In this document: piece after piece, positions 1 to 64,000 of the stretch
Position numbering within the stretch: position 1 is the stretch's first letter
Layout: every line of letters begins with the position of its first letter
Assembly (NCBI GenBank): GCA_003168265.1
Contig: PMSV01000019.1
Coordinates: 62,001-126,000, forward strand
Origin: Chitinophagaceae bacterium
Lineage (GTDB): Bacteria > Bacteroidota > Bacteroidia > Chitinophagales > Chitinophagaceae
Reading direction: 5' to 3'
Length of the DNA stretch: 64,000 nucleotides
The notes under the pieces: model-generated
What the model was told of the DNA's origin: nothing
The model's database searches: none
Seen by the model: only the letters and a program-made list of their open reading frames with translations
Translations under genes and position numbers: made by a program

Positions 1-196
1 ATAAAACATGTCGTTTCGCCAGAGTAGGCGCATACTGCTCCATTTGCTCGGCGCTATAGATCTCTGAGCGAATCGGCAGTTTTTCATTAGCATACCTCCT
101 TATCAGGTTCTGACCAGGGAAGGATTTCCCCAGGTGAGACAAAATTTCCTTAATTGGCTTATTCTTAAAAATTTCCTTTATCGGATTGTTTTTCAA
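1..196 (-). CDS. N-terminal fragment of a cyclic-glucan-synthase-like protein (partial)
   Basis: The minus strand is open from the window edge up to about 196 and reads ...KLPIRSEIYSAEQMEQY... The motif of a proline-rich lead-in, then R-x-E-[IL]-[YF]-S-x-E-Q-[ML]-E-Q, resembles the start of the very large GH94/glucoamylase-type cyclic beta-glucan synthase proteins. That is family recall, not a search. No ATG is available. The most plausible start is TTG at 196, about 50 residues before the motif, in an AT-rich Lys/Asn/Ile stretch. The rest of the gene lies outside the window, so catalytic domains cannot be checked. It could be another protein that shares this short N-terminal motif. Confidence 0.45.
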   Translation of the reverse strand, partial: MKNNPIKEIFKNKPIKEILSHLGKSFPGQNLIRRYANEKLPIRSEIYSAEQMEQYAPTLAKRHVL

Positions 197-996
197 TATG
201 ATGTTATTGCTTTAATAAAACTACCTGAGGGTTAAATTCAAATAACAGGGGCGAAAAGCATCCCAGCATAAATCCTGCCAAACAAAAAGGCCAATACATG
301 ACCGATAAATGAGAGTTGAATCTTGATAAGCAATTAATATTCAAGAAGGTATAATAAAATATATTAGCGAAAGTCTTTATTTTAAATGACCCATTTCTCA
401 AACTATTGACCTAAATAGTTTTAGAATTTTATGTGTTTTTTTTACAAGTTAAGGTATTTTGGTTTCGCTGGCATCAGCTTACCTGCTTATTTGTTCACTA
501 AATTGGCTGAAATCTCACCTGTATGTGTGAATAATATAATTAAATTAAATATTTATGTAAGAGTTGGAGACGTAAATTAATTGAACTTTGCTTTGCAGTT
601 GACTAGTAGGCATCAGTGCAGGTATGACAACAAGCTTAAACAGCCTGCATGTGTGCTTTATGCAAATAAGTTTGATATCGGTCTTACATATGGGCTAGGT
701 GCGAATATGCACTCAGTCATTTCGGCAACTTCAGCTTGGGTTTCGGGGAATTTATCGACCGACAGTATAAATAATAATCCATGACCCATAACTAAGAAAT
801 ACTATTTCATTCTCAGAGTAAAGGATAGGTAAAAACATATTCATTAAATATTGAATTTGCTATCTCATAAAATAGTTGGACGGTTTAAAAAGTGTGAATT
901 ATGCAACTGAAGTCCTAAATCGTGTAAACAATTAGGTAATTCTTTTTCTACCTTCACACCTTATATTTCGAAGGTCAAAGTTGGGGAGTTCAAACT
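197..996. other. AT-rich intergenic stretch without a supported gene
   Basis: About 800 bases with stops in all frames apart from two weak open frames. The minus-strand frame at 204-401 encodes a 65-residue peptide with one hydrophobic stretch. The plus-strand frame at 581-784 starts with TTG and resembles nothing known. Neither has a convincing start or composition. The stretch is clearly richer in A and T than the DNA beyond 5 kb. It probably holds the promoter of the leftward gene at 1-196 and decayed sequence. Confidence 0.5.
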
Positions 997-1027
997 AAAA
1001 GGGTCAGGATTAAATCCTGACTCTTTT
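997..1027 (+). terminator. Intrinsic-terminator-like hairpin with no gene in front of it
   Basis: A 9-bp stem (GTCAGGATT at 1003-1011 with AATCCTGAC at 1013-1021) is flanked by AAAA at 997-1000 and TTTT at 1024-1027, which extend the stem and give a U-run on either strand. It looks like a bidirectional rho-independent terminator. No coding region ends just before it on the plus strand. It may end an unrecognised short transcript, or be the remains of a lost gene. Confidence 0.5.
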
Positions 1028-1041
1028 CATTTAAAGATGCG

Positions 1042-1049
1042 TAATTTTG
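1042..1049 (+). promoter_or_regulatory. Bacteroidota -7 box before the AraC-type regulator
   Basis: TAATTTTG matches the TAnnTTTG consensus read by the Bacteroidota primary sigma factor. It lies 29 bases before the regulator's start codon at 1078. No clear TTTG sits at the -33 position. The preceding hairpin (997-1027) would insulate this promoter from upstream transcription. Confidence 0.45.
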
Positions 1050-1077
1050 CAGCCAAAAAGGTTTATTATAAAGCAGA

Positions 1078-1638
1078 ATGAAACTCTTTCTGAAATATAT
1101 GGTCAGCATTCGATGCAAAATGGTAGTTAAATCAGAACTGGAAAAAATGGGTTTGCATTCCAGAACAGTGGAATTAGGTGAAGCCGATATTGAAGAAGAT
1201 ATTTCTGCCGAGCAATGGGATGCGCTGAATAAGGCATTAAAAAGGTCGGGCATTGAATTGATGGACAACAAAAAAAGCATTCTTATTGAAAAAATAAAAA
1301 ATGTTATTGTTGAACAAGTGCATTATTCGGACGAGCCGCTTGAAATAAATTTCTCCGTGTTCTTAGCTGAAAGGCTGAACCACGATTATACCTATCTGGC
1401 AAATCTATTCTCTGAATCGCAAGGTATTACAATCGAGCATTTCCATATCAAGCACAAGATTGAACGCATAAAAGAATTGCTGGTGTACGATGATCTTAAT
1501 ATAACAGAAATAGCCTATAAATTAGGTTATAGCAGTGTTGCGCATTTGTCGAACCAATTCAAAAAAATGACAGGTCTCACCCCCTCCTTCTTCAAAAAAT
1601 TAAAAGACAAAAAAAGAGGCACATTGGAAGACATTTAA
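1078..1638 (+). CDS. Short AraC-family transcriptional regulator
   Basis: A 186-residue DNA-binding regulator. The C-terminal part (about residues 85-180) is an AraC/XylS double helix-turn-helix, with ITEIAYKLGYSSVAHLSNQF followed by K-x-T-G-L-T-P-S-F-F, the usual signature of the second HTH and its tail. The N-terminal 80 residues (MVSIRCKMVV...) lack the sugar-binding cupin of classical AraC. This short architecture is common in Bacteroidota, where the N-terminal part looks like a small metal-associated-domain fold. ATG at 1078 is used here; ATG at 1099 (MVSIRCKM) is an alternative. It stands alone, upstream of small stress-type genes on the same strand that it could control (inference). 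Confidence 0.85.
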   Translation: MKLFLKYMVSIRCKMVVKSELEKMGLHSRTVELGEADIEEDISAEQWDALNKALKRSGIELMDNKKSILIEKIKNVIVEQVHYSDEPLEINFSVFLAERLNHDYTYLANLFSESQGITIEHFHIKHKIERIKELLVYDDLNITEIAYKLGYSSVAHLSNQFKKMTGLTPSFFKKLKDKKRGTLEDI

Positions 1639-1828
1639 GTATTGTGAAGGCCACGCTATCCCCTATTGGCTTTTTAAAGCAAAGCATATGTGTGTATCAT
1701 GTAACTTAATCTACGGATTGTGTAATAATCCAAACCTATCTGCTGCATATCTTCACAGGGCCTAAATCATTGGATATTGAATCAGACCGCAAGGCGAAAC
1801 ACATTAATACATAGCTAAATCATTTATC

Positions 1829-1981
1829 ATGGGAAATATCTTATATTTTATTGCCGGAGTGCTGTTGCTTGTTTGGGCAATCGGCTTTTTTGGTTATGCC
1901 GCCGGGGGTCTAATTCACCTTTTACTTGTTGTTGCCATCGTTTTGTTGGTTCTAAAATTCATCAGAGGGGAAAGAATATAA
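1829..1981 (+). CDS. Small lmo0937-family-like membrane protein, 50 aa
   Basis: ATG at 1829, TAA at 1979-1981. The product has two hydrophobic stretches: ILYFIAGVLLLVWAIGFFGY, then a second at about residues 28-44. They are separated by a short AAGG turn, and the protein ends in a basic tail (KFIRGERI). This layout matches the tiny lmo0937-type membrane proteins that occur widely in Bacteroidota beside stress genes. Their function is unknown; a role in envelope stress is often assumed. The gene opens a run of same-strand small genes (CsbD-like, cupin, two unknowns) spaced by tens of bases. Confidence 0.75.
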   Translation: MGNILYFIAGVLLLVWAIGFFGYAAGGLIHLLLVVAIVLLVLKFIRGERI

Positions 1982-2010
1982 TGAACTTCAAAATCCTTTA
2001 ACTAAAAAAA

Positions 2011-2199
2011 ATGCAACAAGATAAGAATAAGGATGCAAGCTGGGAGCAGGAAAAAGAAAAGCTGAAAGAGGAATTTGTACAAATCACAAACGAGTACGCA
2101 ATGTTTGAAAAGTCAGACAAAAAGGTAATTTCGGATAAGCTGGAAGCCAGCATTACCAAAACGAAAGAGGAAGTGCATCAGCAAATTGCAGATTTGTAA
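2011..2199 (+). CDS. CsbD-like small stress protein
   Basis: 62 residues, all helical and highly charged. The order of conserved positions (W near the N-terminus, K-x-K-L-K-x-x-F, then I-T, M-F-E-K, and KTKEEV near the C-terminus) follows the CsbD-type general stress proteins of Bacteroidota. The identity is low, so this is a family-level suggestion. There is no membrane segment or signal peptide, so it is probably cytoplasmic. It starts 29 bases after the lmo0937-like gene and is likely co-transcribed. CsbD-type proteins usually accumulate under osmotic or stationary-phase stress. Confidence 0.55.
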   Translation: MQQDKNKDASWEQEKEKLKEEFVQITNEYAMFEKSDKKVISDKLEASITKTKEEVHQQIADL

Positions 2200-2224
2200 T
2201 GGGTTATTTTAATTTTATTAATGC

Positions 2225-2596
2225 ATGATCATGGACGAGAAGGATACAGGCAAAAGAACAGTTGAAACAGAACTGGAGAAATCTATATCACACATAATTG
2301 TAGAAATCATCGAATACATGGCAAACTCAGTTGTTATAAAAACAATCATTAAGAAATCTACAGGAAACATTAGCATCATGTCTTTTGACAGTGGAGAAGG
2401 GTTAACGGAAAAAACATCTCCTTTTGACACGTTTATACAGATCATTGAAGGCAAGGCAGAGATTGTAATTGATAAAATACCTCATCTGCTTCAGTCCGGA
2501 ATGGGAATAACAATACCTGCTCACACGGCTAATTTCATAAATCCGAACGGGAGGTTTAAAATGATATCTACCATCATTAAAAGTGGGTATGAATAA
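2225..2596 (+). CDS. Cupin-domain protein
   Basis: 123 residues with a single cupin barrel at about residues 45-120: GNISIMSFDSGEGLTEKTSP (first motif), PFDTFIQIIEGKAEI, and the second-motif region GMGITIPAHTANF. The metal-binding His pair of classic cupins is mostly absent, with only one His near the second motif. It may therefore be a non-metal or degenerate cupin. Homologues I recall start at the ILE/VAL-rich stretch near residue 20. ATG at 2231 is an alternative start. It lies in the small-gene run, 25 bases after the CsbD-like gene. Cupins of this size are often redox or stress sensors, but the ligand is unknown. Confidence 0.75.
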   Translation: MIMDEKDTGKRTVETELEKSISHIIVEIIEYMANSVVIKTIIKKSTGNISIMSFDSGEGLTEKTSPFDTFIQIIEGKAEIVIDKIPHLLQSGMGITIPAHTANFINPNGRFKMISTIIKSGYE

Positions 2597-2604
2597 AAAT
2601 TAGC

Positions 2605-2907
2605 ATGACACTCTACTATTATATTTTTCTCTCAGTTGTATTGTCGCTCCTCACATTGGCGACATGTACTTTTCTAATAAAGAAAAAAAACATCCCCTTG
2701 AATCTATTTGTGGAAGCGTTAAAGAATGAAAATAATGGCCAGTTTGAGAAAGCCATCAGCACCTATGAAATTGCATTGAATGGGTTCCGGAAAAACAGAT
2801 CCGGAGCCAATTTAAGGAAAAAGATTATAGCAAAAGTAAAAGTGCTCCACACAGTAATTGACTACAAAAATACTTTTCAAAAAACGCTGCAGGAATATAC
2901 CAATTAG
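2605..2907 (+). CDS. Small membrane-anchored protein, unknown
   Basis: 100 residues. An N-terminal membrane helix (YYYIFLSVVLSLLTLATCTF, residues 4-23) is followed by KKK, which gives an N-out, C-in orientation. The soluble part contains one TPR-like helix pair (NNGQFEKAISTYEIAL, about residues 43-58) and a basic C-terminal half. I do not recognise the family by name. It begins only 8 bases after the cupin stop, so it is almost certainly co-transcribed with it. Confidence 0.6.
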   Translation: MTLYYYIFLSVVLSLLTLATCTFLIKKKNIPLNLFVEALKNENNGQFEKAISTYEIALNGFRKNRSGANLRKKIIAKVKVLHTVIDYKNTFQKTLQEYTN

Positions 2908-3020
2908 AGAAATAATTGCTGCAGGTGTGAAGGATGCTATTAATACCGGAAGTAATATAACCCTTTCTCTTCATGGATGGTTCAGCTTTACATTTCAGTT
3001 TACTTTTTAAAAATCAAATA

Positions 3021-3671
3021 ATGAAATTATTAAAACCCCTTTCTCTTGCCTTTGCTTTGTCTTATTATTCCGCCGCCATTTTCGCCCAGGCAAAACCTGT
3101 ATCGACCACAATCGAAAAAGAGAATCGTAATGCTGTTATGATTGAAATAAGCCAGCCGGTAGGGATCACTACTGATGCCCTGGAACAAAAACTGAAGCGT
3201 GCGGGTCTAAATGAAAAAATCAGGAACGGTACTGCAAATTATAAGGGTGTTGTACTATCAGAAATCAGCAGCGATAAGGTGGATATTTATACTAAGATCG
3301 AACAAGGTCCCAATAACACTAGTGTGGTTTATATGGCCGTATCTAAAGGTTACAATAATTTCACGAATGCCGCGGCAGATAGCTCAGTTACAATAAATGT
3401 TGAAGCCTTCCTCAATTCTTTTGTTAAAGATGCAAATAATTATTCTGCCGATGTGGGTATTGGCAATCAGCTCAAAGTTGAAAATAAATCTCAAAACGAA
3501 TATCAAAAATTGCTAGATGAACAGAAAGATCTTGAAAAGAAAAAAGCGAAAATTGATATCCGACTTATTGAAATCCAGAATGAACTAAATACAAGAAAAA
3601 TCGACCTGGATAAGCAGAAGGCAGCAGTTGAAGACTCGAAAGCAAAACGGGTCTCAGATAACAATCAATAA
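3021..3671 (+). CDS. Exported coiled-coil protein, unknown
   Basis: 216 residues from ATG 3021. That start puts a clean signal peptide first (MKLLKPLSLAFALSYYSAAI, cleavage after FAQA). Starting at the upstream ATG at 2973 would bury it. The mature N-terminal half (about residues 30-145) is a mixed alpha/beta domain without a recognised motif. Residues about 150-210 form a long charged coiled coil rich in K, E, D and Q (DEQKDLEKKKAKIDIRLIEI). It is likely periplasmic. It ends the AT-rich small-gene run. Function unknown. Confidence 0.65.
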   Translation: MKLLKPLSLAFALSYYSAAIFAQAKPVSTTIEKENRNAVMIEISQPVGITTDALEQKLKRAGLNEKIRNGTANYKGVVLSEISSDKVDIYTKIEQGPNNTSVVYMAVSKGYNNFTNAAADSSVTINVEAFLNSFVKDANNYSADVGIGNQLKVENKSQNEYQKLLDEQKDLEKKKAKIDIRLIEIQNELNTRKIDLDKQKAAVEDSKAKRVSDNNQ

Positions 3672-3899
3672 ACTTGTCATTTATATTGGAATTCGCGATG
3701 CAATAAGGCCGTGATTAATTGCACTCTTCTCATATGTTTGGTTTTGATCAGGTTCAAAGTAGATGAAAGTTACGGTTGCCTCAGAATCAATTTTGTTACT
3801 CAAATTTAAACGCCGAATCTGATCAGGAACAGAATCGAAATTTTTTTTTACAGTTTTGTTCGCTTGTTTGTAATTTCAGGCTACAAATCTGCGTACAAC

Positions 3900-5033
3900 A
3901 TGAGAAAGATTCTTTCGCTGCTCCCGGGTACTTTGATTATATTTCTAATCTCCTTTACGCCCTGGAAACTAAAATCTGACGAGCACGCCACCCTTCCGAT
4001 CGGGGCCCCGGCTCCTGATTTTAACCTGAAAGGAGTGGATGGTAAGATGTATTCGCTGTATTCTTTTAAAGATTCCAGGATCCTGGTAGTGGTATTCACC
4101 TGCAACCATTGCCCCACAGCCCAGGCATATGAGGATAGGATCAACCAACTTAGTAAAGACTTTCAATCAAAAGGAGTTGCGCTAGTAGCCATCATGCCTA
4201 ATGACCCCCGATCCATCAGGCTGGACGAACTCGGATATACAGATATGAGCGACAGCTATGAGGAAATGAAGATCAGGGCCAGTGAAAAAGCTTTCAGTTA
4301 TCCTTATCTCTATGACGGTGAAACCCAGGAAGCCTCTAAAAAATATGGGCCTGTTGCAACACCCCATGTTTTTGTTTTCGACCAGGATCGGAAGTTGCGC
4401 TTTAGCGGCCGTATAGACGATATGGAAAAGCCGACCGGAACTCCTCATGTCAGTGACGCACGCAACGCCATTGAAGCCCTGTTAATTGGGAAACCGGTTC
4501 CAGTCCAAACCACAAAGGTTTTCGGCTGTTCCATCAAATGGGCGGAAAAAAGCAACTGGATCGATAAGGCCAAAACAGAATGGGCAGCCGAACCGGTGAA
4601 ACTGGATACTATCACAGAAAATGGCCTCAAGGATTTATTGAAAAACAATACTGATAAACTTCTGCTGATCAATGTCTGGGCTACATGGTGCGGCCCCTGC
4701 GTGGCCGAATTTCCGGACCTGGTAAATATCAACCGTATGTACAGGCGCCGCGATTTTAAATTCATAAGCATCAGCGCGGACGAACCTTCCAAACACAACA
4801 AGGCTTTGGAATTCTTGAAATCGCAGCAGGCTTCCAATACGAATTATATATTCAATATAGAGGATAAGTACAAACTGATTGAAGCCGTTGATCCGAAATG
4901 GCAGGGAGCCCTACCCTATACCTTAATCGTCGAACCCGGGGGAAAGATCGTCTATGCCCATGACGGAGCGATCGATCCCTACGAGCTGAAGAAAAAAATC
5001 GTAGAAAATCACCTGATCGGCCGATACTATTAA
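3900..5033 (+). CDS. Periplasmic double-thioredoxin protein (redoxin + TlpA-like)
   Basis: 377 residues from ATG 3900, which gives a signal peptide or anchor (MRKILSLLPGTLIIFLISF). Two thioredoxin folds follow in tandem. The first is an AhpC/TSA-type redoxin (about residues 40-200) with TCNHCPTAQAYEDRI as its active site. The second is a TlpA/ResA-type domain (about 225-365) with WATWCGPCVAEFP. The first module is the type seen in redoxin proteins whose C-x-x-C is followed by Pro. Both modules keep their two cysteines. The role is probably thiol-disulfide exchange on exported proteins. ThuA-domain and alcohol-dehydrogenase genes follow closely, suggesting one transcription unit with a shared oxidative or sugar-related task (inference). 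Confidence 0.85.
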   Translation: MRKILSLLPGTLIIFLISFTPWKLKSDEHATLPIGAPAPDFNLKGVDGKMYSLYSFKDSRILVVVFTCNHCPTAQAYEDRINQLSKDFQSKGVALVAIMPNDPRSIRLDELGYTDMSDSYEEMKIRASEKAFSYPYLYDGETQEASKKYGPVATPHVFVFDQDRKLRFSGRIDDMEKPTGTPHVSDARNAIEALLIGKPVPVQTTKVFGCSIKWAEKSNWIDKAKTEWAAEPVKLDTITENGLKDLLKNNTDKLLLINVWATWCGPCVAEFPDLVNINRMYRRRDFKFISISADEPSKHNKALEFLKSQQASNTNYIFNIEDKYKLIEAVDPKWQGALPYTLIVEPGGKIVYAHDGAIDPYELKKKIVENHLIGRYY

Positions 5034-5042
5034 AAAAAACAT

Positions 5043-5804
5043 ATGAGAAAATACAAGAACCTGCTGCTACTCCTAATTATCTTTTCAGCCGCAATCCCCA
5101 GGCTCAGGGCCCAAAAACAATTCAAGGCCCTGATCGTAACCACGACCCGGGGCTGGCATCATGAATCCCTCCATTATGGCGTGGTGGCTCTGGAAGAAAT
5201 GGCCCGCAGGGATTTTTTCGATGCCGTACTTTGGGAGAACCCCAATGGTTTCACGGATGATTATTTAAAACAATTCCAGGTCATCATTTTCCTGAACACT
5301 ACAGGGGATATATTCGACTCGGCCCAGCAAAGGGTCATGGAGCGTTTTATCCGATCGGGTAAAGGTTTTGTCGGCATCCACAGCGCTTCCGACACAGAAT
5401 ATGGATGGGACTGGTACACCCAGCTCGTCGGCCGCATGTTCCATATCCATCCCACGATCCAGACGGCAAGGCTCCAGGTAGTAGAACCGGAGTTCCCGGG
5501 ACTTCAGGGATTCACGGGTAATAAAATCTGGACGGAGGAATGGTACGAATTCGGGCCGGAAAAGGTATCCGGGCTCCGTTATATACTATCCGTCGATGAA
5601 TCCTCCTATAACCCCAAAGCCGATTGGGGTGAGAAAAAAGGAGTAGGCATGGGTAAATTTCATCCCGTGGCCTGGTACCATGATTTCGACGGAGGTCGCT
5701 CTTTTTATACCGCCATGGGGCATTTGCCCACGGCTTTCAGTGACCCGGCCTTCCTGAATTTTCTCTATGCAGGAATATTCTGGGCCGCAACCGGAAAGAA
5801 ATAA
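5043..5804 (+). CDS. Exported ThuA-domain protein
   Basis: 253 residues with a signal peptide (MRKYKNLLLLLIIFSAAIPR, then LRAQ). The rest is a single ThuA domain, a glutamine-amidotransferase-like fold first named from trehalose utilisation. Visible motifs are RGWHHESLHYG, FLNTTGDIFDSAQQ, GKGFVGIHSASDTEYGWDWY and the C-terminal VAWYHDFDGGRSFYTAMGH. The Cys of true amidotransferases is absent, as is usual in this family. Exported ThuA proteins in Bacteroidota are linked to sugar metabolism, but the reaction is not established. It starts 9 bases after the double-thioredoxin gene, so co-transcription is very likely. Confidence 0.85.
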   Translation: MRKYKNLLLLLIIFSAAIPRLRAQKQFKALIVTTTRGWHHESLHYGVVALEEMARRDFFDAVLWENPNGFTDDYLKQFQVIIFLNTTGDIFDSAQQRVMERFIRSGKGFVGIHSASDTEYGWDWYTQLVGRMFHIHPTIQTARLQVVEPEFPGLQGFTGNKIWTEEWYEFGPEKVSGLRYILSVDESSYNPKADWGEKKGVGMGKFHPVAWYHDFDGGRSFYTAMGHLPTAFSDPAFLNFLYAGIFWAATGKK

Positions 5805-5817
5805 AACAACAACCTGA

Positions 5818-6867
5818 ATGATACCTGTAAAAGCTTATGCTGCACTGAATGCCAGCACCGCGTTGCAACCCTTTCAGTTTGAAAGAAGGGATCTTAGGCC
5901 CCATGACGTCCATGTGCAGATTCTCTATTCGGGAGTATGCCATTCTGACCTTCACCAGGTACGGGACGAGTGGGGCGATTCTCTCTATCCCATGGTTCCG
6001 GGACATGAAATTATCGGAAAGGTCATAAGTGTCGGTTCCCATGTTCAAAAATTCAAAGCTGGGGAAGCCGCAGGTGTAGGAGTCATGGTAGATAGTTGCC
6101 GTCATTGCGATCCTTGCACAGGTTTTATGGAGCAGTACTGTGAAGAAGGGATGACCGGAACATATAATAATTATGAAAGGGACAAGACCACACTTGCACA
6201 GGGTGGTTATAGTACTGCGATCGTTTGTGACGAACGCTGGGTTTACCATGTCTCTGAAAAATTGAACATGGCGGGAGCGGCTCCGCTTTTTTGTGCGGGT
6301 ATCACCACTTATTCGCCTCTGCGGTACGCTTCGGTGCAGACTGGGTTTCGCGTAGCGGTGGCCGGCCTGGGAGGTCTGGGGCATATGGCCGTTAAATTCG
6401 CTGTGGCAATGGGTGCAGAAGTCACCATGCTCAGCACCTCCCCTTCCAAGGAAAAAGATGCCCTTAACCTGGGAGCCCATCATTTTGTACTTAGCACCGA
6501 TAAGGGGGCCATGAAATCCCTGGATAGCCATTTTGATGTGATAGTGGATTCGGTCAGCGCACCTCATGATTATGAATCGTACCTGAACCTGCTTCGTTTG
6601 CAAGGCAAACTTCTGGTCGTAGGTCTCCCCAAAGAAGAACCTCATGTAAATCCCTTCGCACTGATCAAGAACCGGAGATCGATTATCGGTTCCATGATCG
6701 GGGGAACGGCCGAGACCCAGGAGATGCTGGATTTCTGCGCTGAAAAAAATATCGTTTCGGATGTGGAAGTCATTCCTATCCAATATATCAATGAAGCCTA
6801 TGAACGCATGCTGAAAAACGATGTCAAATACCGTTTCGTGATTGATATATCCAGTCTGGGTAAATAA
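5818..6867 (+). CDS. Zinc-dependent NAD(P) alcohol dehydrogenase (cinnamyl-alcohol/YahK type)
   Basis: 349-residue medium-chain dehydrogenase. Catalytic zinc ligands are in GVCHSDLHQVRDEWG and VPGHEIIG. The structural-zinc loop is C-x2-C-x2-C-x7-C (SCRHCDPCTGFMEQYCEEG). The Rossmann motif is GLGGLGHMAVKFA near residue 185. The order and spacing fit the YahK/CAD branch, which reduces aldehydes with NADPH. It begins 13 bases after the ThuA gene and ends the three-gene run. A large frame on the opposite strand is its shadow. Cytoplasmic; the natural substrate cannot be told. Confidence 0.9.
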   Translation: MIPVKAYAALNASTALQPFQFERRDLRPHDVHVQILYSGVCHSDLHQVRDEWGDSLYPMVPGHEIIGKVISVGSHVQKFKAGEAAGVGVMVDSCRHCDPCTGFMEQYCEEGMTGTYNNYERDKTTLAQGGYSTAIVCDERWVYHVSEKLNMAGAAPLFCAGITTYSPLRYASVQTGFRVAVAGLGGLGHMAVKFAVAMGAEVTMLSTSPSKEKDALNLGAHHFVLSTDKGAMKSLDSHFDVIVDSVSAPHDYESYLNLLRLQGKLLVVGLPKEEPHVNPFALIKNRRSIIGSMIGGTAETQEMLDFCAEKNIVSDVEVIPIQYINEAYERMLKNDVKYRFVIDISSLGK

Positions 6868-7258
6868 TGGTTTCTCATTAAAATCGTCCTGATGACTCAA
6901 TAATATTCAATCGATACGATCCTTTTGAAATTATCGGGCAAACCTTCATCAACGAATTCTACATCACTACCGCAGAATAAATTTTTATAACTCAAAATTA
7001 TTTGTAAGCGGGCCAACCAGCCATGACAGCAGTCAAGACCAGGCCTGATTAAAGGACCGCCGTCTACGGTTTTCAATTCGGATGGCTGTTCCGTATATAG
7101 ATATGTTTAAATGTTACTCAGCGTGGAATTCATGATTCCCATTGCAATTACATAACCTCATGAGATTCAGTGCATGAATCGAACCAATTTTTTACTTTGA
7201 GCGTTATATACTAAAATTGCACCCCAATCGGCCTCTGAACTAAATCCGAAAAACAAGC
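6868..7258. other. Intergenic stretch before topA
   Basis: 391 bases without a credible ORF. Near the right end TTATATACTAAAATTGC (7204-7220) resembles a degenerate -7 region for topA, about 40 bases before its ATG. A short inverted repeat around ACCG...CGGT near 7048-7063 is too weak to call a terminator. Nothing else recognised. Confidence 0.5.
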
Positions 7259-9838
7259 ATGGCGAAGAATTTATTGATTGTGGAGTCCCCTGCGAAAGCA
7301 AAAACTATCGAAAAGATTTTGGGCAAAGACTTTCAGGTGAAGAGCTGTTATGGTCATATCCGTGACCTGGCAAAGGGCGATATGGGCATTGACGTGAACA
7401 ATAAATATAAACCTACCTATATTATCCCGGAAGAAAAGGAAAAAGTCGTAAATGACCTGAAAAACATAGCAAAAAAATCTTCAGAAGTCTGGCTGGCAAC
7501 GGATGAGGACCGGGAAGGGGAAGCCATCAGTTGGCATCTTTGCGAAGTGCTGGGCCTGAATCCGAAGACAACCAAGCGCATCGTTTTTCACGAGATCACG
7601 AAAACTGCAATCCAATCGGCAGTGGGCAATCCGCGCACTGTGGATATGAACCTGGTCAATGCCCAGCAAGCCAGGCGTATATTGGACCGGATCGTGGGTT
7701 TTGAGTTAAGCCCGGTGCTTTGGCGTAAAATGAGCGTAAAGAACAATCTTTCTGCCGGAAGGGTTCAGAGCGTGGCCGTTCGCATTATCGCAGAAAGAGA
7801 AAGAGAAATCAATGCATTCACGGCTACGGGGACCTTTAAATTGGAAGCTCGTTTTAGCGCCAGGGACATCAATGGCAATGCGGTAGGTTTCAGCGCAGAA
7901 GGCAAAAAGCAAAACAAGCAGGAAGATGCGGAAACCTTTTTAAGGAGTTGTACAGGAGCCAAATACAGTGTCTCGGATATACAGGTCAGGCCGGCCAAAA
8001 AATCTCCTTCTGCGCCTTTTACAACTTCCACCCTTCAACAGGAAGCAAGCCGCAAACTGGGATATTCCGTCAGCCGGACGATGCTCCTGGCCCAGAAATT
8101 ATATGAAAGCGGAAAGATCACTTACATGAGGACGGACAGCGTCAACCTTAGTGAAACAGCCATGGAAGCCACTAAGGATCAGATCGGTCGCCAATACGGT
8201 TCAAAATACATTCAACCAAGGAAGTTCAAGAATAAGAATGAGTCTGCCCAGGAAGCGCATGAAGCCATCAGGCCCACTTATATGGACAGCCCCAGCATAG
8301 AGGAAGCAGATGGACGCAGTCTTTATGAATTGATCTGGAAGAGGGCCATGGCCAGCCAGATGGCCGACGCCGAACTGGAAAAGACCATAGCCAGGATCCT
8401 GATCTCTACCAATAATGAGGAATTGACCGCAACTGGTGAAGTGATGAAATTCGATGGGTTTTTAAAGGTATATAATGAAGACCGGGATGATGAAGACCGG
8501 GGAGAGGATGAGCATGAAGAAGGAATGCTTCCGCCACTCAGCGTCAATCAGCAGTTGCCTTTACAGGAAATGAGGGCCATTGAACGTTTCAGCCGCCCCC
8601 TGCCACGATATACGGAGGCCTCACTTGTTAAAAAACTCGAAGAACTGGGGATCGGTCGCCCCTCCACCTATGCGCCAACCATTTCGACCATCCTGAAAAG
8701 AGGCTATGTTGAAAAAAGGGATAAGGAGGGTGTCAGGAGGGATTTCCGGATATTGATCCTTAAAAACGATCAGATCCGAAAAGTCACGGAACAGGAAAAT
8801 ACGGGAGCGGAAAAATCCAAATTATTTCCAACCGATCTTGGACTCGTGGTTACGGATTTTCTGAAACAATATTTTGACGATATCATGGACTACCATTTCA
8901 CCGCGCGCATCGAAGAGGAATTCGATGAAGTGGCAGAAGGAAAGATGAAATGGAATGTTATGATCGACGATTTTTATGTTCCTTTCAAAAAAGATGTGGA
9001 TAAGACCATTGAAACTGCGGAGCGTGCAAGCGGAGAAAGAGAACTCGGCGCCGATCCCGTCAGTGGAAAAAGAGTGATTGCCCGAATGGGCAGATATGGC
9101 CCCATGGTGCAGATCGGTGAGCAAAACGACGAGGAAAAGCCCAGATTTGCAAAACTCAAGACAGGACAAAGCATTGAAACCATCGGCCTCCAGGAGGGTC
9201 TGGAACTATTTAAGCTGGGCGCTCCGCTAGGTGAATATGAAGGCAAAGAAGTTTCGGTAAATGTCGGACGCTTTGGCCCCTATGTCCGTTTTGGAGATCA
9301 GTTCATATCTATACCCCGGGGCGAAGAAGTGTCAGGAGTAGATTTGGATCGGGCGGTAGAGATCATTGAAGCTAAAAAAGTCGAAGATGCCCCCATTGGC
9401 TATTATGATCAAAGACCTGTGACGAAGGGAAAGGGAAGATTTGGCCCCTATATCAAGTGGAACGATCTTTTCATCAATGTGCCAAGGGCCTATGATTTTG
9501 AACGTCTGACTCAAAGCGACCTGAACGAATTGGTCAAAAAGAAAATTGAAAAAGAAGCCAACCGTTATATTCAACAATGGCCCGGTGAAAAAATTTCGAT
9601 TGAAAACGGCCGCTGGGGGCCGTTCATCCGATTCGGTAAAAAAATGCTGAAGATCACAGGCTTCGGGGCCGGTGGTAAATACAGTCCGGAAGAACTTTCT
9701 GTAATCAGTCTGGACGAGATCAGGAAGATGATCCTCACACAGGACCCAAGGGCCTTCGATAAGAAGACAACAAAAAAAGCCAAGACTCCCAAAAAAGCTG
9801 CGTCCAAAAAATCTCCATCTAAGAAGGCGAAAAAATAA
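7259..9838 (+). CDS. topA: DNA topoisomerase I (type IA)
   Basis: 859 residues. It relaxes negative supercoils by transient single-strand breakage. The TOPRIM domain is N-terminal (LLIVESPAKAKTIEKILG, then ATDEDREGEAISWHL with the acidic metal-binding residues). The catalytic Tyr lies in GKITYMRTDSVNLS at about residue 295. The C-terminus carries repeated topoisomerase C-terminal modules, each with G-R-[FWY]-G-P-[YF] (ARMGRYGPMVQ, GRFGPYVRFG, GRFGPYIKW, GRWGPFIRFG) instead of zinc fingers. It ends in a Lys-rich tail after about residue 838. This is the usual Bacteroidota form and length. Confidence 0.97.
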   Translation: MAKNLLIVESPAKAKTIEKILGKDFQVKSCYGHIRDLAKGDMGIDVNNKYKPTYIIPEEKEKVVNDLKNIAKKSSEVWLATDEDREGEAISWHLCEVLGLNPKTTKRIVFHEITKTAIQSAVGNPRTVDMNLVNAQQARRILDRIVGFELSPVLWRKMSVKNNLSAGRVQSVAVRIIAEREREINAFTATGTFKLEARFSARDINGNAVGFSAEGKKQNKQEDAETFLRSCTGAKYSVSDIQVRPAKKSPSAPFTTSTLQQEASRKLGYSVSRTMLLAQKLYESGKITYMRTDSVNLSETAMEATKDQIGRQYGSKYIQPRKFKNKNESAQEAHEAIRPTYMDSPSIEEADGRSLYELIWKRAMASQMADAELEKTIARILISTNNEELTATGEVMKFDGFLKVYNEDRDDEDRGEDEHEEGMLPPLSVNQQLPLQEMRAIERFSRPLPRYTEASLVKKLEELGIGRPSTYAPTISTILKRGYVEKRDKEGVRRDFRILILKNDQIRKVTEQENTGAEKSKLFPTDLGLVVTDFLKQYFDDIMDYHFTARIEEEFDEVAEGKMKWNVMIDDFYVPFKKDVDKTIETAERASGERELGADPVSGKRVIARMGRYGPMVQIGEQNDEEKPRFAKLKTGQSIETIGLQEGLELFKLGAPLGEYEGKEVSVNVGRFGPYVRFGDQFISIPRGEEVSGVDLDRAVEIIEAKKVEDAPIGYYDQRPVTKGKGRFGPYIKWNDLFINVPRAYDFERLTQSDLNELVKKKIEKEANRYIQQWPGEKISIENGRWGPFIRFGKKMLKITGFGAGGKYSPEELSVISLDEIRKMILTQDPRAFDKKTTKKAKTPKKAASKKSPSKKAKK

Positions 9839-9966
9839 TAAGGACTCCAACTCATTCAGTTCTACACAGTCTGTGGATATTTAAGAGGCCGGATACTGCC
9901 TTGGGTCTTCGAAATTTATAGAAGTTCTTGCAATATTTATTCCGCTGAGCCGTATTACTAATTGCA

Positions 9967-10875
9967 ATGGCAAGACTTACCTCAACCCTGATTGAAATGG
10001 AAGAAACAAAAGAGATTTCGGCCCTTTTCACACTAATCGACGATCCCGATTCGGAAGTCTTTAACAGTGTCAGCAACCGGATCGTGAGTTATGGAAGAAG
10101 GATCATTCCCAACCTGGAGCATCTTTGGGAAAACACCCTGAGCGAGGAAGTGCAGGTCCGAATTGAACTCCTGATCCACAAATTGCATTACCAGGATTTG
10201 ACCGAGGATTTTGACAGATGGAAGAACAGCAGCTATAAGGACCTTCTTACGGCCTGCATGCTGGTGGCTAAATTCCAATATCCTGATATGGCATCTGCTC
10301 CCGTCCTGGGAGATGTGGAAAAGCTGAGAAGGAATATATGGCTGGAATTGAATAATTATCTTACCCCCCTTGAACAGATCAATGTCCTGACCAGCATACT
10401 CTATAATTATTTTTCACTTAAAGGTACCGAAGTCGCTTACCAGCAACCCGATGAATTCCTGATCAATAAAGTGCTGGAGACAAAGAGGGGCAATGCAATT
10501 TCAAACGGAATTCTTTATTTACTACTCGCCGAATTGCTGGATATACCGGTTAAGGTCATCAATATACCAAAGCAATTCATACTTGCTTATATTAAACCCG
10601 AATACCTCAATGATAAACATAGCCATCTCACAGCTATGGACCGCATCGAATTTTTCATTGATCCGATCAGCGGTCAGGTCTTCACCCATAAAGATGTGGA
10701 GAATTATTTCAAGCGGATGTCCGTGCCTGCTGTTCCCTCCTATTTTCACCCGCTAAATCACGATCGCATCATTCAAACCTTACTGGAAGAATTCAGCAAA
10801 TGTTTTGACAACGAAAAGAACAGCTATAAGCGCGATGAATTGCTCTCTCTCTCCACTTTGATAGGCAGGGATTGA
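9967..10875 (+). CDS. SirB1-like transglutaminase-fold protein
   Basis: 302 residues. The central region has LEKLRRNIWLEL-type helices, LTPLEQINVLTSILYNY and RGNAISNGILYLLLAELLDI. This is the pattern of the SirB1/transglutaminase-like family, in which the catalytic Cys is replaced; here Asn-Gly stands at that place. The N-terminal 90 residues look like HEAT-type helices (DDPDSEVFNSVSNRI). ATG at 9997 (MEETKEIS) is the start expected from homologues I recall, and a TAATTGC promoter-like sequence lies directly before ATG 9967, so the true start may be 9997. No pathway is evident; it is a soluble protein lying alone after topA. Confidence 0.75.
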   Translation: MARLTSTLIEMEETKEISALFTLIDDPDSEVFNSVSNRIVSYGRRIIPNLEHLWENTLSEEVQVRIELLIHKLHYQDLTEDFDRWKNSSYKDLLTACMLVAKFQYPDMASAPVLGDVEKLRRNIWLELNNYLTPLEQINVLTSILYNYFSLKGTEVAYQQPDEFLINKVLETKRGNAISNGILYLLLAELLDIPVKVINIPKQFILAYIKPEYLNDKHSHLTAMDRIEFFIDPISGQVFTHKDVENYFKRMSVPAVPSYFHPLNHDRIIQTLLEEFSKCFDNEKNSYKRDELLSLSTLIGRD

Positions 10876-10891
10876 GTCATTAAGGCTCAAA

Positions 10892-11365
10892 TTACATAGT
10901 AGGCAATAATCCCCTTCCGATGGACTGACCCCGGAATGGCCATGGGATGCTTACCAGGATCAATATCAGGGCGATGAAAAAATACCAAAAGGCCTTTTTG
11001 AATTTACGTTCATCGGGGATCTGTTTTTTTGCCATTCCATTTCCCATAGTAATAAGCAGGATGGAAACCAACATCCCGAAGGGATGTTCCACCCAGTAAA
11101 AACGAAAAAAATCATTCTTCATCAGTTCCACTCCCGGAGGAAGACCTGCAGTGATAACGCCCATTCTTCCGAACAAGAGCTGGTAAACTCCGATCAGCAG
11201 TGTGATATGGGCGCAGATCATGGTAAATAAATAAGATTTACGGTCCGCTGCGGTAAAAGGCTTTTTTTGTTTCCAGCCATTCCAGCTTCTGAGAATGGAA
11301 AGCACGAGTAAGATCAGGATCAGCCAGCGAAGAAGGCTATGAAGTATAAGCAGGAAATTATCCAT
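10892..11365 (-). CDS. Four-helix membrane protein, cytochrome-b-like
   Basis: 157 residues with four hydrophobic helices: FLLILHSLLRWLILILLVLS, the LFTMICAHITLLIGVYQLLF region, FGMLVSILLITMGNGM, and AFWYFFIALILILVSIPWPF. His residues in helices 1 and 2 (LLHSLL, CAHIT) and a third at EHPFGM could bind haem. Bacteroidota homologues are often labelled cytochrome B, without proof. It converges on the SirB1-like gene with only 16 bases between the stops. It is not clearly linked in function to its neighbours. Confidence 0.6.
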   Translation of the reverse strand: MDNFLLILHSLLRWLILILLVLSILRSWNGWKQKKPFTAADRKSYLFTMICAHITLLIGVYQLLFGRMGVITAGLPPGVELMKNDFFRFYWVEHPFGMLVSILLITMGNGMAKKQIPDERKFKKAFWYFFIALILILVSIPWPFRGQSIGRGLLPTM

Positions 11366-11417
11366 TTGAGATTTAATTTGGGCTGCAATCTAAAACAGAA
11401 AGAAAAGACGGCAAATT

Positions 11418-12533
11418 TTAGTTGACCCAGTCAGCAATGAAAATATTGATATCCCTCCCGTTAGCGCTCTCCCGATTGCTGCTGAATACAATTCTCCTTC
11501 CATTTGGACTGAACATGGGAAATGCGTCAAAACCGTTGTCCCTGCTGACCTTTTCAAGACCCTGGCCATTTATATCTGTGACATACATATTGAATGGGAA
11601 ACCCCTTTTGTATTCCTGATTACTACAAAATATAATATGTTGTCCGTCCGGCAGGAAATTGGGAGCCCAGTTTGCCTGACCGTAATTGGTAATCTGGCGG
11701 GCATCGCTGCCGTCTGCATTAGCTACCCAGACCTCCATTTGTATGGGGGCCACAAGATTTTGTTTCAGGAGATTCTTATAGTCCTCGATCTCCTCTGCGG
11801 TCTTTGGCCGGGATGCACGCCAGACGATCTTTTTCCCGTCAGGGCTGAACCAGGCGCCTCCATCATAGCCGAGTTCATGGGTAATTCGTTTGACCTTATA
11901 ACTGTTCATATCCATTATGTACAGGTCAAGATCCCCGTCGCGCATCGAGGTAAAGACCATTTTTGTTCCGTCAGGCGAAAGGGTCGCCTCCGCATCATAT
12001 CCCTTTGAATCCGTTAACCTCCTGACGATCTTTCCATCCAGATCAGCCATAAAAATATCGTAACTGTCATAGACTGGCCAGATATAGCGCTTCATTTTTT
12101 GGCGGTCAGGCACAGGCGGGCAGCTATCGCCTCCCAGATAAGTCGATGCATAGATGACATGCTTTCCATCCTTTGTGAAAAAACCACAGGTGGTCCTGCC
12201 CTTGCCGCTGCTGATCATATGCGGCTGGAATTTCTCATCCCGGGTCTCAGGTATTTTTCCAATATACATCTGATCGCAAAGCACGCCTTCTTTATCATCC
12301 TTGTGCTGAAAGATCAACCATTTTCCATCAAAGCTGAAATAGGCTTCTGCATTGTCTCCCCCGAAAGTCAATTGACGGATATTGCTGAAATGCTTCTCCT
12401 CCGGGTATAATAAAGTGTCTGAGGGCAGGTGCTGCATGGCTTTTTGCAGGGGGCCGGTTTTTCTGAAAGCCAGGAAGGAAAAAGCGAATAATCCAATTAT
12501 TAACAATTTAGAAAACAGATTTCCCATTTGCAT
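11418..12533 (-). CDS. Exported TolB/WD40-like beta-propeller protein
   Basis: About 371 residues. Starts are possible at ATG 12533 or ATG 12527 (MGNLFSKLLIIGLFAFSFLA, a signal peptide); a TTG further upstream is less likely. The mature part is a series of PD40 blades: AYFSFDGKWLIFQHKDDKEG, LSPDGTKMVFTSMRDGDLDL, FSPDGKKIVWRASRP, NFLPDGQHIIFCSNQEY, FSPNGRRIVFSSNRES. Six or so blades fit one propeller. It is probably a periplasmic or outer-membrane-associated protein. Such propellers usually bind proteins or peptidoglycan; no catalytic domain is fused here. Confidence 0.8.
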   Translation of the reverse strand: MQMGNLFSKLLIIGLFAFSFLAFRKTGPLQKAMQHLPSDTLLYPEEKHFSNIRQLTFGGDNAEAYFSFDGKWLIFQHKDDKEGVLCDQMYIGKIPETRDEKFQPHMISSGKGRTTCGFFTKDGKHVIYASTYLGGDSCPPVPDRQKMKRYIWPVYDSYDIFMADLDGKIVRRLTDSKGYDAEATLSPDGTKMVFTSMRDGDLDLYIMDMNSYKVKRITHELGYDGGAWFSPDGKKIVWRASRPKTAEEIEDYKNLLKQNLVAPIQMEVWVANADGSDARQITNYGQANWAPNFLPDGQHIIFCSNQEYKRGFPFNMYVTDINGQGLEKVSRDNGFDAFPMFSPNGRRIVFSSNRESANGRDINIFIADWVN

Positions 12534-12622
12534 GACGTTTTGGTTCAAATTCTCTCGGGTGATGTGGATGGTGAGAAGATATTATAACCTGTAAAATAAT
12601 CAATTCATTCTATTTTTACCAC

Positions 12623-13645
12623 ATGAATGAGCGTCTGAAAATAGGGATACCGGCAATTACCCTGATCATGGCCATTTTCACTTCCTGCCATCAGCCCGGC
12701 CATTTTGCGCCCGATGCCGGGGATCTATTGGCCAACTCTCCCTTCAGGAATCTGACCGACAGTATCAGTCAATTCTCTACTGATGCAGGCCTCTATTTCC
12801 GTAGGGCCGAATTGCTGGCCCTCAATAAACAGCGTGAACTGGCGGAAGCCGATTACAGAAAATCCTGGGATCTGAAACCCGATCCTGCGACTGCTCTTAG
12901 AAGGTCTTCCAATCTTTCGATCATGGGCAAAACGAGCCAGGCGCTTGATTTTCTTAAAGAATGCATTGCAAAATATCCTCAGGAGCCTGAATTTAAAAGA
13001 ATGCAGGCAGAAGAATATATCGGCTCAGGCCAGGCAGGAAAAGCAATCGGGCTGTATGATTCCTTACTGAAGTTAAACCCCGGGGATTTTGAGAGCTGGT
13101 ATGAAATGGGAAGATTGCTCGCCGAAGCAAAAGATACTACCGGAGCCCTCAATGCGCTCAGTAAAGCCTGCGAATTACAGCCCACTACGACCTATACTCT
13201 GGAACTGGCCCATCTCTATGCCGAGCATCGGGACAATAATGCCCTTGTTCTCTGTGATCAGGTTATAAAAGAGGATTCAGCCAGGGAACTGATCGATCCT
13301 TTTTTTATAAAGGGAATCTATTATTCCAATACCCGGGATTATGAGAAAGCGATCATCCAGTTTGACTCCTGTATCGGAAGAGATTGGAAATTTACCGATG
13401 CCTATATAGAAAAGGGTCTGGCCTATTTTAAACAAGACAACTTCGATATGGCGCTGAAGGTTTTCAGCATGGCAGCCACCGTCTCCAATACCAGCCCTGA
13501 TGCCTATTACTGGATGGGCCGTTGTTATGAGGCTGCGGGAAAAAAACAGGAAGCGGCAGCTTTTTACCAGCGTGCGCTCGGACTGGACCGGGAATTCTAT
13601 GAGGCCAGGCAGGCCCTGCAAAGGGTGGAGAAAGTTGGAAGTTGA
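12623..13645 (+). CDS. TPR lipoprotein
   Basis: 340 residues with a lipoprotein signal (ITLIMAIFTSC, Cys about residue 23). Seven or more tetratricopeptide repeats fill the mature protein, for example FRRAELLALNKQRELAEADY, GKAIGLYDSLLKLNPGDFES, YYSNTRDYEKAIIQFDSCIG and YYWMGRCYEAAGKKQEAAAF. It is anchored in the periplasmic leaflet and likely to be a protein-protein scaffold. It is divergent from the propeller gene at 11418-12533, with about 90 bases between them for two promoters. Confidence 0.85.
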   Translation: MNERLKIGIPAITLIMAIFTSCHQPGHFAPDAGDLLANSPFRNLTDSISQFSTDAGLYFRRAELLALNKQRELAEADYRKSWDLKPDPATALRRSSNLSIMGKTSQALDFLKECIAKYPQEPEFKRMQAEEYIGSGQAGKAIGLYDSLLKLNPGDFESWYEMGRLLAEAKDTTGALNALSKACELQPTTTYTLELAHLYAEHRDNNALVLCDQVIKEDSARELIDPFFIKGIYYSNTRDYEKAIIQFDSCIGRDWKFTDAYIEKGLAYFKQDNFDMALKVFSMAATVSNTSPDAYYWMGRCYEAAGKKQEAAAFYQRALGLDREFYEARQALQRVEKVGS

Positions 13646-13648
13646 GAG

Positions 13649-13662
13649 GCTCCCGCGGGAGC
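13649..13662. repeat. Perfect 14-bp palindrome after the TPR gene
   Basis: GCTCCCGCGGGAGC begins 4 bases after the TGA stop at 13643-13645. It is followed by GAGCGATTTGCTC and a second inverted pair (CTCG...CGAG, 13669-13683). There is no T-run, so it is not a classical intrinsic terminator. It may be a stem-loop that protects the 3' end of the mRNA, or a REP-like sequence. Confidence 0.4.
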
Positions 13663-13714
13663 GATTTGCTCGATAAATTACGAGTACTTAATTTTATCCT
13701 TCAATGACAAATTC

Positions 13715-14374
13715 ATGCCACTGATTGCTCCCTCCCTTCTCGCGTCCAATTTTTTACGCCTTGAAGACGAATGCAGGATGGTCAACGAAAGCCAGGCCGA
13801 CCGCTTTCATCTCGATGTCATGGACGGAAGGTTCGTCCCCAATATCAGTTTTGGTATACCCATAATCGAGCATATCAGGAAGGTAGCCCAAAAGCCCTGT
13901 GAGGTCCATTTGATGATCGAGGAACCCGAAAAATTGACCCCTGATTTTCATCAGGCAGGTGCAGACATACTCATCGTGCATCTTGAGACCTGCAGAAACC
14001 TTCATCGCAATATTCAGCAGATAAAATCCCTCGGCATGAAGGCCGGAGTAGCCATCAACCCGCATACTCCTCCTATAGCGCTGAGTGAAATACTGCAGGA
14101 TATCGATGAAGTGCTCATCATGAGTGTCAATCCCGGATTCGGGGGGCAAAAATTCATTGATCAAACCATTGAAAAGATCCGCGAACTTAAGAAAATGCTC
14201 CAGTTAAAAGGCCTATCGCGTGTGCTCATTGAAATTGACGGAGGCGTCACCCTGGAAAATGCGGCAGGTATTGCCCATGCCGGAGCAGATATTCTCGTGG
14301 CTGGAAATACCGTCTTCAAATCGGCGGATCCAAAAGCGATGATCGCTCAATTAAAAGAGGCGGTCCATCAATAA
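13715..14374 (+). CDS. rpe: Ribulose-phosphate 3-epimerase
   Basis: 219 residues, a TIM barrel that interconverts ribulose-5-phosphate and xylulose-5-phosphate in the pentose-phosphate pathway. Motifs: IAPSLLASNFLRL, HLDVMDGRFVPNISFG (catalytic Asp and metal His), EVHLMIEEPE, VLIMSVNPGFGGQKFI and IEIDGGVTLENA. It has full family length. The methyltransferase gene follows after 2 bases, so the two are translationally close. Cytoplasmic. Confidence 0.95.
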   Translation: MPLIAPSLLASNFLRLEDECRMVNESQADRFHLDVMDGRFVPNISFGIPIIEHIRKVAQKPCEVHLMIEEPEKLTPDFHQAGADILIVHLETCRNLHRNIQQIKSLGMKAGVAINPHTPPIALSEILQDIDEVLIMSVNPGFGGQKFIDQTIEKIRELKKMLQLKGLSRVLIEIDGGVTLENAAGIAHAGADILVAGNTVFKSADPKAMIAQLKEAVHQ

Positions 14375-14376
14375 AC

Positions 14377-15129
14377 ATGGCAAAGGATCTGTTTTCCGTT
14401 CAGTCTTCACTTTATGCCAAATACCGGCCGGGTTATCCGGCCGATCTCATCGATCATATTCTGGATTTTACCGAAGGACGCGATAAGGCCTGGGATTGTG
14501 CAACAGGGAATGGACAGGCTGCCGTTCTTTACGCTGATCGTTTTAAATCCGTCTATGCAACCGATATAAGCGAAAAACAATTGAACCAGGCAACAAGGCT
14601 TCCAAATATATTTTATTCGGTAAGTCAGGCTGAAAAAACGGTTTTCCCTGATAACAGCTTTGATTTGATCACGGTTGCCCAGGCCTATCACTGGCTGGAT
14701 TTCGAAGACTTTCACAAAGAAGCGACCCGGGTTGGAAAATCCGGCGCTGTCGTCGCCGTCTGGGGCTATGGGCTATTCCAGGCTGAAGAACATCCCCGCC
14801 TCAATGAACTGATCAGGCAATTTTATATCGATATCGTGGGCCCCTACTGGGACCCCGAAAGAAAAAGAGTGGATGAAAGTTACCGTACCGTTCCTTTTGC
14901 TTTTGAGCGGCTTCCCGTCAAGGATTTTTGGATTCGTGTCGAATATGATTATGACGAATTGATTGGTTATTTCCATACCTGGTCAAGCGTCCAGCATTAT
15001 ATCCGGGAATTAAATGCTGATCCGGTGGCCCGTATCGCTGAAGCGATCCGGGTAATTTGGGGTGCCTCTCAAAAAAAGCAAGAATTCTCCTTTCCGCTCT
15101 TCTTGCTTCTGGGCCGTATCGCGAAATAA
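14377..15129 (+). CDS. Class I SAM-dependent methyltransferase
   Basis: 250 residues. The N-terminal part reads LYAKYRPGYPADLIDHIL, followed by the SAM-binding motif I AWDCATGNGQAAVLY, acidic motif II (YATDISEKQL) and FPDNSFDLITVAQAYHWLD. This is the pattern of the methyltransferase-11 group related to UbiE and trans-aconitate methyltransferase. The substrate is unknown. It starts 2 bases after rpe and should be co-transcribed with it. Cytoplasmic. Confidence 0.85.
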   Translation: MAKDLFSVQSSLYAKYRPGYPADLIDHILDFTEGRDKAWDCATGNGQAAVLYADRFKSVYATDISEKQLNQATRLPNIFYSVSQAEKTVFPDNSFDLITVAQAYHWLDFEDFHKEATRVGKSGAVVAVWGYGLFQAEEHPRLNELIRQFYIDIVGPYWDPERKRVDESYRTVPFAFERLPVKDFWIRVEYDYDELIGYFHTWSSVQHYIRELNADPVARIAEAIRVIWGASQKKQEFSFPLFLLLGRIAK

Positions 15130-15132
15130 ACC

Positions 15133-16032
15133 TTATAATTTGCTGTAGATCTGATCCAGCACATCCTTTGTCTCGGTCACCCAGCTTGTCGGATGCTCCG
15201 GCCAATCCAGAGAGCGGGATTCGATGATCCTTCTGACCGCATGATAGGCCGTCAGGGCCTGTTTTTCCGAATAAAAACAGTTGATCCAGTTTGAATCCAG
15301 ATCGAGCTCCTGCGGGACTCCGATGCCCCCGTTATACCATTGAAAGCAGCAAGGCAATCCGCTATAGGAAATCTCTCGGGAACCCCGGGAATACACATCC
15401 CCAAAAAGAAGGGAATAAAAGTGCACACATCCTCTCAGGCGGTCCATGATCTGCTTTTCGGATTCAGGATGGCTAGGCCTGATCCGCCAACGGTTATTAT
15501 AAGGATGAAAGGGATCTTCGACCGGATCTTTTCTGCACATTCCATCGGAAACAAATTTTATATCTACCTGGTCGGAACCAATTAATTTAACAAGGTCCAG
15601 TTTTTGAATATAGATCTTGCTGACCGAATAAAGACCCTGGCTTCCATCAACATAATCGAGTTCAAGAATCCGGCTTTTTTTATTGACCTTACATTTGCCC
15701 ATTTTCAAGCAGCATCTGGCATTTTCGGTAAAGGTCTGATCCTTAAACAAGGCGAGTTCGGGATATTTGCGCGAATTTGTAGCGGAGTCCCACATCAGGT
15801 AATCGAAATAATTCGAACTGGCATCGTCCATCTTCCAAAGTTGACAAAGCGCGTCCATCAGCGCCACCGACCTTTCCGATTTGAGAGAGACAACACTCGA
15901 ATCGGGCCCGTTCGTTTCACTTAAGGTAACGGTATCGGAGTTCTGTGAATAGCTATTAAGGATGCGATGATGCTTCTGCGAGCAAAACGCAAAAACCAGC
16001 GGGAAAAGAATAAATAGACATTTATTTTTCAT
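15133..16032 (-). CDS. Lipoprotein of unknown function
   Basis: 299 residues with a short hydrophobic leader ending at a lipobox-like Cys (LFPLVFAFCSQK, Cys about residue 17). The mature part has no motif I recognise: a Trp/Tyr-rich region (DDASSNYFDYLMWDSA), paired cysteines (ENARCCLKMGKC, GLPCCFQWY), and C-terminal SWVTETKDVLDQIY. It stands alone, convergent with the methyltransferase (3-base gap) and divergent from the TonB receptor. Function unknown. Confidence 0.65.
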   Translation of the reverse strand: MKNKCLFILFPLVFAFCSQKHHRILNSYSQNSDTVTLSETNGPDSSVVSLKSERSVALMDALCQLWKMDDASSNYFDYLMWDSATNSRKYPELALFKDQTFTENARCCLKMGKCKVNKKSRILELDYVDGSQGLYSVSKIYIQKLDLVKLIGSDQVDIKFVSDGMCRKDPVEDPFHPYNNRWRIRPSHPESEKQIMDRLRGCVHFYSLLFGDVYSRGSREISYSGLPCCFQWYNGGIGVPQELDLDSNWINCFYSEKQALTAYHAVRRIIESRSLDWPEHPTSWVTETKDVLDQIYSKL

Positions 16033-16191
16033 AAACAGCGCTCCGGAATTCAGCTCTCAAATTAACAAAGCTTTGTTTTAGAAAAAAGCAGTCTTAAGGT
16101 TTTGCGCATCGGTAATCCTCATAAAATCATAATTTTCCGATTTTTACGTTTTCTTAGTGGTTAAAACTGACGCCGCTCAAACCCATCTTAC

Positions 16192-18675
16192 TTGAGACCA
16201 TTCTTTACCATTCTGCTGCTTTTCTCTCTCATCGGGCTCCAGGCTCTGCATGCACAGAAAAAGGCTGCCTATATCTCCGGAAAAATCCTTGGTGAAAATG
16301 AGCAGCCACTGGGCAAAGCTTCTGTGACCATTCTTGGGAGGCAAACCGGAATCCTTTGTGCCGATTCTGGTACTTTCCGGATGAAAGTACCGGCCGACAA
16401 AGCATTTGCACTTGTATTCTCTTATACCGGTTATCGCAGCGAACAGCGCAATTTCCTCCTAAGTGAAAACGAACAGGAGCAGGTCATTATCCGTTTGGAC
16501 AAGAAGGATAACCAACTTAAAGAAGTGGTGGTGACAGACCAACGCGACCGTAAAGAGGCCGGCCTTATCAAAATAAACCCCAAGGACGTCATCAATATTC
16601 CATCCCCGGTAGGAGGCATAGAATCCATGATCAAGGTCATTGTCGGGTCCAATAACGAACTGACATCGCAATATTCCGTGAGAGGTGGAAATTATGATGA
16701 GAACCTGGTTTACGTCAATGATTTTGAAGTATTCCGTCCCTACCTGGTCAACAATGCGCAGCAGGAGGGACTCAGTTTCATCAATCCGGAGATGACCCGA
16801 AATGTTAGTTTTTACAATGGTGGGTTTCAGGCCAAATATGGTGATAAAATGTCCTCGGTCCTGGATATCCAATACCGTAAACCAACAGAATTCAAGGGTT
16901 CTGTTTATGCGGGGCTATTGGAACAAGGCCTGCACCTCGAAGGAGTCGATAAGAAGAAGAAGTTCAGTTGGCTGATGGGTGCGCGCAACCGCACCAACAA
17001 GAGCCTTGTCAGCAGCCAGGAAACCCAGGGCACTTATTCTCCCACTTCAGCAGATGTACAGGCCCTGCTAACCTATCAGTTCAATCCAAAAAATGAACTC
17101 GATCTGATGGGGGTTTATTCACAAACCCGTTTTAGCCTGATTCCCCAGTCCGCGCAGTTAACCTCTGCAGTTTATTCTCCCTTTTTCACCGAAGACCTGG
17201 GACTCGACATCAATTTTAATGGAGAAGAAAAAGACAGTTACCGGACCAATATGGTTGGACTATCCTATACGCAACAGATCCGAAAGAACCTTCGTCTTAA
17301 ATGGCTCCTTTCCCGCTTTGAAGACAATGAATCTGAAAACTATGATATCATCGGAGCCTATATTTTTGGCGAAAGGGACTTTGATCAGGGAAGCCCCGGT
17401 TACGGTTTGATCACCAATCCTCTTGGGGCAGGCGTGTACCAGAACTTCGCCAGGGACCGGCTCAATATAACGGTGTGGAATATCTCACATAAAGGTTATT
17501 ATGAAACCGGTAATCATTTCATCCAGTGGGGAGTCGGCCTGGATCGTCAGACCGTAAAGTACCAGCTTCATGAATGGCAATATCAGGATTCTGCCGGTTA
17601 TTCCCTACCCTACTCCACTGACTCGATCGGTATTTCCGGTTACCTCAACGGAACAGATACTTTGTTTATCACCCGTGCGACCGCTTTTTTACAGGACAAT
17701 ATTGTTTTAGACAGGGCTAAGACGATGACCCTTCAGGCCGGAGCCAGGCTCAATTACAATGATCTCAACCATCAATTGCTTTTTTCCCCCAGGGCCGGTC
17801 TTTCATGGAAACCGAAGAATGAAAAAAAAGACATCATCTACAAGGCCTCCCTTGGAATCTATGACCAGCCTCCTTTTTTCCGGGAAATGGTGCAGCCCGA
17901 CGGCTATATCAATACTGCCCTCAAGGCCCAGAAAAGCTGGCAGGTCAGCACAGGGCTCGACTATAATTTCCACATGGATGACCGCCCCTTCCGGCTAACC
18001 ACCGAAGCTTATTACAAGGGAATGACCGATGTGGATCCCTACGATATCAGTAATGTCCATATACAGTATTTTGGCCTCAACGATGCCCGGGCTTTCGCAA
18101 CCGGTATTGAAACAAGGTTCTTCGGTGAATTGGTAAAGGATGCAGAAAGCTGGGTCAGTATCGGCTTTGCAAAGACCATGGAAAAAGTGGATGGAGCATT
18201 CTATTATAATTATACCCTGGATTCCCTGGGCCAGCCGGTGGACAGCATAAAAGTGAATCAGAGCTGGATCCGCAGGCCTACCGACAGGTTGTTTACGCTG
18301 GGAATGTTCATTCAGGACTATCTGCCCACCAATAAGAATTTTAGGTTCTTTATGAATCTGCTCTATGGAAGCAACATGCCCTACAGCATTCCCGGCAGCG
18401 TAAAATACCGGGATGCCCTTATTATTCCTCCCTATATCCGTGTGGACGTGGGTTTCAGCGCCCTTCTCCTCGATGCAGACCGCAATACACGCCGCAGCCA
18501 TAGCCCCTTCCGCAATTTTGAAAATATCTGGGCCACATTCGAAGTCTTCAATCTGATTGATCGGGAAAATACCATTTCCTATTTGCTGATAAAGGATTTT
18601 TCCAACACGACCTACGCTATTCCACAGCGTCTTACTCCCCGTTTGCTCAACCTTAAACTGGTTGCCCGCTTCTAA
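16192..18675 (+). CDS. TonB-dependent outer-membrane receptor with carboxypeptidase-like domain
   Basis: 827 residues. TTG at 16192 is the likely start: an in-frame TGA lies shortly upstream, and this start gives a signal peptide (FFTILLLFSLIGLQALHAQ). Domains in order are a carboxypeptidase-D-like regulatory fold (about residues 25-110, SGKILGENEQPLGKASVTIL), a TonB plug (about 125-235, with SQYSVRGGNYDENLVYVND) and a 22-strand beta-barrel to the C-terminus. No SusD partner follows, so it is not a polysaccharide-utilisation pair. The plug lacks a clear TonB box. The substrate cannot be told. Confidence 0.88.
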   Translation: MRPFFTILLLFSLIGLQALHAQKKAAYISGKILGENEQPLGKASVTILGRQTGILCADSGTFRMKVPADKAFALVFSYTGYRSEQRNFLLSENEQEQVIIRLDKKDNQLKEVVVTDQRDRKEAGLIKINPKDVINIPSPVGGIESMIKVIVGSNNELTSQYSVRGGNYDENLVYVNDFEVFRPYLVNNAQQEGLSFINPEMTRNVSFYNGGFQAKYGDKMSSVLDIQYRKPTEFKGSVYAGLLEQGLHLEGVDKKKKFSWLMGARNRTNKSLVSSQETQGTYSPTSADVQALLTYQFNPKNELDLMGVYSQTRFSLIPQSAQLTSAVYSPFFTEDLGLDINFNGEEKDSYRTNMVGLSYTQQIRKNLRLKWLLSRFEDNESENYDIIGAYIFGERDFDQGSPGYGLITNPLGAGVYQNFARDRLNITVWNISHKGYYETGNHFIQWGVGLDRQTVKYQLHEWQYQDSAGYSLPYSTDSIGISGYLNGTDTLFITRATAFLQDNIVLDRAKTMTLQAGARLNYNDLNHQLLFSPRAGLSWKPKNEKKDIIYKASLGIYDQPPFFREMVQPDGYINTALKAQKSWQVSTGLDYNFHMDDRPFRLTTEAYYKGMTDVDPYDISNVHIQYFGLNDARAFATGIETRFFGELVKDAESWVSIGFAKTMEKVDGAFYYNYTLDSLGQPVDSIKVNQSWIRRPTDRLFTLGMFIQDYLPTNKNFRFFMNLLYGSNMPYSIPGSVKYRDALIIPPYIRVDVGFSALLLDADRNTRRSHSPFRNFENIWATFEVFNLIDRENTISYLLIKDFSNTTYAIPQRLTPRLLNLKLVARF

Positions 18676-18808
18676 TTTCCCGCCTCCCCGGAATAATTTC
18701 CCATTGAGGGAAGGGTTTTCTGAAAACAGAATCACAAATTATTAAAAATCAATTCTTTAGAATTATGGCAGACTATTAGCCTATATCTGAGTCGAATCCA
18801 TCGACGAT

Positions 18809-19027
18809 ATGCAGAAGCAAAAAAAAATACCAACGAAATTTCTGAAGAAGCGGAAACCGCCGATACGAAAGAGGATCTCCGCTCTATTAAGCAGGCCCTT
18901 TTTAATGACTCTAAATACATGGATCAGGAGAAGTACCCTAAGCAGCGAAGCCGACCTATTATCTTATCTGATGTACTGGCATGGACTTAAAAACGAAATC
19001 AATACGGACAACAAAAAGGAATTCTAA
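18809..19027 (+). pseudogene. Small gene with two compensating frameshifts (possible assembly errors)
   Basis: Codon-like sequence changes frame twice. ATG at 18809 opens MQKQKK, then a run of nine A (18819-18827). After this the +1 frame reads a plausible acidic peptide (NTNEISEEAETADTKEDL, on to NDSKYMDQEKY). At a CCC run near 18938 the original frame resumes with LSSEADLLSYLMYWHGLKNE and stops at 19025-19027. One extra A and one fewer C would give a single ORF of about 72 residues. Both faults are in homopolymers, so sequencing error is as likely as real decay. Family not recognised. Confidence 0.35.
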
Positions 19028-19103
19028 TCAACAGATAAAGATACCACGGACGGTTAACTAAGGAAATGGAGCAAGGGCTCCTTTCCTGCTTTGTAGTTAT
19101 CCC

Positions 19104-19111
19104 TAAATTTG
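19104..19111 (+). promoter_or_regulatory. Perfect -7 box abutting pdxJ
   Basis: TAAATTTG matches TAnnTTTG exactly and ends 4 bases before the pdxJ ATG at 19116. Transcription would start at or next to the start codon, implying a leaderless or nearly leaderless mRNA, if this box is used. Confidence 0.5.
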
Positions 19112-19115
19112 TGCC

Positions 19116-19832
19116 ATGACCAGACTCTCCGTGAATATCAACAAATTCGCCACCCTGCGTAACAGCCGTGGTGGCAATAATCCCGATGTATTGAAAGCGG
19201 CAATAGACGCACAGGAGTTCGGCGCAGATGGCGTCACTGTCCATCCCAGGCCGGACGAGCGTCATATCCGCTATCAGGATGTCTACGACATAAAGAAAAT
19301 AATTAGGACGGAATTCAATATAGAAGGCAATTCCCAGGAAAGGAAATTTGTGGAGCTGGTTCTTGAAGTAAAACCCGACCAGGTCACCCTTGTCCCCGAT
19401 GCCCTGGATCAGAAAACAAGCAATCATGGCTGGGATACGATTGCCAATAAGGAATGGCTTCGGGAAATCATTTCCCTTTTTAAAAAAGGCGGTATCCGTG
19501 TATCCATCTTTGTGGATCCGGTAATCGAAATGGTCGAAGGCGCTGCCCTTACAGGAACCGACAGGGTCGAACTCTATACGGAAGCCTATGCGACCGGCTA
19601 TCACCGGAACAGAGAAAAAGCGATCGAACCTTATTTCGCTGCAGCCAAAAGGGCCCATGAGCTTGGGCTGGGAATCAATGCAGGACATGACCTGGACCTG
19701 GAAAACCTTCAGTATTTCTCCCAAAACATAACTCACCTCGATGAAGTATCGATCGGTCATGCATTGATCTGCGACTCGCTATACCTGGGTTTTGAAAATA
19801 CCATCCAACTTTATAAACGCCGATTGGCATAG
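19116..19832 (+). CDS. pdxJ: Pyridoxine 5'-phosphate synthase
   Basis: 238 residues, a TIM-barrel enzyme that condenses 1-deoxyxylulose-5-phosphate with aminoacetone phosphate in de novo vitamin B6 synthesis. Motifs: [38 protein letters not shown] (catalytic His), [14 protein letters not shown], and [15 protein letters not shown] with the late catalytic His. It has full length and stands alone between the TonB and DUF2911 genes. Cytoplasmic. Confidence 0.96.
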
Positions 19833-19921
19833 ACCCCTGCCAGTCATCCGGCTAAACTGAACTGACATCCGTTGATTTGCGTCCCTGGTGTAAAAACCTC
19901 GATGCGGGCTGCGACAAAGCC

Positions 19922-19929
19922 TAAATTTG
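19922..19929 (+). promoter_or_regulatory. -7 box before the DUF2911 gene
   Basis: TAAATTTG, an exact TAnnTTTG match, lies 22 bases before the ATG at 19952. No obvious -33 TTTG is seen at 19-20 bases spacing. Confidence 0.45.
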
Positions 19930-19951
19930 GATCCACCAAAAACGCTTCCAC

Positions 19952-21073
19952 ATGAAAAAAGCCAATTACTACTGCAGCCTTCTCTTTATCGTCCTGCTTG
20001 TTTTCCCTGCCATTTCCGAGGCACAACTCACAAGCCTTCCCAGTGGCGGGAATAAAAAAGCAATGGTCGGCGAAAGAGTCGGGATCACCGATATCACCAT
20101 CGAATACAGCAGGCCCGGCGTAAAAGGCAGAGAAGGACAGATCTGGGGAAATTTGATTCCTGCAGGTTTCAATAACCTCGGATTCGGGAGTGCAAAAGAA
20201 TCACCATGGCGTGCCGGAGCCAATGAAAATACAACCATTCAATTCTCAACCGATGTAAAGATCGAAGGAAAGGACCTGCCGGCAGGCAAATATGGTTTTT
20301 TCATAGTCTATAGTCCGGATCAATGCACGCTGATCTTTTCAAAGAACAGCAGTTCCTGGGGAAGCTATTTTTACGACCCTTCGGAAGATGCGCTCCGGGT
20401 GAGCGTAAAACCGGTTGCGCTTGATAAATCCCTGGAGCGGATGAAATTTGAGTTCACGGACGAATCAGAAAACAGTGCAGTCATCCTTCTCGAATGGGAA
20501 AAACTTATGATCCCCTTCAAAGTGGAAGTGGACTATATAAAAACGCAACTCGCTTCATTCCGCATGGAGCTGCGCGGAGAAAGAGGATTCATTTGGGAGT
20601 CCTGGAACCAGGCCGCCCAATGGTGCGTAGACCAGAGTACTAATCTTAATGAGGCCCTGCTTTGGGCCGATTCCTCAACAAGCATCGATTTCGGAGGAGA
20701 CCAAAGCTTCCAGTCCTGGAGTACGAAGGCACAGGTTCTTGATAAATTGGGAAAATCCGGGGAATCGGCAGCAGCGATAAAAAAAGCCCTTCCCCTCGGC
20801 AACGAATTCCAGTTACATCAATATGCCAGGAAATTACTCACCGCAAAAAAATACCCTGAGGCCTTCGAAGTATGTAAAATGAATTACGACAAGCATCCGG
20901 GAGATTTCATCACGAACCTTGGCATGGCCCGTGCCTATTCCGGTCTCGGCAATTACAAAAAGGCCCTCGAATTTGCGAAAAAGGCGGAGCCGCTTGCAAC
21001 CGATCCAGCAAATAAAGTGAATGTGCAAAAGATGATCAAGACATTAGAGGAAGGGAAGGATATTAATTCTTAA
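19952..21073 (+). CDS. Exported DUF2911 protein with C-terminal TPRs
   Basis: 373 residues with a signal peptide (YYCSLLFIVLLVFPAISEAQ). DUF2911 occupies about residues 30-185: TDITIEYSRPGVKGREGQIW, PWRAGANENTTIQFS, and LPAGKYGFFIVYSPDQCTLI. The C-terminal third has TPR-type helices (GESAAAIKKALPLG, GLGNYKKALEFAKKAE). DUF2911 is a Bacteroidota-enriched periplasmic domain of unknown function. The gene's last 4 bases overlap the end of the convergent TlpA-like gene. Confidence 0.88.
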   Translation: MKKANYYCSLLFIVLLVFPAISEAQLTSLPSGGNKKAMVGERVGITDITIEYSRPGVKGREGQIWGNLIPAGFNNLGFGSAKESPWRAGANENTTIQFSTDVKIEGKDLPAGKYGFFIVYSPDQCTLIFSKNSSSWGSYFYDPSEDALRVSVKPVALDKSLERMKFEFTDESENSAVILLEWEKLMIPFKVEVDYIKTQLASFRMELRGERGFIWESWNQAAQWCVDQSTNLNEALLWADSSTSIDFGGDQSFQSWSTKAQVLDKLGKSGESAAAIKKALPLGNEFQLHQYARKLLTAKKYPEAFEVCKMNYDKHPGDFITNLGMARAYSGLGNYKKALEFAKKAEPLATDPANKVNVQKMIKTLEEGKDINS

Positions 21074-22170
21074 TTACAGCCGAGCAGCTCACATAATTTG
21101 GACTGCAGTTCTTCCCCTCGCAGATTCTTGGCTACGATCTTACCATCAGGGCCGATAAGCATGTTTTGAGGTATTTGCTGAATATGATAGAGCAAAGCCA
21201 CTTCATTGTTCCAGAACTTCAGATCGCTAACCTGGGTCCAGATCAGGTTATCTTCCTTAATTGCCTGGATCCAGGGACCGCGAGCCTTATCGAGGGAAAC
21301 CCCAAGAACGGTAAAGTTCTTACTCTTAAAACGGTTATAGGCCACGACTACATTCGGATTTTCCAAACGGCAGGGGTGGCACCAACTGGCCCAGAAATCG
21401 ACGAGTACATATTTTCCTTTAAAGGAGGAAAGCTGAACGGGCTTTCCCGTCGTATCGGCCTGGCTGAAATCCAGTTCATCGGATCCCACTTCACCGATCC
21501 GGCTCTGTGCCACCTGAGTTTTAAGGATCTTTCCAAAATAGCTTTCCTGCGTAGAAGATGCCAGGTATCCATAGCGCTTTTCCATGGCAGAAGGGTCTGC
21601 CAACTGTCCCAAAACCAGCACTACAAATGGGCTAACCGGAGAGTTTTTCTTTGAAATGACAAATTGATCTTCTGCCGCCTGGATACGGGCATTCATATCC
21701 CCATATTCCTTCATGAGGGAATCATTCTTCCCTGCAAATTTCATCGAATTTATCTGCTGCGCTATCCCGTTGAGCTGCAGCATCAGGGGATTAAAGGTCT
21801 TTTGAAAATCCTCGAAATCCTGCTGAGTGGTAGAACCCTCGATCTTCAGGCCCTTTGGGTCTTTGATATCCCCGCTGATCCTGATATGATCATTGCCGAC
21901 AAAGACCGGGATCTTGGTCTTGCCTCCATCCAGGACAAGGTAGAAAAGATTGGACTCAGGGAGCCTTACATTGATTCTGAACCGACCCTGCCCATAAATT
22001 CCCTTCGCAAGGGTGTCGGTTATTTTATTTCCATCCACGAGCATTACAGCAGAATTTTCTGAAAGCCCGTGAACCTCTCCATTAATTTCCAGGGAAGGAT
22101 TTTCAGTTTTCAAATTCTGCGCGAACCCGAACAACGGTATCAGCCACAATAAACCCATCAACTTTTTCAT
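21070..22170 (-). CDS. TlpA-like thiol-disulfide oxidoreductase with DUF4369
   Basis: 366 residues with a signal peptide (MKKLMGLLWLIPLFGFAQN). The N-terminal DUF4369 domain is at about residues 25-120 (EINGEVHGLSENSAVMLVD), followed by a linker helix region. A thioredoxin/TlpA domain is at about 235-360 with the active site FWASWCHPCRLENP and the cis-Pro region IQQIPQNMLIGPDGKIV. This domain pair is typical of periplasmic Bacteroidota reductases. It starts 33 bases after hisIE on the same strand and may be read as the last gene of the trp-his unit, although it has no known link to that pathway. Confidence 0.9.
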   Translation of the reverse strand: MKKLMGLLWLIPLFGFAQNLKTENPSLEINGEVHGLSENSAVMLVDGNKITDTLAKGIYGQGRFRINVRLPESNLFYLVLDGGKTKIPVFVGNDHIRISGDIKDPKGLKIEGSTTQQDFEDFQKTFNPLMLQLNGIAQQINSMKFAGKNDSLMKEYGDMNARIQAAEDQFVISKKNSPVSPFVVLVLGQLADPSAMEKRYGYLASSTQESYFGKILKTQVAQSRIGEVGSDELDFSQADTTGKPVQLSSFKGKYVLVDFWASWCHPCRLENPNVVVAYNRFKSKNFTVLGVSLDKARGPWIQAIKEDNLIWTQVSDLKFWNNEVALLYHIQQIPQNMLIGPDGKIVAKNLRGEELQSKLCELLGCN

Positions 22171-22203
22171 CCTTATTCCTTTTACATTTTGACTCGAACT
22201 TAT

Positions 22204-22800
22204 TTATTTATGATGTCTTTTTCTTAAAACGTCCAGAACCTGCATGAGATTATATCCTTTGGCATTAAGCAAGACCAGGTAATGGAAAAGAAGGTCCGCC
22301 GATTCATTCAAAAAAAGTTCTTCATTGGAATCCTTCGCTTCGATGACCATTTCCACAGCTTCCTCACCCAGTTTTTGAGCCATTTTATTGATCCCCTGCG
22401 AGAAAAGTCTGGCTACATAGGATGCTGAAGGGTCAGCCTGTTTCCGCAAATTTATGATGCTTTCAAGGTAAAACAGAAAATCATCACTGTGATTTTTCTC
22501 CGCCCAGCAGGTATCTGCCCCTGTATGACAAACCGGGCCGAGGGGGTGTGCCTTGATCAGCAAGGTATCCTTATCGCAATCGACAGCAATAGATTTCAGT
22601 AAAAGGAAATTCCCGCTTTCCTCCCCCTTTGTCCAAAGCCTTTTCTTAGTCCTGCTATAAAAAGTTACCTTACCCGTTTCTTCCGTTTTCCGAAGGGCCT
22701 CTTCATTCATGAAACCAAGCATCAGCACTTTCAGGGTATCAAAATCCTGGATGATGCTAGGAGCCAGACCATCCGCATATTTATTAAAATCTACCTGCAT
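22204..22800 (-). CDS. hisIE: Bifunctional phosphoribosyl-AMP cyclohydrolase / phosphoribosyl-ATP pyrophosphatase
   Basis: 198 residues carrying steps 2 and 3 of histidine synthesis. The N-terminal HisI part has VLMLGFMNEEALRKTEETGK, FYSRTKKRLWTKGEESGN and the zinc-binding DCDKDTLL plus HTGADTCW. The C-terminal HisE helix bundle has GINKMAQKLGEEAVEMVIEA and ESADLLFHYLVLL. Its start overlaps the end of the nucleoside-hydrolase gene by 17 bases, so it is translationally coupled to it. It is the last his gene of the trp-his unit. Confidence 0.96.
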   Translation of the reverse strand: MQVDFNKYADGLAPSIIQDFDTLKVLMLGFMNEEALRKTEETGKVTFYSRTKKRLWTKGEESGNFLLLKSIAVDCDKDTLLIKAHPLGPVCHTGADTCWAEKNHSDDFLFYLESIINLRKQADPSASYVARLFSQGINKMAQKLGEEAVEMVIEAKDSNEELFLNESADLLFHYLVLLNAKGYNLMQVLDVLRKRHHK

Positions 22801-23800
22801 GATTATTTGTTTTAGGTTGATGCATGATCAATTCATTTATAAGAAGCTCTGCCTCAGCAGGCGGACGCGCCTCAATTAAGTGAAATTGCCCCTTTGCGCT
22901 TTCAAGCCATCGGTCCTTCCCGTCAGGTTCTACCTCTATATGCCCGGGAATCAAATTATAATAGGGCTCCGGGCCGTTCACGGCAACCAGGACAGCAGTT
23001 TCATCCCAACTCATCCTGCCGGCACTGTCCTGTTTGGATTCGGCCATGCAAATCCTGAACACCTCCCTGACCGGGCTGTTCCGGATACTATCATTATGGA
23101 TCAGGGGCAGGCCGGATAAAATTTTCTTACCAATTTCAAATCCGCTCAGAATAATTTCCGTAGGCCAATCCGAAAACACGATCATTGAGGAAGCGGCATC
23201 TTTCATCACATTGAATTCATAGCCTTCAGGAAACGAACCAGCCATTGATACCAGTCTGATAATCTTATTTCTGATCAGTTTTCTTCCACTTAAACTTGAA
23301 TATTGATCAGGCCCGGATTTCAACAAATTAGCAAGATTCGTAAAGAATCCCGTACTCACGATGATAACGGAATGATCCGGTTGGGCAGCGAGAATTCTCC
23401 GATATAGCAAAACCGCATCCTCTGCTTCATTGTTTGACCTGATCCTGTGCGGGTATTTAGCAATGATTGTATCTGTCCAATGCTGCCGGTCTCTCAGACT
23501 CAACCCATTCTCACCTGCAATTCCGACCGGCAAATCTGGCCTTCTGAAATAGGTATTGAAGGCATTCATGACTGCTGCCACTCCTTCATATCGGGTGCTT
23601 GCCATGCTTGCAAGAATGTGGATCTTCCCGCTATCTGCAAATGCATGCAGTAAAGCGATGGCACCGACATCATCATAATCTGGTCCCATATCGCTGTCAA
23701 ATATCATTCCCGGTATATTCTGAGCATCCGACTTAGCCGGAAAGCCCAGTACGAAAAATAACAGAAGCAATAACTCTGGTTTATAAAATTTCTTCACCAT
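22784..23800 (-). CDS. Exported nucleoside-hydrolase-family protein inside the his genes
   Basis: 338 residues with a signal peptide (LLLLLFFVLGFPAKSDAQ). The acidic Ca-binding motif is DSDMGPDYDDVGAIALLHAF. Further family signatures are VIIVSTGFFTNLANLL, RLVSMAGSFPEGYEFNVMKD and SWDETAVLVAV. The family hydrolyses ribonucleosides to base and ribose. The signal peptide places it in the periplasm, away from histidine synthesis. It lies between hisF (6-base gap) and hisIE (17-base overlap), so it is co-expressed with them. It could act in nucleoside salvage; any direct tie to histidine or AICAR recycling is speculation. Confidence 0.82.
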   Translation of the reverse strand: MVKKFYKPELLLLLFFVLGFPAKSDAQNIPGMIFDSDMGPDYDDVGAIALLHAFADSGKIHILASMASTRYEGVAAVMNAFNTYFRRPDLPVGIAGENGLSLRDRQHWTDTIIAKYPHRIRSNNEAEDAVLLYRRILAAQPDHSVIIVSTGFFTNLANLLKSGPDQYSSLSGRKLIRNKIIRLVSMAGSFPEGYEFNVMKDAASSMIVFSDWPTEIILSGFEIGKKILSGLPLIHNDSIRNSPVREVFRICMAESKQDSAGRMSWDETAVLVAVNGPEPYYNLIPGHIEVEPDGKDRWLESAKGQFHLIEARPPAEAELLINELIMHQPKTNNHAGRF

Positions 23801-23806
23801 TTTTTT

Positions 23807-24568
23807 CTACCCTATCCTTATTTCAATATTGTTGTTGCTGAGATAATTCTTCAAATCCCTGATCCCGATCTCCCCGAAATGAAAAATGCCTGCAGCCAGG
23901 GCCGCATCGGCCGAAGCTTGTACAAAAACTTCAAGAAAATGCTCCATCCTTCCTCCTCCCCCGCTGGCAATGACCGGAACCGGCAGGCTTGTCGAAAGTT
24001 CCCTTGTTATATCAAGAGCGAATCCTTTCCTGGCTCCGTCATGGTTCATCGAAGTCAGCAGGATTTCACCCGCGCCTCTTTCTACCCCTTCCCGGGCCCA
24101 ATCCACGCAAAGTTTTTCAGTTTTAGCCCTCCCTCCATTCAGGTAAACATACCAAAAACCATCCTCCTCCTTTTTTGCATCGATCGCAAGGACGATGCAC
24201 TGGCTGCCAAACTCCCGTGAAAGTTCCTGAATCAGACCTGGATTCCTGAAAGCGGATGTATTGACTGAAATCTTGTCTGCACCGCTGTTTAGTAATATCT
24301 GAACATCCTCTACCGAAGAAATTCCGCCTCCGACCGTAAAAGGAATATTGATCTGCCTTGCGATCCTTCGAACCAGTTCACTCAGAGTCTTTCTTTTTTC
24401 CACAGTAGCGGTGATATCCAAAAAAACCAATTCGTCCGCCCCCTCGCTTGCATATTGGGCTCCGAGTTCCAACGGATCACCCGCATCCCTCAGGTTCACA
24501 AAATGGGTACCTTTCACCGTGCGTCCATCCTTGATATCCAGACAGGGTATGATTCTTTTGGCAAGCAT
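23807..24568 (-). CDS. hisF: Imidazole glycerol phosphate synthase, cyclase subunit
   Basis: 253 residues, a beta/alpha barrel that closes the imidazole ring using ammonia from HisH, giving IGP and AICAR. Motifs: [20 protein letters not shown] (catalytic Asp near residue 11), [38 protein letters not shown] and [13 protein letters not shown]. It has full length. It lies 3 bases from the LysE gene and 6 bases before the nucleoside hydrolase. Cytoplasmic, acting as a complex with HisH. Confidence 0.97.
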
Positions 24569-24571
24569 TTA

Positions 24572-25201
24572 TCAGGATTTAGAGCTGAAAGCAACTTTGA
24601 TGCCCAGGACAATCAGCAGGGTTCCCGTGATCTTTTTTTGCCAGGCAGCCCATTTTGCCGAACGGCCAATTCTTCCCGTAAAAAACCCAAATAAAAAAGC
24701 CACTGTCATATTCACCAGTGTGCCGCCCATATTAAACCAGATGCCCATAAAAAGGATGCGGGAAGCGGGTTGCGTCGTCCCGGTCCCTATAAACTGAGGA
24801 AGAAAGGCCAGGAAAAACAAAGCCACTTTAGGATTGAGCAGGTTGGTCAATGCTCCCTGCCAGAAGATCCTTTTCATAGAAGACCTTTCCTTAGTGAGTC
24901 CCTGTGACCGTAAGGCTGACCTGTCTGATAAGGCACGAATGCCCAGGTAAACCAGGTAGGCTGCACCCGCATATTTGATCAGGCTAAAGGCAAAGGCGGA
25001 TTCGGCCAGTATTGCAGAAAGGCCCGCTACCGCGGCTGCAAGGTGAACCAGGCAACCCGCTGAAATGCCGAGAGCTGAAATGATGCCCGCTCTCGTGCCC
25101 TGCGACCCGCTTCTTGCCATAACATATATCATATCATTTCCTGGTGTAAGATTTAACAGAAGGGCAGCCGTTGCAAAAAGTAAGAAATTATCCGGTATCA
25201 T
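24572..25201 (-). CDS. LysE/RhtB-family exporter
   Basis: 209 residues with six hydrophobic segments. It starts FLLFATAALLLNLTPGNDMI, the typical LysE/RhtB opening with the Leu-Thr-Pro-Gly motif, followed by SGCLVHLAAAVAGLSAIL, YAGAAYLVYLGIRAL and FWQGALTNLLNPKVALFFLA. The family exports amino acids and related small molecules. It is embedded between hisA (4-base start/stop overlap) and hisF (3-base gap), so it is expressed with the pathway. An attractive guess is overflow export of His, Trp or an intermediate; the sequence cannot show the substrate. Confidence 0.88.
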   Translation of the reverse strand: MIPDNFLLFATAALLLNLTPGNDMIYVMARSGSQGTRAGIISALGISAGCLVHLAAAVAGLSAILAESAFAFSLIKYAGAAYLVYLGIRALSDRSALRSQGLTKERSSMKRIFWQGALTNLLNPKVALFFLAFLPQFIGTGTTQPASRILFMGIWFNMGGTLVNMTVAFLFGFFTGRIGRSAKWAAWQKKITGTLLIVLGIKVAFSSKS

Positions 25202-25914
25202 ATGAACTGTTTGAATTCTGAGAGTTTGATCCTTCCCTCATAGATCGCCTTTCCCACGATCGTGGCGAAGCAACCTGCTGTTTCTAGTTTCTCCAGGTCT
25301 TTCATGGAGCTCACACCCCCGCTGGCGATCAGGTACAGTTCGGGGAAGGCGGCGATAATCTTTTGGTAAAGTTCCAGGGCCGGGCCCTCTAATTTTCCAT
25401 CTTTACTGGTATCTGTGCAAAAGATCTGCTTTATTCCCACGTGATTCCATTTTTTTATAAACTCCAGTACCCCGATATCTGTTTTTTCGAGCCATCCGGA
25501 AATCGCTATTTTCTCCTCCTTCACATCAGCGCCTATTAAGAATTTTTCCGCCCCGTATTCAGCAATCATATCCTTTAAAACTGACTCATCTTTGACAGCA
25601 ATGCTCCCCATGGCAGCTAGGGACGCACCGGAATTAAATACGATCTGCAGATCCTCCTGTTTTTTTATCCCCCCGCCAAAATCGATCACAAGCGAGGTCC
25701 TGTTGGCAATCATTTCCAGCACTTTCCAGTTCTTAACGGCGCCGATACGGGCACCGTCCAGATCCACCAGGTGCAAGCGCATTAGTCCGGCATCTTCAAA
25801 TTGCATTGCCACTTCAAGGGGATGTTCATTGTAAATTTTTTTCTGGCCATAATCTCCCTGGGTCAGCCTGACGCATTTCCCTTCAATGATATCAATGGCC
25901 GGAATGATCTGCAT
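25198..25914 (-). CDS. hisA: ProFAR isomerase (HisA)
   Basis: 238 residues, a barrel enzyme that isomerises ProFAR to PRFAR, step 4 of histidine synthesis. Motifs: IIPAIDIIEGKCVRLTQGDY (catalytic Asp near residue 8), LHLVDLDGARIG, VIDFGGGIKKQEDLQ and FCTDTSKDGKLEGP (second catalytic Asp). HisA and TrpF are related folds doing the same chemistry, and both are in this unit. It lies 9 bases after hisH and overlaps lysE by 4 bases. Confidence 0.97.
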   Translation of the reverse strand: MQIIPAIDIIEGKCVRLTQGDYGQKKIYNEHPLEVAMQFEDAGLMRLHLVDLDGARIGAVKNWKVLEMIANRTSLVIDFGGGIKKQEDLQIVFNSGASLAAMGSIAVKDESVLKDMIAEYGAEKFLIGADVKEEKIAISGWLEKTDIGVLEFIKKWNHVGIKQIFCTDTSKDGKLEGPALELYQKIIAAFPELYLIASGGVSSMKDLEKLETAGCFATIVGKAIYEGRIKLSEFKQFI

Positions 25915-25923
25915 AATTAATTC

Positions 25924-26514
25924 TTAAAGGCTGAGGAAATTTTTCAAAATCCCGGAGCCGGTTTCGGCGCTTTTTTCCGGATGGAACTGAACCCCATAGA
26001 AATTATCCCGGTTCAGAGCCGCGCTATAGGGTTTGATATAATCCGTCTCTGCGATCGTGTGCATCCCCAAGTCCGCATAATAGCCATGCACGAAATAGCA
26101 ATAGCTGTTCTCAGGCACAGCATCAAAGAGTCTGGTCTTCAGGCCGCAGATCGTATTCCATCCGATCTGCGGTGTTTTGAGGGCGGTTTGATCCGGAACG
26201 AATTTTTTAACCCTCTCAGCGAAAATCCCGAGACAATCCGTGTCGTTTTCTTCGGAATGGGAACACAAGAGCTGCATGCCAAGACAGATCCCGAGAACCG
26301 GTTGTTTGAGACCCCTGATGAGCAGATCCAGTTTCCGATCGCGCAGGTAATTCATAGCCGTGCTGGCCTCACCCACTCCGGGGAAAATGACCTTATCCGC
26401 TGCAATGATCTGCTGTGGATCATCGCTGACCTCAGCCGATACCCCAATTCGTTCTAATGCATAAAGCACCGATTGTATATTTCCCGCATTGTATTTGATA
26501 ATGGTCAATCCCAT
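25924..26514 (-). CDS. hisH: Imidazole glycerol phosphate synthase, glutamine amidotransferase subunit
   Basis: 196 residues. It hydrolyses glutamine and passes ammonia to HisF. Motifs: FPGVGEASTAMNYL, the nucleophile Cys in LGICLGMQLL, and the His-Glu pair in VQFHPEKSAETG. It begins only 5 bases after the trpA stop, so there is no room for a separate his promoter or leader. This is the junction where the second half of the his pathway is tied to the trp operon. Confidence 0.97.
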   Translation of the reverse strand: MGLTIIKYNAGNIQSVLYALERIGVSAEVSDDPQQIIAADKVIFPGVGEASTAMNYLRDRKLDLLIRGLKQPVLGICLGMQLLCSHSEENDTDCLGIFAERVKKFVPDQTALKTPQIGWNTICGLKTRLFDAVPENSYCYFVHGYYADLGMHTIAETDYIKPYSAALNRDNFYGVQFHPEKSAETGSGILKNFLSL

Positions 26515-26519
26515 GAATC

Positions 26520-27290
26520 TTATTTTAAGACTGCATCCATAAATCCCTTTACGGATTCCTTAAGGGAAGCTGAGTTTTCAAGAGCCCTTATGAATGCCGT
26601 CCCGATAATGGCTCCTGCTGCGTGTCGGCATGCAGATTGAAAACTCAGGCGGTCCTTAATCCCGAAACCCACCAGCACCGGATTCTTAAGATTCATTGAT
26701 CGCAGACGGCTCAGGTATTTGTCCACTTCCTCAAAATCCTTGTCCTTTCCTGTAATGGACGAAGAAGATACGGCATACAGAAAGCCGTTGCTGAATGCAT
26801 CGAGCCTTCGGATTCTTGCATCAGAGGTTTCCGGCGTTACAAGGAAAATAAAATCCAGCCCGTATTTTTTCAGGATGGCTTCATATTCCAATTCATATTC
26901 ATGTTCCGGCAGGTCCGGCAGGATCAACCCATCAATCCCTGCTACTGCACAGGTCGCGCAGAATTTTTCAAACCCAAACTGCAATATGGGATTCATATAA
27001 CCCATCAATACCACGGGCAGATCTATCTCTTTCCTGAAATCCTTTAACTGTTCAAACAGCTTCGCGATCGTCATCCCATTGCACAAAGCCCGGCTCCCGC
27101 TTGACTGGATCACTGGGCCATCAGCCAGGGGATCGCTGTAAGGCATACCCAGTTCGATCATATCAGCTCCATTTTCCTGCAGCAATTTCATCAGTGTGAG
27201 CGTGCTATCCAGTTCAGGAAAACCTGCCGTGAAATAAATATTGAGAATTCGTTCTTTTTTTTTCTTAAATAACTGACTGATCCTGCTCAT
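26520..27290 (-). CDS. trpA: Tryptophan synthase alpha chain
   Basis: 256 residues from ATG 27290 ([16 protein letters not shown]); an upstream in-frame TTG at 27314 is less likely. It cleaves indole-3-glycerol phosphate to indole for the beta subunit. Motifs: [35 protein letters not shown] (catalytic Glu), [15 protein letters not shown] (catalytic Asp) and [12 protein letters not shown]. The start lies 26 bases inside trpB, so translation is coupled. Confidence 0.97.
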
Positions 27291-28518
27291 AGCTGTTTTT
27301 TGGCTGTACTTCAAAAGCCTTCATAAAAGCGTCCAGGTCCTTGTCTCCGCGGCCACTGAGACACAGAACGGTAATATCCTTTGGGTTAAACCTTATTTCT
27401 TTCAGTGCAGCCAGGGCATGAGCGCTTTCCAATGCCGGAATGATCCCCTCCAGCCTTGTAAGTTCAAATGCCGCATCCAGGGCTTGCTGATCTGTCGCGC
27501 TCAGGAATCGGGCCCTCCCGCTTTCAAATAGATGGGCATGAAGGGGGCCGATGCCCGGATAATCCATACCTGCCGAAATGCTATGCGGCTCTATAACTTG
27601 TCCGTCCTCTGTCTGCATGACCAGGCTCTTACTGCCGTGAAGCACACCGGTCTTCCCGAGTCGGGTGGTAGCCGCACTATGCCCGCTATATACACCCAGA
27701 CCGGCCGCTTCCACCGCGATCAATTCCACGCTTTCCTCATCAAGGAAATGATAAAAAGCTCCTGCCGCATTGCTTCCTCCTCCGACACAGGCAATAACCT
27801 TTGTAGGCAATTCCCTGCCCTCCTGTTCTTTAAGCTGAGCCCTGGTCTCCTCACTGATCACGCTCTGGAAGCGGGCCACCATATCGGGATAAGGATGAGG
27901 TCCAACCACACTCCCGATCACATAATGGGTATTATCGGGATGGTTGATCCAATCACGGATCGCTTCATTGGTCGCATCCTTCAGGGTCTGGCTACCGCTG
28001 GTTGCAGGAACGACTTCAGCCCCCAGCATCTTCATGCGGGCCACATTAGGGGCCTGCCTTTCAATATCCTTCGAACCCATATAGACCACGCATTCGATGC
28101 CCTTAAGTGCGCAGATCGTGGCCGTCGCCACTCCATGCTGTCCCGCGCCTGTTTCGGCAATGATCCTTTTCTTACCCAGTCTCAATGCCAATAAGACCTG
28201 GCCGATCGCATTGTTGATCTTATGCGCCCCCGTATGATTGAGGTCCTCCCTTTTGAGATAGATTTTTGTCCTGTAATGTTCACTCAGCCTTTTTGCATGG
28301 TAGAGAGGAGAAGGCCTGCCGACATAATCCTTGAGCAGTGCCTTGAATTCCTGCTGGAAGGAATCCTCATAGATGATCCGGAGGTATTGGTCACGGAGCT
28401 CTTCCACATTGCGGTAAAGCATTTCCGGAACGTATGCCCCTCCGAAATTACCGTAGTAACCAAAAATATTAGGTTGCTTATAACTCCCCCTGTTTAATGA
28501 AATATTTCTGTTGATCAT
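27265..28518 (-). CDS. trpB: Tryptophan synthase beta chain
   Basis: 417 residues, a PLP enzyme that condenses indole with serine. Motifs: [33 protein letters not shown] with the PLP Lys, [18 protein letters not shown], and [15 protein letters not shown]-type phosphate-loop sequence ([10 protein letters not shown]). It is a standard-length TrpB1. The first 15 residues are somewhat longer than in short forms. It overlaps trpA and follows the acetyltransferase gene by 13 bases. Confidence 0.97.
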
Positions 28519-28531
28519 TTTTGATTAACAT

Positions 28532-29032
28532 TTAAAGAAACAATTGAAGGAATACCAGGTCCAGCCATTGCTCGAATTTGAATCCCACTTCTTTCAGCAG
28601 CGCGGCTTCCCGGAATCCGAATTGCTTATGCATCCTGATGCTAGCCTGATTTTTCAGCTCAATGCCGGCAATTATTGTATGCATGCCCATGCCCCTTGCC
28701 GCATCGATGGTCGCTTTCAGCAATTGCTTCCCGATTCCCCGGCCCCGGCAGTCGCTGCGTACATAAACCGAATTCTCTACAGTAAAGCGATAGGCCTGCC
28801 AGTTGCGAAAGGGGCCAAAACTGCTGAAACCCAGAATTTCTCCATGCTCTTCCGCTACAAAAACCGGATATCCTTCCTTATTTTTTTGGTCAAACCAGGA
28901 TTTCCTTGATTCCATCGTTTGCAGGTCGTAATGGAATACCGCCGTCGTATTTGCGATGATCTCATTGTAGATCGAGAGGATCCCAACTAGGTCTGCCTCC
29001 GCCGCCGGCCTGATATTCAAGACTTCCTCCAT
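28532..29032 (-). CDS. GNAT acetyltransferase (phosphinothricin-acetyltransferase-like) in the trp operon
   Basis: 166 residues from ATG 29032 (MEEVLNIRPAAEADL). GNAT features are NEIIANTTAVFHY, the acetyl-CoA loop VRSDCRGRGIGKQLLKA, and IRMHKQFGFREAALLKEVGF. The layout with TTAVFHYD fits the Pat/YncA-type N-acyltransferases, which act on amino-acid-like compounds such as phosphinothricin or methionine sulfone. It lies between trpF (5-base gap) and trpB (13-base gap), so it is expressed with Trp synthesis. Its acceptor could be an aromatic amine or analogue, which is a guess. Confidence 0.85.
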   Translation of the reverse strand: MEEVLNIRPAAEADLVGILSIYNEIIANTTAVFHYDLQTMESRKSWFDQKNKEGYPVFVAEEHGEILGFSSFGPFRNWQAYRFTVENSVYVRSDCRGRGIGKQLLKATIDAARGMGMHTIIAGIELKNQASIRMHKQFGFREAALLKEVGFKFEQWLDLVFLQLFL

Positions 29033-29037
29033 CTGAA

Positions 29038-29673
29038 TCAATTTTTTAATTCTTCTACAAATTGCCGGACTTTTTTCAAGTCCTTCACCCCTGCACTCAG
29101 CTCAAATTTACTGTTGATGTCCACGGAAAACATTTTTTTGGCTACAGACTCCTTTGCAAAATCCTTCAGTTTATCTGCATCTTCTTGCTCAATGCCACCG
29201 CTGAGGAAGAAAAGCTTATTGATCGCTTTATTTTTCAGGAGTTCCCAGTTGAATTTTTTGCCAGTTCCCCCATATCCTGCTCCTTCCGTATCGAATAGAA
29301 ACATATCGCAGCTATCTTCAAAAGGCTTGGCGATCCATTCGATCGGATCATTATCCCCCATCCTGAAGACCTTGATCACACTGATATAGTTGGATACTTT
29401 TTCACAAAACCTCGGGGTTTCATCTCCGTGCAATTGCACCATGTCCAGTCCATACTCATCGACCTGCCTCATCAGGTCCTCATAGGTGGTATTGACAAAG
29501 ACTCCCACTTTTCCCAGCCTTAGTTTCTCCTTTTTAAGCCTGGGGCCGGAAATATGTTTAGAGACAAAACGGGGAGACCTGGGATAAAAAATGAATCCGG
29601 CAAAATCGACTCCTGCATCATCGAGGGTCTTAACCTGGTCGAGCTGGGTCATCCCGCAAACCTTAATCCTCAT
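29038..29673 (-). CDS. trpF: Phosphoribosylanthranilate isomerase
   Basis: 211 residues from ATG 29673 (MRIKVCGMTQLDQV); a TTG two codons upstream is rejected. It isomerises PRA to CdRP. Motifs: KVCGMT with catalytic Cys, FAGFIFYPRSPRFV, VQLHGDETPRFCE, MFLFDTEGAGYGGTGKKFNW (catalytic Asp) and FLSGGIEQEDADKL. It overlaps the end of trpC by 11 bases. Confidence 0.96.
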   Translation of the reverse strand: MRIKVCGMTQLDQVKTLDDAGVDFAGFIFYPRSPRFVSKHISGPRLKKEKLRLGKVGVFVNTTYEDLMRQVDEYGLDMVQLHGDETPRFCEKVSNYISVIKVFRMGDNDPIEWIAKPFEDSCDMFLFDTEGAGYGGTGKKFNWELLKNKAINKLFFLSGGIEQEDADKLKDFAKESVAKKMFSVDINSKFELSAGVKDLKKVRQFVEELKN

Positions 29674-30460
29674 GAACAAAGTTTTTTAGCTTGTTTACAA
29701 ATGAGGCAAATGCAATCCCCGGTTCTTTCTCTTTCATAAAATGTTCACCGATCAAAAACCCGCGAAAGCCATTTTTTTTGAATAAGGTTATTTGTTCAAG
29801 CGAACTGATCCCGCTCTCCGTCACTTTCACAAGTTCTGTGGGAATGAGTTCAGCCATTTTAAGAGAACGATCCATATTCACCGTAAAGGTCTTGAGATTC
29901 CGGTTATTAATCCCTACAATTCCTGTTTCTTCACAGATATGTCCGATTTCATCTTCCTCATGTAGTTCAAGCAATACTTCAAGGCCCAGGCTCCTTGCAA
30001 GCCTTGCCAAAGATCTTATTTCCTGCCTTGTTAAACAGGCCGCGATCAGTAAAATTGCATCCGCCCCGATGGATTTGGCTTCCAGGACCTGGTATTCGTC
30101 AACGATGAACTCCTTTCTGAGGATGGGGATCGGATTGAACCGAGCCTCTTCGAGGTCGGCATTGCTCCCTCCGAAGAACTCATAATCTGTGAGAATGGAC
30201 AATGCAGCAGCTCCATGGTTTTCATAGGCTGCCGTAATCTGTTTTACATCGGCTCCCTCATGGATCCATCCTTTGGAAGGGGATTTCCTTTTAAATTCCG
30301 CGATGATTCCTGTGAGATCTTCGTTCAAAAGATACTCTCTCAGGGAAAGAACGGGCCTTGAAAAATCTTCCGTCTGTTCCAGCAAATCAACCGGAAGTGA
30401 CAATTTCCTTTCGGCGACCAAAATTCTTTTATGCTCAATAATCCTGTCTAATATATTCAT
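29663..30460 (-). CDS. trpC: Indole-3-glycerol phosphate synthase
   Basis: 265 residues. It closes the indole ring from CdRP. Motifs: IIAEFKRKSPSKGWIHE (catalytic Lys and Glu), ALSILTDYEFFGGS, ILRKEFIVDEYQVLEA (second Lys), GINNRNLKTFTV and VTESGISSLEQI. It is monofunctional, not fused to TrpF. Its ATG overlaps the trpD stop by 4 bases. Confidence 0.97.
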   Translation of the reverse strand: MNILDRIIEHKRILVAERKLSLPVDLLEQTEDFSRPVLSLREYLLNEDLTGIIAEFKRKSPSKGWIHEGADVKQITAAYENHGAAALSILTDYEFFGGSNADLEEARFNPIPILRKEFIVDEYQVLEAKSIGADAILLIAACLTRQEIRSLARLARSLGLEVLLELHEEDEIGHICEETGIVGINNRNLKTFTVNMDRSLKMAELIPTELVKVTESGISSLEQITLFKKNGFRGFLIGEHFMKEKEPGIAFASFVNKLKNFVHED

Positions 30461-31452
30461 GACTGAAGAGAGATTAATTTTTTAAGCATGGACAGGGCCT
30501 GACTGCTTTCCAGGCTTTCAACGGAAGCCTGGTAGGCCAATTCATAGGTCTTATATCTGCCCGTTCCCTCAAGAGCCATGGCTGCATTGGCTAATACGAC
30601 AGCATTTTGCGCCCAGCTTCCCCGGCCTTCAAGTATCCGGTAAAATATCTTGGCTGCTTCTTCCACGGTGGATCCGCCACTGATATCCCCGGGCTCGACA
30701 AGCCTTTTTCCGAGCTGCTGCGGCGTCATGATCTTCTCTCCGCGATTCGTGATGACCTTGGTATCTCCGGTAAGGGAGATCTCGTCATATCCATCCAGGC
30801 TATGTATAATCGTAAAGGCCCCCCCCGTTTGTTGCAATAAATAATTATAGATCCGGCCCATTTCCAGGTTGTAAACACCTACGAGTTGGTAGGCTGGGAA
30901 AGCAGGGTTGACCATCGGTCCCAGCATGTTGAAAAAAGTGCGGATCCCCAGGTTTTTACGGATAGGCCCCACCGTTTTCAAGGCCGGGTGGAACAGGGGA
31001 GCATGCAGAAAACAGATATTGGCATGGTCCACTTCTTTTTTTAGCCTTCCCGCATCATTTTTGAACTGGTAACCCAATTGCTCCATTACGTTGGAGGCCC
31101 CGCTAATCGAAGAAGCCCCATAGTTCCCGTGTTTAGCAACTTTTTGCCCTGTTCCCGCCACGACAAAACAGGCCAGAGTCGAAATATTAAATGTGTTCTT
31201 CCCGTCTCCGCCCGTACCTACGATATCTAAGGTTGATTGACCATCCAGATCAATCCGTACGCAGAGTTCCAGTAATGCATCCCTGAATCCCTGCAATTCG
31301 TCGATCGTGATGCTGCGCATAAGAAAAACGGTAATAAAAGAAGCGATCTCGCTTTCATTGTAGACTCCCCTGGAAATATTGATCAGCACTTCTTTTGCCC
31401 TTTCACGGCTCAGGGTCTTGTGCTCAAACAGGTATTGTAATATCTTTTTCAT
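30457..31452 (-). CDS. trpD: Anthranilate phosphoribosyltransferase
   Basis: 331 residues. It transfers phosphoribose from PRPP to anthranilate. Motifs: LDIVGTGGDGKNTFNISTLA (PRPP loop), KHGNYGASSISGASNVMEQL, and GMRTF-equivalent LGIRTFFNMLGPMVNPA. It has full length and is not fused to TrpG. Its ATG lies at the 3' end of repeat copy B (31450-31535), and that start codon can pair in the repeat's stem. Confidence 0.97.
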   Translation of the reverse strand: MKKILQYLFEHKTLSRERAKEVLINISRGVYNESEIASFITVFLMRSITIDELQGFRDALLELCVRIDLDGQSTLDIVGTGGDGKNTFNISTLACFVVAGTGQKVAKHGNYGASSISGASNVMEQLGYQFKNDAGRLKKEVDHANICFLHAPLFHPALKTVGPIRKNLGIRTFFNMLGPMVNPAFPAYQLVGVYNLEMGRIYNYLLQQTGGAFTIIHSLDGYDEISLTGDTKVITNRGEKIMTPQQLGKRLVEPGDISGGSTVEEAAKIFYRILEGRGSWAQNAVVLANAAMALEGTGRYKTYELAYQASVESLESSQALSMLKKLISLQS

Positions 31453-31535
31453 CTGAATATCTTTAGTTTTTATTTCTATCAGATAGAACCTCGCATATAT
31501 GGCGCTGTAAAAAAAGACGCAAATGCCCTGCCCAT
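31450..31535 (-). repeat. About 90-nt 5'-UTR repeat, copy B (ends at the trpD start codon)
   Basis: On the minus strand this copy contains GGGCATTTGCG, then GAGGTTCTATCTGA, then AATATTCAGATG-like sequence whose ATG is the trpD start. ATCTGA and TCAGAT (forward 31479-31484 and 31451-31456) are complementary around a 22-nt loop, which places the trpD start codon in a stem. It abuts copy C directly. A minus-strand mini-ORF of 18 codons (31479-31535) spans it. Confidence 0.6.
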
Positions 31536-31627
31536 CTGAATATTTAATGTTCTCTCAACTTGCCAGATGGAACCTCCCTAATTCATCTCCTGTTTGTGCC
31601 AAATTGCGCATGCCCTGTCGGTCTCAT
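31532..31627 (-). repeat. About 90-nt 5'-UTR repeat, copy C (trpG-trpD gap)
   Basis: This copy follows trpG immediately; its first ATG (31625-31627) overlaps the trpG TGA stop. The minus strand shows ATGAGACCG, GGGCATGCGCAATTTGG, GGGAGGTTCCATCTGGCAAG and AATATTCAGATGGG. CCATCTG and CAGATGG form a perfect 7-bp inverted repeat (31532-31538, 31564-31570) with a 25-nt loop. Together with copy B it fills the whole gap between trpG and trpD. Confidence 0.6.
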
Positions 31628-32199
31628 TTTTTTAACCAGTTTCTTAATATTTTTTCGCCGAGCGGTGTCAGAACGCTTTCCGGATGGAACTGCACCCCTT
31701 CCACATCATATTGCTTATGCCGAAGAGCCATGATATAATTATTATCATCAAAGGCCGTCACTTCCAGCGATTCCGGAAAATTCTCAGTGCCCACGATCCA
31801 GCTATGATACCTTCCCGCTTCGAATCGCTCCGGCATTCCCTCGAATAACCGGGAGGAAGCCAGATTTTTATTTGTATAAACCTCGGTGGCCACCCCATGG
31901 TAAACGACGGACAGATTCACGAGCTTGGCTCCAAATGCTTCTCCGATCGCCTGGTGACCGAGGCAAACACCTAAAATGGACTTTTTTGATGCGTATTCCC
32001 TGATCAGGGGAAGGAGCAACCCGGCTTCAGCCGGGACCCCCGGACCAGGAGATAAAACGATCTTATCATAAGCGTTTATTTCCTCCAGGCCAATCTGGTC
32101 ATTGCGGAAAACATCCACGCTTTTGCCCGAGATCCGACTGATGAGCTGGACCAGGTTATAGGTAAAGGAATCGTAATTATCGAAAACCAGGATTTTCAT
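31624..32199 (-). CDS. trpG: Anthranilate synthase component II (glutamine amidotransferase)
   Basis: 191 residues, a type-1 glutamine amidotransferase supplying ammonia to TrpE; it may also serve p-aminobenzoate synthesis as PabA. Motifs: MKILVFDNYDSFTYNL, KIVLSPGPGVPAEAG, nucleophile Cys in LGVCLGHQAIGEAFG, and VQFHPESVLTPLGEKIL. Its stop codon overlaps the first ATG of repeat copy C. 41 bases separate it from trpE. Confidence 0.96.
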   Translation of the reverse strand: MKILVFDNYDSFTYNLVQLISRISGKSVDVFRNDQIGLEEINAYDKIVLSPGPGVPAEAGLLLPLIREYASKKSILGVCLGHQAIGEAFGAKLVNLSVVYHGVATEVYTNKNLASSRLFEGMPERFEAGRYHSWIVGTENFPESLEVTAFDDNNYIMALRHKQYDVEGVQFHPESVLTPLGEKILRNWLKK

Positions 32200-32240
32200 G
32201 AGAGTTTAAATTCTTGTTTAAGTCTACAGCTCTTGAATAA

Positions 32241-33659
32241 TCAAATCAGTGAGCCGGCTGTCTCAATCGCTTTTTTTAATGCACCTAACTTATTATTTAC
32301 TTCCTGCAACTCGCTTTCCGGTTTTGAGGCCGCCACAATGCCCGCCCCAGCCTGGTAAAACAGGGTATTCTCCTTGCTTAAAAAGGTTCGGATCATGATT
32401 GCATGAACACAGTTTCCATCAAATCCCATAGTTCCTATGCAACCCCCATAATAGGACCTGGAACCGGGCTCAAAGTCGTCTATCAGGCTCATGGCTTTGA
32501 ATTTGGGAGCGCCGCTCAGGGTTCCTGCGGGAAAGCTGGCCGCTAATAATCCAAATGGGTTTTGTCCCGTCGCCACTTTTCCCTCGACCTCGCTGACCAG
32601 ATGGATGACATGGGAATAATACTGGATTTGCCTGTATTGGACGACTTTCACATCCTCACAAAGCCTGCTCAGGTCATTGCGCGCAAGGTCAACCAGCATC
32701 ACGTGTTCAGCATTTTCCTTAGCGTCTGTAAGTAATTTTTCCGCCATTTTCTGATCCGTCTCGTCGTCGCCGCTCCGCTTAAAAGTTCCTGCTATCGGAT
32801 GCACCACCGCTTTGCCGTTTTGTATGAGCAATTGGGATTCCGGGGATGAGCCGATCAGTTTATAATCTCCATAATCGAAGAAAAACAGATAAGGAGAAGG
32901 ATTTATATTTCGCAAAGCCCGATAGACATTGAATTCATCTCCGATAAATTCCTGCCCAAACCTCCTGCTAAGCACAATCTGAAAAACATCTCCCCGGTAA
33001 CAACCGTCAATACCTTTTTTAACCATCTCGATATATTCTTCATCACTCATATTGGTACTTTCTGGTCCGGTAGCCAGGAAAGGAAAGGCCGGGACGTCGC
33101 GGTTGCGGATCAGAGATTCCACCACATCAATTTCGCTTTCCAGTCCGGCAATGCGGTTTTCGCAGATATAGAGTTCATCCTTAAAATGATTCACTGCGAT
33201 GACATATTGGTAAAGCCGGTAACGCATTAGCGGGATCCGGTTAGGCTCCCGGCCACGGTCCCTGAACCGGATGGTCTCGAAAAACTGAACCGCGTCATAG
33301 GTAGTGTAACCAAAAAGGCCCTGAACTGCACGGACGGATTTATCATTTATTTTTTCGACATCGAAACGTTGCATGAATTCCCATAAGAGAACAGGAACAT
33401 CGGAACCATTGTTTATCGAAACTCTTTCAGGGGATTGGCCCGGTAACTTGAACTCTATACTTTCCATGTCTGTAATTTCAATTCCCGCTATCGCATTTAT
33501 GCCGATAAAAGAATAACTGTTCTCGGCTACATGGTAATCTGTGCTTTCCAGCAGGATGGTATCCCGGAAGCGGTCCCGGAGCCGCAGGTAAATGCCAACC
33601 GGAGTATATACATCCGAAAGGATCCTCTTAAACTGGGTTTTTATCTCGACTCTTTTCAT
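32241..33659 (-). CDS. trpE: Anthranilate synthase component I
   Basis: 472 residues. It converts chorismate to anthranilate. The N-terminal regulatory domain has the LLES motif (DTILLESTDYHVAENSYSFI, near residue 38) that binds tryptophan, so feedback inhibition is expected. The chorismate-binding domain has IVLSRRFGQEF, GSSPESQLLI, HPIAGTFKRSGDDETD, LARNDLSRLCEDV and FPAGTLSGAPKFKAM. It is the first structural gene behind the trp attenuator, with repeat copy A ending at its start codon. Confidence 0.97.
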   Translation of the reverse strand: MKRVEIKTQFKRILSDVYTPVGIYLRLRDRFRDTILLESTDYHVAENSYSFIGINAIAGIEITDMESIEFKLPGQSPERVSINNGSDVPVLLWEFMQRFDVEKINDKSVRAVQGLFGYTTYDAVQFFETIRFRDRGREPNRIPLMRYRLYQYVIAVNHFKDELYICENRIAGLESEIDVVESLIRNRDVPAFPFLATGPESTNMSDEEYIEMVKKGIDGCYRGDVFQIVLSRRFGQEFIGDEFNVYRALRNINPSPYLFFFDYGDYKLIGSSPESQLLIQNGKAVVHPIAGTFKRSGDDETDQKMAEKLLTDAKENAEHVMLVDLARNDLSRLCEDVKVVQYRQIQYYSHVIHLVSEVEGKVATGQNPFGLLAASFPAGTLSGAPKFKAMSLIDDFEPGSRSYYGGCIGTMGFDGNCVHAIMIRTFLSKENTLFYQAGAGIVAASKPESELQEVNNKLGALKKAIETAGSLI

Positions 33660-33748
33660 CTGGTTACTTATTATTTTTCTTATTATTCATCAGATGGAAC
33701 TCCTGCGTGTACCTTATATTAGGGGCAAATACCATTTCAGGTTTCATC
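33657..33748 (-). repeat. About 90-nt 5'-UTR repeat, copy A (ends at the trpE start codon)
   Basis: It lies between the trp terminator and trpE. The minus strand reads ATGAAACCTGAAATGGTATTTGCC, then GGAGTTCCATCTGATG, then CCAGATG whose ATG starts trpE. CATCTG/CAGATG (forward 33691-33696 and 33657-33662) can form a stem with a 28-nt AU-rich loop. The similar blocks in copies B, C and D show that these are related sequences and not chance matches. Confidence 0.6.
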
Positions 33749-33785
33749 AAAGGTTTATTCCGGATCGCCCTCGCTTCGGTTTTGG

Positions 33786-33814
33786 CAAACAAAAAGCCCC
33801 GAATTGATCGGGGC
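33786..33814 (-). terminator. Intrinsic terminator of the trp attenuator
   Basis: On the minus-strand transcript, GCCCCGA, a 5-nt loop and TCGGGGC (33796-33814) are followed by UUUUUGUUU (33787-33795). It lies 37 bases after the trpL stop codon and 127 bases before trpE, so it is a conditional terminator within the leader. Its 5' arm can pair instead with CGGGGC at 33858-33863 at the end of the leader ORF. Confidence 0.92.
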
Positions 33815-33851
33815 CCGTTATGTTTGTTGTTTTCAATAAACAAGGATCGTG

Positions 33852-33992
33852 CTACAAGCCCCGCAAAAGAAGGTCTGTATGCCACCACCACAACTGAAAA
33901 TTGAAACACTTGTTTGTCATCTTATCTTTCATCTTATCTTTCATCTTATCTTTCATCTTTTCGATCATCTTATCTGACTGATTTTTTTCCAT
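33852..33992 (-). CDS. trpL: trp operon leader peptide with three consecutive Trp codons
   Basis: The minus-strand leader ORF ends QLWWWHTDLLLRGL and stops at TAG 33852-33854. Three UGG codons in a row (33882-33890) are far beyond chance and stand 5' of an intrinsic terminator. Six in-frame ATGs could start it: 33992, 33968, 33956, 33944, 33932 and 33920, giving 46 to 22 residues. The longest form begins next to the predicted transcription start. Ribosome stalling at UGG would leave CGGGGC (33858-33863, codons for Arg-Gly) free to pair with the terminator's 5' arm. A ribosome reaching the stop would cover it and allow termination. Confidence 0.92.
   Translation of the reverse strand: MEKNQSDKMIEKMKDKMKDKMKDKMTNKCFNFQLWWWHTDLLLRGL
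33918..33953 (-). repeat. 12-bp tandem repeat (three perfect units) inside trpL
   Basis: The forward-strand unit CATCTTATCTTT occurs at 33918-33929, 33930-33941 and 33942-33953, with degenerate partial units to about 33977. On the leader transcript each unit encodes Met-Lys-Asp-Lys. The unit is a multiple of three, so gain or loss keeps the Trp codons in frame but changes the number of AUG codons and the leader length. Confidence 0.85.
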
Positions 33993-33999
33993 TGCATTG

Positions 34000-34030
34000 C
34001 AAATATGGAGGCTTTTTTGAAAACTACCAA
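34000..34030 (-). promoter_or_regulatory. Predicted trp operon promoter
   Basis: On the minus strand TTG (34028-34030) is followed after 22 bases by TATTTGC (33999-34005), close to the Bacteroidota TTTG/TAnnTTTG pattern. Transcription would begin near 33992-33994, at the first ATG of trpL, so the leader mRNA would be almost leaderless. Confidence 0.45.
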
Positions 34031-34049
34031 TTTTTCTCCTTAATTTTTG
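34016..34049 (+). promoter_or_regulatory. Predicted promoter of the acyltransferase-like gene
   Basis: TTTG at 34016-34019, a 21-base spacer, then TAATTTTTG at 34041-34049, about 20 bases before the ATG at 34070. It overlaps the divergent trp promoter region, so the two may interfere with one another. Confidence 0.45.
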
Positions 34050-34069
34050 AGCGCCAACCAACTGCTCAA

Positions 34070-35179
34070 ATGGATCGGTCATCTAACCCCATCTTAGGAC
34101 AAAGACTGCTTTCACTCGACTTTCTGCGTGGATTCATCATGGTATTGCTTGCTCTTGAAAGCACCGGACTCTACGAACATTTATATTCACTCAATAAGCA
34201 CAATGAGGTTCTCGCTCCCTTTCTCATCGAGTTCTTCCACCATCCCTGGAACGGGTTGCGTTTCTGGGACCTTGTGCAGCCTTCCTTTATGTTCATGGCA
34301 GGTGTATCTATGGCTTTTTCCTTAAAAAAACAGGAGGCCATGGGCATAAGCTGGGGGAATTCTTTCCGAAAAACACTTAAGCGCTGTTTCTGGCTTTTCT
34401 TTTGGGGAGTGTTGGATTATGCTGTCAGAGGTTCCCATCTTTCATTTGAGCTTTGGGATGTGCTCACTCAATTGTCCTTCACTACCCTTCTGGCCTTCCT
34501 CATCTTCAGATGGTCGGCAAATGCACAGATAATTGTATGTGCAGGCCTGTTATTGATCACAGAAGGCCTTTATCGTTTCGCCCATGTGCCTGGATTCGAC
34601 CAGCCCTTCACGGACCAGCACAATTTTGGAAATTATATCGACCTGCTATTGATGAATAAGGTCAACAAAGGAGGATGGGTGGCCATCAATTGTATTCCCA
34701 CTTCCGTTCATACGATCGCAGGTGTGCTCGCGGGCAAGCTGCTTATTAGCGGGAAGAACAAGATTCGCACCCTGCTTGCCTGGGCCCTTGTCTGTTTTGT
34801 GTTGGGATACGGGATCGATGCATTGCATATCACGCCTATCATCAAACGCATAGCCACTAGTTCCTTCACACTGGCCTCCCTCGGATACAGTCTTTGTTTT
34901 CTTTCACTCAGCTATTGGGCTATAGATGTCAGAAACCGAAGGAAATATTTGAAGTTCTTCACGATCGTGGGCATGAATTCCATATTTATCTACCTTTTCT
35001 TTGAGATCGTTGGAGATCGCTGGTTCACCGGATACATCACAACCATCAGCAGCAACCTGCTCGCTTATTTTCAAACGCCAGAGGCGCTTATTCTCCTGCT
35101 TTCCTCCCTTTCAGTATTTGCCCTCGAATGGTATTTCTGTTATTTTCTGTATAAGAAGAAAATCTTCTTCAAACTCTGA
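34070..35179 (+). CDS. NagX-like membrane protein (heparan-alpha-glucosaminide N-acetyltransferase-like)
   Basis: 369 residues from ATG 34070 (MDRSSNPILGQRLLSLDFLR). The upstream TTG reading frame only translates the trp repeat region and is rejected. About ten membrane helices follow. The opening RLLSLDFLRGFIMVLLALES is the typical start of the DUF5009/HGSNAT-like family, with HHPWNGLRFWDLVQPSFMFM as the second conserved block and a loop His-Pro. These proteins probably move an acetyl group across the membrane to a sugar. It sits alone between the two amino-acid units in the opposite direction, and converges on the DinB gene. Confidence 0.82.
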   Translation: MDRSSNPILGQRLLSLDFLRGFIMVLLALESTGLYEHLYSLNKHNEVLAPFLIEFFHHPWNGLRFWDLVQPSFMFMAGVSMAFSLKKQEAMGISWGNSFRKTLKRCFWLFFWGVLDYAVRGSHLSFELWDVLTQLSFTTLLAFLIFRWSANAQIIVCAGLLLITEGLYRFAHVPGFDQPFTDQHNFGNYIDLLLMNKVNKGGWVAINCIPTSVHTIAGVLAGKLLISGKNKIRTLLAWALVCFVLGYGIDALHITPIIKRIATSSFTLASLGYSLCFLSLSYWAIDVRNRRKYLKFFTIVGMNSIFIYLFFEIVGDRWFTGYITTISSNLLAYFQTPEALILLLSSLSVFALEWYFCYFLYKKKIFFKL

Positions 35180-35206
35180 GATCCCTTGTTGATCCCTGCT
35201 TATCGC

Positions 35207-35701
35207 TCAACGTTCATCGGCCGTCGGTCCATACATGCCGGGAACAGGAACATTCAGAAGCCTGAGAAATACCGTGAGCTGACCTCGATGATGATAAGTA
35301 TGATTGAAACCCCATTGGCGGATGGCCAGTTTTTTTGTCGGTTGGTAAATCACCCGGTCTCCGCGTTTCACCGTCCAGGTTTTCTCAAAATCTTCTTCAG
35401 GGCAATTTTCAAGCGCATACAATGCCTTAGCCAGATGGTCTTCAAAAATTCCGAGCAATTCCGGCAATGAAGCCGCTATATCAATGACGTTCCCCGAGGG
35501 TTGAAAAACAAATTCATCATGCTCGATCGCTGTATAGACCCATCTGTTCAACTGGGCAATATGGGTTGCAAGCCTGGCCAGTGTCATGGACTTTTCATGA
35601 GGCTTCCAGTCGCGGTGTTCAAAAGGAACCCGTTCCAGGATCTTTCTTGTGCTCTTGGATTCACTTCTTAGTTCCCCGATCAGGGAAGAGCTTATTGACA
35701 T
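35207..35701 (-). CDS. DinB-family protein
   Basis: 164 residues forming a four-helix bundle. The metal-binding His positions are visible in EHRDWKPHEKSMTLARLATH and QWGFNHTYHHRGQLTVFLRL, giving the DinB/YfiT-type triad. Such proteins are thiol- or metal-dependent transferases, often linked to bacillithiol or stress; the substrate is unknown. It begins 15 bases after hisB and closes that unit, so it may be co-transcribed. Confidence 0.85.
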   Translation of the reverse strand: MSISSSLIGELRSESKSTRKILERVPFEHRDWKPHEKSMTLARLATHIAQLNRWVYTAIEHDEFVFQPSGNVIDIAASLPELLGIFEDHLAKALYALENCPEEDFEKTWTVKRGDRVIYQPTKKLAIRQWGFNHTYHHRGQLTVFLRLLNVPVPGMYGPTADER

Positions 35702-35716
35702 AGAACTTATTTAAGA

Positions 35717-36856
35717 TCACAAAACCCCCTTGGTGCTCGGAAGATAATTGCTCATGGGATCACGCCTTATTGCCATCCGGATTCCCCGGGCAAAGGCCTT
35801 GAAAATAGCTTCTATCTTGTGGTGGTCGTTTTCGCCTTCACATTGGACATGAAGATTGCACCTGGCTGCATCCGAGAAGGATTTGAAAAAATGGAAAAAC
35901 ATTTCGGTAGGCATTTCTCCAACCTTTTCCCTTTTGAAGGAAGCATCCCAGACGATCCAGGGACGACCGCCGAAATCAATGAGCACTTTGGCATCAGCTT
36001 CATCCATTGGGAGAGCAAAACCATAACGTTCCATGCCCCGTTTATCTGCAAGCGCTTTGGAAAATGCCTCACCAAGAGCAATCCCGGTGTCTTCGATGGT
36101 ATGGTGTTCGTCGATATGCAGGTCCCCCTTCACATCGATTTGAAGATCGATCCTTCCGTGCCGGGCAATCTGTTCCAGCATATGATCAAAAAATCCGAGG
36201 CCCGTATGAATCCGGCTCTTGCCGGAACCATCGGCATTCAATTCGATCCTGATGTTGGTTTCATTGGTGAAGCGTTCATGTTCCACTTTTCTCAGTCCCA
36301 GTTTCAGCGTTTCATAGATCCTGCTCCATTCCCGGGTCTCCAGGAAGATCGTGCTCTCCAGATCATGCATGGAATCGCTGATCTCCGCCCCTCCCAGATG
36401 GGGGTCATTGTTGAGCCAGATAGCCTGGCAGCCCAGGTTCTTGGCTAGTTGCACATCCGTGATCCTGTCTCCGATCACCAGAGACTTCCCGATATCATAG
36501 GCTTCACTATTCAGATAGGAAAGCAGCATACCGATGCCGGGTTTGCGGGTTGGCGCCTCATCCCTAGGGAAGGTCCGGTCAATATGAACGGCGCTGAAAT
36601 AGATCCCTTCGTTTTCCAGGGCCTTGATTACAAATTGATGGACTGGCCAGAAATGTTCTTCAGGAAATAAAGCGTTCCCAAGGCCGTCCTGGTTGGTCAC
36701 CATGACCAGTTCATAATCCAATTCCCTCGCTATCCGGCCCAGGTACTCGAATACTCCCGGATAAAATTCCAGTTTCTCAAAACAGTCCACCTGGTAGGTT
36801 GGGGGAACTTCCCTGATTAGAGTACCGTCCCTGTCTATAAACAAAATCCTTTTCAT
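35717..36856 (-). CDS. hisB: Bifunctional histidinol-phosphatase / imidazoleglycerol-phosphate dehydratase
   Basis: 379 residues from ATG 36856 ([14 protein letters not shown]); ATG 36862 is also possible. The N-terminal HAD phosphatase (about 1-165) has [22 protein letters not shown] and [12 protein letters not shown]. It removes phosphate from histidinol phosphate (step 8). The C-terminal dehydratase (about 190-379) has [33 protein letters not shown] and [20 protein letters not shown], the di-manganese His motifs (step 6). The bifunctional form is common in Bacteroidota and enterobacteria. It follows the cytochrome gene by 40 bases. Confidence 0.96.
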
Positions 36857-36896
36857 GTACATAATTTCCGTTCTGGATTTCAAATCCATAACACGA

Positions 36897-37322
36897 TCAA
36901 TGAGTCTTTGCCCTTACCGTTTTAACCTCGGCTTCGGTCACCGCTTTCGCCTTGTTTCCGAAACCGTTACGAATATAGGTCAGCACATCGGCTATCTGCT
37001 GGTCGCTCAGGTCCGCATGAGAGGCCATGATATTATGGTATTGCACTGCATCGATCTCAACGCCTGAATTCATTCCTTTCAGCACGATTGTTATCAAATC
37101 GGCCTTGTCACCCAGCACCCATTTGGTCCTGATCAGCGGAGGATTCATGGATTGCACTCCGCCTCCGTCCATCATATGACAGCTCAGGCATTGCTGCGTG
37201 TAGATGATTTTCCCTCGATCGATGCTGGCCTGCAGTTTTGATTGGAGGGGTGCGATAGTCCAGGCGCTAATGCCAATCAAAAATAATCCTGTAACCACTA
37301 CCAGCCTTATCCAATAAATCAT
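36897..37322 (-). CDS. Small c-type cytochrome
   Basis: 141 residues. An N-terminal signal anchor ([18 protein letters not shown]) is followed by one haem site, [15 protein letters not shown] (CxxCH). A Met axial ligand is probably in the [20 protein letters not shown] region. It should be periplasmic and membrane-bound. It starts 15 bases after the PQQ-type dehydrogenase gene and may be its electron acceptor. Both lie inside the his unit between hisC and hisB. Confidence 0.88.
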
Positions 37323-37337
37323 GCTAGTTTAATTTTT

Positions 37338-38645
37338 TTATTTATTGCCATAGCTGATTTTCCAAACCGTTCCCTTAGTATCATCCGTCACATAGATGGA
37401 ACCATCCGGGCTCTGTGCAATTCCGCATGGACGGTGTTTGGCCCTGCCTGATGCGGTGAACTGAGCCCCCCCGGAAAAACCATCGGCAAATACTTCCCAG
37501 TTTCCTACAGGCTTCCCGTCCTTAAAAGGGACAAAGACCACAAAATAACCGGCCTGTGGCTCCGGAGCACGGTTCCAGGATCCATGGAATACCACAAAAG
37601 CTCCATTCTTATATTTTTCCGGGAACTGGCTGCCTGTATAAAACAAGAGTCCGTTTGGCGCCAGATGACCCGGAAATGAGAAGACCGGATCCTGCGCATC
37701 TTCACCGGCAGTCTTTTTTCCATCGCCACCAAATTCAGGAGCGAGGATCTTCTTATGCTGGACCTGGTCGTAATAAATATAGGGCCAGCCGCAATTGGAT
37801 CCCTGATGCAATTCATATAGGCATTCCGCCGGCAATTCCGCACTTTGTTTGGTATCGTAGAGATCGGGAAAAAGATCATGCAATTGATCCCTGCCATGCT
37901 GCATGACAAAAAGCGTATTGGTCTGTGTATTCCAGTTCAGGCCGACCACATTGCGCAGGCCGGTTGCATATCGTACTCCATCTCCATAGGTTTGGTTGGG
38001 CTTATCGGCTTTGAACTTCCAGATTCCGCCAGCAGAATCCAGAATGGGACAGGGTTTCATGCCTGGAGAACCTTTTTGGCGGTCTTGTACCTGGCAGGAA
38101 TTGGAATAAGCCCCGATATTGACATACAGGTTTCCATCATTATCCAGCGCAATGGCCTTAGCCTCATGTTCATGGCGGGAAAGCAAACCAGTTACGATTT
38201 TTTCCGGATGATCGGGATCGGCGACATTACCGGAAGCATCCAATTTGAAACGAAAAACTTCCTCATCCGAAGAAGCATAAAGATAACTATTGCCGATCGC
38301 GATGCCGGTTCCTGCAAAATCTCCGAAGCCCGACTTCTCTTCGGCCTTGCCATCCCCATTAGTATCCCTTAATCTCACAATCCCCTTCCCGTCCTTCAAT
38401 CCTTGCAACTTTACATAGACATCACCGTTGCTATTCACTGCAATATGCCTGGCGGAGCCCAGGTTTTCAGCGAATACTGAAGCATGGAAACCGGCGGGCA
38501 ACGTAAGGGTTACATCCCCATCCCCCTCTGAGACAGAAGCCGAAATTTTAGTTGTATCATGGCTGCTATTATTCGCACAGGCGAATACTGAAAAAACAGA
38601 GCTCAGCAACAAAGCGTATATCATTCTTATCATTCTTGTTGGCAT
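37338..38645 (-). CDS. PQQ-type sugar (sorbosone/glucose) dehydrogenase lipoprotein
   Basis: 435 residues with a lipoprotein signal (YALLLSSVFSVFAC, Cys about residue 23). The rest is a six-bladed GSDH-type propeller: LTLPAGFHASVFAENLGSAR, RYATGLRNVVGLNWNTQTNT, VMQHGRDQLHDLFPD, PAECLYELHQGSNCGWPYIY, VFHGSWNRAPEPQAGYFVVF and RPCGIAQSPDGSIYVTDDTK. Relatives oxidise aldoses or sorbosone with PQQ and pass electrons to a cytochrome, which is the next gene. It is periplasmic. Its place between hisC (32-base gap) and hisB is unusual. Confidence 0.88.
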   Translation of the reverse strand: MPTRMIRMIYALLLSSVFSVFACANNSSHDTTKISASVSEGDGDVTLTLPAGFHASVFAENLGSARHIAVNSNGDVYVKLQGLKDGKGIVRLRDTNGDGKAEEKSGFGDFAGTGIAIGNSYLYASSDEEVFRFKLDASGNVADPDHPEKIVTGLLSRHEHEAKAIALDNDGNLYVNIGAYSNSCQVQDRQKGSPGMKPCPILDSAGGIWKFKADKPNQTYGDGVRYATGLRNVVGLNWNTQTNTLFVMQHGRDQLHDLFPDLYDTKQSAELPAECLYELHQGSNCGWPYIYYDQVQHKKILAPEFGGDGKKTAGEDAQDPVFSFPGHLAPNGLLFYTGSQFPEKYKNGAFVVFHGSWNRAPEPQAGYFVVFVPFKDGKPVGNWEVFADGFSGGAQFTASGRAKHRPCGIAQSPDGSIYVTDDTKGTVWKISYGNK

Positions 38646-38677
38646 ATATTTCTTTTTAGAACAGGAAAGTTACAGCA

Positions 38678-39727
38678 TCATGCCGAAAATTTAGCCAATG
38701 CATTGATCAGCTCATCATTTTCCCTTTCCGTTCCTACCGTAATACGCAAGCAGCCCTCACAGAGTTCAACCCTGCTCCTGTCCCTCACTACGATCTGCCT
38801 GTCCAATAAATACCCGTAAATGGCGTCGGGACTATCAACCCGGACCAATAAAAAATTTGCATCGCTTACATACACTTTCAGGACATGGGGAAGCGCCACC
38901 AGTTTCATTTTCAACTCTTCCCTCATCCGGACGATGACCCGGATCATTTCATTGACCTGATCCACTTCCCCTAGCGCCTTCAGTGCCAGGTCCTGTGTCG
39001 CCTGATTGATATTGTAGGGAGGTTTAACCTTATTCAATATTTCGACGATGGACGAACTCGCATAAGCCATACCCAGTCGCAGGCCGGCAAGCCCCCAGGC
39101 CTTGCTCAGGGTATGCATGACCACAAGATTGGGATATTCGGTCAGCTCCTGTATAAAACTGCGGTGCCTGGAAAAATTGATATAGGCTTCATCGACCACA
39201 ACAATTCCTGAAAAATTATTCAGCAGCATTTCAATATCCTCACGGTCGAAGGCATTGCCTGTGGGATTATTCGGGGAGCAGATCCAGATGATCTTTGTAT
39301 GCTCATCCACCAGGTTCTCAAGGTGAATAAGGTCCAGTTGAAAATTATCAAGCAACCGGGCCTTCCTGACTTCCACCTCATTGATGGCTGCCGAAACCTC
39401 ATACATTCCATAGGTCGGCGGGTTTATGATGATATTGTCGAGGCCTGGACGGCAAAATGATCTGGTCAGGATGTCGATGCATTCATCGCTTCCATTTCCT
39501 AAAAAAATATGCTCGGGAGGAATGCCTTTTATTTCTGAAAGTGCTTGCTTCAGTTTGAATTGATGAGGGTCCGGGTAACGGTTATACCATTTGGTGAGCG
39601 GGGAACCCAAACTGTTTTCGTTGGCATCCAGGAATATCCGGGCTTCTCCATTGAATTCATCACGTGCGGAAGAATAGGGAATCAATTTTTTGATATTCGG
39701 GCGAAGCAATTGATCCAGGTCGAACAT
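38678..39727 (-). CDS. hisC: Histidinol-phosphate aminotransferase
   Basis: 349 residues from ATG 39727 (MFDLDQLLRPNIKKL). It is a fold-type I PLP enzyme, step 7 of histidine synthesis. Motifs: DANENSLGSPLTKWYNRYPD, EHIFLGNGSDECIDIL, WICSPNNPTGNAFDREDIEM, VVVDEAYINFS and the PLP Lys in MHTLSKAWGLAGLRLGMAYA. It has full length. A 12-base gap separates it from hisD. Confidence 0.96.
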   Translation of the reverse strand: MFDLDQLLRPNIKKLIPYSSARDEFNGEARIFLDANENSLGSPLTKWYNRYPDPHQFKLKQALSEIKGIPPEHIFLGNGSDECIDILTRSFCRPGLDNIIINPPTYGMYEVSAAINEVEVRKARLLDNFQLDLIHLENLVDEHTKIIWICSPNNPTGNAFDREDIEMLLNNFSGIVVVDEAYINFSRHRSFIQELTEYPNLVVMHTLSKAWGLAGLRLGMAYASSSIVEILNKVKPPYNINQATQDLALKALGEVDQVNEMIRVIVRMREELKMKLVALPHVLKVYVSDANFLLVRVDSPDAIYGYLLDRQIVVRDRSRVELCEGCLRITVGTERENDELINALAKFSA

Positions 39728-39739
39728 ATACAAGTTTTT

Positions 39740-41014
39740 TTATTTTTCAAGCCGCACACGAACAGCTTCAGCATGGGCTCTAAGTCCCTCTGCTTCCGCC
39801 ATCATTTCAACGGCTATAGAAATTCCTTCCAGCCCTTCCTTCGACAATTGTTGAAAACTTATTTTTTTCCTGAAACTATCCAGGCTGAGACCGCTATAAG
39901 CTTTTGCAAAACCATTCGTCGGGAGAGTATGATTGGTGCCGCTGGCATAATCGCCCACTGATTCAGGAGAATAGGGACCGATGAATACTGAACCTGCATT
40001 GATCACCTTTTCTGCCATTTCACCGGCATTTTTTGAATTCAGGATCAAATGTTCGGGGGCATAGGCATTCAGAATTTCAATGGCCTCAGATTCATTTTTG
40101 ACCAGAACGATCCGGCTTTTATTCAATGCCTGAACTGCGATTTTCATTCTTGGCAATCGTTTCAATTGTTCACGGATCTGTTTTTTAACCTCCCCTGCAA
40201 TTTTTCCTGAACCCGTAACCAGCAGAACCTGGCTGTCGGGCCCGTGTTCAGCCTGGGACAACAGATCGGATGCCACAAAGCGGGGATTTGCGGATTCATC
40301 TGCAAAAACCGCCACCTCACTCGGGCCGGCGGGCATATCGATCGAAAGGCCGTCCAACTGGACCCATTTTTTAGCGGTCAGAATATATTGGTTGCCCGGG
40401 CCAAAAATCTTATACACAGCCGGAATGCTTGCCGTGCCATAGGCCATGGCTGCGATAGCCTGCACTCCGCCAACTTTGAAAACAAAACGGATGCCGACCA
40501 GGTAAGCCGTATACAGGATAGCAGGATGGATCTTGCCATCCTTACCTGGAGGGCTGCAAAGAACGATCTTGCTGCATCCCGCAAGGCAGGCAGGAATGCC
40601 AAGCATCAGGACGGTGGAAAAAAGAGGGGCCGTTCCCCCTGGTATATATAGACCCACTTTTTCAATAGGCCTGCTCTTTCTCCAGCATTTGACCCCCGGC
40701 ATGGTTTCGACCGTTTCATCCTCCGTAATCTGAGCACGGTGATAGGTTTCGATATTGCGCATGGCCACTAGGATCGCCATTTTCAATTCCTCTGACACAA
40801 GCCGTTCCGCTTCCTGAAATTCAGATTCTTTAACCTGAAAATCCCGAATATCGACCCGATCGAATTCCCTGGTAAATTTGCGGACGGCCTTATCTCCTTT
40901 CTGTTTTACCGACTTCAATATCTTCCTCACTTTTTGGTCAAGCGAGCCGGCATCGGGAACCGGACGTTCTATGATGAGATCGAGCTTGCTCTTCTTGTAC
41001 CTGATGGTTTCCAT
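39740..41014 (-). CDS. hisD: Histidinol dehydrogenase
   Basis: 424 residues, zinc-dependent. It oxidises L-histidinol to L-histidine in two NAD steps. Motifs: GLYIPGGTAPLFSTVLMLGI, GGVQAIAAMAYGTASIPAVY, DMPAGPSEVAVFADESANPR, LLSQAEHGPDSQVLLVT (zinc Gln and His), NAYAPEHLILNSKNAGEM and YASGTNHTLPTNGFAKAYSG. It has full length and begins 6 bases after hisG. Confidence 0.97.
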   Translation of the reverse strand: METIRYKKSKLDLIIERPVPDAGSLDQKVRKILKSVKQKGDKAVRKFTREFDRVDIRDFQVKESEFQEAERLVSEELKMAILVAMRNIETYHRAQITEDETVETMPGVKCWRKSRPIEKVGLYIPGGTAPLFSTVLMLGIPACLAGCSKIVLCSPPGKDGKIHPAILYTAYLVGIRFVFKVGGVQAIAAMAYGTASIPAVYKIFGPGNQYILTAKKWVQLDGLSIDMPAGPSEVAVFADESANPRFVASDLLSQAEHGPDSQVLLVTGSGKIAGEVKKQIREQLKRLPRMKIAVQALNKSRIVLVKNESEAIEILNAYAPEHLILNSKNAGEMAEKVINAGSVFIGPYSPESVGDYASGTNHTLPTNGFAKAYSGLSLDSFRKKISFQQLSKEGLEGISIAVEMMAEAEGLRAHAEAVRVRLEK

Positions 41015-41020
41015 ATAGTT

Positions 41021-41881
41021 TTAAACGATCATTTTTTCAATGGACACGACCAGGATGCCTTCGGCCCCATTTGATTTAAGTTTTTCGATGATCTCCCAAA
41101 ATTCATTTTCATTCACGACACTGTGCACGCTGCTCCAACCGGGTTCAGCCAAGGGAAGAACGGTTGGGCTCTTCATGCCCGGTAGCAGGGAGATGATCTG
41201 TTTCAGATTTTCATTCGGTGCATTGAGCAGGATATATTTATTGTTCCTGGCTTTTTTAACCGCATTGATCCGGAAGATCAGTTTATCAAGCAGGGCGGAT
41301 TTATCCGGAGCAATTGATCTGTTACGTATAAGCACGGCCCTGGATCTGAGTATGGTCTCCGCTTCCTGAAGGCCATTCATGAACAAGGTGGAACCGCTGC
41401 TTACCAGGTCACAGATCGCATCGGCCAATCCAATTCCGGGAGCAATTTCCACACTGCCGCTGATCTCATGGATCTCTGAATTAACCTTATGTTTATCTAG
41501 AAAATTTCTAAGTAGGACCGGATAGGAAGTAGCTATTTTTTTCCCTTCAAGCGAAGCAGGCCCCTCATAGGGTTCTCCCTTAGGGGTCGCTATAGATAAA
41601 CGGCAATGACCAAATCCCAGTTCTTCCACTACTTCAACCTGTTTACACGCTTCATAAACCACATTCTCCCCTACTATTCCCAGGTCGGCAACGGCATCTT
41701 CCACATATTGAGGGATATCGTCATCGCGGAAAAAATAGATTTCTATCGGAAAATTATTGGCTTCGGCCTTCAGTTTGTTCACGCCATTTGAAATATCGAT
41801 GCCACATTCTCTTAGGAGACTGACCGATCCCTCATGCAGACGGCCGCTTTTCTGAATGGCCAGTTTTAGTTTCTGATTCAT
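41021..41881 (-). CDS. hisG: ATP phosphoribosyltransferase, long form
   Basis: 286 residues. It catalyses the committed step joining ATP and PRPP. The catalytic domain has LKLAIQKSGRLHEGSVSLLR, VADLGIVGENVVYE, ATSYPVLLRNFLDKH and GIGLADAICDLVSSGSTL. Residues from about 210 form the HisG_C regulatory domain (ILLNAPNENLKQIISLLPGM), so it is the homohexameric, histidine-inhibited type that needs no HisZ. It is the first gene behind the his attenuator. Confidence 0.97.
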   Translation of the reverse strand: MNQKLKLAIQKSGRLHEGSVSLLRECGIDISNGVNKLKAEANNFPIEIYFFRDDDIPQYVEDAVADLGIVGENVVYEACKQVEVVEELGFGHCRLSIATPKGEPYEGPASLEGKKIATSYPVLLRNFLDKHKVNSEIHEISGSVEIAPGIGLADAICDLVSSGSTLFMNGLQEAETILRSRAVLIRNRSIAPDKSALLDKLIFRINAVKKARNNKYILLNAPNENLKQIISLLPGMKSPTVLPLAEPGWSSVHSVVNENEFWEIIEKLKSNGAEGILVVSIEKMIV

Positions 41882-41890
41882 ATAATAGGC

Positions 41891-41927
41891 ATAAAAAATA
41901 AAAAGGCTTACCGGAGTAAGCCCTTTT
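41891..41927 (-). terminator. Intrinsic terminator of the his attenuator
   Basis: On the minus-strand transcript AAAAGGGCUUAC, a 4-nt loop (UCCG) and GUAAGCCUUUUU are followed by AUUUUUUAU. The stem GGCTTAC/GTAAGCC lies at 41905-41911 and 41916-41922. It sits 39 bases after the hisL stop and just before hisG. Its 5' arm GGCUUAC can pair instead with GUAGGCC at 41964-41970 (7 pairs, one G-U), which overlaps the hisL stop codon. Confidence 0.93.
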
Positions 41928-41966
41928 AGAATAATTATGTTTATTTAATCACATAACACCTCCGGC

Positions 41967-42017
41967 CTACCCTTTTGGATAAGTATGATGGTGGTGAATA
42001 TGATGAATTCGATTCAT
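41967..42017 (-). CDS. hisL: his operon leader peptide with six His codons
   Basis: A 16-residue leader ORF, MNRIHHIHHHHTYPKG, with TAG at 41967-41969. Six His codons among seven successive positions make a histidine sensor. The stop codon lies within GTAGGCC, which mimics the terminator's 3' arm. When His-tRNA is scarce the ribosome stalls on the His codons and GTAGGCC pairs with the terminator's 5' arm, allowing readthrough. When it is plentiful the ribosome reaches the stop, masks GTAGGCC and transcription ends. A second small inverted repeat (TTATGT/ACATAA, 41935-41956) could act in pausing. Confidence 0.94.
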   Translation of the reverse strand: MNRIHHIHHHHTYPKG

Positions 42018-42024
42018 TAATGAC

Positions 42025-42056
42025 GCAAGATAGTGTGCAAATTGCAATGTTGCAAA
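42025..42056 (-). promoter_or_regulatory. Predicted his operon promoter
   Basis: On the minus strand TTTG (42053-42056), a 20-base spacer, then TATCTTGC (42025-42032), close to TAnnTTTG. Transcription would start just before the hisL ATG (42017), again nearly leaderless. Confidence 0.5.
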
Positions 42057-42081
42057 AATTAAATAAACTGAGCTAACTTTC
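42050..42081 (+). promoter_or_regulatory. Predicted promoter of the GH16 gene
   Basis: TTG at 42050-42052, a 21-base spacer, then TAACTTTC at 42074-42081, 18 bases before the GH16 ATG. The -33 part overlaps the -33 part of the divergent his promoter, so the two are tightly packed. Confidence 0.4.
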
Positions 42082-42099
42082 CTTACAAAATTCTTCTTC

Positions 42100-42912
42100 A
42101 TGACTATTTTCCTTAGGTTCTTCCTTTTTTTGGCAGTGATCATACTGATCTATTCCTTTATCGGCCAAAAAGTGGCAAATGCACAGGGCTGGAGAATGGT
42201 ATGGAGCGATGAATTCGATTACCAGGGCCTGCCTGATAGCAGCAAATGGAGTTATGATATCGGAAACAATGGTTGGGGGAATAACGAACTTGAATATTAC
42301 ACGAAAGACCGCCCTGAAAACGCCAGAGTTGAAAACGGCCATCTCATCATTGAAGTCCGGCATGAAAACTGGGAAGGAAGCAAATACAGTTCCGCAAGGC
42401 TTGTTACAAGGGGAAAGGGAGATTGGAAAAGCGGTCGTATCGAAGTGAGGGCTCTCCTGCCCAAGGGCCTTGGAACCTGGCCGGCGATTTGGATGCTCGG
42501 CTCTGCCGATCCGCTGAAATGGCCCGATGACGGAGAGATCGATATCATGGAGCATGTAGGATTCGATCCGGGAGCCATCCATGCATCCGTTCATTGCAAA
42601 AAATACAATCATGTATTGCATACCCAGAAGACTGCAATTACGCAAGTGCCTGATTTCGGGGACAGGTTTCATGTCTATGCGGTGGAATGGGACGATGAGC
42701 AGGTAGGCATATTTGTAGACGAGATAAAATATTTCAGCTTCTACAATGAACACAGCGGTCACGATGCGTGGCCCTTCAGCGAACCCATGCACCTACTCTT
42801 AAATATTGCAGTTGGCGGAAACTGGGGCGGACAGAAAGGAGTGGACGATTCAATCTTTCCCGTAAAGATGCTGGTGGATTATGTGAGAGTATATCAGAAA
42901 GGAGATAGGTAG
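42100..42912 (+). CDS. Glycoside hydrolase family 16 (laminarinase-like)
   Basis: 270 residues with a signal peptide or anchor (FFLFLAVIILIYSFIGQKVA, then NAQ). It has a single GH16 jelly-roll: MVWSDEFDYQGLPDSSKWSY, GWGNNELEYYTKDRPENARV, LGTWPAIWMLG and the catalytic pair in DDGEIDIMEHVG (E-x-D-x-x-E). The late block is HLLLNIAVGGNWGG. It probably cleaves beta-1,3(-1,4)-glucans outside the cytoplasm. It stands alone, not in a SusCD locus. Confidence 0.93.
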   Translation: MTIFLRFFLFLAVIILIYSFIGQKVANAQGWRMVWSDEFDYQGLPDSSKWSYDIGNNGWGNNELEYYTKDRPENARVENGHLIIEVRHENWEGSKYSSARLVTRGKGDWKSGRIEVRALLPKGLGTWPAIWMLGSADPLKWPDDGEIDIMEHVGFDPGAIHASVHCKKYNHVLHTQKTAITQVPDFGDRFHVYAVEWDDEQVGIFVDEIKYFSFYNEHSGHDAWPFSEPMHLLLNIAVGGNWGGQKGVDDSIFPVKMLVDYVRVYQKGDR

Positions 42913-42934
42913 CCTTATTGAAGGAATTCCATCC

Positions 42935-43591
42935 TCAACTGAATTTTTTCGCGTCTTCCATGAATTTAGCCAGGCCGATATCAGTGAGTGGATGTTTTAA
43001 CAATCCCAGGATCGATTCCAGCGGGCAGGTGCAAACATCGGCGCCTGCCTCTGCGCATTTTATGATATGAAGTGGGCTGCGGATGGAAGCTGCCAGAATC
43101 TCTGTATCATATCCCTGAATGGAATAAATCCGGGCAATCTGTTCTATCAGCGCCACACCGTCCCAGCCGCTGTCATCGATGCGGCCGATAAATGGAGAAA
43201 CATATTTGGCTCCGGCCTTGGCCGCAAGAATGGCCTGACCTGCGGAGAATATCAGAGTGCAATTGGTTCGGATCCCGTTATCGGAAAACCATTTCAGCGC
43301 TTTAACACCATCCTTGATCATCGGAACCTTCACAACGATATTGGGATGTATGGCTGCTAATTTTTTACCCTCTGCAACAATGCCGTCAAAATCGGTGGAT
43401 ACCACTTCGGCGCTGATATCCCCGTTAAGCACGATCTCGCAGATGGTCTTGTAATGATTATAGACCGCTTCCTGGCCCTTGATACCTTCCTTTGCCATCA
43501 GGGAAGGGTTGGTCGTCACCCCGTCCAAAACTCCTAAGTCATTAGCCTCTTTTATCTGCGCCAGATTGGCCGTATCTATGAAAAACTTCAT
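42935..43591 (-). CDS. fsa: Fructose-6-phosphate aldolase / small transaldolase
   Basis: 218 residues, the short transaldolase type. Motifs: MKFFIDTANLAQIKEANDLG, DGVTTNPSLMAKEG, NIVVKVPMIKDGVKAL with the Schiff-base Lys, NCTLIFSAGQAILAAKAGAK and VSPFIGRIDDSGWDG. The length and these motifs fit FSA/TalC. It may act as a transaldolase in the pentose-phosphate pathway; the exact activity cannot be settled by sequence. It converges on GH16 and lies just downstream of the SRP RNA gene. Confidence 0.9.
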   Translation of the reverse strand: MKFFIDTANLAQIKEANDLGVLDGVTTNPSLMAKEGIKGQEAVYNHYKTICEIVLNGDISAEVVSTDFDGIVAEGKKLAAIHPNIVVKVPMIKDGVKALKWFSDNGIRTNCTLIFSAGQAILAAKAGAKYVSPFIGRIDDSGWDGVALIEQIARIYSIQGYDTEILAASIRSPLHIIKCAEAGADVCTCPLESILGLLKHPLTDIGLAKFMEDAKKFS

Positions 43592-43620
43592 ATCGCTCGT
43601 TGAATGTATTAAAAGAAAAA

Positions 43621-43717
43621 TGGCAAGTTACTTACATCGCACCGCTACGACCACCTACCCTTGCTGCCTTCCGGCCCTGGGGGAGTTCAGCAGGAGCTGG
43701 CCGTATAAGACTTGCCA
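43621..43717 (-). ncRNA. ffs: Signal recognition particle RNA, small bacterial type
   Basis: The minus strand carries the SRP RNA domain IV signature: GGCCGGAAGGCAGCAAGGG on one side and CTGAACTCCCCCAGG on the other, closing an Ffh-binding hairpin. The ends GGCAAGT (near 43716) and ACTTGCC (near 43622) pair to close a rod of about 97 nt. A T-rich tail (TTTTTCTTTT, 43607-43616) follows, and a perfect -7 box precedes. It guides membrane proteins to the translocon with Ffh. Confidence 0.95.
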
Positions 43718-43720
43718 TCG

Positions 43721-43728
43721 CAAATATA
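43721..43728 (-). promoter_or_regulatory. -7 box of the SRP RNA gene
   Basis: The minus strand reads TATATTTG, an exact TAnnTTTG match, 4 bases before the SRP RNA 5' end. The -33 region has no clear TTTG. Confidence 0.65.
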
Positions 43729-43780
43729 GGGGTTTTTGGGAGATTGGGGGTCGCAGATCTTGTGAAGAAAGATTCATTTT

Positions 43781-45064
43781 TCACTTACCCATGAGCGAAT
43801 TGAATTTAACATAGCCAACCAACTGATCGGCCCGGTCACCGAGGTCCCTGTAATAGATCAGGACGTAATAATCATTTTCCGTTTCGATAAAATTCCCTTC
43901 CGTCAGATCAAAAGAAGGTTTGTGCTGGGGATCATTGCGGTCGATAGTCGCATAGCAATAATTGTAATACCCTTGTTTCAGGAAAAGAGAGGTTTCATAG
44001 ACCCCCTTGTCCGGATTGAATACCATTCGAGTGGAATCATTGTATTTGTATCCGGTCAACTGACCGATGATATAAACGTCCTTATCCGGATATGCTGTCT
44101 TTTCCGGAGGCATATAGCTGAAGTGCACCCTGGCATAATCACCCTGATAATAGGGATTGATGGATTCGGTGGTTTGAATAAAATAGAACCCGTTATAATC
44201 CTTGTAGAAATAATAGGGCTGGCTGGCCCGGCACGGGTCGATCTTTGCAAAAAATTCCGTTGAACTCTTGTTGTACTGGGCTCCCTGTATCCTTTCGCTT
44301 TGGTAAGTGAAATGCTGGAGGTCGATCCAACGCCATTGCCTGCCCCCCGGGAAAATAAAGTCCTCGTCACGCGTGTACTGCAGCACATTTCCCGCATAGA
44401 AAGTGGGCTGGATATCCCTGATAGCCATATCCCACCTTTCATTCTGCAATACGCAAATATGAATCTGCCTTTCCGGATAGGAAACATTGAGAGCACGGGT
44501 AGTAACATTGATCAAAAGTTTTTGATGGGTCTGCGACAGGGCCGCATCAAAGGGGGCCTGCATCTGAATACCGATATTGACCTTATTATCTATTACGAGG
44601 AATCTTTTGGTGAATGCAAGCTGGGAAGTATCCCCATTCAAAAAGACTTTTAAAATATAATTGCCGCTGCGGCTTGGAATGCAATTGAGATCGGGTAACA
44701 TGGCAACATAATGTGTATAGCGGGTCAGGGCAATGGAGGAAAGCCGGTACTCACTGATATTTATCTGGGAAAACCCCTTGATAAAATCAAAGCCGCTGAG
44801 ATCTGCCGGCGTCCAGTCTGCATTGCATAACTGGAAAGTATAGGAATAGCTCTTCACATCGGCATCAAGGTCATCAAAATTCAATTGCATCTGGTCTTTG
44901 CTTCCGAGTCGGAGGATTGGATAACCGAGCTGGTTACCTGTCATGAATAGTTGCGTGGTATATACATTCGGCAATAAAATGGAATCGGATAACTGCGCGC
45001 GCATACTGAACGGATAGGTCAGCATGAAAAGCCAAAGGGCGTAACCGAAAAATTTAACATTCAT
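43781..45064 (-). CDS. Type IX secretion system plug protein (DUF5103)
   Basis: 427 residues from ATG 45064 (MNVKFFGYALWLFMLTYPFS, signal peptide ending RAQ). An upstream TTG-type start would read through repeat copy D and is rejected. The mature protein has two beta-rich halves: QLNFDDLDADVKSYSYTFQL, CNADWTPADLSGFDFIKGFS, then DPCRASQPYYFYKDYNGFYF and VYIIGQLTGYKYNDSTRMVF. This fits the DUF5103 Plug, which closes the SprA translocon when it is empty. It indicates a T9SS in this organism; the other T9SS genes are outside the window. Confidence 0.88.
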   Translation of the reverse strand: MNVKFFGYALWLFMLTYPFSMRAQLSDSILLPNVYTTQLFMTGNQLGYPILRLGSKDQMQLNFDDLDADVKSYSYTFQLCNADWTPADLSGFDFIKGFSQINISEYRLSSIALTRYTHYVAMLPDLNCIPSRSGNYILKVFLNGDTSQLAFTKRFLVIDNKVNIGIQMQAPFDAALSQTHQKLLINVTTRALNVSYPERQIHICVLQNERWDMAIRDIQPTFYAGNVLQYTRDEDFIFPGGRQWRWIDLQHFTYQSERIQGAQYNKSSTEFFAKIDPCRASQPYYFYKDYNGFYFIQTTESINPYYQGDYARVHFSYMPPEKTAYPDKDVYIIGQLTGYKYNDSTRMVFNPDKGVYETSLFLKQGYYNYCYATIDRNDPQHKPSFDLTEGNFIETENDYYVLIYYRDLGDRADQLVGYVKFNSLMGK

Positions 45065-45153
45065 CTTAATATTTATTGTCTTTCCTGATTGCCAGATGGA
45101 AACTCGCCTATCCATTGCTCCTTGTGGAACAAAATACTCATGCCCGGTTTCAT
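45062..45153 (-). repeat. About 90-nt 5'-UTR repeat, copy D (ends at the T9SS plug start codon)
   Basis: The minus strand shows ATGAAACCGGGCATGAGTATTTTG, GCGAGTTTCCATCTGGCAA, then AAATATTAAGATG whose ATG starts the plug gene. Blocks and order match copies A-C in the trp operon 12-14 kb away. The CATCTG/AAGATG stem is imperfect here. Upstream in frame, the copy can encode MKPGMSILFHKEQWIGEF, and copy A starts with the similar MKPEM. Confidence 0.6.
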
Positions 45154-45211
45154 ATGATCAATCTGCTTTACAATGTTACTATAAAAAAAGTACACTCCCC
45201 TTGAAAGGCAT

Positions 45212-45219
45212 TATTTTTG
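45212..45219 (+). promoter_or_regulatory. -7 box before the FtsX-like permease
   Basis: TATTTTTG, an exact TAnnTTTG match, lies 17 bases before the TTG start at 45237. This supports the TTG as the real start, because no ATG lies between. Confidence 0.5.
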
Positions 45220-45236
45220 AACTTTAAGCCCCAGCT

Positions 45237-46466
45237 TTGAAAATTTCCGCATTCATAGCCAAACGTATTGCATTCAACAGGCAGCCTTCATTTCTCAGGT
45301 TCATAATAAGGCTTGCTGTGGCTGCCACTCTTATCAGTGTAGCCGCAATGATCCTTACGGTCGCCCTGACCAGCGGCTTTCAATATGCGATCAGCCAGAA
45401 AGTCTTCAGTTTCTGGGGAAATATCCGCATACAACAATTTGAAGCCAGCCGGGCGGCGGTAGCCGAACAAACGCCCATTGAAAAAAATGACACTCTGATT
45501 GGCCAGCTAAGGAAAATAAATGGAATAAGAACCATACATCCATTTGCGACCAAAAACGCCATCATCCGTGGCAAAGAAAGCATCGAAGGTGTACTCCTAA
45601 AGGCCGTTGATAGTAATTATGATTTCAAACAAATCGGTCAATTCCTTGAACAGGGCCATTGGCTGCAGTTCCCGGACAGTGGGTACAGCAGCCAGATAAA
45701 TCTCTCCACTTATACTGCGGGCCGTCTTCAGATAAAAACAGGGGAAAAGATCCTGATCTATTTCATTCAGCCTGATGGTTCTCACCGGATAAGACAAATG
45801 ACGGTGGCGGGCCTGTTCAAGACCGGAATAGAAGACTATGATAAATTATATGCCATTGCGGATCTGCGGCTTGTCCAGCGGCTCAATAGCTGGACCCCGG
45901 GTCAGATCGGAGGATATGAAGTATTTCTGGACGATTACCGGAATTCCGACTCTGTAAATAAAGAAGTCTCCGCCCTGCTGCCAACGGAATGGAACAGCCA
46001 AACCATCAGGCAGGTATTTCCCTACATATTTGACTGGCTGGACCTTCAGAATACCACCATCGCAATTGCCCTATCCATCATTATACTGGTAGCAGCCCTG
46101 AATTTGATTACCTGCCTAATCGTATTGGTTCTTGACCGCACCAAAATGATCGGCATCCTGAAAGCAATGGGTTCGCCTAATGCCGCGATCCAGCGGATCT
46201 TTTTATACCAGGTAAGCTTCATCACGATCATCGGAATATTGGGGGGAAACCTGCTTGCCTTTGCCTTTTGTTATTTCCAGCAGCGTTATGGCCTGATCAC
46301 CCTTCCTGAAGATGCTTATTTCATCTCCACTGCCGTGGTAAGATTGAATTTCTGGCAAATCTTGATCGTTGATCTCGGTTCCCTGTTCATTTGCTTTTCG
46401 GTCCTTATCATTCCTACGGTAATCATCAGAAAAATACAGCCTGCCGCAGCCCTACAGTTTAACTAA
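45237..46466 (+). CDS. FtsX-like ABC transporter permease (LolC/LolE type)
   Basis: 409 residues with a TTG start (KISAFIAKRIAFNRQPSFLR). The first membrane helix (AVAATLISVAAMILTVALTS) is followed by a periplasmic MacB-like domain of about 215 residues. Three C-terminal helices form the FtsX fold (ALSIIILVAALNLITCLIVL, the characteristic RTKMIGILKAMGSPNAAIQ loop, and two more). The family moves lipoproteins or other substrates out of the inner membrane, driven by a separate LolD-type ATPase not found nearby. It converges with the TrmH gene, with a 15-base overlap. Confidence 0.88.
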   Translation: MKISAFIAKRIAFNRQPSFLRFIIRLAVAATLISVAAMILTVALTSGFQYAISQKVFSFWGNIRIQQFEASRAAVAEQTPIEKNDTLIGQLRKINGIRTIHPFATKNAIIRGKESIEGVLLKAVDSNYDFKQIGQFLEQGHWLQFPDSGYSSQINLSTYTAGRLQIKTGEKILIYFIQPDGSHRIRQMTVAGLFKTGIEDYDKLYAIADLRLVQRLNSWTPGQIGGYEVFLDDYRNSDSVNKEVSALLPTEWNSQTIRQVFPYIFDWLDLQNTTIAIALSIIILVAALNLITCLIVLVLDRTKMIGILKAMGSPNAAIQRIFLYQVSFITIIGILGGNLLAFAFCYFQQRYGLITLPEDAYFISTAVVRLNFWQILIVDLGSLFICFSVLIIPTVIIRKIQPAAALQFN

Positions 46467-47231
46467 ACCATTACCGGATCCTGGCCTGCGTAGCCAGGCA
46501 ATCACGACCGCGGCCGCCACTGAAGCATTCAGGGATTCGGCACCGCTTTGGCCTATTTTCGGAATGGTTATTTTCAGGGAGGACAAACTGATCAATCCGG
46601 GACTTATCCCCCTGGATTCGTTGCCAATGATCAGTATGGCTTCCGGGACGGCTTCCATCTGGTAAAGGCTCTTCCCCTCCAATACAGTGGAAAAGACCGG
46701 GATCGATGGATCTTGTTCGTTAAGGAAATCGACCAGGTCGATCTGCATTACTCTTACGCGGGCAATGCTGCCCATGGTAGACTGAATGATCTTGGGACTG
46801 AAAGGATCTGCACTATTCTTACTGGAGATGATCTGCCGGATGCCAAACCAATCGGCTGTTCTGATAAGGGAACCCAAATTGCCCGGGTCTTGTATGGAAT
46901 CCAGCATAAGGGTCAGATTCCCTTTCAGAGCGGTCTTCGGTTCGAAATCGGGGAAAATCGGTTTTTCGAAAACGGCCAGCGCCTGCTGAGGGCTTTTCAA
47001 AAAGGATATCCTTTCCAATTCCTTTTCGTTTACTTCCACTGTCTCCATATCCAAATGGCCTTGAAGCTTTAACCAATCAGCCATCGCATAAATATGAAGA
47101 GGGCGGACATTTCCTGCATCTAATAAATCGTTAATTATTTTCTGGCCCTCGGCAACAAATGCATTCTCGCTATCCCTGAATTTTTTCTGGCTTAAACTTT
47201 GGATATATTTGACCTGTGATTTTGTCAGCAT
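46452..47231 (-). CDS. SpoU/TrmH-family RNA 2'-O-methyltransferase
   Basis: 259 residues. The N-terminal substrate-binding part has KFRDSENAFVAEGQKIINDL. The knotted SPOUT domain has LMLDSIQDPGNLGSLIRTAD, AILIIGNESRGISPGLI and AESLNASVAAAVVIAWLRRP, its three signature motifs. It methylates a ribose in rRNA or tRNA; the site is unknown. It is divergent from tamL, a neighbour pair often seen in Bacteroidota. Confidence 0.93.
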   Translation of the reverse strand: MLTKSQVKYIQSLSQKKFRDSENAFVAEGQKIINDLLDAGNVRPLHIYAMADWLKLQGHLDMETVEVNEKELERISFLKSPQQALAVFEKPIFPDFEPKTALKGNLTLMLDSIQDPGNLGSLIRTADWFGIRQIISSKNSADPFSPKIIQSTMGSIARVRVMQIDLVDFLNEQDPSIPVFSTVLEGKSLYQMEAVPEAILIIGNESRGISPGLISLSSLKITIPKIGQSGAESLNASVAAAVVIAWLRRPGSGNGLVKL

Positions 47232-47299
47232 GTCAATCTTTTACAGCAAAATGATTTTGTTGATGGAAGACCCATCTTTAAAAATCTGGTTCACCCATT

Positions 47300-49678
47300 A
47301 TGCTATTCAGCCGGCAATTTAGGTTATCTTTTCTCATCCCAGCCGGGATGCTTTTAATTGCCGCAGCCACTCTGCTTTTCTCCTGTATTGCTCCCAAAAA
47401 GGGTGAATACCCGGTCCGCAAACCCTTTGTCTATAAAACTCTGATCAGGATCGACGGCAAACTGACCAACGATGAGCGACTGGATATGGAAACCCGCCTG
47501 CAGAACCAGATCGATGACAGTCTCCATGCCAGGACCATTACCGCTTTTGGCGGAGGATTCCCTTTTATTTACCGCAAGTTGCCGCATCCGCCTGTCTATG
47601 ATGTGAACAATCTGGTCCGCTCAAATAGTTTCATGATTGCCTTGTTGAATTCGATGGGTTATTACAGTCCTCAAGTCAAGGATTCGGTCAAAATCGACAC
47701 GGTGGGAGACCAATACAGGGCCACCATCCTATTCAAAGTGCATCTTGGGAAAAATATAAAAATCGATTCTGTGGCTTATGATCTCCGGACACCGGAGTTG
47801 GAAGCATTGGCCCTCAAATCGCAAAAAAATTCACTCCTTCAAAAAGGTAAGCCTTTTTCCAAGCAGTTGGTTTATTCGGAACTGCAGCGTTTGATCCTAC
47901 TATTTCAAAACAACGGCTACTATAAATTTTCGATAAAAGACATTTACATGGAAAGGGATACTGTCCTTGCGGCCCTCTTCGATCCCAGTCTGGATCCCTT
48001 TGAACAGGCCCGGCTTCTGGAAGAATTGAAGAAAAAGAGGGAAGACCCAACCATTTCCCTTGTCGTCAAACAGAGGCCACCGCAGGATTCAAGTGAATTG
48101 AAAAAATATTATATCGACAGTATTAAAGTATTTCCGGATACTCTTACTGAAAGCTTTAAAATCGCGACAGGGATCCCCGTTTACGGAGATTCAAACCTCC
48201 TTGTAAAACCGGATACCGTAAGCAGGGGAAAAATATCGGTGATCTCCACTTCGAACCGATTTAAACCATCCATCATATTCCGGAACCTGTTGATCAAACC
48301 AGGCGATATTTACAATATTAGTAGCTATAACAAGGCATTCGAAAGATTTTCCTACCAGCTAGGCGCCTGGGATAAAGTGACCCTGGATTATGTTCCATCG
48401 AACAGGGCGGATACCTTTCTCAATGCAGAAATAAGAATGTATCCATCCCTGAGAGGAATATTCAGCGGGGGGCTTGAAGCAAGCTATAATACCAATGATA
48501 TTCTGACGACCACCAATTTATTCGGATTCGGTGCCAATGTTTCCTTTAGGTATAAAAATGCCTTCCACCGGGCCATTCAGAGCGTCACTACGGTAAGATC
48601 CGGGGTTGAATTCGGGCCTGATTTCATCCAAACGATCGAAGCCGATCTCAGCCATACCTTCTCGATCCCCCATATCGACCCTCAGTTCGTGCTTAAACGC
48701 TACGATGACCGTAAGACCCTGCTGAATTTTACGGCGACCTATACCGACCGCAGGGAATTCTTTACACTTAAATCGGTCGAAGGAACACTTGGCTGGCAGG
48801 GCGTCGCACACAACCATACCATCACGATCAGGCCCCTGAATATTGAATACACCACGATTGCCCAGACCAATGACAGCCTGAACGACCTGATCGCCCAGAT
48901 CCCTTCTCTCAAACTGGCTTTTAAGACCGGCCTGGTCATTGGAGAACAGTTCATTTATTTCTATTCAAAAACAAAAGGCATTCACGAAAACATATTGCGT
49001 ATTACGGCAGAAGAAAGCGGAGGCTTATATGGCTTTGGCAGCCTCAAAATATTTAACCGCGATAGCGGAGAACTCGCCCATTTTGTGAAAGCGGATATCG
49101 AATACCGCCATCATATCACCTACCGCAATACAGAACTCGCATTCAGGGCCTTTGCCGGTTATGGCCTTGCCTATGGGAATGGCATTGGCACTCAACAAAC
49201 CCTCCCCTTCTACAAGGCATTTTTTGCGGGCGGCCCGAACAGCATGAGGGGCTGGCAGGTGCGGCAGGTCGGCCTCGGATCATCTTACTATTATGATACC
49301 ACTACCGCCGATAAGTTCGGTGATATTAAGATCGAAGGAAATATAGAATATCGTTTCAACCTTGGAACTATCTATGGTATAAAGATCGGAAGCGCTATTT
49401 ACACAGATGCCGGGAATATCTGGAACCGGAATATTCCTAAAACTGACACCACAGCTTCACTTGCAGGAAGCGATTTTGCACTGAATCGTTTCTACAAGGA
49501 ATTTGCCGTGGACATCGGAACGGGTCTGCGCTTTGATTTCAGCAATTATTTTATCGTCCGTTTTGACTGGGCCTATATTGTGCGGGATCCCCGGAATCCG
49601 GACTACCCCAATCGATGGTTCTATGATATGCAATTGAAAAGCGGTCAGTTCCAGTTGGGCATCGGCTATCCCTTCTGA
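47300..49678 (+). CDS. tamL: BamA/TamA-family outer-membrane lipoprotein (TamL)
   Basis: 792 residues. The N-terminus has a lipobox-like sequence (LIAAATLLFSCIAPKKGEYP, Cys about residue 29), which is the mark of Bacteroidota TamL and unlike BamA or TamA. POTRA-type domains occupy about residues 45-400. The C-terminal 16-strand barrel has the Bac_surface_Ag motif KAFFAGGPNSMRGWQVRQVG and ends RFDWAYIVRDPRNPDYPNRW plus a final aromatic Phe. It would work with TamB in inserting outer-membrane proteins or moving phospholipids. Its end overlaps truB by 13 bases. Confidence 0.82.
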   Translation: MLFSRQFRLSFLIPAGMLLIAAATLLFSCIAPKKGEYPVRKPFVYKTLIRIDGKLTNDERLDMETRLQNQIDDSLHARTITAFGGGFPFIYRKLPHPPVYDVNNLVRSNSFMIALLNSMGYYSPQVKDSVKIDTVGDQYRATILFKVHLGKNIKIDSVAYDLRTPELEALALKSQKNSLLQKGKPFSKQLVYSELQRLILLFQNNGYYKFSIKDIYMERDTVLAALFDPSLDPFEQARLLEELKKKREDPTISLVVKQRPPQDSSELKKYYIDSIKVFPDTLTESFKIATGIPVYGDSNLLVKPDTVSRGKISVISTSNRFKPSIIFRNLLIKPGDIYNISSYNKAFERFSYQLGAWDKVTLDYVPSNRADTFLNAEIRMYPSLRGIFSGGLEASYNTNDILTTTNLFGFGANVSFRYKNAFHRAIQSVTTVRSGVEFGPDFIQTIEADLSHTFSIPHIDPQFVLKRYDDRKTLLNFTATYTDRREFFTLKSVEGTLGWQGVAHNHTITIRPLNIEYTTIAQTNDSLNDLIAQIPSLKLAFKTGLVIGEQFIYFYSKTKGIHENILRITAEESGGLYGFGSLKIFNRDSGELAHFVKADIEYRHHITYRNTELAFRAFAGYGLAYGNGIGTQQTLPFYKAFFAGGPNSMRGWQVRQVGLGSSYYYDTTTADKFGDIKIEGNIEYRFNLGTIYGIKIGSAIYTDAGNIWNRNIPKTDTTASLAGSDFALNRFYKEFAVDIGTGLRFDFSNYFIVRFDWAYIVRDPRNPDYPNRWFYDMQLKSGQFQLGIGYPF

Positions 49679-50379
49679 TCAGGTTCAATGCCCAATCTTT
49701 TTTGCCTGATCCAGTTTTCAGCTTCCCCCATAGTCATAGCCTGCTGGATCCGGTATTCGCCGATCCGTATCCGGCAAAGAGAGGAGAGATATCCCCCGCA
49801 ATCCAGGGCCTTCCCGAAATCATGGGCCAGGCTCCGTATATAGGTGCCGGTTGAACATATGACACGGAAATAGACTTTCGGCAGTTCGATCTTTGTGATG
49901 TCGAATGCCGAAATACGAATATTACGTGGTTCCAGAGCAATCTCCTTTCCTGCACGGGCCAGTTCATAAGCACGTACACCGCCTTTTTTAATAGCGGAAT
50001 GAGCCGGTGGAATCTGCATAATCTCCCCGGTGAAATTACCGGTCATTTCCCGGATAGCCCTTTCCGTGAGACCGGAAATATCCCTTAAATTCCCCGGTTC
50101 GCTTTCCAGGTCGTAGGTTACCGTGCTGGCTCCCAGAGTGATGGAACCGGTATATTCTTTTTCAGCCCCCATGAACTCGTTGATCCGCTTGGTGAAACGC
50201 CCGGTACAAATGATCAGCAAGCCTGTGGCCAAAGGATCCAGGGTGCCCGCATGGCCCACTTTCTTAATCCCCACCAGGTTTCGGACCTTTCTCGTTGCAT
50301 CAAAAGAAGTCCAGTCCAGAGGCTTATTAATGAGCAAGACGACTCCTTCTTCGAAAGGATTTGGTACCAGATGATGCAT
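49666..50379 (-). CDS. truB: tRNA pseudouridine(55) synthase
   Basis: 237 residues. It makes pseudouridine 55 in the T-loop of tRNAs. Motifs: LLINKPLDWTSFDATRKVRN, GHAGTLDPLATGLLIICTG with the catalytic Asp, EYTGSITLGASTVTYDLESE, IPPAHSAIKKGGVRAYELAR and ICSTGTYIRSLAHDFGKALD. It has full length, without a PUA extension. It converges on tamL. Confidence 0.96.
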   Translation of the reverse strand: MHHLVPNPFEEGVVLLINKPLDWTSFDATRKVRNLVGIKKVGHAGTLDPLATGLLIICTGRFTKRINEFMGAEKEYTGSITLGASTVTYDLESEPGNLRDISGLTERAIREMTGNFTGEIMQIPPAHSAIKKGGVRAYELARAGKEIALEPRNIRISAFDITKIELPKVYFRVICSTGTYIRSLAHDFGKALDCGGYLSSLCRIRIGEYRIQQAMTMGEAENWIRQKRLGIEPDQKG

Positions 50380-50430
50380 ATAACCTGCAAATTGCTTTAT
50401 TCGGCCAAGACGAACAAGTGAATTGAAATC

Positions 50431-51774
50431 TTAAATCTCCTGTCTGGCTTTGATCTCCAGGTATTTGTTCAGGACGTCCACTGTGAGTTGCCGGGGAGAC
50501 GTGAGTATCGCCGGAATGCCATGCTGCATCAGTTCCCTTACCATCAGCTTTTTTTCAAAAACAAATTTTTCGGCGATGGTCTTCATATAGACCGTTTCAA
50601 TATTCTGTGCTTCCTGAATGGTGAGTTGTTTCAGCCCCGTATTTTCAAAAAACACGATAAGCAATAAATTGTTTCGCGCTATCGCCTTAAGATAAGGCAG
50701 TTGACGCTGCAGGGCGCTCAGGGATTCAAAATTAGTGAAGAGTATCATCAGGCTGCGCTGGGATGCGCGTGTACGCGTAAATGAATAGAGGCTTTCAAAA
50801 TCCGCTTCGGGAAACCGGGTTTGCTGATTATATAGCAATTCCTGGATATAATTGATCTGTTTGGCTTTCCGGTCCGCAGGCAGGAAATTGTCGATCTGAT
50901 CGGAAAAACTGATCAGACCCGCTCTGTCCTGCTTTATTAAAGCCACATGCAATAGGGTCAGGCTTGCGTTAATGGCGTAGTCGAGTAAGGTCATGCCTTC
51001 AAACGGCATTTTCATGACCCTGCTTTTGTCGATAATGCAGTAAATATGCTGGCTCCTTTCATCGGCAAATTTATTGACCATCAATTGCCCCTTTCGGGCG
51101 CTGGCTTTCCAGTTGATGCTCCGGATATCGTCTCCCAGGACATAATCCTTTATCTGTTCGAACTCCAGGCTATGCCCGATCTTACGCATCCGCTTATTGC
51201 CGGACTCCGCCAGGTTACTGGCATAAGCCTGCAATTCGAATTTTCTCAGCATTAGAAAGGATGGAAGAACTTTGACGATGGTGGCAGCCCTGATCTTCTT
51301 TCTGCGGACGACAAGTTTCAGCGGGCTCTTTATAAAAATATTCAAATCATGGAAAAGATATTCACCCCTTTGGACGGGACGAAGTTTGTATTCGATCAAT
51401 TTTTCCTCCCAGCTATTGAGTGAATGTTTTAAAATAAAATCACGCAATTGGAACTGTTCCGGAATCTCATCGATCAGGAATATCTGCACCCTGAATGGAT
51501 TTTGATTGACCATTCTGATTTTAACCGGATTCTGATCCCCGTTGCTGAAATGTTCCGGCAATATTCGTTCCGTTACAACAGGGTCTCTGCGAAAAAAAAG
51601 GATGAGCCAGTCCAACACTAGAATCAGCAGAAGAACCACGAGGCCCAATTGGGCGATCCTGAAAAAAAATGGAACCCCATATGAAAGCATGAACATTCCG
51701 ATTTCAATCGCGAGCAGCAGGTAAAAAAGCCGGCCAAAGAACAGAGATAGATAGAACCTTTTCAGCATTCCCAT
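50431..51774 (-). CDS. DUF58 protein (MoxR-associated)
   Basis: 447 residues. Two N-terminal membrane helices (LLLAIEIGMFMLSYGVPFFF, LGLVVLLLILVLDWLILFF) are followed by a beta domain and then DUF58: GHSLEFEQIKDYVLGDDIRS, INWKASARKGQLMVNKFADE, and a degenerate von Willebrand A-type fold (IYCIIDKSRVMKM, LMILFTNFESLSALQRQLPY). DUF58 proteins partner MoxR ATPases in assembling or activating protein complexes. It is the last gene of the six-gene membrane cluster, 10 bases after moxR. Confidence 0.92.
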   Translation of the reverse strand: MGMLKRFYLSLFFGRLFYLLLAIEIGMFMLSYGVPFFFRIAQLGLVVLLLILVLDWLILFFRRDPVVTERILPEHFSNGDQNPVKIRMVNQNPFRVQIFLIDEIPEQFQLRDFILKHSLNSWEEKLIEYKLRPVQRGEYLFHDLNIFIKSPLKLVVRRKKIRAATIVKVLPSFLMLRKFELQAYASNLAESGNKRMRKIGHSLEFEQIKDYVLGDDIRSINWKASARKGQLMVNKFADERSQHIYCIIDKSRVMKMPFEGMTLLDYAINASLTLLHVALIKQDRAGLISFSDQIDNFLPADRKAKQINYIQELLYNQQTRFPEADFESLYSFTRTRASQRSLMILFTNFESLSALQRQLPYLKAIARNNLLLIVFFENTGLKQLTIQEAQNIETVYMKTIAEKFVFEKKLMVRELMQHGIPAILTSPRQLTVDVLNKYLEIKARQEI

Positions 51775-51784
51775 TTCTTAAATT

Positions 51785-52762
51785 TTATCGGGGGATTTCC
51801 ATGGATTGAATGATTTCCTGGATTACCTGATCGGTTGTCGCCCCTTCCATTTCCTTTTCCGGCATCAGCTCCAATCGGTGACGGAGCACGGCAGGCGTAA
51901 CGAAAATAATATCGTCAGGTATGACAAAATCACGACCCCTCATTGCGGCCAAAGCCTTGGCCCCATTCAATATGCCTATCGAAGCCCTTGGAGAAGCCCC
52001 CAGATAGATCGATTTGTTGTTGCGGGTCGTAGCCACTAGTGAAGTAATGAATTGTATGAGCTTATCTTCCACATGCAATTTTCGGACCTGGGCGCGAAGG
52101 GATTCAATCAGGGAGGAGTTCAGAATCGGCTGCACTTGCTGAAGCAAATGGTCCATATTGAAATTATGATGCAACTGCACGATCTTAATTTCTTCTTCAA
52201 GGCTTGGATAGGATACATTGATCTTAAAAAGGAAGCGATCCAACTGAGCTTCCGGAAGATGGTAGGTGCCTTCCTGTTCGATCGGGTTTTGAGTCGCCAC
52301 TACCATAAAGGGGGCTTGCAGCCTGTATGTCTGTCCATCCACCGTGATCTGCCTTTCTTCCATCACTTCAAAGAGGGCCGCCTGGGTTTTGGCCGGAGCC
52401 CGGTTGATCTCGTCAATCAGTACAATATTGCTGAAAACAGGTCCCGGCTTAAACTGAAAATTATTCTGGCTCTGGTTGAAAACAGAGGATCCGATCACAT
52501 CGCTTGGCATGAGATCCGGTGTGAACTGAATACGGGAGAATCCCAGGGATATCGTTCGGCTCAGGATTTTTGCGGCCAGGGTCTTGGCCACTCCGGGTAC
52601 GCCTTCGATCAAAATATGTCCATCGGCAAGTATACCGGCAAGTAAAAGCTCGATCATCTGATCCTGACCAATGATCGTTTTACCGATTTCGGATTTGAGC
52701 GATTCAACGGTTTGCCTTAAGCGGGTCAGATCTGTTCTTTGTTCAAATAAATTTTCTTCCAT
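51785..52762 (-). CDS. MoxR-family AAA+ ATPase
   Basis: 325 residues. Walker A is EGVPGVAKTLAAKIL, Walker B IVLIDEINRAPAKTQAALFE, then VMEERQITVDGQTYRLQAPF, sensor 1 VVATQNPIEQEGTYHLPEAQ, and the C-terminal lid ASPRASIGILNGAKALAAMR. MoxR ATPases act as chaperones that mature metal or surface complexes together with DUF58/VWA proteins. It is translated 1 base after the DUF4350 gene. Confidence 0.95.
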   Translation of the reverse strand: MEENLFEQRTDLTRLRQTVESLKSEIGKTIIGQDQMIELLLAGILADGHILIEGVPGVAKTLAAKILSRTISLGFSRIQFTPDLMPSDVIGSSVFNQSQNNFQFKPGPVFSNIVLIDEINRAPAKTQAALFEVMEERQITVDGQTYRLQAPFMVVATQNPIEQEGTYHLPEAQLDRFLFKINVSYPSLEEEIKIVQLHHNFNMDHLLQQVQPILNSSLIESLRAQVRKLHVEDKLIQFITSLVATTRNNKSIYLGASPRASIGILNGAKALAAMRGRDFVIPDDIIFVTPAVLRHRLELMPEKEMEGATTDQVIQEIIQSMEIPR

Positions 52763-52763
52763 C

Positions 52764-53978
52764 TTAGGTTGTTTTATAAAAAGATTCCAGCTCGGTATTA
52801 AATTGCATCAATTCCTCATCAGAAAGGCTTTCTTTTTTCAGAATAAATCGAATATTGTTTACAAGGTCCCCGGCCTGTAACCTGTTGCATCCGCTACGGT
52901 AAGAGAGTTTTTCGGCAAATGCCTCGTCTATGTTGGTAGTGGGAAGTCCATACTGACTTCGGATATGACCTAAAAAATGCATGATCATCTTGCCAGCCAG
53001 GTTCAGGTTGTCCTTGCGCTGGTAATAAAGCCGACCCACTGTTTTGACAAAATCCAGAGAACTATTTTTTAAAGGGGAGATCTTTGGGATAACCCTTTGT
53101 TTTCTTTTTGATTCGAAAACATACAAAATAAAAAATAAAAGCAGGATCAGCCCTATTGCCCAGGCAAAGGGCGGCTTGCTGAACATAAAGCGCATGCGTG
53201 AAAATTCCCTGGGTTTTCGAAAATAATCATCCCAATCAAGTTCATTTATATTCACCGGAATATAGGACATTGCCTTATCGAAATAAGTTTTGTTGTCCTT
53301 ATGCAGGAGGAAAAAATTCGTAAAGGCCATCGGCGCCAGATGAAGGAATACTGCACCTCCGTGCTGAAAATTATACCTGATAAAATTTGGCACCCCTCTT
53401 GAATTTGTTCCGAGTACCGCAGCATAATGAGAATCAAGAGCGCTGAATCCAGATTCTGTACCGATGCCCGGATATGCATATTCACGACCCTCCCCGGTAT
53501 TGGGGTCTTTAAGCCGGATATCCATACTGTCCTTAAGAAAGAACATGCCAGAAGCAGTTTGTCTGGCAGAGCTGTCGACCGCTTTAAGAAGGGAATCCCC
53601 AATGAAAAAAGTGGAAATAAAAAGATAATTTCCGGTGGATACAAAATTCATCATTGCATTGATCTCCTCCTGGTCGGCAATGACCTGGGTAGAAAGAATG
53701 ACATAAGCCTTGTGCAGTTTATTCGCACCCTGCAAAGTATCAATCACATTTTCAGCGATACTGAAGTTCCTGGCAGGGGAAATACCATTCAGATTGATCG
53801 ATGCTTTGGGGAAGAGGAAACCAACATTTTCATATGCATAAAAAGCTCCATAGGGGATCTTGTCTTTTCTCCAAAGAGTAATCCTGGTATTAATTCTTTT
53901 TTTCCGCGTCTGACAGGAACTGGCAAACAAGCTTATGCCTCCTAACAGTAAAAAATAATATAAAAAGCGCCTGATCAA
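52764..53978 (-). CDS. DUF4350-type membrane lipoprotein
   Basis: 404 residues with a TTG start at 53978 that overlaps the preceding stop (4 bases). The lipobox-like leader is FLLLGGISLFASSCQTRKKR. A periplasmic DUF4350 domain is at about 30-240 (VIDTLQGANKLHKAYVILST, HGGAVFLHLAPMAFTNFFLL). One membrane helix is at about 270-290 (FAWAIGLILLLFFILYVFES), with a cytoplasmic tail. It is a fixed member of the DUF58/MoxR cluster; its molecular role is unknown. Confidence 0.82.
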   Translation of the reverse strand: MIRRFLYYFLLLGGISLFASSCQTRKKRINTRITLWRKDKIPYGAFYAYENVGFLFPKASINLNGISPARNFSIAENVIDTLQGANKLHKAYVILSTQVIADQEEINAMMNFVSTGNYLFISTFFIGDSLLKAVDSSARQTASGMFFLKDSMDIRLKDPNTGEGREYAYPGIGTESGFSALDSHYAAVLGTNSRGVPNFIRYNFQHGGAVFLHLAPMAFTNFFLLHKDNKTYFDKAMSYIPVNINELDWDDYFRKPREFSRMRFMFSKPPFAWAIGLILLLFFILYVFESKRKQRVIPKISPLKNSSLDFVKTVGRLYYQRKDNLNLAGKMIMHFLGHIRSQYGLPTTNIDEAFAEKLSYRSGCNRLQAGDLVNNIRFILKKESLSDEELMQFNTELESFYKTT

Positions 53979-54847
53979 GAATCAAGTTTTGAATAGAAAT
54001 TATTGAACCTTTGGACAATTAAATCGGACTGGGCCGAGCCAGGTCGAAATCCGCCGAACCAAATATGTTCATATAAATTGGTCAGTAAGGTGAATTCATC
54101 TGCATATTCCGGATGTCCTGATTTCATTTGCACCAGGTATTCCTGGTTGGTGGTTTCCATTTTAAATCGGATCCAATCCTTCCGCCCCATCAAAACCAGC
54201 GCTTTGAGATGCATGAACCTGACCGCTGTTTTGATATCCTGAACAGCCATGGATTCGCCTATCAATTCCTCCAGGTTCCGGGGATTATCGAAAGTTTCTT
54301 TTTCTTCTTCTTTCTTTTTTGCATAGGACCCGGAGTAAAAAAGATAGATCTTATTGACTACGATGATCCTGTAAAGGGCGAAAACCAGGATGCCGATCAG
54401 GATAGAACGCATGGCCCATATGAAAAAAGCGTTTTGCAGAATCTTGTCCAACCAACTCTTTGTCCCATTGTTATTATCCAAACGGGTTTTTTCCCAATAT
54501 GCCGGATCATTGGCATATTCAAATGATTTTCCCCTTTTAAGTGAATCGGTAATTTGCCGGGGAACCTGCCTGTTGGAAACATCTCCTGAAACTGAGGAAT
54601 CTGTTCCCGCTGTAACTATAGATGAATTAGAAGAAGCTCCTTGTTCGCTATGAGAAGCGGAAGATGATGTTCCGCCTTCCGGGTTTTGATGAACCCTGTT
54701 AATGCCTTCATCTTCTTCCCGGACTACAGAATCAGGAAGGGGCACTGATTTTTGACCGACTGCAATCTGAAAATTTACAAAACAAAAAAATAGCAGAAGG
54801 CGCAAGAAGACTGGATTCTGAATGATATGTTTGGTGCGGAATTTCAA
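53975..54847 (-). CDS. DUF4129-type membrane protein
   Basis: 290 residues with a TTG start at 54847. An N-terminal signal (VFLRLLLFFCFVNFQIAVGQ) is followed by a Ser/Gly-rich exported stretch, one membrane helix at about 140-165 (FFIWAMRSILIGILVFALYR), and the cytoplasmic DUF4129 part (NPRNLEELIGESMAVQDIKT, AVRFMHLKALVLMGRKDWIR, LTNLYEHIWFGGF). It begins 5 bases after the SpoIIM gene and is coupled to DUF4350 by a 4-base overlap. Confidence 0.82.
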   Translation of the reverse strand: MKFRTKHIIQNPVFLRLLLFFCFVNFQIAVGQKSVPLPDSVVREEDEGINRVHQNPEGGTSSSASHSEQGASSNSSIVTAGTDSSVSGDVSNRQVPRQITDSLKRGKSFEYANDPAYWEKTRLDNNNGTKSWLDKILQNAFFIWAMRSILIGILVFALYRIIVVNKIYLFYSGSYAKKKEEEKETFDNPRNLEELIGESMAVQDIKTAVRFMHLKALVLMGRKDWIRFKMETTNQEYLVQMKSGHPEYADEFTLLTNLYEHIWFGGFRPGSAQSDLIVQRFNNFYSKLDS

Positions 54848-54852
54848 ATCGG

Positions 54853-55830
54853 CTAATTCAAGGGTTGCTCATTGGGAGAAGATTGCTGCAAAACGGATCT
54901 CTTTAAACGGATGGGGTAAATGACAAAATACCAGATCACAAAGCTCAGTGAAAGTGCCAGTATAAATACAGATAACCAGATCGGCATCCCGGAATAGCGG
55001 GTAATGAAACCTTCCAGAAAGGCTGCACATATGAAAATAGGAACCAGACCGACCATGATCTTAAGGCCATCTCGCGCGCCGTTTTTAATAGAATCCAGCC
55101 TTTTATGAGTGCCAGGGAAAAGAATGCTGTTGCCAAGCACGAAACCGGCTGCACCAGCCATGATCACGGATGAAATTTCCAGGGTGCCATGGATCCATAT
55201 GACCAGCACGGATTGCCAGCCCAGTCCCCTTGCAAAAAAATAGTATTGAAAGGCACCGAGCATCACTCCGTTGGTAAACAGTTGCCAAACTGTTCCCAGT
55301 GAAACAAATATTCCCAAAACAAAGACCGTGAAAGAAACTTTGATATTGTTAATTGCAATTCCCAGGAACATTACTATCTGATCTTGTTCCTTATATACAC
55401 CGAACGGGTCCCCCTTTGCAATATTTTCCTCTGTCATCTCAACATAATTATCCCCCAGCACCCCCCTTACAAAGCTCTCATCATGTGCAGCGGAAAATGC
55501 GGCCATAAGAGAAAAACTCAGAAATAAAATAAAGGAGAAAAGCGCTTCCCGGTGATATTTGCCGACGGTCAGGGGCAGTTCTGTTTTCCAGAAACGTAAA
55601 ATACGTGAAAATTCCTCCTTTTTATTCCTGTAAATGCCGAGATAAAAGCGGCTTGCCAGAGCGTTCAGGTATTGTGTCACTTTACTGTGAGGATAAAAAG
55701 TCTTTGCATAGCCCAGGTCATCTACCAGTTCAGTGAATTCACCAGCCAGTTCATCCGGGTCAGCAGCCCCTTCGTACTGGTATTTTTTCCATTTCTCCAG
55801 ATTTTTTCTGATAAAAGATCCTTCCCTCAT
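54853..55830 (-). CDS. SpoIIM-family integral membrane protein
   Basis: 325 residues. A cytoplasmic N-terminal part carries FIRKNLEKWKKYQ, then five or more membrane helices: ALFSFILFLSFSLMAAFSAA, FLGIAINNIKVSFTVFVLGI, WIHGTLEISSVIMAGAAGFV and FVIWYFVIYPIRLKR. The block N-N-I-K-V-S and the H-G-x-x-E-I motif are SpoIIM hallmarks. In non-sporulating bacteria the family always sits in this RDD/DUF4129/MoxR cluster. It is the first gene of the leftward cluster. Confidence 0.92.
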   Translation of the reverse strand: MREGSFIRKNLEKWKKYQYEGAADPDELAGEFTELVDDLGYAKTFYPHSKVTQYLNALASRFYLGIYRNKKEEFSRILRFWKTELPLTVGKYHREALFSFILFLSFSLMAAFSAAHDESFVRGVLGDNYVEMTEENIAKGDPFGVYKEQDQIVMFLGIAINNIKVSFTVFVLGIFVSLGTVWQLFTNGVMLGAFQYYFFARGLGWQSVLVIWIHGTLEISSVIMAGAAGFVLGNSILFPGTHKRLDSIKNGARDGLKIMVGLVPIFICAAFLEGFITRYSGMPIWLSVFILALSLSFVIWYFVIYPIRLKRSVLQQSSPNEQPLN

Positions 55831-55934
55831 AGTTTTTTCATTTCGGTTTTACGGTTATTCGTGAATGGATAGGAACCTGTTTCTGATTGCTAATCAACGG
55901 CCCCCGGCCGGTAATAATTCACAGATAAATATAG

Positions 55935-55964
55935 TTGAATTGGAATTAAGTTTAGAGTAATTTG
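55935..55964 (+). promoter_or_regulatory. Predicted promoter of the RDD gene
   Basis: TTG at 55935-55937, a 20-base spacer, then TAATTTG at 55958-55964. This is the Bacteroidota -33/-7 arrangement with one T missing, 27 bases before the ATG at 55992. Confidence 0.5.
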
Positions 55965-55991
55965 AAACTGAATTTAACAAAATGAGAACTT

Positions 55992-56759
55992 ATGGCAATA
56001 GCCAAACTGGATACGGGATTTAATATTGAGATCGACTTTGTGATCACTCCCTTCCATAAACGGTTTTTCGCATGGAGCATCGACCTTGTTCTTGTAATTG
56101 CCTATTGGTGGCTCATTTCAATTCTGTATTCTTTTTACACCCAAAATCATCCCTCCGAAAAAACCTATTGGATCCTGATCATTGCCGAATTGCCACCAAT
56201 GTTTTACTACCTTATTACGGAAGTGACTCTCAACGGTCAGACCATTGGTAAAATGGCTATGGGCATACAGGTCATTTCCCTCGAGGGGGGACAGCCCAGT
56301 TTTAGTCAATACCTGATACGTTGGATTTTCCGCATCATAGATTTCCCTGTATTCATTGCTGTGTCCATCAGCTATGGTTTTTTGCCCTGGTGGTGCATGG
56401 GTTTTCTGTTTACCGGCATTGGCTGTATCCTTCTTACCCCCTATTCGCAAAGAACCGGAGACCTGGTTGCGGGTACGATCATCATTGACAGGAAGAACCG
56501 ACTTTCATGGGAGGATACTGTTTTTACAGAATTGGAAAGCGATTACCAACCACACTACCCTCAGGTCATGCAATTAAGCGATAAAGACCTCAACACGCTA
56601 AAGTCCATCATTGAAATGGTGAAGAAGAATTCCAATTACGATCTGTCGATGAGAATTGCCGATCGAATCCGGTCAAAACTCAATATTTCAGGCGATCAGG
56701 ACTCCCTTGACTTTCTGGAAACCCTGCTGAAGGATTATAATTATTATACAAATGGTTAA
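55992..56759 (+). CDS. RDD-family membrane protein
   Basis: 255 residues. The RDD domain is at about 15-160, with Arg-Asp-like KRFFAWSIDLVLVIAYWWLI, LNGQTIGKMAMGIQVISLEG and FSQYLIRWIFRIIDFPVFIA, and three or four membrane helices. A cytoplasmic C-terminal tail of about 90 residues is helical (DKDLNTLKSIIEMVKKNSNY). RDD proteins are associated with transport or ion homeostasis. It is divergent from SpoIIM and belongs functionally to the same cluster. Its end overlaps the next gene by 4 bases. Confidence 0.88.
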   Translation: MAIAKLDTGFNIEIDFVITPFHKRFFAWSIDLVLVIAYWWLISILYSFYTQNHPSEKTYWILIIAELPPMFYYLITEVTLNGQTIGKMAMGIQVISLEGGQPSFSQYLIRWIFRIIDFPVFIAVSISYGFLPWWCMGFLFTGIGCILLTPYSQRTGDLVAGTIIIDRKNRLSWEDTVFTELESDYQPHYPQVMQLSDKDLNTLKSIIEMVKKNSNYDLSMRIADRIRSKLNISGDQDSLDFLETLLKDYNYYTNG

Positions 56760-57208
56760 CGCCTGACAAATGCCATACCGATCATGGCAATAATGAAAAT
56801 CAAGGCATAAATCCCGATAACAATGATGCTTATGATTCCAAAAAAGCGATAGCAGGACCTCAGGTTCTTAAAAGCCGCATTCAATGCAGACTGATCATTG
56901 GTTTTAAGCGCCTGCAGCAATTTCCCGGAGAATCGGAAAAGAAGAATGCAGGGATAGAGATAAATGGCGACACCCAGGATAGATCCTACAACTAGTCCCA
57001 CTTCCATGCCTTGAGTCTGTATCTGGCTCTGGACCTGAAAAAAATCCGGATTGCGCAGGATTATTCCAGGAATGATAAGCGCCATCACCAGGATAAAAGC
57101 GCAGCACACAAAGCCGAGGATGGAAAAATACCGGGCCCATTTGGCCGTCTCCCTCAAATAAGAACCGGATTCTGCATCAATACTGAGTTCAAAGACATTT
57201 TCAAGCAT
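56756..57208 (-). CDS. Small four-helix membrane protein, paralogue 1 (DUF5362-like)
   Basis: 150 residues with four membrane helices: FSILGFVCCAFILVMALIIP, VGLVVGSILGVAIYLYPCIL and two more near the C-terminus (IISIIVIGIYALIFIIAMIG). The soluble start LSIDAESGSYLRETAKWARY and the block LKTNDQSALNAAFKNLRSCY recur in the two following genes. The layout is DUF5362-like by recall. Function unknown. Confidence 0.7.
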   Translation of the reverse strand: MLENVFELSIDAESGSYLRETAKWARYFSILGFVCCAFILVMALIIPGIILRNPDFFQVQSQIQTQGMEVGLVVGSILGVAIYLYPCILLFRFSGKLLQALKTNDQSALNAAFKNLRSCYRFFGIISIIVIGIYALIFIIAMIGMAFVRR

Positions 57209-57224
57209 AGTACAAAATTAAAAA

Positions 57225-57677
57225 TTAATTCCTGGTTCTTGTTCCATACATTATCAGGATATAAAAAAAGCCTATCAATACAATGCCCATCGCGACAATC
57301 ATTATAATGCCTAAAATCTTATAATAGGTTTTCAAACTGGAGAGCCCCTCATTGAGTTTACCCGGGTCAAGATTCGTAAGGCCCTTCAACGTATTGACGG
57401 AAAAACTATACAGGAAATAATTGAACGCTGCACTAAGAATCAATACTACGATGGAGCCGGCCACATTGGCGGTACTAAAAAAAGCATAACTAATGAGCCC
57501 TGATGATTCTTCAGTTCTATTTTTTCCCAGGATCGCAAGAACAACGCCCAATAGAGATCCGCAAACAGAACAGATTGCCGCAACCATTGACCATTTTGCA
57601 ACAGTTCTCAAACCCGCACTGCTTTTTGGATCGAAGGAAATATTAAAAAAATTGTCCAGTTTGTTTTGCTCTTCCAT
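57225..57677 (-). CDS. Small four-helix membrane protein, paralogue 2 (DUF5362-like)
   Basis: 150 residues with the same plan as its neighbours: ISFDPKSSAGLRTVAKWSMV, helices at about 30-50, 65-90 and 120-145, and the shared block LTNLDPGKLNEGLSSLKTYY followed by KILGIIMIVAMGIVLIGFFY. It lies 16 bases before paralogue 1. Tandem duplication is likely, though divergence is now large. Function unknown. Confidence 0.7.
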   Translation of the reverse strand: MEEQNKLDNFFNISFDPKSSAGLRTVAKWSMVAAICSVCGSLLGVVLAILGKNRTEESSGLISYAFFSTANVAGSIVVLILSAAFNYFLYSFSVNTLKGLTNLDPGKLNEGLSSLKTYYKILGIIMIVAMGIVLIGFFYILIMYGTRTRN

Positions 57678-57684
57678 AAATCTT

Positions 57685-58110
57685 TTAAATGATCAGGTTA
57701 TAAATGTTGCTTATTAATCCGAGAGCAGCAAAAACACCAATGAAGATGCTATATATCTTCATGGATTGAATACCCTTATTAAAGGATTCCTGGTCCTGAG
57801 TCTCCAGGGCCTTTTTAACCAGGATTGAAAAACGAAGGAGCATCCACAACGAGTAACCGAAAACAACAATTACAACAAGAACCCCGACGAGCATTGAGAG
57901 TATCCACAAATTGCCCAGGTCCGGATTGTTGTCTTTAAAGGAATCGCTCAAACGCTGACTTGTAAAAATCAAAATGATCAATATGAGCCCTAAGAATACT
58001 ATGCCGGCTATCGATATGAATTTTGTCCAGGGTAAGATTTTTTTGAGGGTATTTCCGGCATCGTAATCGATCGGGAGATCAGACAGGATCTCTGGTTTAT
58101 TATCTTCCAT
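57685..58110 (-). CDS. Small four-helix membrane protein, paralogue 3 (DUF5362-like)
   Basis: 141 residues from ATG 58110 (MEDNKPEILSDLPIDYD); a GTG 7 codons upstream is less likely. The plan is shared: FISIAGIVFLGLILIILIFT, ILSMLVGVLVVIVVFGYSLW, then LETQDQESFNKGIQSMKIYS and a final helix. It starts the three-gene run, 7 bases from paralogue 2. Function unknown. Confidence 0.7.
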   Translation of the reverse strand: MEDNKPEILSDLPIDYDAGNTLKKILPWTKFISIAGIVFLGLILIILIFTSQRLSDSFKDNNPDLGNLWILSMLVGVLVVIVVFGYSLWMLLRFSILVKKALETQDQESFNKGIQSMKIYSIFIGVFAALGLISNIYNLII

Positions 58111-58196
58111 AGCAGTTCTTTTGGTAACCACAAGTAAACAATAAAAAATGAGATTCGGAAGATTTTTTTAATACCCGGGACTAAACGCAGACAGTC

Positions 58197-58610
58197 TCAA
58201 AGAAAAAAACGAAGAGCCAGTTCATAGCCCTTCAGGCCCATACCGGCTATGCTGCCTTTGCATTTTGCGGAAATAAGGGAAATTTTCCGGAATTCCTCCC
58301 GGGCCTGCACATTGGAAATATGTACTTCTATGACTGGTACTCTTATCGCAGCAATGGCATCCCCGATTGCCACGGATGTATGGGTATATCCCCCGGGATT
58401 CAGGATAATTCCATCATAGCTAAAACCCACCCGGTGCAGTTCATTTATCAGTTCCCCCTCCACATTACTTTGAAAATAGGATAACTCAATGGACGGATTG
58501 GCCGAACAAAGCTGTTCGAAATATTCTTCGAAGCCTTGCGGGCCATAGATATCGGGCTCTCTTTTGCCGAGAAGGTTCAGGTTGGGACCGTTGAGGATCG
58601 CGATTTTCAT
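58197..58610 (-). CDS. aroQ: Type II 3-dehydroquinate dehydratase
   Basis: 137 residues from ATG 58610 (MKIAILNGPNLNLLGKREPD). It removes water from 3-dehydroquinate in the shikimate pathway that feeds chorismate to TrpE. Motifs: catalytic Tyr in REPDIYGPQGF, LNPGGYTHTSVAIGDAI, and catalytic His in VIEVHISNVQAREEFR. It is a standard-length dodecameric type II enzyme. It lies between carA and the small membrane proteins, on the minus strand. Confidence 0.96.
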   Translation of the reverse strand: MKIAILNGPNLNLLGKREPDIYGPQGFEEYFEQLCSANPSIELSYFQSNVEGELINELHRVGFSYDGIILNPGGYTHTSVAIGDAIAAIRVPVIEVHISNVQAREEFRKISLISAKCKGSIAGMGLKGYELALRFFL

Positions 58611-58650
58611 CAAATCAAATGTAAATAAATTATGACAGAGCTGAACTGCT

Positions 58651-59763
58651 TCATGACAGGGAATTCCGGATCATTGCTATAAAGTCATCAAAGAGGTAAC
58701 GGCTGTCATGTGGGCCCGGAGTGCTCTCCGGATGGTATTGTACCGAAAAGGCAGGATGATTCTTCAGCCTGATCCCCTCAATGGAATCGTCGTTCAGGTT
58801 TACATGCGTCACTTCCATATTTAAAGCATTACGCACAGCAGCCGGATCCACTCCAAAACCATGGTTTTGGGTGGTGATCTCGCATTTGCCTGTAATAAGA
58901 TTTTTTACAGGATGGTTCAGCCCTCGGTGACCGAGATGCATTTTAAAGGTGGGAATATTATTAGCCAGGGCCAGCAATTGATGACCCAGGCAAATCCCGA
59001 AAAGTGGTTTTTTTTCTTTGAGGATTTCCTTAACCGCTGTAATGGCATAGTCCATGGGTGCCGGATCCCCGGGACCATTGGAAAGAAAATAACCGTTCGG
59101 TCGAAAGGACCTTATTTCCTCCATACTGGTTTTTGCAGGAAAGACTTTTAAGAAGGCACCCCTGTCAACCATGCATTGAAGTATATGCCTCTTAATGCCG
59201 TAATCCAGAACAGCGATCCGTACTTCTGAATTATGATCACCGAGTTCGTACTCCCTGGTCGTGCTAACGGAAGAAGCGAGTTCCAATCCATCCATGGATG
59301 GTGTCTTTAGGAGCTCTTTCTTCAGGAACTCAATATCTGTGTTTTCTGATGAAATAATGCAGTTCATCGCTCCTTTGGTACGCACATGGGCTACCAGCGC
59401 TCTGGTATCAACATCTTCGATACAAACAATTTCATTGGCCTTCAGGTAATCATCCAGGGAACCCTTGGCCATTTTACGTGAAAACTGAGACTCCAGGTTA
59501 CGGGCAATAAGGCCCCGGATCTTCACGCTGCCGGATTCCACATCCTTATCAAAAACTCCATAGTTACCGATATGTACGCTATTCATGATAAGCACCTGAC
59601 CAAAATAACTGGGATCGGTAAAAACCTCCTGGTATCCGGTCATACCCGTGTTGAAACAGATTTCTCCTGCCGTAGTACCCGTTTTACCAAATGCGTGTCC
59701 GTGGTGGATCGTACCGTCAGCAAGAAGCAGAACGGAGGGTTTTAAAGATGAAGCTGCAGACAT
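58651..59763 (-). CDS. carA: Carbamoyl-phosphate synthase small subunit
   Basis: 370 residues from ATG 59763 (MSAASSLKPSVLLLADGTIH). The much longer open frame upstream runs into the rplQ region and across its terminator, so it is rejected. The N-terminal domain has GEICFNTGMTGYQEVFTDPS and CIEDVDTRALVAHVRTKGAM. The C-terminal amidotransferase has FLSNGPGDPAPMDYAI, the nucleophile Cys in LFGICLGHQLLALA, and VQYHPESTPGPHDSRYLFDD. It supplies ammonia for arginine and pyrimidine synthesis. carB is not adjacent here. Confidence 0.97.
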   Translation of the reverse strand: MSAASSLKPSVLLLADGTIHHGHAFGKTGTTAGEICFNTGMTGYQEVFTDPSYFGQVLIMNSVHIGNYGVFDKDVESGSVKIRGLIARNLESQFSRKMAKGSLDDYLKANEIVCIEDVDTRALVAHVRTKGAMNCIISSENTDIEFLKKELLKTPSMDGLELASSVSTTREYELGDHNSEVRIAVLDYGIKRHILQCMVDRGAFLKVFPAKTSMEEIRSFRPNGYFLSNGPGDPAPMDYAITAVKEILKEKKPLFGICLGHQLLALANNIPTFKMHLGHRGLNHPVKNLITGKCEITTQNHGFGVDPAAVRNALNMEVTHVNLNDDSIEGIRLKNHPAFSVQYHPESTPGPHDSRYLFDDFIAMIRNSLS

Positions 59764-59848
59764 GTAATAGAAAAAAGTTTTGCAAAGAAAAGAAATTGTA
59801 GGCTTTTGGGGCTGTATTATTTTTTCACTGGTTAGGAAAACAAATATC

Positions 59849-59875
59849 AAAAAAAAAGCTCCGCTTTCGCGGAGC
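59849..59875 (-). terminator. Terminator of the alpha ribosomal operon
   Basis: On the minus strand GCTCCGC (with its complement GCGGAGC, 59858-59864 and 59869-59875) and a 4-nt loop are followed by nine T (59849-59857). It lies 25 bases after the rplQ stop and separates rplQ from carA. Confidence 0.93.
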
Positions 59876-59899
59876 TCTATCATTAGTGATTTAATTTGA

Positions 59900-60433
59900 T
59901 CATTTAGAGTCCTTTTTCCCTTCAGCGGTCTTTTCCTTAGAGGTCTCAGTTGGTTGACTTTTGGCTTCTGTGGCCGTTGAATCCGTTGCCTGCTCCCCTG
60001 CTTTTTTCCTGCTTCCGCCGCGCCGGGTTCTTTTTGTTGTTTCTTTAATCTCACCCTTTCCTTTTCCGTAAACCTCATTAAAGTCTACCAGTTCAATCAG
60101 AGCAGTCTCCGCATTGTCTCCCACGCGGGCTCCCAATTTAATAATCCTGGTATATCCACCCGGGCGACCGGCTACTTTGGGGGAAATGGTGGAAAAAAGT
60201 TCGGTAACGGCATCCTTATCCTGCAAATAGCTGAAAACAACTCTTCTTTGATGGGTGGTATTTTCTTTTGCCTTTGTAATAAGGGGTTCTGCGTAAACCC
60301 TAAGCGCTTTGGCCTTGGCAAGAGTGGTAATAACCCGCTTATGGGTGATTAACTGGCAGGTTAGATTGCTCAATAAGGCTCTTCTGTGGGAAGCTGTTCG
60401 GCTCAGGTTCTTGATTTTGTCTCCGTGACGCAT
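59900..60433 (-). CDS. rplQ: 50S ribosomal protein L17
   Basis: 177 residues. The L17 core is at about 1-120: [62 protein letters not shown]-terminal tail of about 55 residues is rich in Lys, Thr, Glu and Gln ([10 protein letters not shown] at the end), an extension seen in Bacteroidota L17. It is the last gene of the operon, 70 bases after rpoA. Confidence 0.98.
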
Positions 60434-60503
60434 GACTATTAAATTTTACCGGTTGCACCGTGTCAGGAATTGCAACCTACCGTTTATGAATATAAAGAGA
60501 GGG

Positions 60504-61499
60504 TTATTCGTCCTCAATCTTCAATTTGCTCAAATCCATTCCAAAATGAAGGCCGCGCTCGTTGAGCACCTGCTCGATCTCAGCGAGGGATTTCTGTCCA
60601 AAATTCCGGAACTTCATCAGGTCTTCCTGTTCATAGGTGACCAATTCGCTCAGAGAATTGATCTTGGCTGCTTTCAGGCAATTGAATGCGCGAACGGAAA
60701 GATCCAGGTCTTCAAGAGGCGTTTTTAACACTTTACGAAGCTGAAGGGTCTGTTCGTCTACAAGGTCCTCCTTTTTTTCGTCCTTATTATCGAAAGTGAT
60801 GTTCTCATCCGTGATGATCATCAGGTGTTGGATCAGGATGCGGGAAGCTTGTTTCACGGCTTCTTCCGGATGAATCGTTCCGTCTGTGGAGACTTCCATG
60901 ATCAGTTTTTCGAAATCCGTTCTCTGTTCCACACGGGTATTCTCAATGGAATACTTTACATTTTTGATTGGAGTGAAGATGGAATCTGTTGGTATATAAC
61001 CAAATGGAGCGTCCTTTGGTTTGTTATCTTCCGCGGGAACATAACCTCTTCCCTTACCAATGGTGATTTCGATATCCAGTTTAGCTGAAGAATCCATGGT
61101 GCAGATAGGCAGTTTTGGGTTCATCACTTCAAAACTTGAAGTTCCTTCCCCGATCATGCTTGCTGTGAACTCAGTCCTGTTTTTCAGGCTCAGGACGATC
61201 TTTTCCTGGCCTAATTCATGGTCCACTTTCTTCTTGAAACGAACCTGCTTGAGGTTCAGAATGATCTCCACCACATCTTCTGTCACCCCTTTAAGGGTCG
61301 CAAATTCGTGGTCGGCTCCCTCGATCTTTACGCCAACTATGGCGTAACCCTCAAGAGAATTCAGCAGAACCCGGCGAAGCGCATTGCCGATCGTCACTCC
61401 ATATCCCGGTTCCAACGGACGAAATTCAAATTGGGCTTCAAAATCCGTTGCTTTTTGAAGAATGATTTTATCTGGTTTTTGAAAATTTAAAATGGCCAT
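60504..61499 (-). CDS. rpoA: RNA polymerase alpha subunit
   Basis: 331 residues. The assembly domain has FEFRPLEPGYGVTIGNALRR, LLNSLEGYAIVGVKIEGADH and VLSLKNRTEF. A short linker leads to the C-terminal domain with LEDLDLSVRAFNCLKAAKIN and LMKFRNFGQKSLAEIEQVLN (the two helix-hairpin-helix elements that contact UP elements and activators). It has full length. Confidence 0.98.
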   Translation of the reverse strand: MAILNFQKPDKIILQKATDFEAQFEFRPLEPGYGVTIGNALRRVLLNSLEGYAIVGVKIEGADHEFATLKGVTEDVVEIILNLKQVRFKKKVDHELGQEKIVLSLKNRTEFTASMIGEGTSSFEVMNPKLPICTMDSSAKLDIEITIGKGRGYVPAEDNKPKDAPFGYIPTDSIFTPIKNVKYSIENTRVEQRTDFEKLIMEVSTDGTIHPEEAVKQASRILIQHLMIITDENITFDNKDEKKEDLVDEQTLQLRKVLKTPLEDLDLSVRAFNCLKAAKINSLSELVTYEQEDLMKFRNFGQKSLAEIEQVLNERGLHFGMDLSKLKIEDE

Positions 61500-61575
61500 A
61501 TTTAAATTTGCGATTTACGATGAATGCATAACCAATAATTCGGAGCAGTTTCATGCGACCGAACCTGGGATTTGT

Positions 61576-62181
61576 TTACTTACTGTACAACTCAACAATC
61601 AACTGCTCCTTAATATTCTCCGGAACGCTTTCCCTTTCCGGGTAGGCGATAAAAGTACCTTCGAAATGAGTTTCGTTCCAGTCCAGCCAGTTGAATTTGG
61701 GATTTTTACCCTTGATAGCGCCGGTAAGCCCGGAATTTCCCTGAGAAGATTCCTTGAGGCCGATGACATCACCCGGTTTCAATTGGTAGGAAGGAACATT
61801 GGCAACCACTCCGTTAACAGTGATATGCTTGTGGGCGACGAGCTGACGGGCTGCCGGACGGGAGGGAGCTACACCCAACCTGTAAACTGTATTGTCGAGC
61901 CTGGCTTCCAATAATCTGATGAGGTTTTCACCCGTAACGCCCTTGCGCCGGTTGGCTTCATCAAAGGTCTTCCTGAACTGCCGTTCCAGAACACCATAGG
62001 TGTATTTGGCTTTTTGTTTTTCCTTCAATTGAACTGCATATTCGCCGAGTGTTTTACGTTTGCGGTTAGGGCCATGCTGTCCCGGGGGATTGCTGTTCTT
62101 AGTGAGATACTTTCCGTTTCCAAGGATCGGTTCGCCGAATATGCGGCAGATCCTCGTTTTTGGGCCTGTGTAACGTGCCAT
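61576..62181 (-). CDS. rpsD: 30S ribosomal protein S4
   Basis: 201 residues. MARYTGPKTRICRIFGEPIL is followed by a Cys-free N-terminal domain (no zinc motif), and the S4 RNA-binding domain RLDNTVYRLGVAPSRPAARQ, LVAHKHITVNGVVANVPSYQ. The order S13-S11-S4-alpha-L17 is standard. S4 often represses this operon, but no repressor site was identified here. Confidence 0.98.
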   Translation of the reverse strand: MARYTGPKTRICRIFGEPILGNGKYLTKNSNPPGQHGPNRKRKTLGEYAVQLKEKQKAKYTYGVLERQFRKTFDEANRRKGVTGENLIRLLEARLDNTVYRLGVAPSRPAARQLVAHKHITVNGVVANVPSYQLKPGDVIGLKESSQGNSGLTGAIKGKNPKFNWLDWNETHFEGTFIAYPERESVPENIKEQLIVELYSK

Positions 62182-62305
62182 GTTTAATTTATGCTTTGAT
62201 TTTTTAATGACGGTCGTTTCATCAGTAAAAATCTAAAATCAATGAAACGCCCTTATTCTGATTTGGAGCTGATTTGAACGATTTGTAAAAACCGGCTCCG
62301 AATTA

Positions 62306-62710
62306 TTATACCCTTCTCTTTTTAGGGGGCCTGCAACCATTATGAGGAAGCGGTGTGACATCCTTGATCATAACCACTTCAATTCCGGAATTTGACAATG
62401 ACCGGATTGCACCTTCCCTGCCGGAACCGGGGCCTTTTACAAATACATCTACCCTCTTCAGACCCGCATCAATAGCTACTTTAGCTGCATCTGCCGCAGC
62501 CATTTGTGCCGCATAGGGGGTATTTTTCTTGGAACCCTTAAATCCCATTTTTCCGGCGCTGCTAGCCGAAATAACCTGTCCATGCTTGTTGGTGATGCTG
62601 ATGATAATGTTGTTGAAAGTTGCGTTGATATGCGCATCGCCATAGGCATCCACTTTGACTATTCTTTTCTTAGCCGCTACTTTGGCGCTGGGAGCTTGTG
62701 CTTTTGCCAT
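62306..62710 (-). CDS. rpsK: 30S ribosomal protein S11
   Basis: 134 residues. The Lys/Ala-rich start is followed by [40 protein letters not shown] and the hallmark C-terminal [18 protein letters not shown]. It lies 52 bases after rpsM and 124 bases before rpsD. Confidence 0.98.
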
Positions 62711-62762
62711 AATATTTTTTAGTGCTGTTCTTTAATTTTTGAAACCAGGATTAATAATTCAA

Positions 62763-63146
62763 TTATTTCTTCGCCGCTACTTTCTTCTTCCCAGCAACAG
62801 TCTTGCGTTTTCCTTTGCGTGTACGGCTATTGGTACGGGTGCGCTGACCACGAACAGGCAGCCCTTTGCGATGGCGAAGACCCCTGTAACAGGCAATGTC
62901 CAGTAAACGTTTAATGCTCATCTGGACTTCGGAACGCAGAGCCCCCTCCACTTTGAATTCATTCGTGATGATAGTACGGATGGCATTCAGTTCTTCATCA
63001 TCCCACTGATTGACCTTTTTATCATAACTGATCCCGGCCTTGTCCAGTATATCTCTGGCTGTTGAATTGCCAATACCAAAAATATAGGTAAGGCCAATTT
63101 CTCCTCTTTTGTTCTTTGGTAAATCTACTCCGGCAATACGTGCCAT
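62763..63146 (-). CDS. rpsM: 30S ribosomal protein S13
   Basis: 127 residues. [40 protein letters not shown] and the C-terminal [20 protein letters not shown] followed by a basic tail. It contacts the P-site tRNA and the head of the 30S subunit. It lies 77 bases downstream of rpmJ. Confidence 0.98.
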
Positions 63147-63223
63147 ATGGATTTTTTAAATTTGTAATTCTTGTGTCTCTTTCTATCCTATATTCTATCT
63201 TATAACTTTAATAGGAAATCAAT

Positions 63224-63340
63224 TTATCCCTGACGTTGTTTAAAACGGGGATTCTTTTTGTTGATTACATACAGCTTCCCTTTTCTGCGAACGATCTTAC
63301 AATCTACACTGCGCTTTTTAATGGATGCTCTGACTTTCAC
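63224..63340 (-). CDS. rpmJ: 50S ribosomal protein L36 (GTG start)
   Basis: 38 residues, [20 protein letters not shown], then a single-domain tail ending NPRFKQRQG. It starts with GTG at 63338-63340. Of the usual zinc ligands only the first Cys (VDC) remains; the second Cys pair and the His are replaced, so this is the zinc-independent C- form. It lies between infA and rpsM, as in most Bacteroidota. Confidence 0.95.
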
Positions 63341-63373
63341 TGCCTTTGTTTTTTTATTTATTAATGAACCGGA

Positions 63374-63592
63374 TCATTTGTATCTGAATATGATCCTCCC
63401 CCTCGTTAAATCATAGGGACTCATCTCCACTCCCACTTTATCACCGGGCAGGATTCGAATATAATTCATCCTCATTTTACCCGAAATAGTCGCCAGTATT
63501 TCGTGCCCATTTTCCAGCTTCACTTTGAACATGGCATTTGACAAAGCTTCCACAATCGTTCCATCCTGTTTAATGAGTGCTTGTTTAGCCAT
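63374..63592 (-). CDS. infA: Translation initiation factor IF-1
   Basis: 72 residues. [40 protein letters not shown] and [20 protein letters not shown], the complete S1-like OB-fold. It blocks the ribosomal A site during initiation. It is the first gene of the rightmost operon in view; secY and map are not seen beside it. Confidence 0.98.
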
Positions 63593-63719
63593 ACAATTTT
63601 TGGGAGCGCGAAGATAAGACGGTCTTGGCGAATTATGAAAAATTCGTGGAAAAAAACGGGTTTTTTGGGGAAAAGAATAAGGTAGATGAACTTTTTCTCA
63701 AAAGTTGGCACTCAAAACG

Positions 63720-64000
63720 TTAAATAGCGAGCTCCACTTTCGTCATCTGGGCATAGTGGTTCTGCAATTCATGTATACTGATCGGATGGGCAAAATGCCT
63801 CCTGTCCTCCCTGTACCAGATCTCAAAAGAGGAAAAATGATCCTTTGAGGGCAGAAGGATCCGGAAAGCTTCCTTTTTGTATTTGACACTTCCATCCGGA
63901 TTGTCCTCCCTTTCAAATCCAAATCTTATAAGCTGCTCATCGCTAAGATCAATAGGGAATAAATGTTCGGGTTCATACCAGAAATCCTGTATTTCTGTCT
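63720..64000 (-). CDS. C-terminal part of an unknown protein (partial)
   Basis: The minus strand is open from the window edge to TAA 63720-63722, giving 93 residues: ...DFWYEPEHLFPIDLSDEQL..., RILLPSKDHFSSFEIWYRED, and a C-terminal HELQNHYAQMTKVEL. The end resembles a short motif (H-x-L-Q-N-x-Y-x-x-L-T-x-x-E-L) that I recall from unnamed Bacteroidota proteins. The start lies outside the window. It is separated from infA by 127 bases. Function unknown. Confidence 0.55.
   Translation of the reverse strand, partial: TEIQDFWYEPEHLFPIDLSDEQLIRFGFEREDNPDGSVKYKKEAFRILLPSKDHFSSFEIWYREDRRHFAHPISIHELQNHYAQMTKVELAI

Follow-up and report, generated by a model that had tools for sequence, protein, structure and literature searches.

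Comparative evidence for a probable ribosome-mediated transcription attenuator ahead of the trp operon in Chitinophagaceae

The trp operon of a Chitinophagaceae bacterium is, judging from its sequence and that of its relatives, very probably preceded by a ribosome-mediated transcription attenuator (we put this at about 0.92). The element lies on the minus strand of a 64,000-nucleotide stretch of DNA, hereafter the window. Its parts (Table 1), their conservation among related genomes and a complementarity that is maintained through sequence change are all observed. An earlier note on this DNA had proposed attenuation of this operon from geometry. The comparison with relatives and a folding model both support the proposal, the response to tryptophan itself being predicted, so that an argument first made from geometry can now be made for the family as a whole by comparison of its genomes.

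Table 1. Features of the window associated with the trp leader, the trp and his genes and neighbouring RNA elements (window positions).
Feature	Position	Strand	Remarks
-33-like promoter element	34026..34031	-	ATTGGT (TTTGG in many relatives)
-7-like box	34000..34007	-	CATATTTG; consensus TAnnTTTG, first base differs
trp leader peptide ORF	33852..33992	-	MEKNQSDKMIEKMKDKMKDKMKDKMTNKCFNFQLWWWHTDLLLRGL; 46 codons + TAG; ATG 7 nt after -7 box
12-bp tandem repeat	33917..33975	-	4.9 copies within the leader ORF, in frame; four codons per unit
Three consecutive Trp codons	33882..33890	-	TGGTGGTGG; predicted stall site; 5' strand of 1:2 hairpin
Antiterminator 5' strand (segment 2)	33858..33863	-	Putative; codons CGG GGC
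Terminator 5' arm (segment 3)	33808..33816	-	Contains GCCCCG (33814-33809)
Terminator 3' arm (segment 4) and T run	33791..33802	-	
trpE, first structural gene	32241..33659	-	TIGR00564, E 5e-120, 401.5 bits (below the cut-off of 517.7)
trpG, trpD, trpC, trpF, acetyltransferase-like ORF, trpB, trpA	26520..32199	-	NCBIfam models; trpF below cut-off
hisH, hisA, LysE-like ORF, hisF	23807..26514	-	NCBIfam models; collinear downstream
His leader with its own terminator	41885-42020	-	MNRIHHIHHHHTYPKG; ahead of hisG (start 41881)
Bacteroidales small SRP RNA	43617-43724	-	99.3 bits

The leader ORF ends in QLWWWHTDLLLRGL, followed by a TAG stop (33854-33852). Eighteen bases separate the last Trp codon from CGGGGC (33863-33858), which makes up the two codons preceding the last one. 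A spacer of 37 bases leads from the leader stop to the terminator stem, GGGCCCCGA-TCAAT-TCGGGGCTT (33816-33794), which has nine pairs, the two basal ones G-U, and is followed by a T run; the terminator precedes trpE, which starts at 33659. CGGGGC has the same sequence as the core of the terminator 3' arm and is the exact complement of GCCCCG in the 5' arm. The earlier note had described a minus-strand leader ORF with WWW before its stop, a stem with a U-run 37 bases downstream and the complementarity of CGG GGC to the terminator 5' arm. The ORF is found with all its elements, coordinates and distances exact, the stem and U-run are present (33816-33791), and the complementarity is borne out to the base. 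Beyond these elements, we identified a promoter-like box, a 12-bp repeat and a 1:2 hairpin. The repeat adds Met-Lys-Asp-Lys units to the leader ORF, extending it by whole codons; 34 codons precede the Trp run in the window, compared with 7-10 in the other loci whose start could be placed (92 in number). Single-sequence folding does not set the element apart from chance: its z is -1.30, and 14 of 200 shuffles give a fold as good or better. The window holds the parts of an attenuator, a short Trp-codon leader ORF and an intrinsic terminator ahead of the first biosynthetic gene, and sequence and folding point to an exclusive antiterminator that would be free during a stall and covered when the ribosome is at the stop.

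A search for TrpE in 58 related genomes gave a match in 57 of them. The 30 nearest loci were taken (the window's own and 29 relatives), leaving out five full-length TrpE matches from more distant genomes (G033, G047, G050, G051 and G052), and 80 more loci from records titled Chitinophagaceae, its genera or unclassified Bacteroidota brought the sample to 110. All 30 of the nearest loci, the window's included, have a WWWH...G leader and then a terminator, L024 running into Ns. Over the whole sample a trp leader is present in 102 of the 110 loci, and leader and terminator together were found by script in 101. The nine loci missed by the script are L024 (leader present, terminator in Ns), L099 (which starts at a contig end) and L081, L086, L091, L092, L097, L102 and L109, where it finds no leader in the available upstream sequence. 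Among the 101 leaders found by script, 96 have WWW, and WW or WWG occurs in L085, L098, L101, L103 and L107; five of the 101 rows are duplicates, which leaves 96 non-redundant loci. Many leaders share the C-terminal part WWWHTNSxRG and the N-terminal part is more variable; the conserved portion of the leader is the Trp codon run and the strand beyond it. The earlier note had suggested an alignment of related trpE leaders, and had named, as evidence against attenuation, related genomes in which the Trp codons or the complementary segments are missing. Trp codons are present in all 30 nearest loci, and the proposal withstood the search for such relatives.

The 2:3 helix, which the leader strand would form with the terminator 5' arm, shows modest covariation on a fixed alignment, A1, comprising 76 of the 101 script rows (the 25 left out are duplicates and variant leaders). 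On this alignment 38 of 500 shuffles score as high, and the helix slid by -1 pairs as well as the original (82.3% vs 81.3%). There is little covariation because GGGG and CCCC are almost invariant. Because of these G/C runs, and because GVL-type leaders are out of register by one base, covariation on A1 is uninformative for the antiterminator, and we therefore compared duplexes between own and swapped partners. Across the 96 non-redundant loci, the leader tail and its own terminator 5' arm form a duplex of -12.5 kcal/mol on average, compared with -11.2 (sd 0.17) for permuted partners; none of 2000 permutations was as good, in a test that ignores shared ancestry. Shuffled leaders reach a mean of only -6.7 kcal/mol, and with wider segments the own pairing differs from the permuted one by z -7.9 and -8.7 (ancestry ignored here also). 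Taken singly, the own terminator beats the median foreign one in only 65 (or 71) of the 96 leaders.

In 15 of the 96 loci no GGGG occurs in the stretch from the Trp codons to the terminator. In 14 of these the own terminator pairs better than the median GGGG-class terminator, through strands that are altered or replaced outright, the exception being L082, which is without a good antiterminator. For instance, CGAGGC pairs with GCCUCG in L016, UUAGGGU with ACCCUAA in L079, and UGUGUCG, located beyond the stop codon, with CGACACA in L065; in Chitinophaga loci ACAG..GCC beyond the stop codon pairs with the inner terminator arm. For six of the 15 (L065, L066, L082, L085, L106 and L108) a foreign GGGG leader pairs as well or better with their terminator, because a run of C is still present there. 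Three other loci (L068, L070 and L077) have an early stop and yet keep GGGG, which either follows the stop or shares one base with it. These sequences suggest that conservation acts on the RNA and not on the peptide.

A different antiterminator strand, in several cases after the stop, with complementarity to the own terminator kept, was also noted in L047, L065, L066, L085, L098, L103, L105, L106, L108 and L110.

RNAalifold, run on the 76 loci with no structure supplied, predicts a 1:2 hairpin in addition to the terminator. This hairpin begins at the Trp codons and closes shortly after the stop, and its inner stem takes in GGGG. Its 16 named pairs form in 84.7% of cells; with the helix displaced by 1 to 3 columns the figure is 35.7-57.1%. 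Changes on both sides are seen in 13 cells, compared with 4.5 in shuffles and 4 to 16 in slid versions; all of these changes fall in the inner stem and the outer stem is without any. Two of five measures are unremarkable relative to shuffles (75 and 96 of 500). At the level of the alignment, the 1:2 pairing is conserved and its covariation moderate only. The hairpin over the stall codons is found in the 76-locus alignment but is weak in the window's own copy, which, as modelled, may read through by default.

To represent ribosome occlusion, the transcript was folded up to the terminator loop and bases under the ribosome (with an assumed footprint that reaches 15 bases back from the P site and 12 bases on from the A site) were barred from pairing. 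The mean number of antiterminator pairs over the 96 loci is 2.7 with no ribosome, 8.6 with a ribosome at the first or second Trp codon, 8.5 at the third and 1.5 at the stop. With the ribosome at the second Trp codon, the antiterminator has more than one pair in excess of that with a ribosome at the stop in every one of the 96 loci, and it exceeds both the stop and the free RNA in 81. In the remaining loci, the window's and 14 others, a stall gains little or nothing over free RNA. The window transcript, taken from 33995, forms 9.0 antiterminator pairs when free, 9.0-9.2 when stalled and 0.4 with the ribosome at the stop; in the model, this copy switches only between the stop having been reached and all other states. 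These values agree with the contention of the earlier note that a stalled ribosome leaves CGGGGC free and a stop-bound one covers it (about 9 pairs at any Trp codon, 0.4 at the stop). Wherever the ribosome stands in the folding model, the complete terminator is the favoured structure at equilibrium, and thus control must be kinetic. Known attenuators are under kinetic control.

In the mechanism that we propose, RNA polymerase would start just ahead of the leader ATG and a ribosome would load near the mRNA 5' end. With ample Trp-tRNA, the ribosome would proceed to the stop and cover CGGGGC, the 3:4 terminator would form, and transcription would end before trpE. With scarce Trp-tRNA, the ribosome is expected to stall at UGG UGG UGG, leaving CGGGGC free to pair with newly made GCCCCG (2:3); the terminator would then not form, and trpE and the genes that follow would be transcribed. 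In most aligned relatives, the 1:2 hairpin (Trp/His codons with post-stop bases, CUCC:GGGG inside) would hide segment 2 unless the ribosome stalls. The weak 1:2 hairpin of the window would let an untranslated leader read through.

A box of the form xAnnTTTG lies 4-9 nt ahead of an in-frame ATG in 93 of the 101 loci (exactly 7 nt in 64), and TTTG or TTGG in the -33 region accompanies it in 89 of the 93; by this rule no such box is found in eight of the 101. Among the window's 68 mechanical ORFs with a length of 150 aa or more, 3 carry a box of this form at the corresponding position. In Flavobacterium psychrophilum the box is reported at -12 to -5 (PMC9723704), and from its position we predict that transcription starts about 3 nt before the leader ATG in the window. 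Given the short distance between box and ATG in the 93 loci, the trp leader mRNA is probably almost leaderless, with a predicted start. A divergent plus-strand ORF (34070-35179), membrane-protein-like by eye, has its probable ATG at 34070, 78 bases from the leader ATG, and two promoters must share this gap.

Mapped relatives rarely have 5' UTRs this short: 5.5% of transcripts are leaderless in F. psychrophilum (PMC9723704), and 5' UTRs of <10 nt make up about 3.7% in B. thetaiotaomicron (PMC7366714). Tentatively, and with somewhat less than even confidence, we offer a joint reading in which the trp (perhaps also his) attenuators of Chitinophagaceae sit on nearly leaderless mRNAs with near-fixed promoter-to-AUG spacing, such that the first ribosome would load on the 5' end as it emerges from RNA polymerase. 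The antiterminator strand would have shifted across the stop between lineages, and drift would have turned the window's copy into a two-state switch, with readthrough in all cases except completed translation. If this is true, coupling would depend on a conserved device, in a phylum with few leaderless mRNAs among those mapped. As the phylum is described as being without Shine-Dalgarno sequences (PMC6847099), the element offers it a natural means of testing how ribosomes on the leader keep pace with RNA polymerase.

The genes downstream of the leader run on the minus strand from 33659 to 23807, and the gap between trpA and hisH is 5 bases. From this collinearity, hisH, hisA and hisF are probably in the same operon as the trp genes (the acetyltransferase-like and LysE-like labels in Table 1 were given by eye). 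If there is one transcript, the trp leader, and hence Trp supply, may set the expression of three his genes. A script applied to 21 hisG loci, among them that of the window, found His-rich leaders in 17, with L170 (the latter part of a split gene) excluded; the leader in L167 looks accidental, which reduces the number to 16.

Other explanations for the leader region have to be weighed against these results. The terminator could be unregulated and the ORF a product of chance, in which case the stem would merely mark a transcript end and the Trp codons would be accidental. The unremarkable single-sequence folding fits this, as does the frequency of weak matches to terminator-bearing models in these genomes, but a Trp-codon leader in all 30 nearest loci does not, nor does complementarity maintained through sequence change. 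Conservation of the leader makes chance very unlikely, to the point of being almost negligible. A different Trp sensor (a T-box, a TRAP-like protein or a riboswitch) might instead act on the same terminator, the peptide being incidental, and leader-terminator layouts are common to such systems. What the relatives conserve, however, is the Trp codon run and the strand beyond it, and the SRP RNA is the sole Rfam family at gathering score in the window, with no match to a T-box; we regard a different sensor as highly improbable.

It is also conceivable that the leader peptide or the terminated leader RNA acts in trans as well, like peTrpL/rnTrpL of Sinorhizobium meliloti. The wide sharing of the C-terminal WWWHTNSxRG and the probable near-leaderless start, which resembles that of S. 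meliloti trpL (PMC7298713), would be consistent with such a role. On the other hand, the end of the peptide tracks the RNA pairing, its residues being altered or gone where segment 2 is changed or lies after the stop, and the N-terminal part of the leader is more variable. An additional function in trans thus appears improbable.

Ribosome-mediated attenuation, the reading that we prefer, is a textbook mechanism and has already been predicted in the phylum in silico, and the element described here lies below Rfam thresholds. The earlier note had treated the mechanism as established in Proteobacteria and carried it over to Bacteroidota; its use in this operon is supported, but as an in silico prediction it is not new to the phylum, since Bacteroid-trp (RF01692) is listed in Table 1 of Weinberg et al. 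2010 (PMC2864571). That element has been called similar to the E. coli leader and placed upstream of the trp operon of F. psychrophilum (PMC6414381), and strong indications of attenuation by leader peptides ahead of amino-acid operons are also reported (PMC9723704). The excerpts available of PMC4833913 and PMC6429828 do not describe the element. In a literature that included few subscription journals, we found nothing on Chitinophaga leader peptides or Bacteroidetes ribosome-mediated attenuation under those names.

The genome searches with Rfam models and with our own model, R1, used stricter filters, at which weak matches are lost. The RF00513 Trp_leader model matches the window's element with 26.1 bits (E 0.004), below its gathering cut-off of 41. 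It was rejected as a survey tool, as none of 39 genomes, the window's own included, exceeded the cut-off and weak matches occurred at many sites per genome. RF01692 (cut-off 49 bits) gave no match in the window and none over the cut-off in 98 genomes of the window's family, its own included; there were five sub-threshold matches in the family, four of them on a trp leader. In a sample of 148 genomes of the phylum it exceeded the cut-off in 11, all from one other family. R1 was built from the 76 aligned leaders, and only matches >50 bits were counted, since below about 42 bits it is unspecific (96 of the 148 phylum genomes match at E <= 0.1). It exceeds 50 bits in 58 of the 98 family genomes, with no such match in the other 40; the score was the sole criterion, irrespective of position before trpE, and the 58 include members of the training set (the window's own genome, G011 and G034). 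In the phylum sample R1 exceeds 50 bits in 3 of 7 family members and in 0 of 141 others. R1 detects a form of the element that the Rfam thresholds miss.

The E. coli trp leader has tandem Trp codons, a 1:2 pairing over them, a G-rich strand that pairs with the G+C-rich 5' arm of the terminator, and a terminator before trpE; its segment 2 lies beyond the leader stop codon. The element described here resembles E. coli trpL (RF00513) in the first four of these features, although the 1:2 pairing is seen in the alignment of relatives and is weak in the window's own copy. Unlike in E. coli, segment 2 of the window is inside the ORF near its end, and the probable transcript start is almost at the ATG. 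In the latter respect the window is similar to S. meliloti trpL, whose RNA starts at the leader ATG (PMC7298713), the window's ATG being predicted to lie within about 3 nt of a putative start; the two differ in phylum and in sequence. Bacteroid-trp shares with the window its occurrence in Bacteroidota, a WWW leader and a leader end that is complementary to the terminator. At the RF01692 loci of the other family, a WWW leader is present in all 13 that were read, and 11 of the 13 leaders end in UCG UGA, with the complement UCACGA in the terminator. The pairing strands of the two forms differ, as do their peptides, such as WWWNNLRQTS at Bacteroid-trp loci and WWWHTNSxRG in the window's family.
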